DNA of 40,171 bases from a virus. Location: IMG/VR virus record IMGVR_UViG_3300042868_008474, positions 1-40,171 of that record, one strand, 5' to 3'. Below, piece after piece: positions 1 through 40,171 of this stretch. The notes below the pieces were generated by a model. The model saw nothing but the letters and a program-made list of their open reading frames with translations. It searched no databases and had not been told where the DNA came from. The position numbers and the translations under genes were made by a program. Each line of letters begins with the position of its first letter. Within the stretch, counting starts at the first letter, position 1.

Positions 1-246
1 ACGACGATTCTCAGCGTTGTCCTTATTCTTCTAGCTTTTTATAAAGATTCTGAGTTCAATCGAAATGAACGTAAGGAGATGGAAAAAAAAGCAGCTGTAG
101 CCAAAGCAGAATTAGAGGATAAGATTAATAAATTAACTGAGGATTTAAACAATAGAGAAGCCGCTCTTAAAGACAGAATCGAGTTCACTTATTCACAAAT
201 GAACAGTCTTAAGATTTCTAATGGCTTTAAATCAAAACAAGGATAA
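1..246 (+). CDS. Partial membrane-anchored coiled-coil protein, possible i-spanin (Rz-like)
   Basis: The reading frame is open from base 1 and stops at 244-246, so the N-terminus is missing and 81 residues are visible. They begin with a hydrophobic stretch (ILSVVLILLAF) that looks like a membrane anchor. A long charged helix follows (about residues 20-60, rich in E, K, A and L) that should form a coiled coil. An N-terminal anchor plus periplasmic coiled coil is the architecture of Rz-type inner-membrane spanins, which help disrupt the outer membrane at lysis. T7 also places its Rz gene just before the large terminase gene, and here the next two genes are terminase subunits. No overlapping Rz1-type lipoprotein with a lipobox is visible. 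Spanin is an inference from shape and position; any small anchored coiled-coil protein would look the same. Confidence 0.45.
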   Translation, partial: TTILSVVLILLAFYKDSEFNRNERKEMEKKAAVAKAELEDKINKLTEDLNNREAALKDRIEFTYSQMNSLKISNGFKSKQG

Positions 247-249
247 TTC

Positions 250-708
250 ATGTCTAATAAATCTATCGATAAGATGGCTGCTCAATTTACATCTGCTGAA
301 GAATTGCAAGCATATTGTGATGCACAGTATAAAACAATAATCTCTTTAAATAAAAAGCTAACTGAAAACGAAAGAGAGCTAGAGAAGCTCAGAGATGAAG
401 TTGAATTGCTTCGTAGTCAAAACACAACATTAAGTGCTCAAGCTTCTGTTATTGAAAAGAGAGATGGATCAAATCAATTCCAAGTATCGGATGAAGAAAC
501 AACTTGTATGATCCAATTGGCGATGATTCGCAGTAACGCTATGCAACGTGAATTAAGTAACGAAGAAGCTAAGCGATTTGAAACATTCGCTAAAGTCCTA
601 CATTTAATTCGTGGTAAAGACGTTAAAAAAGAAGACGATAAGCTCGATAAACTTTCAAGCGATGAATTATTAAAATTAATTGATTCAACTATGAAAGATC
701 CCCAATAA
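250..708 (+). CDS. Probable terminase small subunit
   Basis: This 152-residue protein would recognise phage DNA and deliver it to the large terminase for packaging. The start follows an AAGGAT ribosome site at 239-244 and lies three bases after the previous stop. Residues about 35-65 form a heptad-rich coiled coil. Residues about 80-125 (DEETTCMIQLAMIRSNAM, then ELSNEEAKRFETFAKVLHLIRG) resemble the helical core of small terminases from podoviruses and T4-like phages, where an acidic start, an 'EE..+F..L.K.L..IRG' segment and a charged tail are common. The stop is three bases before the TerL start, so the two are probably co-translated. The assignment rests mainly on position and helical pattern; no unambiguous helix-turn-helix was identified. 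Confidence 0.6.
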   Translation: MSNKSIDKMAAQFTSAEELQAYCDAQYKTIISLNKKLTENERELEKLRDEVELLRSQNTTLSAQASVIEKRDGSNQFQVSDEETTCMIQLAMIRSNAMQRELSNEEAKRFETFAKVLHLIRGKDVKKEDDKLDKLSSDELLKLIDSTMKDPQ

Positions 709-711
709 TAA

Positions 712-2193
712 ATGAACCAACAAAAATCTCCGAATAAAGCACCTTCTAAAGATGCCATAATCAGGGAGTTGTGGACTAGGGGATTACTTGAGTATAAAAT
801 GCATTCTGTTCAAAAAGAAATGTATGAATTATACAAAGGTGCTAATCCTAACTCGACTTCAGTATGGTTGCTTGCTCGTCAGTCTGGTAAATCCTACGCA
901 TTAGCATTAATCGCAATTATCGAAGCAATCAAGAATCCTCGATCTATTATTAAGATAATGACAGATACCAAAGTACACATGGAAGATGTGTTAATTCCAA
1001 TTGTTGAACAAATTTTAGAGGACTGCCCAGAAGATTTAAAGCCAACTTACAATAAGCAAAGATTTCGTTATACATTTGGTAATGGTTCTCAAATTCAATT
1101 AGCGGGATCGGATGCTGGTAACGCTGAACGATTAAGGGGTCAAAAGTCATTACTTGTTATCGTGGATGAGGCTGGATTCTGTACAGATCTTAGAAAGATC
1201 GTGCAAACCATATTATTACCGACAACCACTCACACTGGTGGTAAACTAATTCTTTCATCTACTCCACCGGAAGAACCTGATCACGATTTCAATGGCTATG
1301 TTGAAGCTTCTGAAATTGAAGGCACATTAACAAAAAAGACAGTGTTTGATAACCCTCTTTTAAATGAAGAACAAATTAAAAACATTATAGCTAGATATCC
1401 CGGTGGTGTTAACGATGTTGACTTTAGACGAGAATATATGTGTGAAATGCTCAAGAACTTCAGTAGGTCTGTGTTCCCTGAGGTTGATAAAGAGCTTTTA
1501 GCCAAAATTGTCAAAGAACACCCAAAACCAGCTTTCTATACCCCATACGTTTCTATGGATATAGGATTTAAAGATTTAACGGTTGTTTTGTTCGGTTATT
1601 ATGATTTTAAATCAAATAAATTGATAATTGAGGATGAAATCGTTAAAAGAGGCGAAGAACTGCATTTAGAGAAGTTTTCTAGTGAAATATTGAAAAAAGA
1701 AGACTTTTTGTGGACAAATATACTAACAAATGAAAAAACAGATCCCAAGGTCAGGGTTTCAGATATCGAACCAATTGTCACTCAAGAAATATATAGACAT
1801 TCAAGTAATCAACTTTATTTCACTCCTGTAACCAAAGAAAGAGGCTATAAACAACCTTTGATTAACCAAGTACGAATGATGCTTGTTAGTGGTCAAATTG
1901 TAATAAATCCAAGGTGTTCTGTGTTGATCAGGCACCTTGCGAATTGCCGTTGGAAGGACAATTCAAGAGATGAATTTGCTAGAAGCATGGGTGAAAACTC
2001 ACACTATGATGCCGCAGATGCATTAATTTACATGGTTAAAGTTGTTGATTTTACACACAATCCATTTCCTCAACATCACGATGCTTCGGCTGCTACCCAC
2101 TTCTTTAAAAGAGGAACCCCCTCGTTAACCAAGAAAATGGATACAACGGTTGAAGTGTTTAAGTCTATATACTCCCGTAAAAATAGAAAATAA
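712..2193 (+). CDS. terL: Terminase large subunit (ATPase-nuclease DNA packaging motor)
   Basis: This 493-residue protein pumps DNA into the prohead and cuts the concatemer. The ATPase half has a Walker A variant ARQSGKS at residues 55-61, a hydrophobic Walker B strand ending in VDEAG (about 147-155, catalytic E153), and a coupling motif LSSTPPE (about 181-187). The C-terminal RuvC/RNase H-like nuclease begins with the acidic strand VSMDIGF (D283) and ends with the HYDAADALIY block that supplies a late metal-binding Asp. Length and motif order are normal for phage large terminases. The ATG at 712 lies just after the previous stop with little room for its own ribosome site, consistent with coupling to the small subunit. 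The next gene starts after a putative promoter, so TerL ends this unit. Confidence 0.96.
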   Translation: MNQQKSPNKAPSKDAIIRELWTRGLLEYKMHSVQKEMYELYKGANPNSTSVWLLARQSGKSYALALIAIIEAIKNPRSIIKIMTDTKVHMEDVLIPIVEQILEDCPEDLKPTYNKQRFRYTFGNGSQIQLAGSDAGNAERLRGQKSLLVIVDEAGFCTDLRKIVQTILLPTTTHTGGKLILSSTPPEEPDHDFNGYVEASEIEGTLTKKTVFDNPLLNEEQIKNIIARYPGGVNDVDFRREYMCEMLKNFSRSVFPEVDKELLAKIVKEHPKPAFYTPYVSMDIGFKDLTVVLFGYYDFKSNKLIIEDEIVKRGEELHLEKFSSEILKKEDFLWTNILTNEKTDPKVRVSDIEPIVTQEIYRHSSNQLYFTPVTKERGYKQPLINQVRMMLVSGQIVINPRCSVLIRHLANCRWKDNSRDEFARSMGENSHYDAADALIYMVKVVDFTHNPFPQHHDASAATHFFKRGTPSLTKKMDTTVEVFKSIYSRKNRK

Positions 2194-2203
2194 AATACAT
2201 TGT

Positions 2204-2220
2204 TTTTAACAACTAGAAAT
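2204..2220 (+). promoter_or_regulatory. Putative phage late promoter, copy 1 of 7
   Basis: The sequence TTTTAACAACTAGAAAT lies in the 57-base gap after TerL, with the TTAACAACT core at 2206-2214. It sits 35 bases before the protease ATG at 2251. The same core recurs six more times between genes on this strand. Promoter function is inferred from recurrence and position. Confidence 0.55.
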
Positions 2221-2250
2221 AGTCGTTCACAATATTTATTAAGGGGTTAT

Positions 2251-2979
2251 ATGCTTAAAAAAATCAGTTACTATTTAAAAAGAACGGCACTAGCACTAAT
2301 GTGTGCTATTCTAGTTTGGTCAACACCTCATTTAAAAGATGCTCATTACCGATATATTATCGGAAATCAAGTTGTTAAAATTATTGGAGAGACAGGAACG
2401 GGATCGGGATTCCATATCAAAGCACCTTCAGGTAAGACATACATTTTAACTAATCAACACGTTTGTGCAGTTGCCGATAAAAATCAACAACTTTTAGTTG
2501 AGAATAGTGAAAAATTAGTTCCTAGACGAATAGTCGCTATTTATCAAAAACATGATTTATGTTTAATTGAAGCTTTGCCCGGTGAAGATAATGGTTTAAG
2601 AATGGCTAGTTCTATCACTATCGGTGAGGATATTGTACTAATTGGTCATCCTAGTGGTAGACCATTAACATTGTCTAAAGGTGAATTTGTCCACAAAAAA
2701 TTTATTCCAATGGTTAATTTAGAAATTAAATCACCACAACAATGTAATTTAATTGGTGGTACATGGTTAGATGGTGGATTTTTTATGCCATCGGTTTGTA
2801 TTGAAAAAATTAGTGCTTTTGGTATTTCAAGTCCATCTTATCCCGGTAACTCAGGATCTCCAGTTGTAAATAAATGGGGGAATGTAGTAGGTGTTCTTTT
2901 TGCTGGTAACCGAACTCAGCTTAACGATAGCTACATGGTTCCATTCCATGAATTGAAAAACTTTTTAAAGGACTATTAA
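2251..2979 (+). CDS. Membrane-anchored trypsin-like (S1/chymotrypsin-fold) serine protease
   Basis: I start this gene at the ATG at 2251 because AAGGGG at 2241-2246 precedes it; an upstream in-frame TTG at 2200 would run through the promoter motif. The protein has 242 residues. Residues 1-25 are a basic then hydrophobic segment (MLKKISYYLKRTALALMCAI), a signal peptide or membrane anchor. The chymotrypsin-fold triad is intact: H70 in TNQHVC, D102 in KHDLCLIEA and S201 in PGNSGSP. Cysteines at 72, 104, 165 and 183 could form disulfides, which suits export from the cytoplasm. It follows its own promoter motif and lies one base before the portal gene. Possible roles are processing virion proteins or cleaving an envelope target; neither is shown. 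Typical prohead proteases belong to other families. Confidence 0.88.
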   Translation: MLKKISYYLKRTALALMCAILVWSTPHLKDAHYRYIIGNQVVKIIGETGTGSGFHIKAPSGKTYILTNQHVCAVADKNQQLLVENSEKLVPRRIVAIYQKHDLCLIEALPGEDNGLRMASSITIGEDIVLIGHPSGRPLTLSKGEFVHKKFIPMVNLEIKSPQQCNLIGGTWLDGGFFMPSVCIEKISAFGISSPSYPGNSGSPVVNKWGNVVGVLFAGNRTQLNDSYMVPFHELKNFLKDY

Positions 2980-2980
2980 A

Positions 2981-5002
2981 ATGTCAGATTCCAAGGTATA
3001 TTTTGCTGCTCGAAGTTCAGCAGATTGTGCATCAGCGATTCTAGAGAAGAGTGCGTCGTTTTTTCAGACAATGCGTTCAAATTCGTATCTAGATAAAATT
3101 AGTCAGATGTGGTATTACTACTATGGTAACTTTAATCAAGAATCGGGCAGTGATGGTCACGAGATAACATTTACTGGTGAACAAGGTGAACTAGTTAAAT
3201 TACCTGTGAATCACTTTAGAAATTTAGCACAAAACATTTATAACATGATCATTGCTAACCGTCCTGTTTTAGAGGCTAGGGCGATTAATTCTGATTATAA
3301 AGCATTATCGCAAACATACTTAGCTAATGGTATTTTAGATTACTACATGCGTGAGAAAGGCTTAGAAGAAGCAATCAATGAGTGTGTCGAAATGGCAATC
3401 GTTCTTGGTTCATCTTATATTAAAATGGACTGGAACGCAATGGGTGGTGATTTTTATGAGGAAGATCCAGAAACAGGAGAGCCTGTATTTGAAGGTGAAT
3501 TAGAGTTTTCAGTTCTTAGTCCTCTCGATGTTATCGTAGATGGGACAAAAGAAAGATGGAATCACGAATGGATTACGACAAGGACTTACATAAATAAGTA
3601 TAACCTTATCGCTAAGTATCCTGAGTTCGCAGATAAGATTGCAGGAATCATGACAAAGAATGAAAACCTACAATCTAGAATGGGTTATTTTTCTAATGAC
3701 ACAACTGACGATATTCCAGTTTATGAATTTTTTCATAAAAGAACAGCAGCGATGCCTGATGGTCGTTATATGGTATTCTTGGATTCAGATATCGTATTGA
3801 TTGATGTTCCTCTTCCTTATCGTGAGATTCCTATATTTCGTTTAGCACCTGCTAATATTATGGGAACTCCTTATGGTTATACCAATATGTTTGATATTTA
3901 CCCATTACAAGAAGCAATCAATGCTTTGATGTCGGGTGCCTTAACAAACCAAAATGCTTTTATGGTTCAGTCCGTATTTATTCCGAGAGGAGCAGATATC
4001 ACAACTGATCAAATCGAAGGTATGAATATTATTGAAGCAAATGCTAAACCGGAACCAATTCAATTAACTCAAACTCCTCCTGAGGTTTTTGAAATGGTAA
4101 AGGGACTTATACAAACAGCGGAAATGTTATCTGGTGTTAGCTCGGTAACAAGAGGGCAGCCTGAAGCGTCTTTAAGATCAGCTCAGGCTTTAGCTCTCGT
4201 ACAATCGATGTCACTTCAATTCCAATCTGGATTTCAACAGAATTATGTTAAATTTTTAGAAAATACAGGGACTTGTTTAATTGAAATCTTAAAGGATTTC
4301 GCATACACGCCTAAGCTTATCGCACTAGTTGGAAGAAATAAAAGATCACTTCTTAAAGAATTCCGTGGTGATATGATTCGTGATATTAAAAAAGTAATTG
4401 TCGATGTTGGTAATCCTTTGAGCAGAACAACAGCGGGAAGAGTGCAGATGGCAGATCAACTTGCTCAAATGAAGCTTATTAAAAATCCTCAACAATATTT
4501 TATGGTTATGGAAACCGGAAGATTAGATACTCTAATTGAAGGTGACATTAGTGATTTACTTTTAATTAAAAGAGAAAATGAATGGTTATTGGAAGGTAAA
4601 GATGTCTTTGCCAATCCTCTCGATCAACATAGAATGCACATAATGGAACACCGTGCGGTGATAAATGATCCAGAGCTAAGACAAAATCCAGAACTATTAT
4701 CTAAAGTTCAAACACACTTACAAGAACATATTGATCTATTGAGAACTGTTGATCCTGATTTATTAATGCTTATTAATGAACAACCACTACAAGATCAAAT
4801 GATGCCACAACAAGCTCCTATGCCGGGACAACCGGGGGGTCCAATGGGTAACGCTTCTGTTATTCAACAAGGATCAGTAAATGAAATGATGAACCCGGGA
4901 GTTATGGGTGGACAAGCTGAAGCAACTGAATTAGTTGGTAATCAGCCCGAAGTTCCTGCTGAAGTATTACCTAATCCAAATTTAGAACCGAGAGCTAGGT
5001 AG
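2981..5002 (+). CDS. Portal protein (head-tail connector)
   Basis: This 673-residue protein should form the ring at the capsid vertex through which DNA is packaged and ejected. The first 150 residues have the podovirus portal pattern: a helical start, an 'NHFRNLAQNIYNMI.ANRP' segment, the string ANGILDYYMREKGLEEAI, and then 'A.VLGSSYIKMDWN', the strand leading into the wing. Residues about 390-560 are long helices that would form the stem and crown. The last 75 residues are rich in Q, M, P and G and look disordered. The ATG follows AAAGGA at 2967-2972. Position after TerL and before scaffold and capsid genes supports the call. The length is larger than T7 gp8 (about 536) and nearer P22-type portals (about 725). 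Confidence 0.85.
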   Translation: MSDSKVYFAARSSADCASAILEKSASFFQTMRSNSYLDKISQMWYYYYGNFNQESGSDGHEITFTGEQGELVKLPVNHFRNLAQNIYNMIIANRPVLEARAINSDYKALSQTYLANGILDYYMREKGLEEAINECVEMAIVLGSSYIKMDWNAMGGDFYEEDPETGEPVFEGELEFSVLSPLDVIVDGTKERWNHEWITTRTYINKYNLIAKYPEFADKIAGIMTKNENLQSRMGYFSNDTTDDIPVYEFFHKRTAAMPDGRYMVFLDSDIVLIDVPLPYREIPIFRLAPANIMGTPYGYTNMFDIYPLQEAINALMSGALTNQNAFMVQSVFIPRGADITTDQIEGMNIIEANAKPEPIQLTQTPPEVFEMVKGLIQTAEMLSGVSSVTRGQPEASLRSAQALALVQSMSLQFQSGFQQNYVKFLENTGTCLIEILKDFAYTPKLIALVGRNKRSLLKEFRGDMIRDIKKVIVDVGNPLSRTTAGRVQMADQLAQMKLIKNPQQYFMVMETGRLDTLIEGDISDLLLIKRENEWLLEGKDVFANPLDQHRMHIMEHRAVINDPELRQNPELLSKVQTHLQEHIDLLRTVDPDLLMLINEQPLQDQMMPQQAPMPGQPGGPMGNASVIQQGSVNEMMNPGVMGGQAEATELVGNQPEVPAEVLPNPNLEPRAR

Positions 5003-5004
5003 GT

Positions 5005-5793
5005 ATGAATAAGCTTTTACAATTGATACAAGATCAAGAACGAGATGATTACGTAACTAAAGAAGTAGAAGACGTATACAATGCCATTGCTGAAAAAACA
5101 GGTAGAACTCCAGAAGAGATAGCAAAAATAGGTGGAATGGAATCACAACATGGTAAGTATTCTGAGAATATGGCAGGATCAAGAGCTAAGGGTCTTTTTC
5201 AATTAATGCCACAAACAGTCAAGGATTTGTCTTCAAATGGATCACCTGAATCATTAAACACACAAGAAGAAGTCATGTCTAGACTTTTACAAGAAAATCA
5301 AAAAAAGCTAGGTCAAGATTCATCTATTGAAGATTTATATTTGTTACATAACCAAGGATTAGGTAAAGGTAAAAAATTAATCGCAGCTAATGAAGATGAG
5401 CCAGTAAGTGACATTCTTTCTAGACAAATAATAAATGCAAATCCCGCTCTTTATAAAAACAAAACAGTCGGTCAAGCTAAAGAATCAATTAAAGACATGT
5501 TAGATGAAAAAGGATCTAATTTTAAATTTAGATCTAAAATCGAGGATTTATTTACTGAAGATCAAATACCGAAAAGCGCAGGTACACCAGAAAATCCTAA
5601 TTCTCAATTGATAGATGAAAGTAATATACTAAATGATTTAGTCCAATATTTAATTGATAGTCGCGATAGAAATATTGATAAAAAAGAACAACTTAAAAAA
5701 ACAGAAGAACAAAATAAGTTTTTTGAAGAATTGAATAAACTAAAAAAAGAAAGAGCTGAAAAGGTAAAGAAGAAGTATGGCAGAGAGATTTAA
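5005..5793 (+). CDS. Lytic transglycosylase, probably virion-associated
   Basis: The 262-residue protein carries an SLT-type lysozyme-fold domain at about residues 20-145. The likely catalytic glutamate is E46 in IGGMESQHG. It is followed by the family signature SRAKGLFQLMPQT (about residues 60-72) and by LLHNQGLGKG (about 113-122). Such enzymes cleave the MurNAc-GlcNAc bond of peptidoglycan. No signal peptide is visible. The C-terminal third is a Lys/Glu-rich helix likely to form a coiled coil. It is encoded directly after the portal, without an adjoining holin, which fits a structural enzyme that opens the wall during DNA entry, as the transglycosylase part of T7 gp16 does. That role is inferred from position. 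Its last 17 bases overlap the next gene. Confidence 0.85.
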   Translation: MNKLLQLIQDQERDDYVTKEVEDVYNAIAEKTGRTPEEIAKIGGMESQHGKYSENMAGSRAKGLFQLMPQTVKDLSSNGSPESLNTQEEVMSRLLQENQKKLGQDSSIEDLYLLHNQGLGKGKKLIAANEDEPVSDILSRQIINANPALYKNKTVGQAKESIKDMLDEKGSNFKFRSKIEDLFTEDQIPKSAGTPENPNSQLIDESNILNDLVQYLIDSRDRNIDKKEQLKKTEEQNKFFEELNKLKKERAEKVKKKYGREI

Positions 5794-6055
5794 AAGTGTC
5801 AAGAGTCGGTTGAAGTGTAATCAACCAGTTAAGTCATCTAGACCGGGAAAAAAGAAAATGGTTAAAGCTTGCGAGAATGGTCAAGAGAAGTTGGTTCATT
5901 TTGGTGCTGAAGGATATAAACATAACTATTCACCGGAAGCTAAAAAATCATTTAGAGCTAGACATTCTTGTGATGAGAAAAAAAGTAAATTAAGTGCTCA
6001 ATATTGGGCATGTCGTAATTTATGGGGAAAAAATAAAAAAATTGGTGAAAAATGA
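5777..6055 (+). CDS. Small basic Cys-containing phage protein (FRARHxC / YWxCxxLW type), unknown function
   Basis: This 92-residue, strongly basic protein starts inside the end of the transglycosylase gene (17-base overlap), so translation is probably coupled. Its core reads KKKMVKACENGQEKLVHFGA, then YSPEAKKSFRARHSC, then KLSAQYWACRNLW. I recognise the 'KSFRARH.C...K...YW.C..LW' pattern as recurring in small proteins of marine and other phages, but I know of no demonstrated function. Several cysteines and a histidine could bind a metal or form disulfides. It is encoded next to portal and transglycosylase genes and may be a minor virion component. Confidence 0.7.
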   Translation: MAERFKSVKSRLKCNQPVKSSRPGKKKMVKACENGQEKLVHFGAEGYKHNYSPEAKKSFRARHSCDEKKSKLSAQYWACRNLWGKNKKIGEK

Positions 6056-6186
6056 AAAGTAACGATTTTCAAAATTTAAAACCTTTAATGAAGGAAAAGT
6101 ACGCTCGGTTAAAAAAGAAATTAAAGAAAGAACCGAAGTGTGGCTGTGAATTAAAACAATGTCCTTGTGAAAAAAGTAAAAAATAA
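6052..6186 (+). CDS. 44-residue protein with a CxC...CxC cluster, unknown
   Basis: The ATG at 6052 overlaps the stop of the preceding gene in an ATGA arrangement, and the frame ends with TAA at 6184-6186, two bases before the next ATG. The product is Lys-rich and helical for 28 residues and then carries CGCELKQCPC, four cysteines in ten residues, a pattern expected for zinc binding or disulfides. The overlap on the left and tight spacing on the right support it as a real gene. I do not recognise a family. Confidence 0.6.
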   Translation: MKSNDFQNLKPLMKEKYARLKKKLKKEPKCGCELKQCPCEKSKK

Positions 6187-6188
6187 AT

Positions 6189-6494
6189 ATGACTAATAGA
6201 ACCAGATTAGACGCAAACCAAGTAATTAAAAATGTCTATAATGAAAATATAGAAGCTTTAGAAACAGTCGGTGCATTTGATGAAATCCAATCTGTTTTTC
6301 TAGAATCAATAGAAGAGAGTGTAAAAAAGCAAGCTGAGCAAGTTAATTGGGATGAGATCATTACAACATTCCCAGCAACCAATGCTGAGTTATATACATA
6401 TAAATTAAATAGTGTAGTTGTGAAAACTGTAACTGTTATATACGAAAACGATACAAAGAAAACTATACTATCAATACAAAAAACGAGTTATTAA
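6189..6494 (+). CDS. Hypothetical small protein, possible neck or appendage component
   Basis: The protein has 101 residues and starts two bases after the previous stop. The first 60 residues are predicted helical and acidic, beginning MTNRTRLDANQVIKNVYNEN. The last 40 (YTYKLNSVVVKTVTVIYEN) look like a small beta-sheet. The mix of a helical base and C-terminal strands is common in small phage tail or appendage proteins. Its stop overlaps the next start by one base (TAATG), so it belongs to a translationally coupled group of small genes before the first fibre. No family is recognised. Confidence 0.6.
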   Translation: MTNRTRLDANQVIKNVYNENIEALETVGAFDEIQSVFLESIEESVKKQAEQVNWDEIITTFPATNAELYTYKLNSVVVKTVTVIYENDTKKTILSIQKTSY

Positions 6495-6685
6495 TGCCTT
6501 GGAGATTTGATCCGTTTTTAGTTGATCTTGTTTGGGTTCCTCCTGTTCAGACAATAACTGAACTAGCCGATATTAATTTCGGTGATCAATCAGGTGGTGA
6601 TCTAGAAATTGATACAGGGGATCGAACCAATGATATCTCGAACATAGACCAAGGTTTAAGAGTTTTTGACGATGGCAATATTTAA
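6494..6685 (+). CDS. Hypothetical 63-residue protein, fibre-module neighbour
   Basis: The start overlaps the upstream stop (TAATG) and the end overlaps the next gene by 14 bases, which argues for a real coupled gene despite its size. It opens MPWRFDPFLVDLVWVPP and continues with an acidic, Asp-rich segment containing GDRTNDISNIDQGLRVFD. I have an impression of similar short proteins beside tail-fibre genes of other phages but cannot name a function. The absence of predicted helices and the short length suggest a small structural adaptor. Confidence 0.55.
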   Translation: MPWRFDPFLVDLVWVPPVQTITELADINFGDQSGGDLEIDTGDRTNDISNIDQGLRVFDDGNI

Positions 6686-7055
6686 AGCACCAAAAATAAC
6701 AACTATACAAAGACAGACACTACTTTTAGATGTCAGTGAACTTGTATACGATGTTGATCAAAATATATTCTACGGTGGAGATGGTGTAACAGTTGGTGGG
6801 TTGCCAATTGGTTCAAACGTAGGAACAAGTATACAGCCGCAGAGAATAGAATTAACACAACAAGACATAGAAAATAAATACGTAACTTTAAATATAGCCC
6901 CACTATATCCGAATACAGTCAGTTTAACATGCGAGAATGGAATTCCACAAATAAATGGAGTGGATTTTATTGTCACTGGAAACATCTTAAGCTGGGATGG
7001 ACTAGGATTAGACAATTTTTTAGATAATACAGATGTACTGATAGTTCAGTACTAG
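6672..7055 (+). CDS. Small tail-fibre/appendage protein with a fibre-base motif and C-terminal beta domain
   Basis: I use the ATG at 6672; the in-frame TTG at 6666 is less likely. The product has 127 residues. Residues about 10-45 (TTIQRQTLLLDVSELVYD, then NIFYGGDGVTVGGLPIG) match the '..LL..SE.VYDTD.N.FY.GDG.T.GG.P.G' pattern of fibre N-terminal domains related to that of the Mtd tropism determinant. Residues about 55-127 form a beta domain ending SWDGLGLDNFLDNTDVLIVQY. A related ending is found in the next protein (DFIVS...RLTWIG...ETGDKVFF). It probably belongs to an adsorption appendage at the tail. Binding specificity cannot be read from the sequence. Confidence 0.65.
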   Translation: MAIFKAPKITTIQRQTLLLDVSELVYDVDQNIFYGGDGVTVGGLPIGSNVGTSIQPQRIELTQQDIENKYVTLNIAPLYPNTVSLTCENGIPQINGVDFIVTGNILSWDGLGLDNFLDNTDVLIVQY

Positions 7056-7078
7056 TGATCCATAAAGGAGGATACATT

Positions 7079-8512
7079 ATGGCACAACAAATTAAGAAGA
7101 AGTTTATCGGTTCTGACCAAATCGATGGCTCGAAGATCAAATTATTAGAAGGTCAAGCAATCAGAGGTACTAATTCTCTAGGTCAAGAAGTTGATTTAGT
7201 TAAAATTAGTTCTCAAGACAAAGTTGAAGTTTTAGGTCAAGAAGTTGCTCTAAAATCGGAACTAACTCAAGAATCACAAGACAGACAAGCAGGGGACGCA
7301 GCTACATTAGCTTCTGCCCAATCGTATGCTGATCAAAAAGTTGCTGATCTTGTTAATTCTGCTCCAGAAGTTCTTGACACATTGAAGGAACTTTCTGATG
7401 CTCTTGGTGGAGATGCAAACTTCGCAGCAACTGTTGCCGGTCAAATTGGTGCTGTTGATGATAGAGTTGATCAAGAAATTTCGGATCGTCAAGCCGCCGA
7501 CCAAATGCTCCAACAAGCTATTCAAGCTGAACAGTCTCGTGCTTCTCAAGCTGAGCAAGATCTTGATGCTAGACTCGATATTGTAGAACCGAAAGTATCT
7601 ACTTTAGAGTCAGAGATGGATATGGTTGAAATGGCTATTCAAGCCGAGCAAAGCCGTGCTTCAATGGCTGAGCAAGACTTGGATAATAGACTTGACATTT
7701 TAGAACCTAAGGTTTCTACTTTAGAATCTGAAATGGATATGGTCGAGATGGCAATCCAAGCTGAACAATCTCGTGCAAGCCAAGCGGAACAAGATCTCGA
7801 TTCTAGACTTGACATCTTGGAACCTAAAGTAAGTACTTTAGAATCTGAAATGGATATGGTTGAGATGGCTATTCAGGCTGAGCAGTCCCGTGCTTCTCAA
7901 GCTGAACAGGATTTAGATGCTCGTCTTGATATTCTTGAGCCTAAAGTTTCTACTTTAGAATCTGAAATGGATATGGTTGAGCAATCTGTTCAAGCTGAAC
8001 AAGCTGCTAGAATTGCCGCAGATGCTGCATTACAAGCTCAAATCAATGCATTAGATACTGGATTTGTAACTGAAGCCGAATTAGATAGTGCTGTTTCTTC
8101 TCTTGAATCTCAAATCGATGATGTTGACGGTTATGCACAAGAAATTCGCTCTGATTTAGACAATTTAGATGGTTATGCACAAGAAATTCGCTCTGATTTA
8201 GATCAAGAAATTTCTGACAGACAGTCAGCTGACTCTGCTCTAAGCGGACGTATCAGTACTTTAGAAGCTAAAGGTTATTCTAAGGGATCTGTAACTGTTG
8301 GTGCTGAACTTTCTTTTATTGATCTTGACAGAGAATATAGTATTCTTCTTTCAGTGTCAGTAGGTCGATTGATGGTTCATCAAGATGAAGACTTTATTGT
8401 ATCTGTTGTCGGTGGTAAAACTCGCTTAACTTGGATTGGCTCTTTAGTTAACCCAAGTGGAGAGGAAGCTATCGAGACTGGCGATAAAGTTTTCTTTTCT
8501 GGTGCTTTTTAA
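7079..8512 (+). CDS. Coiled-coil tail fibre with four 39-residue tandem repeats
   Basis: The start at 7079 is preceded by a strong AAGGAGG site (7065-7071); the longer frame from GTG 7055 is unlikely. The product has 477 residues. Residues about 1-60 form an N-terminal segment (MAQQIKKKFIGSDQIDGSKI) that probably attaches the fibre. A typical fibre linker follows (VLDTLKELSDALGGDANFAA). Residues 147-302 are four copies of a 39-residue unit beginning AIQAEQSRASQAEQDLDARL and ending TLESEMDMVEM, which should be a trimeric coiled-coil shaft. A shorter 14-residue repeat (GYAQEIRSDLDNLD) follows. The last 75 residues form a beta tip domain related to that of the preceding protein. A strong terminator follows the gene. 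Confidence 0.8.
   Translation: MAQQIKKKFIGSDQIDGSKIKLLEGQAIRGTNSLGQEVDLVKISSQDKVEVLGQEVALKSELTQESQDRQAGDAATLASAQSYADQKVADLVNSAPEVLDTLKELSDALGGDANFAATVAGQIGAVDDRVDQEISDRQAADQMLQQAIQAEQSRASQAEQDLDARLDIVEPKVSTLESEMDMVEMAIQAEQSRASMAEQDLDNRLDILEPKVSTLESEMDMVEMAIQAEQSRASQAEQDLDSRLDILEPKVSTLESEMDMVEMAIQAEQSRASQAEQDLDARLDILEPKVSTLESEMDMVEQSVQAEQAARIAADAALQAQINALDTGFVTEAELDSAVSSLESQIDDVDGYAQEIRSDLDNLDGYAQEIRSDLDQEISDRQSADSALSGRISTLEAKGYSKGSVTVGAELSFIDLDREYSILLSVSVGRLMVHQDEDFIVSVVGGKTRLTWIGSLVNPSGEEAIETGDKVFFSGAF
7517..7984 (+). repeat. Four tandem 117-bp coding repeats (39 codons each)
   Basis: Copies start at 7517, 7634, 7751 and 7868, with a degenerate fifth start at 7985. Protein identity is very high. 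Copies 3 and 4 differ at only two residues yet use different synonymous codons at 18 of 39 positions. The last 30 or so bases of the unit are nearly identical across copies. Confidence 0.95.
8129..8202 (+). repeat. Two near-identical direct repeats of 32 bases, 42-bp period
   Basis: The segment GGTTATGCACAAGAAATTCG plus twelve following bases occurs at 8129-8160 and again at 8171-8202. It encodes GYAQEIRSDL twice within a 14-residue period. Unlike the 117-bp repeats it is identical at the DNA level, so it looks like a recent duplication or conversion. Confidence 0.9.
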
Positions 8513-8524
8513 TTTAATTAACAT

Positions 8525-8549
8525 GGAGAGGCATAAGCCTCTCCTTTTT
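8525..8549 (+). terminator. Rho-independent terminator after the coiled-coil fibre gene
   Basis: A perfect 8-bp stem GGAGAGGC/GCCTCTCC with the 4-base loop ATAA is followed by five T residues. It starts 13 bases after the fibre stop. No TTAACAACT motif follows, so the next gene depends either on read-through or on another promoter. Confidence 0.9.
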
Positions 8550-8561
8550 GTACGGTAATAT

Positions 8562-8580
8562 GACCGAAACGTACACGGTC
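8562..8580 (+). promoter_or_regulatory. Small inverted repeat just before the beta-helix spike gene
   Basis: GACCG (8562-8566) and CGGTC (8576-8580) form a perfect 5-bp inverted repeat that ends directly at the GAGGAG ribosome site (8581-8586). It lies between a terminator and a start codon where no TTAACAACT motif is present. It could be an operator, a leader hairpin affecting translation, or chance. Confidence 0.3.
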
Positions 8581-8591
8581 GAGGAGAAAAT

Positions 8592-10151
8592 ATGGCTATT
8601 ATTAATGTAAAAAAAGATGGTTCAGGACAAGCAACCACAATTCAGCAAGGAATTCAACTTGCTCAACTTGGTGATATTGTCGAAATTGAAGCTGGGACAT
8701 TCGATGAAAATGTCGATTTATGGAAAGGTGTTACACTTAAAGGAGCGGGAATTGGTCAGACTATTGTGACTGGTGCAAATAGAGCTGCAATAACTTCGAA
8801 AGCATTTACTTGGTCTTTAGGTGCAACAACTCTTAATATTGCTGCCGGACATGATACTTCAGCATACGAAGTTGGTAGAATTGTAACAGCAACAGGTATT
8901 CCAGCAAATACCAGAATTGTATCTAAAACAATTAGCTCTTTAACAATTTCAGCAGCAACAACACAAGCAGCTACTACGGCTAGAACGGTTGCGATGGCAT
9001 TACAAAATGATGCAACTATTCGAGTTCGTGGTACAAATGGTGTTATTAGAGATATGAAATTTGTAGGATTTGATAATCCGAACCCAGCAACTGAATATAC
9101 TGCAATCTATTTTAGAAATTTAGCTTTAGGTTCAGCCGCTGCGAATGGTTGGGAAGTATTTAATTGTGAATTCGAAGCTAATGGGGAATATGCAATTTTA
9201 ACTGATTATGCTGCTGGTGTTGGAAATCTTAATATTCACGATAATGTGATTTCTGGTAAAACTTTTACAGGTACAAATCCTGCAACAGGAAATCAATTTT
9301 CTGTTTGGAACGTTCCTCGTCAATTAGTTACAATTCAAAGTGTTAACACTGGATCTATTTTATTCCAAAATAACCAAATCACGGGAACTACAGGTGGATT
9401 AACTGTTGATGGTGTTCAAAGTTTTAATACAGCAATAACAATTGACTCAGTTGGATCAATAATTACAGGCAACGTAATTAATACAACTTCGGGATATGGG
9501 TTTGGTCTTCGTGCTAGAGGTCTAAATTCTAGCGTTGAAAATAATGTGAATATGGGAACTTCAGCTGGATATTACATACTTCCAAATCATTCAGTTGGTG
9601 TTTCTGTGGCTGTTGGAACTATGGTTTTTACATCATCAAGATATTGGATTTGTACTCAGGCTCACACATCAAGTGCTTTAAATTCACCGACAGGTGCTGA
9701 GGGATCTCTTTATTGGTCAGAAATTACTTTAGAACAAGTAAATAATTCTGGTGACTACGGTGTTGGAATTGCTGTTGTTGGTACAAATAATAATGTCGTT
9801 GATGTACTTGTAACTATTTCACAATCTGGATCAGGACAACCAATGCTTTTTAGTATGTCTAAGAATATGGTTAAGTCACTTCCCCAAGTTGCGGCTGATG
9901 CTGTGTTTTCAGATGAATCAAACTGGAAGCTTGTGTCTTTTATTTTTAAAAAATCATCTAATGCTCAAAGAATTGTTTCATCATTTAGAGATTTTGAAGC
10001 TGAGAAATCAGTAAATTTAAAGAGTGGAATGGTTTCAGGTGACGACTTCGAACTTCACAAGATCATTATTTCAAAAGCTGATAGAACTTTATTAGTGATG
10101 AAAAGAGATGATATTGAAGATGCACAAGAATTCGATTTTACATTGCAATAA
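8592..10151 (+). CDS. Right-handed beta-helix tail spike/fibre protein
   Basis: The 519-residue protein opens with MAIINVKKDGSGQATTIQQG, then AQLGDIVEIEAGTFDENV and LWKGVTLKGAG, the classic start of pectate-lyase-like right-handed beta-helices. Repeated N/G-rich turns (VFNCEFEANGEYAIL, NLNIHDNVISG, ILFQNNQITG, SIITGNVINTTSG, NSSVENNVNMG) continue the helix to about residue 320. The C-terminal 200 residues differ (GVGIAVVGTNNNVVDVLVTI, then a charged end DDIEDAQEFDFTLQ) and may be a head or tip domain. Such spikes bind or degrade surface polysaccharide; no catalytic residues can be assigned here. A GAGGAG ribosome site sits just before the ATG, and the gene lies alone between two terminators. 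Confidence 0.82.
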   Translation: MAIINVKKDGSGQATTIQQGIQLAQLGDIVEIEAGTFDENVDLWKGVTLKGAGIGQTIVTGANRAAITSKAFTWSLGATTLNIAAGHDTSAYEVGRIVTATGIPANTRIVSKTISSLTISAATTQAATTARTVAMALQNDATIRVRGTNGVIRDMKFVGFDNPNPATEYTAIYFRNLALGSAAANGWEVFNCEFEANGEYAILTDYAAGVGNLNIHDNVISGKTFTGTNPATGNQFSVWNVPRQLVTIQSVNTGSILFQNNQITGTTGGLTVDGVQSFNTAITIDSVGSIITGNVINTTSGYGFGLRARGLNSSVENNVNMGTSAGYYILPNHSVGVSVAVGTMVFTSSRYWICTQAHTSSALNSPTGAEGSLYWSEITLEQVNNSGDYGVGIAVVGTNNNVVDVLVTISQSGSGQPMLFSMSKNMVKSLPQVAADAVFSDESNWKLVSFIFKKSSNAQRIVSSFRDFEAEKSVNLKSGMVSGDDFELHKIIISKADRTLLVMKRDDIEDAQEFDFTLQ

Positions 10152-10162
10152 AGCAATAATAG

Positions 10163-10188
10163 GGGAGCTTCGGCTCCCTTTTTTTTTA
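10163..10188 (+). terminator. Rho-independent terminator after the beta-helix spike gene
   Basis: The stem GGGAGC/GCTCCC is capped by the exceptionally stable TTCG tetraloop and followed by a run of nine to ten T residues. A TTTTAACAACT promoter candidate begins three bases downstream, so the terminator marks a clean boundary before the scaffold unit. Confidence 0.94.
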
Positions 10189-10190
10189 TA

Positions 10191-10207
10191 TTTTAACAAC
10201 TTTCTAT
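10191..10207 (+). promoter_or_regulatory. Putative phage late promoter, copy 2 of 7 (scaffold)
   Basis: TTTTAACAACTTTCTAT has its TTAACAACT core at 10193-10201, immediately after a strong terminator and 73 bases before the scaffold ATG. AT-rich sequence follows, as would suit strand opening. Confidence 0.6.
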
Positions 10208-10213
10208 ATAAAT

Positions 10214-10260
10214 CCTACCCAATTTCGGGTGGATAACTTATTTTCTACCCATTTTGGGCG
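10214..10260 (+). promoter_or_regulatory. Two related small hairpins in the scaffold leader
   Basis: CTACCCAATTTCGGGTGG (10215-10232) and CTACCCATTTTGGGCG (10245-10260) are near-copies. Each can fold, CTACCC with GGGTGG in the first and CCCA with TGGG in the second. They lie between the promoter candidate and the AAGGAT ribosome site at 10265-10270. A tandem pair of similar hairpins suggests a protein or RNA control site, for example feedback by a structural protein, but this is speculative. Confidence 0.35.
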
Positions 10261-10274
10261 AAAAAAGGATAATT

Positions 10275-11258
10275 ATGTCAGAAAGTATCAACGGGGCATC
10301 AGCTCCTTCGGCTTCTCCTGTTGCCGAATCATCACAATCACAGGGTAATTCTAATGAAATTGAACTAGATAGTCAATCACATTCTTCAGGTGGTCAAGAT
10401 TTACCATCAGCTGAATCAATTGATGCTGATCCTAGTCTCAGTAAAGCTCAAAAGAAAGAAGCTAAGAAGCTTTTAAAAGAGCTAGAGCTAAAGTATAATG
10501 GTAAAGTTTCAAAAGAACGACTACCATTTGAAATTCCTGAAGAACATGCAGATTGGATGCGTAGACAGATGCAAATGGCTAAGATGGCACAAGTAAAAGC
10601 ACAAGAAAGTTCAGCACTTGAACGTGATGTACTTGAGTTTTTCAATGAATTAAGACAAAATCCAAGAAAAGCATTGTCAAATCCTGAGTTTGGTGTCGAT
10701 ATTAAGAAGTTAGCAGCTGAAATTCTTGAAGAAGAATTAGCAAATGCTCAAAAATCACCAGAACAATTGGAAAGAGAACGTCTAGAAATCGAATTACGTG
10801 AGCTTAGAGAAAGAGAAAAGCATAGAGATGAGGAATTAAGACGAATTCAAGAGGAAAAAATAGTAGAACAGGCTGCTCAAGAGTTCGATATTCAAATGTC
10901 TGAAACACTTGACAAGTATAATATCCCTAGAACACCGCTTGCCATCAAGAAAATGGCTGAATATATGAGTTTAGCTATCCAAAATCAAGAACATCCCGAT
11001 ATGGAAGTTATTGGACAACTAGTAGAAGAGGAAATGATGACTGATTATCGTGATCATTTAAACTCTCTACCCCCTGAAAGGATTGTCCAGTTACTAGGTG
11101 AAGAAGTATTTGATAAGGTTCGTAAAGATAGAGTATCTAAAATGAAAAAAGGACAACCTTCTGTCAAGGCTTTAGCTAAAGACACAGCTCAACCTAAGCA
11201 AAAAACAGAGGAAAAAGCTCTTAAAAAACAATCATTTAAGGATTTTTTTGGAGTATAA
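10275..11258 (+). CDS. Capsid scaffolding protein
   Basis: The ATG at 10275 follows AAGGAT (10265-10270); an upstream in-frame TTG at 10254 overlaps the leader hairpins and is rejected. The product has 327 residues, is highly charged and almost entirely helical. It has a Ser/Gln-rich disordered start (MSESINGASAPSASPVAESS), a central coiled coil of repeated E/R/L heptads (about residues 165-205) and a basic C-terminus ending KKQSFKDFFGV. Scaffolds direct capsid assembly and usually bind the coat protein through a basic C-terminal helix. The gene lies immediately upstream of the major capsid gene, the usual position, and between two terminator-promoter junctions. There is no protease domain. 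The call rests on composition and position. Confidence 0.82.
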   Translation: MSESINGASAPSASPVAESSQSQGNSNEIELDSQSHSSGGQDLPSAESIDADPSLSKAQKKEAKKLLKELELKYNGKVSKERLPFEIPEEHADWMRRQMQMAKMAQVKAQESSALERDVLEFFNELRQNPRKALSNPEFGVDIKKLAAEILEEELANAQKSPEQLERERLEIELRELREREKHRDEELRRIQEEKIVEQAAQEFDIQMSETLDKYNIPRTPLAIKKMAEYMSLAIQNQEHPDMEVIGQLVEEEMMTDYRDHLNSLPPERIVQLLGEEVFDKVRKDRVSKMKKGQPSVKALAKDTAQPKQKTEEKALKKQSFKDFFGV

Positions 11259-11273
11259 GTAATAGAAATTATT

Positions 11274-11303
11274 AGGAACTATCAAAAAATACTGGTAGTT
11301 CTT
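11274..11303 (+). terminator. Hairpin after the scaffold gene, weak terminator candidate
   Basis: AGGAACTATC and GGTAGTTCTT pair over ten positions with two G-T wobbles around the loop AAAAAATACT. The following sequence ATAATTTT is only partly T-rich, so termination may be partial or the hairpin may serve RNA stability. A promoter candidate starts four bases downstream. Confidence 0.55.
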
Positions 11304-11307
11304 ATAA

Positions 11308-11324
11308 TTTTAACAACTTGGAGT
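11308..11324 (+). promoter_or_regulatory. Putative phage late promoter, copy 3 of 7 (major capsid)
   Basis: TTTTAACAACTTGGAGT has its TTAACAACT core at 11310-11318, directly after the scaffold hairpin. It lies about 140 bases before the capsid ATG and so defines the longest leader in the window. Confidence 0.6.
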
Positions 11325-11461
11325 GTAGAGAACTTTTATTTTATTTATGCGACTTCTCTTTACCATCTGGGAGAGAATATCAAAATAAAATGATAATAAA
11401 AATTCAAAACAAATAACAAAAATAATTTAACAAAAAATTTTACAAAAGTAAAGGAAAATTT
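11321..11461 (+). promoter_or_regulatory. Long structured then A-rich leader of the capsid gene
   Basis: The first 60 bases contain AGAGAA (11327-11332), TTCTCT (11354-11359) and AGAGAA (11372-11377). The central TTCTCT can pair with either flank, giving two mutually exclusive hairpins. About 80 bases that are almost free of G and C follow and end in AAAGGA before the ATG. An unstructured A-rich region before a strong ribosome site suits very high translation, and a 5' hairpin could protect the messenger. There is no coding frame here. Confidence 0.5.
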
Positions 11462-12715
11462 ATGTCTGCTGAAAACAAATTTACCCCGGTCGATGGTGTA
11501 CTTGGGAATCTAAATGGTCTATTTAAACAAGTTTATGCTGATAAACTTAAAGATTTGATCCCTGATGGCGTTAAGCTATTGAATATGATCAAGTTCTCTG
11601 CTAAAGATAAAACTGGTGATAAGTATAATCAACCAGTTATCCTTGGTATGGAGCATGGTGTAACATTCGCTGCTTCAGAAGAAGATGCTTTCGCATTGAA
11701 TCCTGCTGTTGCTGGACAAATTAAAAACGCTGAAGTTCGTGGTAACGCACTAGTTCTTCGTTCAGTAATCGGTTATAAAGCAATTTCCGCTTCTATCGGT
11801 TCTGAAGCTGCTTTCCAAGAAGCTACGAAGTACCTTGTTGCTAACATGCTTCGTTCAGTAACTAAAAAATTAGAAATCGAAATGCTTTACGGAACTAAAG
11901 GTTACGGTAAAGTTTCTTCTACTGCTGGTTCAACTATTGAAATTGAAGCTGCTGAATGGGCACCGGGAATTTGGGCAGGTGCTGAAGGTATGCCAATCGA
12001 TATCGTTGATGCTGACGGTGTAACAATTAATCAATCAACTACTGTTATTTCAGTTAATTTTGAAACAAAAACAGTTACTCTTTCTGCTCCAGTAGCGGTT
12101 GCTGTTTCAGTTGGTGATACAGTGTTCCATAAAGGTGCTCTAGGTAAAGAATTCAAAGGAATTCACTCAATTCTTGAGCAACAATCTGGTGATCTTTTCA
12201 ATATCAACCAATCTACTTATAACCTTTTCCGTGGTAACGTTTATGACTGTCAAGGTGATGAGCTTTCTTTCGATCACTTGAACAATGCGATCGCTCGTGC
12301 TGTTGAAAAAGGTCTAGATTCAAGAGTTATCTGTATGGTTAACCCTAGAACTTGGGCTGATCTATTAACTGAGCAAGCTGCTCTCCGTAAATATGACAGT
12401 TCTTATAGTTCTGCTAAACTTGAGCAAGGTTCTAAGGGACTTCTTTTCCACTCTCAGAACGGTGAAATCGAAATCGTTCCTTCTATCTATGTGAAAGAAG
12501 GTTTCGCTTATATGATTGAGCCTTCTAGCTTCATGAGAGTTGGTTCACAAGACGTTTCTTTCAAACGTCCGGGCTTCGGTGACGATTTCTTCCGTGAACT
12601 TGACTCAGCTGCTGGATTTGAACTCCGTTGCTACTGTGACCAAGCTCTTTTCACAAGCCAACCGTCACATAACGTATTGATTACAGGAATTGTAAACAAT
12701 CAAGCCGCTCCTTAA
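11462..12715 (+). CDS. Major capsid protein (HK97-fold type, podovirus)
   Basis: The 417-residue protein should form the icosahedral shell. Its start and order of elements (NLNGLFKQVYADKLKDLIPDG, then KYNQPVILGMEHGVTFAA, then ALVLRSVIGYKAISAS) agree with podovirus coat proteins. The later VICMVNPRTWADLL and FELRCYCDQALF segments fit the P-domain and final strand of the HK97 fold. A beta-rich stretch at about residues 150-225 may be an inserted surface domain. Codon choice differs from neighbours: CGT, AAC, TTC and GGT are frequent, as expected for the most abundant virion protein. It follows scaffold, has its own promoter candidate and long leader, and is closed by a strong terminator, so it is probably transcribed alone at high level. 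Confidence 0.9.
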   Translation: MSAENKFTPVDGVLGNLNGLFKQVYADKLKDLIPDGVKLLNMIKFSAKDKTGDKYNQPVILGMEHGVTFAASEEDAFALNPAVAGQIKNAEVRGNALVLRSVIGYKAISASIGSEAAFQEATKYLVANMLRSVTKKLEIEMLYGTKGYGKVSSTAGSTIEIEAAEWAPGIWAGAEGMPIDIVDADGVTINQSTTVISVNFETKTVTLSAPVAVAVSVGDTVFHKGALGKEFKGIHSILEQQSGDLFNINQSTYNLFRGNVYDCQGDELSFDHLNNAIARAVEKGLDSRVICMVNPRTWADLLTEQAALRKYDSSYSSAKLEQGSKGLLFHSQNGEIEIVPSIYVKEGFAYMIEPSSFMRVGSQDVSFKRPGFGDDFFRELDSAAGFELRCYCDQALFTSQPSHNVLITGIVNNQAAP

Positions 12716-12742
12716 TTAAATCTGAAATAAAACTAATGTTTT

Positions 12743-12768
12743 AGCCCGGTGCAATGCCGGGCTTTTTT
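12743..12768 (+). terminator. Rho-independent terminator after the capsid gene
   Basis: A perfect 7-bp GC-rich stem AGCCCGG/CCGGGCT with loop TGCAATG is followed by six T residues. It begins 28 bases after the capsid stop, and the next promoter candidate starts about 16 bases further on. Confidence 0.94.
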
Positions 12769-12784
12769 ATTTATGATGTATCTA

Positions 12785-12801
12785 TTTTAACAACTAGATA
12801 T
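12785..12801 (+). promoter_or_regulatory. Putative phage late promoter, copy 4 of 7 (second adhesin block)
   Basis: TTTTAACAACTAGATAT, with core 12787-12795, lies just after the capsid terminator and 31 bases before the ATG at 12828. It shares TTTTAACAACTAG exactly with copies 1 and 6. Confidence 0.6.
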
Positions 12802-12827
12802 GTTATTCTCTTGATTTTAGGTACAGA

Positions 12828-13331
12828 ATGGCTATAAAACTCATAATTAAAGGTACTCCGGTTGAACTTCCTGAATCAGGTCAATCCCCCAATTGGGCAC
12901 CCGGAATAATAGAAGCAATACAGGCTCTAAGTGAAGCTGTAAATTCAATTTCTGGTACATACGACGTTGCCCCTCAAGTTCAAAACATAAGTGCATTTCC
13001 TGAAAGCTCAAATATTGAAATTAATAACCTAGTGTTCCCAGCTGAAGAAGTAAGAGCTGCTACTATTTTTTATAGTGTATACAGAAAAACTGAAACAGAT
13101 GGACCGAACTTAGGTCAAGAATTAGCAGAAGCTGGAACATTACAAATTGTGTATAATCCATCCAATCCTGTTAATAATAAATGGGAAATTCAAAGAGAAT
13201 TTGTTGGAAATGCCAACATGCAATTCAGCATTGACGATCTTGGTCAAGTGGAATTCACCACAGAAGAAATGACAGGCATTGACCATACTGGAATTTTATC
13301 GTATAGGGCGATATCAATTTTAAATACTTAA
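12828..13331 (+). CDS. Small appendage protein carrying the shared fibre C-terminal module
   Basis: The protein has 167 residues. Residues 1-45 are a short base (MAIKLIIKGTPVELPESGQS, then APGIIEAIQALSEAVNSI). The rest is a beta domain from about residue 55 to the end, with VRAATIFYSVYRKTE and MQFSIDDLGQVEFTTEEMTG. The same domain ends the next protein and the large fibre at 21902. Here it stands almost alone, so the protein may be a minimal tip or an alternative adhesin. It opens the transcription unit after the capsid terminator. Function beyond virion appendage is not known to me. Confidence 0.65.
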   Translation: MAIKLIIKGTPVELPESGQSPNWAPGIIEAIQALSEAVNSISGTYDVAPQVQNISAFPESSNIEINNLVFPAEEVRAATIFYSVYRKTETDGPNLGQELAEAGTLQIVYNPSNPVNNKWEIQREFVGNANMQFSIDDLGQVEFTTEEMTGIDHTGILSYRAISILNT

Positions 13332-13346
13332 TAGGATATAATAATT

Positions 13347-15413
13347 ATGTTGAATATTAAAAAATTTCTTCTTGCAATAGGCTTAGTTCCAAAAAGTACA
13401 ACAGAAATTGATTCACAAGGTGAATTAGAAGTATTAAATACCGATGGTAAACTTAGATATCACAATGGTTCTTCCGCTTCTCCTGTCGTAACAGAATCAC
13501 ATTCCGCAACTCTAACAAATAAAACGATCGATGCTAATGGAACTGGTAATAGTATTAGCAATCTTGAAACAGCTGATCTAGCTGATGGTGTATTAAATAC
13601 TGATTTAATTGATACTTTAAATGAAAATCCAGCAAGTGATACACAAATTCCTTCGGCTCTTGCTGTAAAAACATACGTAGATGCTCAAGTCGATAGTAAG
13701 GATGAGGCGGACGAAATAACAGTTGATCCTGCTGTCGCTGGTGCAACAAATGTACAATCAGCTTTAACTAATATTAATACAGCAATTAATGATCACATTG
13801 GGGACAACACAGATGCCCACGATGCGTCTGCTATTTCTGTCTCCCCGTCAGGTAACTTGGGAGCAGACGATGTGCAGGAAGCATTGGAAGAATTACAAAC
13901 AGATATTGATACAAGAGCAACGTCAACAGCGTTAACCAATCACACAGGTGCTACATCAGGAGCACATGCTGCCTCTGCTATTTCAGTCACTCCAACAGGT
14001 AATTTAGGAGCCGACGATGTACAAGAAGCATTGGGTGAGCTACAAGGTGATATTGACACACTAAATACAAACAAAGTTACAGGTCCTGCTTCTGCAACAA
14101 ACGACGCATTAGCTAGATTTGATTTAACTACTGGTAAACTTATTCAGAATTCATTGGCTGTGCTCAGTGATACTGGCAGTCTTTCAGGCTTAAGAGAAAT
14201 TAAAATTTATGATCCTTCAATTATCCCACCAGCAACAGAACCAGTTGGTGATAAATTAATTTTAGATAAAAGCGGTTTACGTGATATCTTAACAAGTAAA
14301 GGTATCGAGTTTTCTTCAGCTCCTCAATGGGTTACTCCTTTTGGAGAATCAGTACAATTGCTGTTAACTGGAGAAGACATCAATCTCTCAGGAAATACAG
14401 TTTTACCTTTAACAGTAGATACGACTTTTACGGGTGGAACAAACATATTAAATCCCGGTCCATTCTCACATGTTCATTTAAAAAATATAACATTAAATTC
14501 TATAAGAGAAATTTCAGAGAGAACTGAAGGAAGTTTATTAATTCTCACAAATGAAACAGCAAATGATATTGAAATTATTAATAATTATTCTTCAAGTGCT
14601 GGTATTTTAACTGGAACAGAAAGTGAAATTACTTTTAGAAATAAATCATCTTTATTCTTAACTTATAACTCACAACTTTCTCGTTGGGTCGTTGTTGGTG
14701 GCACAGGGGGATCAGCAGTTAGCGTAAAATTGACTGCAGGTGAATCTCTTTCAATTAATGATTTAGTTTATCAAGATAAAGGTGACGGGTTAATTTATAA
14801 AGCTTCTAATAATGATGATGATAAAGTTGATGTTCTTGGATTTGTTCGTAAAGATGCGGCACTCGGAAATCCAGTAGAAATTATAACTAGTGGAATTATC
14901 AAAGGTTTTACAGCTCTATCGGTCGGTAGAATTTATTATTTAGAACTAAATGGTGCTATCACTGAGTTTGCTCCATCCATTAACGGTACTTGGGTTGTTC
15001 CTGTTGCTATGGCTGTTTCAGAAACTGAAATAGTGATTAATCCAGTTGCATCTAGTTCAGCAATTTATATTACTGATTCAGAATATGTAACAGGATTACC
15101 TAATAATCAGTCTTCTCCCGATAACATGCCTGATTTATTGTTTGATCCTATTCAAGTTCGGTCGTTTATTGTTGATTATTCAATTTACAGAGAAGATAGT
15201 TTACAAGGAAAAGCACAAGTTGGTCAACTACGTGGTGTTTATAACTCAAGAAATGCAGTTTGGTTAATGTCAGATGATTTCGCTGGTGAAAATGCTGGAG
15301 TTGAGTTTAGTGTACAACCATCTGGACAAGTTCAATATACAACGAGTAATTTCTTAGGTACTGGACACGACTGTACTGTAAAATACACAATTAGAAGAAC
15401 ATTTACAATATAG
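13347..15413 (+). CDS. Tail fibre with NLGADDVQEAL repeats and shared C-terminal module
   Basis: The product has 688 residues. The N-terminal region contains the fibre motif SATLTNKTIDANGTGNSISN and a linker ending ALAVKTYVDAQVD. Two clear copies of AISVxPxGNLGADDVQEAL-ELQ.DIDT lie near residues 161 and 210, with a degenerate earlier copy (VDPAVAGATNVQSALTNI). This repeat is common in long fibres of many phages. Middle residues about 330-470 look beta-rich. Residues about 470-570 resemble a receptor-side domain seen in other fibres (AGESLSINDLVYQDKGDG). The end (about 574-688) is the module shared with the 12828 and 21902 proteins. It probably projects from the tail and binds the host surface; the receptor is unknown. 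Confidence 0.8.
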   Translation: MLNIKKFLLAIGLVPKSTTEIDSQGELEVLNTDGKLRYHNGSSASPVVTESHSATLTNKTIDANGTGNSISNLETADLADGVLNTDLIDTLNENPASDTQIPSALAVKTYVDAQVDSKDEADEITVDPAVAGATNVQSALTNINTAINDHIGDNTDAHDASAISVSPSGNLGADDVQEALEELQTDIDTRATSTALTNHTGATSGAHAASAISVTPTGNLGADDVQEALGELQGDIDTLNTNKVTGPASATNDALARFDLTTGKLIQNSLAVLSDTGSLSGLREIKIYDPSIIPPATEPVGDKLILDKSGLRDILTSKGIEFSSAPQWVTPFGESVQLLLTGEDINLSGNTVLPLTVDTTFTGGTNILNPGPFSHVHLKNITLNSIREISERTEGSLLILTNETANDIEIINNYSSSAGILTGTESEITFRNKSSLFLTYNSQLSRWVVVGGTGGSAVSVKLTAGESLSINDLVYQDKGDGLIYKASNNDDDKVDVLGFVRKDAALGNPVEIITSGIIKGFTALSVGRIYYLELNGAITEFAPSINGTWVVPVAMAVSETEIVINPVASSSAIYITDSEYVTGLPNNQSSPDNMPDLLFDPIQVRSFIVDYSIYREDSLQGKAQVGQLRGVYNSRNAVWLMSDDFAGENAGVEFSVQPSGQVQYTTSNFLGTGHDCTVKYTIRRTFTI

Positions 15414-15422
15414 GAATAATAT

Positions 15423-16523
15423 ATGGCTTTAAAAAATGGTAGACAAAGCTCAGATTTACAAACAATTCTACTCGGTTCTGTTATACCAACAGGAACTATT
15501 TCACCATTTGCTGGAGGTGCAGTCCCAGCTGGGTGGTTGTTATGTGATGGATCTACAGTAAGCAGAAGTACTTATTCTGCTTTATTCGATAAAATTAGTA
15601 CTTTCCATGGTGCTGGAGATGGTTCAACAACATTCCATTTACCCGATTATCGTGGACGTTTCTTAAGAGGTGCAGATAATATGGGCACAGGTGCTGCAGG
15701 AAGAGATCCGAATGCATCAACTAGAACTGCGGCTAATTCAGGAGGAAATACAACTAGATCAAAATTGGAAAGTGTATTTCTAGAAGGATTTGAATCTGGG
15801 AATTTTACACAAAATGGGTGGACCGTTGTAAATGGAACTCAAACTAATAAATTTATTGTAGGAACTTCGACAAAAAGATCAGGATCTTATTCAGCTTATA
15901 TTTCAAATAATAGTACAAATAATATGTATACTAATACTTCAGCTAGTGTAGTGTGGTTTTATAAAGATATAACATTGGATAATGGGCAATTTGATTTATC
16001 ATTCTATTACAGACAAGTTGGTGAAACTAGTTTTGATCGAGGTCGAATAATTATAGATCCAACCTTAAGTGTTGTGCCAGTTGCAGGAACTAATATCACG
16101 ACTACACCAGCTGGAGGAGTGAATGAAGTACTTACTTCTGAATCTGTAAGTTGGGTTAATTATAAAAGATCATTAGATAGTTATAAACAGTCAACTATTC
16201 GAATAATATTCGGATGGTTTAATGATAGTTTAGTTGGGACAAATCCGCCTATTGCAATCGATGATATTGAAATATATAAAGTTACAGATGTTGGATCTGT
16301 TCAAGCAGATGCATTGCAAAATATTACGGGGGATTTAATAGTTGGAAGTTCATCTCCAACCTCACAAACGGGTGCTTTCGTTGGAACTTCTAGCGGATCT
16401 CCAGATCCTCAAGGTACTGGCAGGGCAAGAGCTAATATTTCTTTTGATGCGTCAAGAGTTGCTAGAACATCTACAGAATCTCGTCCACAAAATGCAGCAT
16501 GTTTATATATAATTAAGGCTTAA
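15423..16523 (+). CDS. Tail-collar-domain fibre tip with an inserted jelly-roll-like domain
   Basis: The 366-residue protein begins with a clear phage tail collar domain: GTISPFAGGAVPAGWLLCDG (residues 24-43), then GDGSTTFHLPDYRGRFLRGAD (66-85). The second half of that domain appears only at residues 289-366 (VGSVQADALQNITG, FDASRVARTSTESRPQNAAC, ending LYIIKA). Between them, about residues 115-287, is an inserted beta domain starting LEGFESGNFTQNGW and ending PPIAIDDIEIYK. It resembles MAM or galactose-binding-like jelly-rolls found in adhesins. In T4 gp12 and related proteins this part of the collar fold lies at the receptor-binding tip, so the insert may add a binding surface. The FES motif recurs at the start of the next large protein. 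Confidence 0.82.
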   Translation: MALKNGRQSSDLQTILLGSVIPTGTISPFAGGAVPAGWLLCDGSTVSRSTYSALFDKISTFHGAGDGSTTFHLPDYRGRFLRGADNMGTGAAGRDPNASTRTAANSGGNTTRSKLESVFLEGFESGNFTQNGWTVVNGTQTNKFIVGTSTKRSGSYSAYISNNSTNNMYTNTSASVVWFYKDITLDNGQFDLSFYYRQVGETSFDRGRIIIDPTLSVVPVAGTNITTTPAGGVNEVLTSESVSWVNYKRSLDSYKQSTIRIIFGWFNDSLVGTNPPIAIDDIEIYKVTDVGSVQADALQNITGDLIVGSSSPTSQTGAFVGTSSGSPDPQGTGRARANISFDASRVARTSTESRPQNAACLYIIKA

Positions 16524-16525
16524 AT

Positions 16526-16765
16526 ATGAAAATTATTGAAGTACAAACACCAGAAGAATTAGAAATAAAACAAGTAGAAATTTCATCTAAAGTTGCAGCT
16601 TATCAAGCATCGCAAGCTCATCAATTAAAGCACGGTGGTCCCGGTCCAGTTGCTGATTATGATATTATGGCAATTGTGAATGAGCATAATGGTGAATTTC
16701 AGATTATTATAAAACAAGAAGAACTTTTACAAGAGCCAATATTGGAACAACCAATAGAAAATTAA
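16526..16765 (+). CDS. Small acidic protein following the collar gene, unknown
   Basis: The 79-residue protein begins two bases after the collar gene stop and has AAGG upstream. It is helical at first (TPEELEIKQVEISSKVAAYQ) and ends in an acidic, Gln/Glu-rich tail. Small proteins encoded immediately after collar fibres are often fibre-assembly chaperones, but no specific chaperone motif is seen. Its TAA stop lies within promoter candidate 5, so it ends its transcription unit. Confidence 0.5.
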   Translation: MKIIEVQTPEELEIKQVEISSKVAAYQASQAHQLKHGGPGPVADYDIMAIVNEHNGEFQIIIKQEELLQEPILEQPIEN

Positions 16766-16774
16766 CAACTTAAT
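16758..16774 (+). promoter_or_regulatory. Putative phage late promoter, copy 5 of 7
   Basis: AAAATTAACAACTTAAT has its core TTAACAACT at 16762-16770 and overlaps the TAA stop of the preceding gene. It lies 38 bases before the ATG of the 1143-residue protein. The upstream T run is weaker than in copies 1-4. Confidence 0.5.
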
Positions 16775-16808
16775 ATAAAATAACCTACTGGAAAATGAAG
16801 GAAGGTAT

Positions 16809-19800
16809 ATGTCAGATAACTCGTTTAAAGTCAAAAATTCGTTAGTATTAACTCCTGTTGATCTAGCAACTCTCTTAAATCCACAAGCAGGTGATTTAGC
16901 CTGTGATATTAACGATAATAATAAAATTAAGCGTTACGACGCTGCATCTGCTTCATGGGTTGAAGTCGGTTCTGGTGGAGTTGGTAGCTTAGACATTCTC
17001 TTCGCTCAAGACTTTGAGTCAGCAAGCTTATCGAGCTTTACACAAACTGGCTTAGCACTTGACACAGTAGATCCATTACACGGTAAAGTATCTGCTAAAT
17101 TAACACACCAAGCTGGTGTTTCTCCAACAAACGACCAATCATTTAAGCAAATAGTTGCCGTAGATCGTAAATTCCGTGGCAAAAACGCTACTATAGAATT
17201 AACAGTAAAATCAGCGGCATCTGCTGGTAATGTAGTTTTAAAAATTACTGACGAGACTGGCAGTACAGATCTTGTTGTATCAGAGCAGTTACAATTATCA
17301 AATAACGCTGGCGGAGCATCTAGTTCTGTTAGCTTTGATATTCCAGAAACATGTCTAAGCCTTTCATACACAATTACTGCATTGCCAGAAGCTGGATCTC
17401 CAGTTACTATTATCGATGATGTATATTGTGCATTAACTGCTAGTAATTTATTCCAGAGTGGTGTGGTGCAAGAAGAAGATTCTACTATTCAGCTACAAGA
17501 AGCTAATGGTTACGGATCTACTGCTACTAAAATTAGAAGATTTGTAAATACTCAGCTATATAGAGGATCGGATATATTATATCAAGATTCTGATGTAAAT
17601 GGAGCAACTTTTACAGTACTATCATCAGGCATATATCATATAGATTATATCGATCAAGCTGTAGGAGGTACTGCTGCTTTTTTAGGTATTACTAAAAATG
17701 AAAGTGCTGTAACAACAAATATTTCAGTACTTGCGTCAAATACAGATAATGTAAGCGTTTTATCTGTATCTAGAAGATATGACGCATCTACAGATGCTGC
17801 ATTTCTTTCAGCCAATTGTTCTTGGTCTGGATATTTAGAAGCAGGTGATGTAATTAGGGCACATACAAATGGAGTAGCTAGTGTAGACGCTGATATTACA
17901 CGATTTGTAATGAGTAAGCAAGGCTCTTTAAAACAAGTAACTGTAAACTCTAATCAAAAAATCACTATTCCAACTTCTGAGCTACGCTTTGAAGGTGCTA
18001 GTGCTAGAGGTACTGGAACAGAAACTGCTATTGTGCAGTTTACATCTTTGGCTAAACTTCGTGGAGATGCTTTTACAGTAGATAATAGCAATGGTACTGC
18101 CATTACGATGACAAAAGCTGGTAAATTAGATATAAGTGCATCAATATGGTTAAATACGGCAGGTTCTGAACTTGGGATTAGTTTGAATCAAAGTACTAGA
18201 ACTAGTGCTCCAACTAATTCTTCTGAAATTCTAGCTGCACAACAAATAGGAACAACTGCGCCCAAAGAAACTCTTTCTTTTTCTGGATTTGTAAAAGCTG
18301 GAGATATTATACGAATATATGCAACAGTTATTCCAGTTACTGCTATAAGCAACAGCTTAAACCTCAGCTTCCAAGAGCAAGAAGTATCTGTTTCTGTAAC
18401 TAATACTTTACCACAATTTAGCGAAAGCGATAGTTATATTAGAGTAGATACTCCAAATGGATATGGGTCTACTGCAACAAAAATTCCTAGATTTAATACT
18501 GTAAGATCTAATAATGATTTAGATATTGCATATGTTGATAGTGCATCACTAGGATCTTCTTTTACAGCAAGATCTGCTGGTATTTATAGCATTAATTTTA
18601 GTGCGACAATGGCAGTAACTGCTGCAGCATATCAAATTGGATTAACTTTAAATGCATCTGGGGTAGATTTATCTACCAGTATTGCATCTATTTCTAGTGA
18701 CAAAATATTAGCTACTGATGGTGATAGAGCAGATGGATCAGGCTCTAATATAAAATATGCCTCTGTATCTTGGACAGGATATTTAAGTGCTAATGATGTA
18801 GTTACTCCACATACAGATGGAGCTGCTTTAAGTGTTTCTACACTAACTGCTTCAAAAGTAGGTAAACCTAATGTAACTGGAGTGGATGTAACTCCGTTTG
18901 TTAACATACCACAGCCTGATACACAAAGTTCTTATCTATACACAAATACATCTTTCTCATCTAGTAATCCTGTAACTGGCTCTTTAACTAGGTCTATAAG
19001 CTCAGGTATTTTTTCTTACAACTCATCAACAGGTACTTATACTGTTCTTAAGAAGGGCTTATTTAATTTAGCTTATAGCAACTCTGCTGTTGGAGCTAGT
19101 ATTACAGCTACGGTTATTATATTAGATGGTAATGCCGTTGCATATAATAATACGCAATCAACTGCTACAGCTAGTAATAGTTGTTCTTATACAGAAATAC
19201 TACTTCCCGGTCAACAATTTTATTTCAGACCTTCTACTAATGCTTCTAATAATCACTCTATCTCTGTTACTGCAGAAGCTACTTCTGACCAAATTCTTAC
19301 ACAGACTGAGACTTTTAGCACAGATACAGCAACTCTCACTTATGCCAATGCTGCTACTTATACGCTTAGTACCTTAGCAAATGCTCCAGTAGGGACTTAT
19401 ATTACGTTTACATATGCTGCTAATACAAATACAAGAACGCAGACAACTCTATTAAATAGACCTACTCAGAATGATGCGGATATGAATGCAAATGGGATTT
19501 TACTATATACTAGAGCTTATAACGCTCCTAGTACTGCAGCACAGCCAGCGGCTATTGCAATTCAAATTGGTAAAGGATTGAAAGGAATTTCTTCTGAAGT
19601 ATATAAGAGTACTGGAAAGAGTATTGGAGGAAGTTTACAATTTAGTAATAATAGTGCATTTTCTCTACAAACAGGAAGTGTAGATGGAATAATTTATGAT
19701 CAAGTGACTGGGATCTTATCCATAGATTTAGGACTAGCAGTAGCAAGTGCAATTACTACATCTCAACTTAGATTTAATGATTTAACTACTCAGACTTCAG

Positions 19801-20240
19801 GCTACCTCGTAATCAACGCAAGCAAGAATCCAGCTTTAACTGGTATGGCAATACCTAAAACAGTTTTTGTTGAGGCGGCTAATAATGCTGCTCAAGTAGT
19901 TACTGCTGGAACTCAAGATATACCATTTATTAGAGTTTATGACACAAATTCAGCTTGGAATGGTACTCAATTTATTGTACCAGAAGATGGTATTTACCAA
20001 GTAACTGCTTGTATTCTAACTGCCGCAGCAAATAATAATAGCTTAGCTTTGTATAAAAATGGATCGATAGTTAGCACAATGTCAATTCAAGGGACTCTGA
20101 GTCTTCATGCTGGCACTGCCACAATCAGATGTATTGCCGGGGATTCTTTGTCAGTAAGGGTGCCTACAACAAGCGTTACCTTAGCTGTCGGAAATACTTC
20201 ACATAGATTAACCGTAACAAAAATAGCTAAGTATATTTAA
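16809..20240 (+). CDS. Giant multi-domain adhesin/fibre with serial C1q-like modules
   Basis: The product has 1143 residues. Residues 1-55 look like a fibre base ending in NNKIKRYDAASASWVEV. Residues 62-208 are a jelly-roll-like domain starting LFAQDFESASLSSF. Four to five C1q/TNF-like modules follow, at about 224-371, 377-529, 540-685, 705-823 and 1018-1139. Modules 1 and 3 share the start ANGYGSTATKIRRF/PNGYGSTATKIPRF; they and others contain GIYxI strands and W-x-GYL-x-AGDVIRxHT-like segments. The interval 835-990 is Thr/Ala-rich and different. Almost all of it should be beta-structure. Such serial modules suit a long surface-binding appendage. No enzyme motif is seen. A GAAGG site precedes the ATG. 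It might alternatively decorate the capsid. Confidence 0.72.
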   Translation: MSDNSFKVKNSLVLTPVDLATLLNPQAGDLACDINDNNKIKRYDAASASWVEVGSGGVGSLDILFAQDFESASLSSFTQTGLALDTVDPLHGKVSAKLTHQAGVSPTNDQSFKQIVAVDRKFRGKNATIELTVKSAASAGNVVLKITDETGSTDLVVSEQLQLSNNAGGASSSVSFDIPETCLSLSYTITALPEAGSPVTIIDDVYCALTASNLFQSGVVQEEDSTIQLQEANGYGSTATKIRRFVNTQLYRGSDILYQDSDVNGATFTVLSSGIYHIDYIDQAVGGTAAFLGITKNESAVTTNISVLASNTDNVSVLSVSRRYDASTDAAFLSANCSWSGYLEAGDVIRAHTNGVASVDADITRFVMSKQGSLKQVTVNSNQKITIPTSELRFEGASARGTGTETAIVQFTSLAKLRGDAFTVDNSNGTAITMTKAGKLDISASIWLNTAGSELGISLNQSTRTSAPTNSSEILAAQQIGTTAPKETLSFSGFVKAGDIIRIYATVIPVTAISNSLNLSFQEQEVSVSVTNTLPQFSESDSYIRVDTPNGYGSTATKIPRFNTVRSNNDLDIAYVDSASLGSSFTARSAGIYSINFSATMAVTAAAYQIGLTLNASGVDLSTSIASISSDKILATDGDRADGSGSNIKYASVSWTGYLSANDVVTPHTDGAALSVSTLTASKVGKPNVTGVDVTPFVNIPQPDTQSSYLYTNTSFSSSNPVTGSLTRSISSGIFSYNSSTGTYTVLKKGLFNLAYSNSAVGASITATVIILDGNAVAYNNTQSTATASNSCSYTEILLPGQQFYFRPSTNASNNHSISVTAEATSDQILTQTETFSTDTATLTYANAATYTLSTLANAPVGTYITFTYAANTNTRTQTTLLNRPTQNDADMNANGILLYTRAYNAPSTAAQPAAIAIQIGKGLKGISSEVYKSTGKSIGGSLQFSNNSAFSLQTGSVDGIIYDQVTGILSIDLGLAVASAITTSQLRFNDLTTQTSGYLVINASKNPALTGMAIPKTVFVEAANNAAQVVTAGTQDIPFIRVYDTNSAWNGTQFIVPEDGIYQVTACILTAAANNNSLALYKNGSIVSTMSIQGTLSLHAGTATIRCIAGDSLSVRVPTTSVTLAVGNTSHRLTVTKIAKYI

Positions 20241-20249
20241 GGAATTAAT

Positions 20250-20660
20250 ATGATACAAGTATCAATAAAAAGAAATGGACAACTTACTAACCAAGCTTCT
20301 TTTCCAGCAATGGAGGAAGCCGAGGCTTGGCTTGCTTACCACGAAAGCATAAGAAGCTTTGGTCAACCAAAGCAAATTGTTCAGCAACAAACTGAGCTTT
20401 CTCCAGCTATCTTAGCAGAAGATGGCTCTATATTGCAAGAAGCTGTTGTTGAAATGCAAGAAATTGAACTTGCTGGCGAATATGAAATTATCATTGAAGA
20501 TCTTACAGCTAAAATTGCTCAAGAAAAAATTAATGCAGAAGCTTTAGCTTTTCTTGCCGCTACAGACTGGATGGTAATTCGTGCTATGGAGCGTGGAGAG
20601 GAACTCTCTCCAGAATTTAAAGCTGAAAGACAAGCTGCTAGGGATAGGATTGTGAGGTAA
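20250..20660 (+). CDS. Tail-fibre-assembly-like protein
   Basis: The 136-residue protein starts nine bases after the giant adhesin, with AAGGAA at 20239-20244. The N-terminal half (MIQVSIKRNGQLTNQASFPA, then EEAEAWLAYHESI) and middle are variable, but the end reads ALAFLAATDWMVIRAMERGE, then LSPEFKAERQAARDRIVR. The 'TDW.V.R..E.G...P....RQAARD.I' ending is typical of fibre-assembly chaperones and related proteins of tailed phages. Position immediately after a large fibre gene is also typical. It probably helps that fibre fold or trimerise. Confidence 0.7.
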   Translation: MIQVSIKRNGQLTNQASFPAMEEAEAWLAYHESIRSFGQPKQIVQQQTELSPAILAEDGSILQEAVVEMQEIELAGEYEIIIEDLTAKIAQEKINAEALAFLAATDWMVIRAMERGEELSPEFKAERQAARDRIVR

Positions 20661-20663
20661 TAT

Positions 20664-20888
20664 ATGCGTTTTGGTAAATTAATGAAGCAATTGAAGAAAT
20701 CTAGTAAAACTCCTGCTGAATATATGGAAGAGGAAGAAGTTTCTAATCCATATGAAGATATGGATTTCAATAAAATGTCAGAAGCCATGGAAAAGGGTGT
20801 TTCCCCTGAAGAATTAAGTGACATTTCTAAGAAAAAACGTAAAATGAAAGAAGCAATGGAACGATTAAGGATGAAACAGGAAAAATAG
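20664..20888 (+). CDS. Small charged helical protein, unknown
   Basis: The product has 74 residues, rich in Lys, Glu and Met (MRFGKLMKQLKKSSKTPAEY, then DISKKKRKMKEAMERLRMKQ). It should be wholly helical. It begins three bases after the preceding stop and ends one base before the next ATG, which supports a real gene. No family is recognised; short charged helices among late genes may be minor virion or assembly proteins. Confidence 0.55.
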   Translation: MRFGKLMKQLKKSSKTPAEYMEEEEVSNPYEDMDFNKMSEAMEKGVSPEELSDISKKKRKMKEAMERLRMKQEK

Positions 20889-20889
20889 T

Positions 20890-21054
20890 ATGCCAATTAA
20901 GTCCAAGTCGCAACAACGTCTTATGTATGCAGCTGCAAATGATCCTAAAGTTGCTAAAAAAATAGGTATTAAGCAAAGTGTTGCCAAAGAATTTATCGCT
21001 GCAACTCCTAAATCTAGATTTAAAAAACTTAAAGAAAAAATAGGAAAGAAATAA
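20890..21054 (+). CDS. 54-residue basic phage protein with SKxQQRxM start, unknown
   Basis: The ATG at 20890 lies one base after the previous stop, and the TAA (21052-21054) overlaps the next ATG by one base. The sequence begins MPIKSKSQQRLMYAAANDPK and continues GIKQSVAKEFIAATPKSRFK. I recognise 'SK.QQR.M.AAA..PKVAKK.GI....AKEF' as a common small protein of phages, resembling DUF3008-type proteins at its start. Its function is not known to me. It is strongly basic and might bind nucleic acid. Confidence 0.7.
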   Translation: MPIKSKSQQRLMYAAANDPKVAKKIGIKQSVAKEFIAATPKSRFKKLKEKIGKK

Positions 21055-21323
21055 TGAGCCGGACAACTAAAAAAGGTACAAGAAAAGATGGTATGCAAAC
21101 GCTTCAAATGGCGTTTAACGACGTAGACGCATCTCTTACAACCAACGGATTTTTAGTTGGTAAAATTGGACATAAAGTAACATTAGAAATTACAACAACG
21201 ACGATTCTTGGTGATACTGAACTATATACTTTCTTAGATAATGATCAATTATTGTACCAAATTAAGTTAGTTTATACTGATTCAGATAAAGCACAATTAA
21301 TCTCTGCTGAGAGGATAGCGTAA
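21054..21323 (+). CDS. Hypothetical small beta-rich protein
   Basis: The 89-residue product starts inside the stop of the preceding gene (TAATG), so it is translationally coupled. After a basic start (MSRTTKKGTRKDGMQTLQMA) it reads TNGFLVGKIGHKVTLEITTT and TELYTFLDNDQLLYQIKLVY, which suggests a small beta-sandwich. It ends one base before the next fibre-like gene. A role as a fibre accessory or base protein fits the position but nothing in the sequence proves it. Confidence 0.55.
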   Translation: MSRTTKKGTRKDGMQTLQMAFNDVDASLTTNGFLVGKIGHKVTLEITTTTILGDTELYTFLDNDQLLYQIKLVYTDSDKAQLISAERIA

Positions 21324-21324
21324 T

Positions 21325-21891
21325 ATGGGATTTAAATTTAATCCTCTTACAGGTAACTTCGATTTAGTAAATGGTGCTGGTGAAGCAGGTGATATTGCAG
21401 CACTACAAGCTGAAGTTGATGCAATACAAGATAGTATAGGTGCAAACAACGGTCTAGCGACATTAGATGGAACTGGTAAAGTTCCCTCTTCTCAGCTTCC
21501 AAGCTATGTAGACGACGTTATTGAGGTTAGTAGCTTTGCGACATTACCAATTACTGGTGAAACTGGTAAAATTTATATAACATTAGATACAAATAAAACT
21601 TATCGCTGGACAGGTTCAACGTATGTTGAAATCTCGTCTTCACCAGAAAATTTAGTTATAACATTTGACGCATCAACCAATTGGACTTTAATTGCTGATG
21701 AATATGTTTTATCAATTCCAGCAGCAACACATCTAAAAGGTACAAATCCTCAAGTTCAAATACTTGAAAACGATGGTTCCGATTTTGCACAAGTTATTGT
21801 TTACACAGCAGTAACTGTGGATGGTGATATTGTTGTTGCAGTACCACAAAGTCCCGATAACCGATTTGCAGGAAAAGCGATTATTTCATAA
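21325..21891 (+). CDS. Small tail-fibre protein (GLATLDGTGKVPxSQLP type)
   Basis: The product has 188 residues. It opens MGFKFNPLTGNFDLVNGAGE, a common fibre start, then has a short coiled coil. The motif NGLATLDGTGKVPSSQLPSY with VIEVSSFATLPITGETGKIY and NKTYRWTGSTYVEI covers about residues 40-110 and is widespread in phage fibres. The last 75 residues form a beta domain. It may be a short fibre or an N-terminal partner of the large fibre that starts ten bases downstream. Both probably belong to the same adsorption structure. Confidence 0.75.
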   Translation: MGFKFNPLTGNFDLVNGAGEAGDIAALQAEVDAIQDSIGANNGLATLDGTGKVPSSQLPSYVDDVIEVSSFATLPITGETGKIYITLDTNKTYRWTGSTYVEISSSPENLVITFDASTNWTLIADEYVLSIPAATHLKGTNPQVQILENDGSDFAQVIVYTAVTVDGDIVVAVPQSPDNRFAGKAIIS

Positions 21892-21901
21892 AGGAATATA
21901 A

Positions 21902-24900
21902 ATGGCTCGTTCAACAAAAATTAAAAGTAAGATAATAGCTCAAGATTCAGTTGAATTCAGTGCTTTGACAGCAGGAACTGTGCCTGTACTTGATGAGAAC
22001 AAAAATATTGTTTCTTCGGTTGTTACACCTGAAGAATTAGCTAATTTATCTGGAACAACATCGCCTTTACAAGATCAATTAGATGATGAAAATGATAGAG
22101 TTACTACCCTTGAAGATAATAGCAAAGTTTTAAAAGTATATGCATATGAAAATAATTCTCAAATATTTGCCGATGGGCAACCGGGAATTAAAGATCCGTC
22201 TGCTCTAATACGGGATGGTTGGTATTTTAAAAACGACGTAGCTGGTGAGAAAATCAACTGGTATTACTTCGATGGATTAAATCAAGGAACTGTAACGCTC
22301 GGTGAACTCGATTCAATGTATGCTGTTATGACTTTTGATTCTATTTCAGCACCAATTATAGCTGTATATACCTTTCCAACTGGTACAGGCGATGTTATTC
22401 CCGGGTTTGCACATTCAAGAGTTGTATACGATGGTGTAATGACACCAACTCCGACAGTTGGAACAAAATATTTAGTCTATGGTGGAACAGAACCTACAGT
22501 ACACCCAGAACTTCCAAGAATACATTTAGCCAAAGTTCCTGCTCAGTCAATTGGTGAGCAGTTACCCGGTGAACAAATTTTAACAATATCATTTGGTTCA
22601 GCATCGGGAGCAGCGGTCAATCAAGTTCAATTTATGGTTGAAACTCTTGGTTTATTTTCTACACCTGTTAAGCAAGAAATGGATTTAAGAATCCGTGTTG
22701 CTTCACAATTAGATTTAAATACTCACGTTGATAGTACCAATAACCCCCATTCTGTAACAAAAGATCAAGTTGGATTAGGTAATGTAGATAATACCAGCGA
22801 CTTAGACAAACCTATTAGTAGTGATGTTCAAGATGCTTTAGACTTAAAGTACGATGCATCAAATCCATCTAATTTTGTTGATGCAACTGGAGCAGCGAGT
22901 GCTGCGCCTGTTCAAAGTGTAAATACTCAAACAGGTGATGTTGTACTTGATAAGACAGATGTTGGGCTTGGTAATGTTGACAATACTTCAGATGTTGATA
23001 AACCTATAAGCAGCTCTACCCAAACTGCACTGGATAATAAGGTTAGTATCGATGGTGATACGATGACTGGTGATTTGGTTATATCAAATGAAGTAGGGGG
23101 GACCAATACTGCAACGCCTGAAGGTCAATTTATTGTTGGTGGTGATTTAACGACTGAATATACAAGATTGGGTTATTTTATTAATTGGACACCAACTGGA
23201 TCGACATTACAAAAAACATCAGATGGAGGATATGGATATCTGACACTTAGTGAATTTGATTCATCAACTAATGCATCAAAAACAATAGATATCCAGCTTT
23301 CGGGAATCTCAATGAACGAAAGTCTAGATGGATCTCCAGCTACACCAATAATGCCAACAAATGAAGATCATGTTGTTGTAAAAAAATACGTTGACGATAA
23401 TTTTGTTTCCACAACAGGAGACACAATGACTGGTCAATTGACTTTACAAGATGCGTCGATTTTAATTGATGGAACTATCACCCAAGGATATCCTTCGACT
23501 ATCGATATTTCAACTAATTTTATTGGAATAAATGATAATAATGGAATTGATGTTAAAGAAACAAGCATATCAGCCGGATCAGTTAATTTAGCTAAAACAA
23601 GTGTTGATTCTTCAAATGTTGATACAACATTGACAATTGGTGTTGACAGTACGCTCATCGCTTCAAATACGATTGATTATGTTAATCAAATTCAATCACA
23701 ATTGACTATAACCAATCAATCGATGGGTGTAACTAGTTTTGATGAAGTAACTGAAATTTCAAAAAATGCAGTGCTCGGTGTTGATGGATTTGTAGTTCAG
23801 TCAACTAATCCAGATACATCATACACGTTGATTGAAGCTTCATCCCAAGGTATTTCGGCAACTAGCTTTGACACAACTGATGTAACTCCTTTAATGCCAA
23901 CCCTACCAGAGCATTATACCGTTAAACAATATGTTGATAATTTAGTTAGTGGTGGTGAAACAGGTCTTCTTGAAAAATTCCAAGTAATGAAGGAACCGAC
24001 TGGATTTGTTAACAGAACAAGTTCAACAACATCATTTAATAATCTTACAAGAGAATTCACAATACAACCGACTGCAACTTCATACGAAGTGTACGTTCAA
24101 GCAACGAAATTTATTAAATCAAGTGCCGAAACCATCACAATTGATAATGCTAGTGGTAATCATTACATTTATTTTAATAGTACAGGTGTTTTATCTTCAA
24201 CTCAAGTTTTAAATGCTGACTTATTTCAAAATAATGCTTTAATTTCAATTATTTATTGGAATACAGATACATCAACCCACACATATTTTGCAGAAGAACG
24301 ACACGGATTGTCTATGGATGGTGCTACACATTCATATTTACATACTGTTTTTGGCGCAAGATATCTATCCGGATTAGCACTAGAGGGATTTGTATCAGAT
24401 GGTACGGGTAATTTTGATTCAAATGCTATTTTTTATTCTGATTCAGGATCTATTAGGGACGAAGATTTACTTATTTCAATTTTAACACAATCTGATATCC
24501 CCGTATTGTATAGACAAGGTGTTTTGTGGAGAAAGAAAGCCGCTGATATGTTTCCTATAATTTATAGTGGAACAGCAGGATATACAGGCGCAAGAATTCC
24601 ATTTAATGAATTAACAGGTGGGAATTGGCAATTAACTGAAATAGCGAATAACGCATTTGTTCTTGTACACGTATTTGCAACTAATGATAAAGAAAATCCA
24701 ATCGTTGCAATCCAAGGTATAGCAACATATGGTAATGTAACAGCAGCTAGATTAGCAGCAAGCACCGAAATTACAAGCCTAAGTGGTCTTCCTTTTGCTG
24801 AATTCGTCGCGTTGGGAAGCGTTGTTTTTGAATCTTCTGATTCTTATACCAATACACCAAAAGCTAGAGTAAGATCGGTGAATGGTGGGGATTACGTTGA

Positions 24901-25399
24901 TTTCAGAGGAACTCAACTTTATACACCAGCAGGAGAACCAACTACTCACAGCCTATTATCTAATCTATCAAGTGACGATCACCTTCAGTATCATACTGAT
25001 GCTCGTGGAGATGCTAGATATTATACTAAATCAGAAGTCGATTCACTAATCGGTGCAAGTGGGAGTGCTGGTGATATAGCTGAAACAGAGGTAAGTCTTT
25101 CTAATTTCCAAACAAGTCCACAAAATATCACAGGATTTGCATTTTCAAACGCTGTTGTCCGTGGATTCAGTGCTTTAGTTACTGTGGAAATTGACGCAAC
25201 TAGTGATTTATTTGAACAATTCACCCTAAATGGTATCCAAAAAAATGGTTCATGGAATATGTCAATTGAATCGATAGGTGACAATACAGGTATAGTATTT
25301 TCAATAACTTCCAGTGGGCAGATCCAATATACGTCCCCTGCTTATGATGGATTTACGAGTGCCGATGTTAAATTTAGAGCAATAACAACGAGTTTCTAG
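21902..25399 (+). CDS. Large tail fibre with duplicated shaft motifs and shared C-terminal module
   Basis: The product has 1165 residues. The start (MARSTKIKSKIIAQDSVEFS) resembles fibre attachment segments. Shaft motifs occur in pairs: VGLGNVDNTSDLDKPIS near residue 286 and VGLGNVDNTSDVDKPIS near 350; TMTGDLVI near 387 and TMTGQLTL near 508; PIMPTNEDHVVVKKYVDDN near 483 and PLMPTLPEHYTVKQYVDNL near 663. Another fibre motif, SSDDHLQYHTDARGDARYY, lies near 1025. The C-terminus (about 1062-1165) is the module also found in the 12828 and 13347 proteins. It is most likely the main long fibre. An AAAGGA site precedes the start, and promoter candidate 6 follows the stop. Confidence 0.85.
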   Translation: MARSTKIKSKIIAQDSVEFSALTAGTVPVLDENKNIVSSVVTPEELANLSGTTSPLQDQLDDENDRVTTLEDNSKVLKVYAYENNSQIFADGQPGIKDPSALIRDGWYFKNDVAGEKINWYYFDGLNQGTVTLGELDSMYAVMTFDSISAPIIAVYTFPTGTGDVIPGFAHSRVVYDGVMTPTPTVGTKYLVYGGTEPTVHPELPRIHLAKVPAQSIGEQLPGEQILTISFGSASGAAVNQVQFMVETLGLFSTPVKQEMDLRIRVASQLDLNTHVDSTNNPHSVTKDQVGLGNVDNTSDLDKPISSDVQDALDLKYDASNPSNFVDATGAASAAPVQSVNTQTGDVVLDKTDVGLGNVDNTSDVDKPISSSTQTALDNKVSIDGDTMTGDLVISNEVGGTNTATPEGQFIVGGDLTTEYTRLGYFINWTPTGSTLQKTSDGGYGYLTLSEFDSSTNASKTIDIQLSGISMNESLDGSPATPIMPTNEDHVVVKKYVDDNFVSTTGDTMTGQLTLQDASILIDGTITQGYPSTIDISTNFIGINDNNGIDVKETSISAGSVNLAKTSVDSSNVDTTLTIGVDSTLIASNTIDYVNQIQSQLTITNQSMGVTSFDEVTEISKNAVLGVDGFVVQSTNPDTSYTLIEASSQGISATSFDTTDVTPLMPTLPEHYTVKQYVDNLVSGGETGLLEKFQVMKEPTGFVNRTSSTTSFNNLTREFTIQPTATSYEVYVQATKFIKSSAETITIDNASGNHYIYFNSTGVLSSTQVLNADLFQNNALISIIYWNTDTSTHTYFAEERHGLSMDGATHSYLHTVFGARYLSGLALEGFVSDGTGNFDSNAIFYSDSGSIRDEDLLISILTQSDIPVLYRQGVLWRKKAADMFPIIYSGTAGYTGARIPFNELTGGNWQLTEIANNAFVLVHVFATNDKENPIVAIQGIATYGNVTAARLAASTEITSLSGLPFAEFVALGSVVFESSDSYTNTPKARVRSVNGGDYVDFRGTQLYTPAGEPTTHSLLSNLSSDDHLQYHTDARGDARYYTKSEVDSLIGASGSAGDIAETEVSLSNFQTSPQNITGFAFSNAVVRGFSALVTVEIDATSDLFEQFTLNGIQKNGSWNMSIESIGDNTGIVFSITSSGQIQYTSPAYDGFTSADVKFRAITTSF

Positions 25400-25403
25400 G
25401 TTC

Positions 25404-25420
25404 TTTTAACAACTAGTTAA
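25404..25420 (+). promoter_or_regulatory. Putative phage late promoter, copy 6 of 7
   Basis: TTTTAACAACTAGTTAA, with core 25406-25414, lies five bases after the large fibre stop and 35 bases before the ATG at 25451. It would open the adaptor/nozzle unit. No hairpin terminator is visible just upstream. Confidence 0.58.
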
Positions 25421-25450
25421 GAGGAATTTCAACAAATTAGGGGTATAGTT

Positions 25451-25855
25451 ATGGTAAAATCGGGTAAAAAAATGTCTCCAATGGAGGCTAAAGGTAAACT
25501 AGCTAGTCTTCAGGAACTAATGAAAGACATGGATAGCATGATGATGGATGGAATGAAAGGCAAAAAAGGTATGGCTAAAGTATCTGTTATGTCTGACTCC
25601 CCAGAAGGATTGAAGGAAGGTCTTGAAAAAGCAGAAGATGTGCTTGAAGATGAATCCGATGAAGGATCTGAAGTTACATTACCTAAATTCGGTTCAAAAC
25701 AAAAATCCGGTGCTCTTATGGAAGAAGAAGAGTTTGAGGAAGACTCACAAGATGATTCAGAAGACGAATCAGAAGATTCATCTGAAGAAGAATTGGACCG
25801 TAAAATTGCAGAATTAATGGCGAAAAAGAAATCGAAGAAATCTAAACAAATTTAA
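25451..25855 (+). CDS. Met-rich acidic protein, unknown, head or tail assembly unit
   Basis: The 134-residue product has a helical, Met/Lys-rich first half (LMKDMDSMMMDGMKGKKGMA). An extremely acidic Asp/Glu/Ser run spans about residues 93-113, and a Lys-rich end follows (KIAELMAKKKSKKSKQI). The acidic part should be disordered. It is the first gene after promoter candidate 6 and precedes the adaptor by 15 bases. Charge-segregated small proteins at this position might be assembly factors or DNA mimics, but no family is recognised. Confidence 0.55.
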   Translation: MVKSGKKMSPMEAKGKLASLQELMKDMDSMMMDGMKGKKGMAKVSVMSDSPEGLKEGLEKAEDVLEDESDEGSEVTLPKFGSKQKSGALMEEEEFEEDSQDDSEDESEDSSEEELDRKIAELMAKKKSKKSKQI

Positions 25856-25870
25856 TTAAGGGTGTAGAAC

Positions 25871-27103
25871 ATGGCAAAACGCCCTCATTACACTTCAAAT
25901 GAGCTAATTGAAGCTGTAAAACGTAAAATTTCAATGCCAATTACACAAGTTACTTTTTCTAACGACGAAATATTAAATTTCGCAAATGAAGAATTATTTC
26001 TTGCTCAAGTTCCTAGTATTATGCAATATCATGAGGAATATTTGGTGTATAGACACAACGTACCCCTAGTGTCTCAAATACAAAAATATGATATTCCTGA
26101 TAGAGCAATCGGAATGAAATTGAGAGATCTTTTCTTTAAAGATGATAATGGTAACTTGTATGAAATGACAAATACAGGGGCTTCCAATCAGGATTATTTC
26201 CAACAAAATTCATTTGGTGTTAATATTCCTCGTTATTTTTTCGTTGAAAACAATTCAATCGTTTTGTCAACTGATATAACTAATTCAGCTCCCGGTTCTT
26301 TAGAAATGATATATTATCTAAGACCAAATTCACTAGTTGAAAATGAAAGAGCTGCAATTTGTATTAATTTCACTAAAATAATTACTATTAACAGTGCATC
26401 ATTGTCTGAAGGTGCAGGTGACACATTAAAAATTAATGGTCATATTATCACAATACCTGTAGAATGGGACCCCGGTGTTCCAAGTGGTGTGAGTTCATCA
26501 ACTGACGCTTCTAAAATTAATCAATTAATAAATTCTTTAAATATGGATGGTGTGACATCAACTGTTAGTACGAACACAATAACTATAAAATATGAAAATA
26601 GGAATATGGAGATTGTGTCTAGTAACTCCGCTGGTATTTCAATATCAACAAAATTAGGTATTGAGTGTTCACATGTTCCTGATCATTTCACAGATCGTTT
26701 ACTTGTTGATTTTTTACAAACATCTGGTGGTCATAAGACATATGTGTTTGATATAAGAATTCCAACTGGTGCAATTTCAGCTAATACTCTATTTTTTGAA
26801 GATTCAATTGTCCCTAAAGAGTTTAAAATTGACGATTATATTTGTGAACAATACGAATGTATAATCCCTCAAGTACCAAGTGATTTACATAATTTACTTG
26901 CTGAAAGAACTTGTGCTAGAATATTGGAAGCATTGGGTGATCAAGCTGGATTACAGACAGCTAATGCTAAAATTGCAGAATTAGAACAAAGACAAGCAAC
27001 TGTTATTGATAATCGAGTTGAAGGTGCGCCTAAAAAAGTATTTGCTAGGCATAGTTTGTTAAGATACGGTAAAGCTCGAAAATCTAGAGGTAGTTCTTTA
27101 TAA
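25871..27103 (+). CDS. Head-tail adaptor / tail tubular protein A-like
   Basis: The 410-residue protein begins YTSNELIEAVKRKISMPITQ, then FSNDEILNFANEELFLAQVP and HEEYLVYRHNVPL. This 'F...DIL.FANEE....+VP.I....EE' pattern is typical of podovirus adaptor proteins that join portal to tail. The C-terminal helical part (LLAERTCARILEALGDQAGL, then AELEQRQATVIDNRVEGAPK) completes the adaptor pattern. Between them, about residues 165-260, a beta-rich stretch (TKIITINSASLSEGAGDTLK) looks like an inserted domain and makes the protein long for this family. Position before the large tail/nozzle gene matches the order of T7 genes 11 and 12. Confidence 0.75.
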   Translation: MAKRPHYTSNELIEAVKRKISMPITQVTFSNDEILNFANEELFLAQVPSIMQYHEEYLVYRHNVPLVSQIQKYDIPDRAIGMKLRDLFFKDDNGNLYEMTNTGASNQDYFQQNSFGVNIPRYFFVENNSIVLSTDITNSAPGSLEMIYYLRPNSLVENERAAICINFTKIITINSASLSEGAGDTLKINGHIITIPVEWDPGVPSGVSSSTDASKINQLINSLNMDGVTSTVSTNTITIKYENRNMEIVSSNSAGISISTKLGIECSHVPDHFTDRLLVDFLQTSGGHKTYVFDIRIPTGAISANTLFFEDSIVPKEFKIDDYICEQYECIIPQVPSDLHNLLAERTCARILEALGDQAGLQTANAKIAELEQRQATVIDNRVEGAPKKVFARHSLLRYGKARKSRGSSL

Positions 27104-27115
27104 AAGGAACAATAA

Positions 27116-30100
27116 ATGGCTTCAAATGCTATATTAGCTGCGGCAGGTTTAGTTACCTCCCCAAATCAATTAAATACACAAGAAGGATCGCTATCTGAAG
27201 CAAGTAATGTCGTCATTAAAAGAGATGGTATTATTGAGCAAAGAAGAGGGTTTTCAACATATGGTGATAATTTACCTTCCTCAGTAAATAGGGCGAAGCA
27301 GATAACGTCATATCGTCAACGAATACTAAGACATTATTCATCAAAATTACAGTTCGACTCGAATGGGGTTGGTAGATTTGTTGATATCGATGGGTCAGTT
27401 ATTGAGACTGAGACAGGATTAAGAATTAAATTCGTTGAATCTAATGGTAATCTCTATTTTACAACACAAAATGGTATTAAAAAATTATCAGCTAAAGATT
27501 CTAGTGACTTAGCTCTTATGTCAATTGAGACATCTGGTATTGAAAAAGCTCTAGATATCAAAGCAAGTACTAAAATTATCGATAACTTACAATCGGGATT
27601 CTTACCTCAAGATTCGACTGTTGCATACCGTGTAGTATGGAATAAAGAAGATAGAAATAATAATTTAATTACAGGTGCGCCTTCTCAACGTGCAATTGTT
27701 AGCCTTCCAATGTCACAATTAATTATTCGTGACACAATGCGATTACTTCAAACATTGGATGAATTAGATAATTTAGATCCGAGTACAGCAAGAATTGACG
27801 ATGGTAATTATTTACAAAATTTAAAATTGCAATTATCTTCTTCACCGACTGAATTAAGATCAAACTTGATCGCACTTGCAGCTAAGCTCGATAATGATAT
27901 TATTTTAGCTAAACAATCTGTTTCAACTCCTGCTCCTGTAAGATTAACAGGTGGTTCAATTGATAACGGCGTTGCAACTATTACATTTGAAATGGTTACA
28001 GCCGCTGATTTAGCAGCTTTAAATGCTCTAGTTACAAAACAAACATACATTATTTATAAAGCTCTTGATACTAATAAATTATATCAATGGGATGGATCTG
28101 CTTTTATTGAAAAAGAAATACTTAAAGATTATTTTTCAAGTGGCTTAAATATCTTTCTTTCTGGTTTCTCGTTATCTACAAGACAAGAAATACAGACAAT
28201 TAATTTCACTTTAGGTGGTGTCTCTACTACCCCGGACTCTGGGAATTTAACAATTAAATATAAATTAAGTGAGTCTGCAGCTATACCTTATACAGCATCT
28301 AATGCTGATATAAAAAGCGCGATTAGTAAGGTTGATGGATTAGAATACATAACAAATGTCACCGGGTCATGGGCTACTGGATTTGAATTAACTTTTTCAT
28401 CGGGTAGTGGTGATTTAGATCAAATATTAGTTGGACCTGCTACAACTCTTAAAACTGGAGCAACCTTTGTTACAGTCACAACTGGTACAACTCAAAATGG
28501 TATTGCTGAAATTGAAGGGGATTTAAATGGTGCTCAGACAGTTTCTCTTGTTTCAGAAAATACAGTTAAATTTAATACAAAATCAATAGGTGTTGTCACA
28601 GTTGCAACAGACGCTGAAATTAAATATAATGAATTTAGATCAATCCCAAATCCAGTTGAACCATCGATTCCTGCCCTAAATATTCAGTTAGAATCTATTC
28701 AGGTGTATTTTGATACAATATTACAAACATTACAAAATTTACCAAATTCAATAGTTGCTGAATATGAGCTTTTAAAGTATGCATCATTGAGTGCTTTTCC
28801 TTCTACTGGTCAAATAAAAAAAGTGTACCAAGCACAAGATACAGAAATCAAATATCTGTGGGATGGTACATCTTACGTTGAAGGTAATGATGATAAAGGT
28901 AATTTAGATTCAATTGATTTAACCACAACAGCGAATGTTCAAATCACGTTTACAATTCCTGAAAATATAACAGTAGATGATTTTTATCAAGTATATAGAT
29001 CTTCAATTGCACAAGCGACAGGGACTGCAATTTTGGATGATTTAAGCCCTAATGACGAAATGCAATTAGTGTTTGAAGCATATCCGAATCAAGCGGAAAT
29101 TGATTTAAGATCAATTACAATAATAGATGAAACGCCTGAAATTTTTAGAGGAGCTAATCTTTATACAAATGCAGCAACGGGCGAAGGTGCTTTACAAACG
29201 AATGACCAACCTCCTTTTGCTAAGGATATTAATCGTTACCGTAACTCTGTATTTTATGCAAATACTAGAACCAAGCATAGACTTGATTTAAGTATGTTGC
29301 CTGTTGAAAACATGGTTCAAAATTATGATGAAAACGATAAACCTAAAATTACAATAACAAATGGGACATCAACAAATACATATAGTTTTGTAACTGGGCG
29401 CAATGAAATTGTAAAAATAATTGTTAATTCTACTCCGATAAATGGTGATTCATTTAAATTATTTTCAGCCAGAGGCTTAAAATATCGTATTTATTTTAAT
29501 ACATCACCAGTTCTTGATCCTGATGAAATCGGTGTTAAAGTTGAAATTGGTGCATCTCCAACTATTCCAGAGATAGCAATTGCATTATCTGATAAATTGT
29601 CTACTTTGTTAGATGATTTTTCAACAACATATGATTCAACAATCCCAAATACTGTAATTATTGACAATGTTGAAGTTGGTGAAGTTCAAAATGCAGTAGA
29701 TGTAAATACAGGATTCGCAATTAGTATTGAGCAAGAGGGGAGATCTTCAAAAATAGAAGGTGATACATTAGATGTATTACTCTCAACTCAAATATCTCTT
29801 GGGCAAGCAGTTGATGAGACAGCTAAGGCATTGGTTGAAGCGATCAATAAAAATGCAAATGAATCCGTATATGCTTTTTATATGTCTGCAGCCTTTGACG
29901 TACCGGGAAAAATACTGTTAGAAAGTAGATCATTAGAAGATATTAATCCATTCTATGTTGTTGCAAATAACTCAATCACTGGAGCTTCTTTTAACCCAGA
30001 TATTAGTCCTGACTTACAAATTACAAGTATTGTGTCTACTTTGGGCGATACATTAATCACTACTGACGGAAATCATAATCTATCTACTGGTGATGAAGTT

Positions 30101-31984
30101 ATTCTTTCATCTACTAATACAGAACCGTCTGTCGATGGAATCCACACAATTACCAAAATAAACAATACTCAATTTTTAATAGATCTATCCATAACAACAA
30201 ACGGTGATTCAGGAGCTATGATTAAAAAATCACTAGCATTTGTTTCAGAAAATGAATCTAAAATTAATAGAGTATATTATTCTAAATTTAATCAACCAGA
30301 GGCTGTACCTATAATAAACTATTTTGATTTAGGTGCTTCTGATAAAAAAATCATTCGAATCTTACCTTTACGTGACTCATTGTTTGTCTTCAAAGAAGAT
30401 GGATTATTCCGTATCTCTGGTGAGACAGCCCCATTTCAGTCTGAATTATTCGATAATTCTTTCATTTTACTTGCACCTGATTCCTTAGACGTTTGTAATA
30501 ACGTGATTTATGGATGGACAACACAAGGGATTCAAGCTTTAACTGAAGGTGGAGCCTCTGTTATTTCAAGAAATATTGATAATATTATTTTAAAAACACA
30601 ATCGAGCAATTATATTAATTTCAAAACAGCAACATGGGGTATTGGATATGAATCTGATAACGCATACGTATTATTTACAGTTAAAAAAATGGAAGATACT
30701 GTTGCACAAATTGCTTATAGATATTCAACAATAACAAATACTTGGACAACTTATGATAAATCTTTTTCGTGCGGTCATATTGCTGATTTTGATGACCATT
30801 TTTATGCTGGAGCAACAGACATACCAAACATTGAAAAAGAGAGAAAGACATTCTCAAGATTGGATTACGCAGATAGAGAATATGAAACAACACTAAGTAC
30901 TGGTAAAATTGAAAATAATAAAATTATATTACCAATTGTCAGTAACTTTGAGGTTGGTGACGTTTTGGTTCAAGATCAAACAATAACAATATACGAGTTC
31001 AACCAGTTACTGAATAAATTAGATTTAGATAGTGGTCCATCTTTTAGAGGTAGTTACTTCAGTGAATTAGAAATGGTTCAGGGTGATAGTCCTAAAAATT
31101 CGTTAATCGCATTAGCTGCTAAACTAGATTTAGATACTAACATCGTTGCTAACAATTTCGAAAACACTATCTCAAGTAAATCAGGAAATATTACTTTTAT
31201 TGAATCTGGTACAGAAGCAATAATAACATCAGTTAATCATGGATTATTGACTGGTAGAATTGTTCAAATCATAGGATCAAACTCGGTTCAAAATATTGAT
31301 GGTAAACATACTGTAACAGTTATTGATTCTAATAAATTTAAGATACCATTAACTGTTGTTACAACTGGAAATACAGGAACATGGCAAACATTAGATAGCG
31401 ATTTTAATGATTTAAAAGTATGCTATAATAAAGTAATAACGATACTCAATGATGACAACGGTGTTAATTTTAGTAACTATCGTTTGATTGATAATAACAC
31501 TATTCAAGAAACAATAATTACAAATATCGATAGAATTAAAAGAGAAATCACTGTTAATTTGAATTTACCTTTAATAGCTGGAACCGCTGTTGTATTTAAA
31601 GCAATTAAATCAAGTATAACCTATTCACCAAATACATTCAGTGATCCGTTAAATTTAAAGCATTTACGTGAAGCAACATTAATGTTTGAGACAAGAACCC
31701 TAACTTCGGGTGTTTTATCTTTTGCTACTGATTTATTACCTGAATTTATTAAAATCCCATTCAATTTAGATGGTAACGGTATTTTCGGTCATCAACAATT
31801 TGGTGAAAACTTTTTTGGTGGATTGTCAAATTCAGCACCGTTTAGAACATACATTCCTCGTCAATGTCAAAGATGTAGATATATTATAGGTAGATTTAGT
31901 CATTCAATTGCAAGAGAAGATTGGCGTTTATTAGGTATGACATTAACAGGTGAAGTTCAACAATCAACAAGGGCGTTTAGATAA
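27116..31984 (+). CDS. Very large tail nozzle / DNA-stabilisation-like protein with inserted repeat modules
   Basis: The 1622-residue product starts AGLVTSPNQLNTQEGSLSEA, then VVIKRDGIIEQRRGFSTYG, a pattern of podovirus tail proteins such as T7 gp12-like nozzle or P22 gp10-like stabilisation proteins. A beta-propeller-like core is suggested near residues 1055-1235 (VYYSKFNQPEAVP, ILPLRDSLFVFKEDGLFRIS, LDVCNNVIYGWTTQGIQAL, TITNTWTTYDK). T7 gp12 is about 794 residues, so this is twice as long. Extra parts include two FCCH-like modules (about 965-1035 and 1355-1420, each with H.L..G..V and DG.HT+T) and two helical LIALAAKLD elements near residues 250 and 1330. It probably forms the distal tail tube that gates DNA. 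Exact family assignment needs a profile search. Confidence 0.72.
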   Translation: MASNAILAAAGLVTSPNQLNTQEGSLSEASNVVIKRDGIIEQRRGFSTYGDNLPSSVNRAKQITSYRQRILRHYSSKLQFDSNGVGRFVDIDGSVIETETGLRIKFVESNGNLYFTTQNGIKKLSAKDSSDLALMSIETSGIEKALDIKASTKIIDNLQSGFLPQDSTVAYRVVWNKEDRNNNLITGAPSQRAIVSLPMSQLIIRDTMRLLQTLDELDNLDPSTARIDDGNYLQNLKLQLSSSPTELRSNLIALAAKLDNDIILAKQSVSTPAPVRLTGGSIDNGVATITFEMVTAADLAALNALVTKQTYIIYKALDTNKLYQWDGSAFIEKEILKDYFSSGLNIFLSGFSLSTRQEIQTINFTLGGVSTTPDSGNLTIKYKLSESAAIPYTASNADIKSAISKVDGLEYITNVTGSWATGFELTFSSGSGDLDQILVGPATTLKTGATFVTVTTGTTQNGIAEIEGDLNGAQTVSLVSENTVKFNTKSIGVVTVATDAEIKYNEFRSIPNPVEPSIPALNIQLESIQVYFDTILQTLQNLPNSIVAEYELLKYASLSAFPSTGQIKKVYQAQDTEIKYLWDGTSYVEGNDDKGNLDSIDLTTTANVQITFTIPENITVDDFYQVYRSSIAQATGTAILDDLSPNDEMQLVFEAYPNQAEIDLRSITIIDETPEIFRGANLYTNAATGEGALQTNDQPPFAKDINRYRNSVFYANTRTKHRLDLSMLPVENMVQNYDENDKPKITITNGTSTNTYSFVTGRNEIVKIIVNSTPINGDSFKLFSARGLKYRIYFNTSPVLDPDEIGVKVEIGASPTIPEIAIALSDKLSTLLDDFSTTYDSTIPNTVIIDNVEVGEVQNAVDVNTGFAISIEQEGRSSKIEGDTLDVLLSTQISLGQAVDETAKALVEAINKNANESVYAFYMSAAFDVPGKILLESRSLEDINPFYVVANNSITGASFNPDISPDLQITSIVSTLGDTLITTDGNHNLSTGDEVILSSTNTEPSVDGIHTITKINNTQFLIDLSITTNGDSGAMIKKSLAFVSENESKINRVYYSKFNQPEAVPIINYFDLGASDKKIIRILPLRDSLFVFKEDGLFRISGETAPFQSELFDNSFILLAPDSLDVCNNVIYGWTTQGIQALTEGGASVISRNIDNIILKTQSSNYINFKTATWGIGYESDNAYVLFTVKKMEDTVAQIAYRYSTITNTWTTYDKSFSCGHIADFDDHFYAGATDIPNIEKERKTFSRLDYADREYETTLSTGKIENNKIILPIVSNFEVGDVLVQDQTITIYEFNQLLNKLDLDSGPSFRGSYFSELEMVQGDSPKNSLIALAAKLDLDTNIVANNFENTISSKSGNITFIESGTEAIITSVNHGLLTGRIVQIIGSNSVQNIDGKHTVTVIDSNKFKIPLTVVTTGNTGTWQTLDSDFNDLKVCYNKVITILNDDNGVNFSNYRLIDNNTIQETIITNIDRIKREITVNLNLPLIAGTAVVFKAIKSSITYSPNTFSDPLNLKHLREATLMFETRTLTSGVLSFATDLLPEFIKIPFNLDGNGIFGHQQFGENFFGGLSNSAPFRTYIPRQCQRCRYIIGRFSHSIAREDWRLLGMTLTGEVQQSTRAFR

Positions 31985-32397
31985 TGAAATTACCTAGTTA
32001 TAAAAGAATTATTACACAAGATTATGATCCTGAAAGTCAAGATTTAGTTGAGCGATTAGGTGGTAATATCAACGATTCATTTAATCTAATATACTCAGCT
32101 TTAAATAATCGACTAACATTTGGTGAAAACATAGCAAGTACAGTTAAGGACGTTGAAGTTGTTGTTGACTCTACAGGAAAACCAATAAATGATACATCTT
32201 TTAGATTGGATGTAATCAATACTCCTGTAATAGGTTGTATTTGCATAAAAGCCACAAATTTAGTAAATTCAAATAGTTATCCAACCGGAGCACCTTGGAT
32301 TAGTTTTATACAGACTGATAATTCTATACGGATTTTAAACGTTACTAATCTACAGGCAAACACTCGCTATAGTCTTAAAATCATAGCATTAAATTAA
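31984..32397 (+). CDS. Small tail-associated protein, unknown
   Basis: The 137-residue product starts on the stop of the nozzle-like gene (TAATG), so the two are coupled. The N-terminal helix region (YKRIITQDYDPESQDLVERL, then NDSFNLIYSALNNRL) is followed by a beta domain (VEVVVDSTGKPINDTSFRLD, ending RYSLKIIALN). A helical attachment plus beta domain is the pattern of small tail or fibre-adaptor proteins in podoviruses. It probably assembles on the tail. Its stop lies within promoter candidate 7. Confidence 0.6.
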   Translation: MKLPSYKRIITQDYDPESQDLVERLGGNINDSFNLIYSALNNRLTFGENIASTVKDVEVVVDSTGKPINDTSFRLDVINTPVIGCICIKATNLVNSNSYPTGAPWISFIQTDNSIRILNVTNLQANTRYSLKIIALN

Positions 32398-32406
32398 CAA
32401 CTAGTA
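32390..32406 (+). promoter_or_regulatory. Putative phage late promoter, copy 7 of 7
   Basis: TAAATTAACAACTAGTA has its core TTAACAACT at 32394-32402 and overlaps the TAA stop of the preceding gene. It lies only about 20 bases before the ATG at 32424 and would open the ejection-protein unit. Confidence 0.5.
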
Positions 32407-32423
32407 ATTAGAGGGTAATAGAA

Positions 32424-34034
32424 ATGATTCCTAATAATCGAAACAAAAAAGGTACAGGGTTTACAAACTTGAGTAGAATACTACAAGCGAGTAAAGGCTC
32501 TAGATTAGGGGGGCAGGTTGCTTCTGGTGTTCAAAAAGTTGGACAACAAGTTCGTGGGCAAATCGGTCAAGCAAGTGAGCAATTTCAAAAAAAAGCAGGA
32601 GAAGAAGCCACTAAATTCGGGGAAGAAGCTCAAGGTATGAGAGATGAAGAAATTAATCTGGTGACATCCGGTAATAAAGATGTTGATTTTCCTAAACTAG
32701 CTGATAAATTTACTGAATATCGATCAGGTGAATATAAGGGTCCAAGAGAAATTCAAGATTATGAATCATTAGCAGGTAAGGTGACTGAAGCTGAGCAATT
32801 AGGTCGGCTAGGCAGAACTTCCGGTGGTAAGCAAGAATTGTTACGTCGATTTGTTGGTGGTAAAGATTATTCACAAGGTGAACAAAGATTAGATACAGCA
32901 CTACTCGGATTAACTGGGCAACAGGGACTTGCTGAGGCAAGAAGATCAACTAGAGGATTAACTAGTGAGTTAAGTAGTGAGTCAGGTGCTGCCCGAAATT
33001 TAGCACAACAGTTACAAAAAGAAGCAGAGGGATTTGCAGACGAAACCACAAAAAAAATAGATCAAGCTAGATTGGGTGTGTCACAAGGATTAAATACTCG
33101 TGTTTCCGAAGCAGCAGCTAAAGAAAAACAAAGGTCTGATTTTGTCTCAGATATCAGAACAATGCTGAATACAAATGAATGGAAAGATCTCAAGCCTGAA
33201 GAAAAGTCAGCAAGATTAAATTCGCTTTTATCAAAAGCTGGACCAAAAAGTGAAACTAATCTAGAAGGTTCAGGTATTTTGTCTCAGGAGCAAGTTGATT
33301 CAATTTTGGGTAGTCAAGGTGTTTTAGCTTCAAGGAATGAATTTTTAAAAAGATTAGATACTATAAAAAAGAAGGGATTTTTATATGAAACTCCCCTATC
33401 TGATGCACCTGATTGGTGGATAAGGCAACAGCAGCAAGCTGACGCTGATAAAAGGCTAAAAGATCAACAACATGGAGTTAAAAGAGCCGGGGAGATGTAT
33501 GCTGATGTATCTGGAACGGGCGAGGAAAAAAGGGGAATACAAGCTAGAAATAAAGTTCTGGCGATACAAAAAAAATTAACTGGACAGGATGTGTATTCCG
33601 ATATTATAAACTCACTAGAGAATATAGGAAGTCAAAATTTAAATAGACAAGGCTTTGTTACACCGGAAGAAAGGGAAAAATTCAATCGATTAGATATGTT
33701 ATTGGGTCAAGCAGGTGGCGAGTTTACACAACCAGAAACAACATACAAAGAAGGTAATTTAAAATTCTTAAATCAAAATCAATCAAAATTAAAATTTATG
33801 GAAGATCAATTAAATTTAGCAAAACTTAAATATCAATCTTTAGCGACAATTATTGATGATAGAACAGAAAGATTACGGATGGAGAGAAAGGATGGTAGGG
33901 GAGAAGCTTATAGAACTATACAAAGGTTAATAGATGCTTCAAATGAAGATTTAAAAAGACAACAAGCTGAATATGATAAACAACTCGCAATTGTTAAAAA
34001 AGAAGAAGACGATGAATTAAAGGGAATTGTTTAA
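32424..34034 (+). CDS. Probable internal virion/ejection protein, coiled-coil
   Basis: The 536-residue product is hydrophilic, highly charged and almost entirely helical. It starts with a basic, Gly/Gln-rich segment (VASGVQKVGQQVRGQIGQAS). Long heptad stretches follow, around residues 170-230 and 440-530. No signal peptide or enzyme motif is visible. A GAGGG ribosome site lies at 32411-32415. It is the first gene after promoter candidate 7 and begins the block where podoviruses encode internal core proteins that leave the capsid with the DNA (T7 genes 13-16). The role is inferred from position and composition. Confidence 0.5.
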   Translation: MIPNNRNKKGTGFTNLSRILQASKGSRLGGQVASGVQKVGQQVRGQIGQASEQFQKKAGEEATKFGEEAQGMRDEEINLVTSGNKDVDFPKLADKFTEYRSGEYKGPREIQDYESLAGKVTEAEQLGRLGRTSGGKQELLRRFVGGKDYSQGEQRLDTALLGLTGQQGLAEARRSTRGLTSELSSESGAARNLAQQLQKEAEGFADETTKKIDQARLGVSQGLNTRVSEAAAKEKQRSDFVSDIRTMLNTNEWKDLKPEEKSARLNSLLSKAGPKSETNLEGSGILSQEQVDSILGSQGVLASRNEFLKRLDTIKKKGFLYETPLSDAPDWWIRQQQQADADKRLKDQQHGVKRAGEMYADVSGTGEEKRGIQARNKVLAIQKKLTGQDVYSDIINSLENIGSQNLNRQGFVTPEEREKFNRLDMLLGQAGGEFTQPETTYKEGNLKFLNQNQSKLKFMEDQLNLAKLKYQSLATIIDDRTERLRMERKDGRGEAYRTIQRLIDASNEDLKRQQAEYDKQLAIVKKEEDDELKGIV

Positions 34035-34038
34035 AATA

Positions 34039-34497
34039 ATGAAATTATCTTGTTTTAATATTGAGGCTGAAATTTTAATGGAAAATGGAAGCTATAAAAA
34101 AATAGGCGAAATACAAAAAGGCGAAAGAGTCGCTTTGGGTGGGGAAGTTAAAAACATTTCACCAAGAAAAGATACCGAACTATATCAATATGATAATTTA
34201 AAAGTTCAAGGAGATCAAGCTGTATTTGAATCTGGTGTTTGGACACTTGTTAAAAATTCAAAAAAAGCATATCCTATAGGTGTCGAATCTGCTATGGTAC
34301 ATTTTATTGAGACAGATAATCACCTTATTGTAACAAGAAATACTGTATGGGCTGATATTTTAGGTTCAAAAGATATAGATTATGAATTAGAAGTTTTGAA
34401 TCAAAATAAACCTCGTAATATTAAATTAGAAAGATTCTTGAATGAATATTTTCAAGATGAAAAAAATAAATTAAAAGAAATTAAAACACCATTTTAA
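34039..34497 (+). CDS. Stand-alone Hint-domain (hedgehog/intein-fold) protein, probably catalytically altered
   Basis: I use the ATG at 34039; an in-frame TTG at 34027 would overlap the previous gene. The product has 152 residues, and residues 1-107 match phage Hint domains. The block-A cysteine is C5 in MKLSCFNIEAEILMENGSYK, followed by KIGEIQKGERVALGGEV. The block-B region LKVQGDQAVFESGVWTLVKN (about 54-73) has Gln60 where related phage proteins usually have the His of TxxH. The late ETDNHLIVTRNTVWADI (91-107) keeps H95. Hint domains splice or cleave themselves; loss of the block-B residues suggests no cleavage or altered chemistry. Only four residues precede the cysteine, so no N-extein exists. 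It sits between two ejection-type proteins. I am confident of the fold, less so of inactivity. Confidence 0.72.
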   Translation: MKLSCFNIEAEILMENGSYKKIGEIQKGERVALGGEVKNISPRKDTELYQYDNLKVQGDQAVFESGVWTLVKNSKKAYPIGVESAMVHFIETDNHLIVTRNTVWADILGSKDIDYELEVLNQNKPRNIKLERFLNEYFQDEKNKLKEIKTPF

Positions 34498-34506
34498 GGA
34501 TAGATT

Positions 34507-35538
34507 ATGTCATGGGCAATAGCGGCTGCCGCAGCAGCACCAATTATTGGAGGTATCGCTGGTAACTTGATGGGTGCCAGTGATCGTAAAAAAGCAATGC
34601 AACTGATTAAAAAAGGAGTTGCCGAATTAAAAGCAGCTGGGTTTCCACCTGATCTTTCTACTCCTTTACTGCTCAGACAATTCCAAGAAATTGGAATAAT
34701 GACCCCTGAGTTAGAACAAGATATTCAAATTGCAGCATCTGAAGTTGCTGAACTAGAAGAAGATCCCATTCTTAGAAATAGTCAGCTCGAAGCTCTTAAT
34801 GTTTTTAAACAAATGGGTAGAACAGGATTTGGACCAGAAGAAAGAGCTGCTTATAATCAAATGAGACAGCAGCAACAACAAGATCTTCAGTCAAGATTGG
34901 CTAGTCAGGATCTTGAGGCTCAACGTAGAGGTATGGCACAAGCTGGAGATACTAGAGCACAACAATTGCTCTCAATTCAGGCTGGTGCCGATAGAGCATC
35001 AATGGAAGGTGATAGACTTTCTGCTATGTTAAGTGAGAGAATAAGAGAGGGAGCTACGGGTATGTCTAATGTTGCCTCTGGAATAAGAGGGCAAGATTAT
35101 CAAGCTGAACTAGCTCGTAGGCAAGCTAAAGATTTAAGAGAACAATTTAGAGCGGAAAACGCAATGGCTCGTCAAATGAGAAATGTCGGTGCAGTAAATG
35201 AAGCACAACAAAGAAGAGAACAACAAGCTATGCAAATTGCAACTGCTAATACTCAACAATTTAATGCAGAGCAAGGTAGACAACTTGATGCACAAAGACA
35301 ATATTGGAAAGATAAATTAGATAGGGCAACAGCATTAGCCAATGCATACAGTGGACAATCAACAGCACTCCAAAATCAAGCAGCAAACACTGCCAGTATG
35401 TGGTCTGGTATCGGTTCTGGTATTGGTCAGGGATTTGGTGCTTATTCTCAGGCACAATCTGATAATCGAAAGAATGACATTGCTGCTGCTAAATTAGATC
35501 AAAGCGGAAGAGATTATTTAGATAAGATTAAAGGGTAA
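34507..35538 (+). CDS. Probable internal virion protein (Gln-rich coiled coil)
   Basis: The 343-residue product starts with a hydrophobic Ala/Gly segment (MSWAIAAAAAAPIIGGIAGN) that could insert into a membrane, then is helical and Gln/Arg/Ala-rich (YNQMRQQQQQDLQSRLASQD, DYQAELARRQAKDLREQFRA). A second Gly-rich segment appears near the end (WSGIGSGIGQGFGAYS). Podovirus internal proteins commonly pair hydrophobic Gly/Ala termini with long helices because they leave the virion and build a channel through the envelope. An AAGGAT site precedes the ATG. Position in the ejection block supports the call. Confidence 0.62.
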   Translation: MSWAIAAAAAAPIIGGIAGNLMGASDRKKAMQLIKKGVAELKAAGFPPDLSTPLLLRQFQEIGIMTPELEQDIQIAASEVAELEEDPILRNSQLEALNVFKQMGRTGFGPEERAAYNQMRQQQQQDLQSRLASQDLEAQRRGMAQAGDTRAQQLLSIQAGADRASMEGDRLSAMLSERIREGATGMSNVASGIRGQDYQAELARRQAKDLREQFRAENAMARQMRNVGAVNEAQQRREQQAMQIATANTQQFNAEQGRQLDAQRQYWKDKLDRATALANAYSGQSTALQNQAANTASMWSGIGSGIGQGFGAYSQAQSDNRKNDIAAAKLDQSGRDYLDKIKG

Positions 35539-35548
35539 GGATAGTTGA

Positions 35549-36037
35549 ATGAAAAATCAAGACGTTACTAATATTTTATCTGAAGAAGAATTAATGGATA
35601 TTTTGTCAGATAATTCATCTGAAATGTCTGATATTCCCAAGAAAAAACCTTTACCACAAAAACCATGGTGGATTGATCAACCCGAGTTAGCCCCCGATTT
35701 AAGACCTGATTCAGATCCAATGGGGACTAGAACGCTCCATAAGAGTACTAACATGGCTGATGATGCAGCAATTGAATGGGTAAAAAATCAACAAAGTCGT
35801 TTCGGAAAATTAAAAAATATGTTAAACTCAAGTGCTCCTATTGCTAAACAAGTTGGAAAGAAAGCAGTTGGTGCAGGGTTAGGAATGGCTGGTCTTTTAA
35901 TGCAAGAAGGACTTGGACCTGAGTCTGGTTCAGATGATGCGATTATTGAAGATCCATCACAACCATTAGAAGTTCGTAAGGCTGCGATGATGCGCATGAA
36001 AAATAAATATTTAAAACCTCAGGAAGAAAATGAGTAA
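35549..36037 (+). CDS. Hypothetical protein of the ejection block
   Basis: The 162-residue product has an acidic start (ILSEEELMDILSDNSSEMSD), a Pro-rich linker (KKKPLPQKPWWIDQPELAPD) and a hydrophobic Gly/Ala segment (AVGAGLGMAGLLMQEGLGPE, about residues 110-130). It overlaps the next gene by eight bases. The hydrophobic segment resembles those of the flanking proteins, so it may be a small core component. No family is recognised. Confidence 0.55.
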   Translation: MKNQDVTNILSEEELMDILSDNSSEMSDIPKKKPLPQKPWWIDQPELAPDLRPDSDPMGTRTLHKSTNMADDAAIEWVKNQQSRFGKLKNMLNSSAPIAKQVGKKAVGAGLGMAGLLMQEGLGPESGSDDAIIEDPSQPLEVRKAAMMRMKNKYLKPQEENE

Positions 36038-37799
36038 ACTTAAGGCTTTGAAAGAACTAATTGAAGAATCTCCAGAGCAAGTAGCTAAAATCATTCGCTC
36101 ACTAAAAGGTGAAGCAGATGATGCTGCAACTAAACTTGGTTCAGGTAAAAATTTAGAAGAACTTAAAAAAGCACAAGAAGCAATTGCTGAGCAAGCTAGA
36201 ACGTCACAACCTCCGGCTTACCCTAAAAATGTAGTTCAAGATGAATTAGCCAATACGCAAGGATTTAAGTTAGAAGGTGCTCCTTATACAAAAGAAGCAG
36301 TAATGGTTCCTGAAGGATCATCTGTTCCTGCAATTAGAAAACAAACCTTACCGGAAATAATTGAAACAACAGCAACTAAAGTAGATGAAGCACCCGTACT
36401 AACATCGACACCATCACAAATGATGTCAAAAGCTAGTCCTAGTACGTTAGCTGAAACTGCTGAAGCACTAAAAGGTTCAGTAGATGATGCTTTAACTCCT
36501 GCTATGAGTTTAAAGAAAAAATTAGGTATAGCTACAGGTGCAACAGGAACTGGTGCAGCATTAATGTCTATGAATGGGGAAGAACAACCCCAATTAGCTA
36601 CTTCTCAGCAACCAGTTGGTAAAGCTCCAGTCGAAGCTACACCACAAACAGCAACTAAAAAAGAACAAAAAATAGAAAAAGATCAAGGAATTTCCCAAGC
36701 AGATACTAAAGCATTATCTAATAAATTAGATCAAGTAATGGCATCTCTTCCAAAGGATCAACAACCGAAAACGCAAGAAGAAGCTGACCAGATGAAAATG
36801 GATTATGCTACTATGTTAGTTGAGGCTCAAAGAGCTGAAAATCAACAATCATTATTAAACAATCTACTAAGAGCTGGTACAACTATCGGTGCTGCTATCG
36901 CAGGTGTAAAACCTGACTATTCCGGAGTTGAATCATTAGAAAAACAAGCAGGTAGAGGCGTTGCTCAGATTAAACAGTTAATGGAGACTGATAAAGCGGA
37001 GAGAGAGCTTGATAATGAAAAGAAAATGGCAGACCCTAATTCAGATGTATCAAAACAATTGCGTGGTCTTTTGGCTAAAGCTGGATACCCTACTGGTGAC
37101 AAGGTTTCGGCTAAACAGCTTAAAGATATGGGAGTTAATGTTTACAATCTTTTAGCTCAAGAAAAGCAACAACAGGCAACATTAAAAGCCGCTGAATTAA
37201 AAGAAGGTAAGAATAAACAATCATTTATTACTGGAGCACAAAAAACTTTATTAAAACCATATCAAGAATTCCAAAAAGTGAATTCATCTTATAATGCTGT
37301 TGAAAAATTTATGTCAGAAAAACCATCTGGTGCTAAAGACATAGCGATGTTATACTCTTTTATTAAAACACTAGACCCGGGATCAATGGTTAAAGAAGGT
37401 GAAATTGCATTATCTCAAAGAGGTATGTCAATGTTTGAAGGATTGGGATTAAAAGCAAAAAGAATTACTTCGGGGGAATTATTGAATGATGACTTCAGAA
37501 GAGAGATATTAAATATTGGAAGACAAGCAATGGAACAAGCATCTGCTAATTACCAAGAAGTCGCTAAGCCATTTATTGTAAATGCTGCATCAATGGGTAT
37601 GAGCGAAGAAGACATGTCAAAGTTTGATTATATGTCAGCAAATAAACCAAAAGCAATGGGACAAGAACAAACTACCGTATCAGCTCAAGCATATACTCCT
37701 AAGCAAGAAGCAGCTATTAAAGCATATGCCGACTCCAAGGGTATATCCCGTGAACAAGCAATACAAAAATTAAAATCAGCTAATCCACCAAGGTTATAA
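36030..37799 (+). CDS. Probable internal virion/ejection protein
   Basis: The product has 589 residues and overlaps the previous gene by eight bases. The first 120 residues are charged and helical. A small Gly/Ala/Thr-rich segment (IATGATGTGAALMSM) lies near residues 168-182, and another (LLRAGTTIGAAIAGV) near 283-297. The last 200 residues form long helices (ITSGELLNDDFRREILNIGR, EQASANYQEVAKPFIVNAAS). This mix of disordered linkers, hydrophobic segments and helices fits core proteins of podoviruses. No transglycosylase motif is seen here; that activity is encoded separately at 5005. Confidence 0.58.
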   Translation: MSKLKALKELIEESPEQVAKIIRSLKGEADDAATKLGSGKNLEELKKAQEAIAEQARTSQPPAYPKNVVQDELANTQGFKLEGAPYTKEAVMVPEGSSVPAIRKQTLPEIIETTATKVDEAPVLTSTPSQMMSKASPSTLAETAEALKGSVDDALTPAMSLKKKLGIATGATGTGAALMSMNGEEQPQLATSQQPVGKAPVEATPQTATKKEQKIEKDQGISQADTKALSNKLDQVMASLPKDQQPKTQEEADQMKMDYATMLVEAQRAENQQSLLNNLLRAGTTIGAAIAGVKPDYSGVESLEKQAGRGVAQIKQLMETDKAERELDNEKKMADPNSDVSKQLRGLLAKAGYPTGDKVSAKQLKDMGVNVYNLLAQEKQQQATLKAAELKEGKNKQSFITGAQKTLLKPYQEFQKVNSSYNAVEKFMSEKPSGAKDIAMLYSFIKTLDPGSMVKEGEIALSQRGMSMFEGLGLKAKRITSGELLNDDFRREILNIGRQAMEQASANYQEVAKPFIVNAASMGMSEEDMSKFDYMSANKPKAMGQEQTTVSAQAYTPKQEAAIKAYADSKGISREQAIQKLKSANPPRL

Positions 37800-37802
37800 T
37801 AT

Positions 37803-39833
37803 ATGGCAAATAAAGAAGACGATTTTTCAGCATTTGATTCAGTAATGGCTGTGCCGGATGATGAATTTGCTGCATTTGATACAGCTATGCGAGATACTAC
37901 ACGACCTAAAAAAAATATTTTCCAAAAAACGGGCGATCTTTTAGCGGAGGGAGCTTCGGCAGGTGCTGAATTAGCGTTGGATACTGTTTCACCATTTGTA
38001 ACAGGCGAGGCATCTGGTTTAAAAGATTTTTCATTAGGTGCAGCACAAGGAGCAACTTTGGGATTTGCCGATGAAATAGCTGCTAGAGCTAGTCAATTCA
38101 TAGATCCTTTAATTAGTAAGTTGTCTGGCGAAGAAGCATTAAATGAACAATTGCGTCAACAAGGATTCCAAGTAGAGCAGCCTGAAACAACATATGAAGA
38201 TGAACTAAAAAGAACTCGTGAAGTATTTAAAAAAGCCGAAGAAGAAAGTCCTTGGTTATATGGTGGAGGATACTTAGCTGGTTCTTTACCTTCTGGTCAA
38301 GCTTTAGGTGGTGCTTTAAACTTAGCAACAAAAGGTACAAGACTTGCACAATTAGCACAAGCAAGCAGAGCTGGTAGAATTGGTAAGATGGCTGCTGAAG
38401 GTGCATTGGGTGCTGGTATAGAAGCAATTGGATCTTCTGAAGGATCAATAACTGGAACACCTGAACAACAAGAACAACTAACTGGTGACATAGCGACTGG
38501 TGCTGGTATTGGAGCAATCGCAGGGGGAGGTATTGGTACTTTAAGTGAAGTTGCTGTACCTGCTGCAAAGAAGATGTTGAAACCTGTTTCTGAAAAAATT
38601 GGAGAATTTGTAGAAGAAACACCATTTTTAAGACAATTAGGTGTTTCTGCTAAGTATGGTGAGCAAGGTATTAATCCAGTTGCAGAATCATCCAGAATTA
38701 AAACCACTTTAGGTGAAGAAGGATTAGTAAGAAGGGATACCTCTAGAGCACAAGGTTTGATGGATGAAATTCTTACGGCAGATAAAACCTTAGCTAGTGG
38801 AATTAGCGATTCATTGGAAAAGGCATCAGAAAGAGGTGTTAGAATCGATGCATATGAACCACTCCAAAAATCATTGAGACAATTAAATGTTGCATATGAT
38901 AAATTAGAAGAGATAGGTACAAACACTAGAGGTAAATATATTTTAGATAAAATTGCGAATTCAGTTGATAAAAGCTTAGATCCTTTAGAAGCTAAAATGC
39001 TTTTAGATGATGTTGATGCTTTTATTAATAAATTTGGTAGAATTACACCGGGAACAGCAACAACAACTGAAAGTTTAATTGCTGAAAATTTACAATCATT
39101 TAGAAGAAATTTTTCAAATAATATTAAAGAAGCTGTACCTGAATATAAGACTGCAGCTAAACGATTTGAGGAATTTAGAAGATTTGTCCCTGAAAGTGTT
39201 ATTTCCGGAGATTTACCCGTCGAAGTTACTGACGTTTTTATGGGTGAATTAAAAACACCTGAAAAACAATTATTATTAAAATTAAGAGCTTTAGTTAAAA
39301 GTGCAACAAAAACAGGTCAGACTGCTGAACCCGTTGGTGAAGCTTTTGAAAATGTTATTCAAGGAATTAAAAAATTTGAACAAGCAGAAGCGGCTAGGGG
39401 ATTAAAAAGTCCATTACCTAGAACAGGTGAAGAATATTTTGAATTAATTAAAAATTATGCAGATGACGCAGCTGCTCGTCGTCAAATGGCGAGTGTTGAA
39501 GAAATGGCTTCTATACAAAGAAATATTCCAGCAGCTATAATGGAAACAGGTAGTACTTTTAGATCGGGAGCACTAACTACAGCAAATCTATATGGTCAAG
39601 CTAAAAGAGGAGCGAGAAAACTTTCTCAAAAACTTTATACTGCACCTAGAGAACAGTTAGATAATTTAGCAAATAAATTATCGTCTGTCCCCGGGTTAGG
39701 ATCGTTAGGTCAGGCATTAAAAGAAGGAGTTGAATCGAATGATTCGTTCAAGAAAAATGCTGCTTTATTTTCAATAATGCAAAATCCAAGTGCTAAATTA
39801 TTAATAGATTCTGAAGATGAATGGGAAGAATAA
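37803..39833 (+). CDS. Probable internal virion/ejection protein with glycine-zipper-like segments
   Basis: The 676-residue product opens with a repeated acidic motif (DDFSAFDSVM, then DDEFAAFDTAM), which may be a capsid or core docking element. Hydrophobic Gly/Ala segments follow: DFSLGAAQGATLGFAD near residue 75, GGGYLAGSLPSGQALGGALN near 155-175 and TGAGIGAIAGGGIGTLSEV near 230-250. These resemble membrane-inserting glycine zippers. The rest is charged helix. It is the largest protein of the ejection block and the last before the holin, so it is a candidate for the main trans-envelope channel. Long minus-strand frames within it are antisense shadows. Confidence 0.6.
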   Translation: MANKEDDFSAFDSVMAVPDDEFAAFDTAMRDTTRPKKNIFQKTGDLLAEGASAGAELALDTVSPFVTGEASGLKDFSLGAAQGATLGFADEIAARASQFIDPLISKLSGEEALNEQLRQQGFQVEQPETTYEDELKRTREVFKKAEEESPWLYGGGYLAGSLPSGQALGGALNLATKGTRLAQLAQASRAGRIGKMAAEGALGAGIEAIGSSEGSITGTPEQQEQLTGDIATGAGIGAIAGGGIGTLSEVAVPAAKKMLKPVSEKIGEFVEETPFLRQLGVSAKYGEQGINPVAESSRIKTTLGEEGLVRRDTSRAQGLMDEILTADKTLASGISDSLEKASERGVRIDAYEPLQKSLRQLNVAYDKLEEIGTNTRGKYILDKIANSVDKSLDPLEAKMLLDDVDAFINKFGRITPGTATTTESLIAENLQSFRRNFSNNIKEAVPEYKTAAKRFEEFRRFVPESVISGDLPVEVTDVFMGELKTPEKQLLLKLRALVKSATKTGQTAEPVGEAFENVIQGIKKFEQAEAARGLKSPLPRTGEEYFELIKNYADDAAARRQMASVEEMASIQRNIPAAIMETGSTFRSGALTTANLYGQAKRGARKLSQKLYTAPREQLDNLANKLSSVPGLGSLGQALKEGVESNDSFKKNAALFSIMQNPSAKLLIDSEDEWEE

Positions 39834-39834
39834 A

Positions 39835-40171
39835 ATGTTAGAATATTTAAAATCTCTGTTGATTGCATCTTTGGCTGTATTTGCGCCAATAAAAGCAGTC
39901 ATTATTGTCACTGGTGTATTAGTTACAGCAGATTTAATAACTGGTATATTAGCTGCTCATAAGCGAGGGGAAAAGATCACCTCAGCTGGTTTAAGACGCA
40001 CCGTAACTAAAACAGCGGTTTATTTAGCTGCTGTATGCTTGGGATTTTTAGTTGAAAAGTATATGATTGATTCAATTTTACCTATTAGTAAATTAGTTTC
40101 TGGTATTATTGGCGTTGTTGAATTAAAATCATTAATGGAAAATTTAAATACAATACATGGATCTGATTTAT
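39835..40171 (+). CDS. Phage holin (holin family 4-like), C-terminus cut by the window end
   Basis: The ATG at 39835 lies one base after the preceding stop, with GGAAGA just upstream. About 112 residues are visible and the frame runs off the window. Hydrophobic segments occur at about residues 8-25 (LLIASLAVFAPIKAVIIVTG), 26-40 (VLVTADLITGILAAH), and after a basic loop (KRGEKITSAGLRRTVTKTA) at about 62-80 and 85-100. The 'D..TG.+AA...GEKITS.G+RR' pattern is that of phage holin family 4 proteins. These form pores in the inner membrane and time lysis. The endolysin is expected beyond the window. Confidence 0.82.
   Translation, partial: MLEYLKSLLIASLAVFAPIKAVIIVTGVLVTADLITGILAAHKRGEKITSAGLRRTVTKTAVYLAAVCLGFLVEKYMIDSILPISKLVSGIIGVVELKSLMENLNTIHGSDL

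Follow-up and report, generated by a model that had tools for sequence, protein, structure and literature searches.

A trypsin-fold protease of a phage lineage with a predicted membrane anchor, and its exchange for an unrelated exported serine protease

The virus record analysed here (the window, 40,171 bases) encodes between its terminase and portal genes a protease of 242 amino acids, here called PROT (positions 2251 to 2979; all window features given with coordinates below, from the TerS-like gene to the SLT-domain gene, lie on the plus strand). By computation, PROT has a trypsin fold, a catalytic triad, a signal or anchor segment and paired cysteines, all conserved among its homologues, and within its lineage it is mutually exclusive with an unrelated exported ClpP/SppA-like serine protease, with which it shares a gene slot. 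We consider it about an even bet (probability roughly 0.5) that PROT is an anchored periplasmic protease which cleaves envelope proteins at a late stage of infection, most likely for release, in a lineage where each genome carries one exported serine protease; the assignment of its target process to lysis or release is the weaker part of this reading.

Fold, active site and membrane anchor

The whole profile of Pfam Trypsin_2 (PF13365) matches residues 51-215 of PROT (7.7e-15; 56.3 bits, cutoff 27.6), and structure prediction, which the initial annotation had proposed as a check, gave a trypsin fold like that of DegS, HtrA and MarP: in the AlphaFold model, built with 35 sequences (mean pLDDT 95.7, pTM 0.88), one helix spanning residues 2-40 runs into the barrel. 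A Foldseek search with this model placed MarP at the top (E 1.2e-12), followed by plant Deg1, DegP and DegS; superposition on DegS and HtrA gave Z about 23 and an rmsd of 2.0-3.0, and Z values of 21-23.5 to DegS, DegP, HtrA1, HtrA2 and Deg1 identify an HtrA-type protease fold. Standing beside terminase and portal, the gene could be thought to encode a cytoplasmic prohead or scaffold protease, but none of the prohead protease families in Pfam or the phrog profiles matches PROT, the homologues carry an export segment and paired ectodomain cysteines, and the gene is dispensable in relatives sharing the head genes, so that such a role is scarcely credible. In silico, the Trypsin_2 match, the conserved triad, the model, the Foldseek result and the export segment give good support to the earlier view of a secreted or membrane-bound enzyme instead of a prohead one.

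Among known enzymes, PROT would work most like DegS or MarP, although by the tested features it is a member of neither family. DegS, the inner-membrane HtrA protease of E. coli, likewise has one N-terminal membrane helix and a periplasmic trypsin-fold domain, and superposes on the model with Z 23.5 and 2.5 A over 182 residues (VIA-align). In contrast to DegS, PROT has two cysteine pairs, an expanded loop in the L3 region and a gene in a phage packaging operon, and it lacks a PDZ domain: Pfam gave no match to one, and the protein stops at residue 242, directly after the protease domain. The DegS family of NCBIfam did not match either. MarP (Rv3671c) of M. tuberculosis is, as predicted for PROT, a membrane-tethered periplasmic serine protease, and its family (NF033740) is the best NCBIfam match (2.3e-13), but at 49.9 bits against a cutoff of 250; MarP has four membrane helices (PMC6628586), whereas PROT has a single hydrophobic segment in place of this N-terminal four-helix domain. 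Phage proteases of this general type have already been annotated: phrog_9683 'protease' matches PROT over residues 3-157 (E 8.2e-14; 3-157 of 233), a best stretch that includes the N-terminal region and leaves out the C-terminal third. In PADLOC the best match, RT-Protease_XI, covers profile positions 340-505 of 506, which is the protease domain only. Assignment of PROT to a defence system was therefore rejected, as was its identification with RT-Protease_XI, since a protein of 242 residues leaves the rest of that profile, a reverse transcriptase fusion, uncovered.

The complete His-Asp-Ser triad proposed from the sequence is borne out by His70 (2458..2460), Asp102 (2554..2556) and Ser201 (2851..2853, in the motif GNSGS), which fall on the triad of annotated DegQ (hhalign, 98.4% probability). 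Together with Cys72 (2464..2466) and Cys104 (2560..2562), which presumably form a disulfide, these residues are invariant in all 35 sequences of the homologue alignment, far beyond chance. A second presumed disulfide joins Cys165 (2743..2745) and Cys183 (2797..2799), both present in 26 of the 35 sequences and both absent in eight, and thus gained or lost as a pair; the remaining sequence (L029) has two loop cysteines, one of them misaligned. Conservation and loss of the cysteines in pairs fit an oxidised, extracytoplasmic domain. The four cysteines described earlier are correct for the ectodomain, while the protein has five in total, the fifth being Cys18 in the membrane segment. Cys165 lies in an expanded variable loop (residues 157-182; 2719..2796), which is closed by Cys183; in the DegQ alignment it stands at the site of loop L3 of HtrA proteases. 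Seven of the 13 residue changes between the window and the closely related contig G002 fall in this loop.

The N-terminal anchor of the initial annotation likewise holds: assigned from hydrophobicity and charge, the topology of PROT comprises a single hydrophobic segment (about residues 12-25; 2284..2325) behind a K/R-rich N-terminus of charge +4, and all 35 aligned homologues have one such segment behind a net positive start. It is followed by Pro26 and an HxxYLR-like juxtamembrane stretch conserved in most copies; these residues, along with the continuous modelled helix 2-40, speak for an anchor that is probably left uncleaved. The version of the enzyme in G092 carries a lipobox in place of the anchor and hence another export route; in the trypsin-fold protease at L355:1486-2199 the lipobox that replaces the plain anchor reads LITAC.

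Gene context, inheritance and origin

Beginning 57 bp past the terminase stop, the PROT gene ends one base ahead of the portal ATG, and both it and the portal gene have good ribosome-binding sites, that of PROT being AAGGGG (2241..2246), 4 nt before the ATG at 2251. A TTG at 2200 was rejected as the start codon because the homologues begin at the same MLKK as the ATG. This tight fit between terminase and portal gives the gene the look of a member of one late operon. A promoter of its own, as suggested earlier, finds no support: promoter-like sites number 15 against 14.6 +/- 3.9 in shuffled sequence, which is chance level. Neither structured RNA nor tRNA was found near the gene.

Upstream lie a TerS-like protein (250..708), recognised by position and family conservation, and the terminase large subunit (712..2193; phrog_2, 2.4e-28); downstream follow a P22-like portal protein (2981..5002; PF16510, 1.3e-11) and a protein with an SLT transglycosylase domain (5005..5793; PF01464, 2.5e-05). 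A 92-residue protein at 5777-6055 matches a segment of phrog_220, 'minor head protein and DNA pilot' (5e-21), and the G002 relative of a short protein at 34027-34497 weakly matches a Hint domain (Hom_end_hint, 0.029). PROT occupies the position between terminase and portal in 20 or more related contigs, the order in the clade of the window being M15 endolysin, small transmembrane (TM) protein, TerS, terminase, protease and portal, with the endolysin gene a few genes upstream of PROT in most of the clade. A second group has the protease directly before the terminase, a sister clade in which terminase and portal follow each other in the same order has none at that place, and further relatives carry a trypsin-fold protease at other locations. 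The placement at the head of the portal unit is therefore unusual against known phages, as had been noted, but regular inside this lineage. Two further features of these regions were seen: a gene recognised by eye as a probable GIY-YIG-type homing endonuclease, lying between TerS and the small TM protein (L007:2785-3435), and terminases of 849 and 882 amino acids (L185:2789-5338 and L203:3977-6625) whose inserts, roughly 360 to 400 residues long and in one case near the Walker A loop, are possibly inteins.

The neighbourhood also bears on whether PROT could be borne in the virion, packed next to the portal and ejected to act in the periplasm at entry. The order terminase, protease, portal and SLT protein in the window clade would suit this, as would the position of the gene upstream of scaffold or scaffold-like genes in G060, G078 and G089. 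However, the export signal, the disulfides and the lipoprotein form in G092 fit synthesis at the membrane and not packaging in the cytoplasm, and the sister-clade contig G054 (85.8 kb, near-full length) has the same packaging genes and no trypsin-fold protease anywhere, which makes a virion-borne enzyme very improbable.

Since a protein search with PROT gave only two relatives, at 95% identity, further ones were recruited by terminase. Those whose terminases are 85%, 59% and 58% identical all carry, at the same position, a protease with 56 to 37% identity, and a profile search for the family yielded 46 loci. Between the window and G002 (L136) the terminase and portal proteins are identical, with dS of 0.04 and 0.14, respectively, while the protease has dS 0.25, dN 0.029 and dN/dS 0.11. 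The last value indicates purifying selection, and the dS above that of the flanking genes suggests that the segment has probably recombined. The protease also diverges faster than its neighbours: the window and L005 share 55% identity in the protease, 85% in the terminase and 83% in the portal. The protease tree follows the gene locations in the contigs, which points to mostly inherited copies with few moves.

Bacterial genome contigs held no close relative of PROT (best 27%), and collections of plasmids and named phages gave no close match; the phage-collection matches were mostly weak, to genes like degQ, degS or protease Do, apparently bacterial sequence in phage records. A recent host-derived passenger is contradicted by these searches together with the purifying selection. 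By terminase and portal, the sole isolate relative is a Silvanigrella phage (28%), in whose partial record no such protease was found.

Exchange with an exported ClpP/SppA-like protease

In a search of 35 contigs, the large ones without the trypsin-fold enzyme all had a strong match to a ClpP/SppA-like protease, in every case with an anchor or signal peptide at its N-terminus, and those with the trypsin-fold enzyme had only ClpP genes lacking a signal. Such signal-less genes (in G013, G065, G067, G069 and G092) were left out of the count of exported proteases. Of the 27 related contigs that measure at least 60 kb, 17 had the trypsin-fold enzyme only, ten the exported ClpP/SppA-like one only, and none had both or neither; as the contigs are not certified complete, 'absent' may here stand for 'not assembled'. 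These 27 include a fresh set of five large contigs recruited by portal protein, two lacking the trypsin-fold enzyme and three having it, for which the ClpP-like state was predicted beforehand and fitted in all five. G013 was kept out of the final count, its portal being of another family (long branch); it carries the trypsin-fold enzyme, and the only ClpP in it lacks a signal peptide.

On the portal tree the protease type switched about four times, at least two of them on strongly supported branches. Independent pairs were too few for a test to reach p below 0.05, so the claim of exclusion rests on zero exceptions and on the sharing of a slot. The latter is seen in a cassette (G065 and others) composed of an HNH gene, a small TM protein, the protease, a TM/coiled-coil protein with a weak Rz-spanin match (0.0018) and an exported coiled-coil protein: in the G054 copy of this cassette, the place of the protease is taken by an N-anchored ClpP/SppA-like protease of 291 amino acids (Pfam CLP_protease, 1.6e-20). 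In the outgroups either type occupies the same gene slot. The exported ClpP/SppA-fold proteases of related phages, unrelated in fold, thus take the slot of PROT and replace it. The presence of one, and only one, such exported protease in every large contig checked suggests that these phages have a standing need to cleave envelope proteins, and the pattern makes a clean prediction for each new genome of the group. Neither this phage family nor a one-per-genome protease swap was found described in the literature searched.

A role in the envelope and other exported proteases

Three roles had been put forward for PROT: processing of host envelope proteins, a block to superinfection, and carriage in the virion. 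Since an exported ClpP-like protease can take the place of PROT, the first now appears the best supported. We envisage that PROT would be held in the inner membrane by its one N-terminal helix, its catalytic domain, presumably exported, active and disulfide-bonded, lying in the periplasm near this membrane. Being translated along with portal and terminase, it would appear late and cut envelope proteins at that stage, most likely aiding cell break-up and the release of progeny; candidate targets would be proteins of the inner membrane or periplasm that keep the envelope intact or restrain lysis proteins. The lineage would keep one exported serine protease, exchanging it at times for the unrelated ClpP/SppA-like one in the same slot.

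The link to lysis is drawn from the surroundings of the exchange slot, which are small membrane and coiled-coil proteins, including the one with the spanin match, and from the endolysin gene that the clade of the window has a few genes upstream. Counting against it, these neighbours have weak or no family matches, and the gene of the window clade has left the cassette slot for its present place between terminase and portal. There are precedents for both sides of the proposal. In Caulobacter the trypsin-like peptidase LypA, which with its catalytic serine is required for gene-transfer-agent lysis of the host, provides one for a trypsin-fold peptidase in lysis (PMC13236601), although LypA has CARD-like and ATPase domains and the partners LypB and LypC, whereas PROT is short, anchored and stand-alone. 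MarP, which activates the wall hydrolase RipA by cleaving it in the periplasm, provides one for a membrane-tethered periplasmic protease (PMC6628586).

The case of MarP could also be read differently, namely that PROT serves envelope quality control or stress signalling by a DegS- or MarP-like cut of one membrane-proximal host protein, for instance an anti-sigma factor or a peptidoglycan hydrolase precursor, so that the envelope stays functional during phage production. The closest folds (DegS, HtrA, MarP), the best NCBIfam match to MarP, albeit far under its cutoff, the activation of RipA by a periplasmic cut (PMC6628586) and the rigid helix setting the active site near the membrane are all in line with it. 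Yet two unrelated folds would hardly make the same specific cut, as the exchange with the ClpP/SppA-like protease would demand, and PROT has no PDZ domain for sensing a signal; we regard this role as rather improbable.

Superinfection exclusion or counter-defence, with PROT destroying the periplasm-crossing proteins of a second phage or periplasmic defence proteins of the host, is unlikely in our opinion. A late, membrane-anchored enzyme facing the periplasm would be well placed for it, and the faster evolution of the protease and its variable, disulfide-closed loop resemble an arms race. However, the exact one-per-genome exchange of two folds looks like housekeeping and not like the pursuit of a specific target, and PADLOC gave no match to a model of an anchored protease, RT-Protease_XI sharing the protease domain only.

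Phage release from Gram-negative-type cells is described in terms of holins, endolysins and spanins. If a lineage always has one exported serine protease and exchanges its fold, this would point to envelope proteolysis as a further step of release or, alternatively, to a broad counter-defence in the periplasm. Only tentatively, and with doubt prevailing, do we extend the late release reading to a required envelope protease of the lysis or release stage that either of two unrelated exported serine proteases fills, one for one, in the same slot; as far as the literature searched goes, no phage description of such a functional class was found.

The statement 'only one' holds for serine proteases, as several genomes have an exported zinc protease as well. 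The one of the sister clade was considered as a substitute for PROT and rejected, its homologues co-occurring with the serine protease. These SprT-like HExxH enzymes, exported or lipoproteins, were seen at L164:1696-2142 and L173:2323-2766, with homologues at L135:6072-6605 (minus strand) and in contigs G007, G009, G054, G060 and G065; in the sister clade the gene lies upstream of the endolysin. In L135 the SprT-like lipoprotein gene and a small TM gene adjoin a gene for a phage SPFH/Band_7 membrane protein (6595-7776, minus strand; 1.9e-10).
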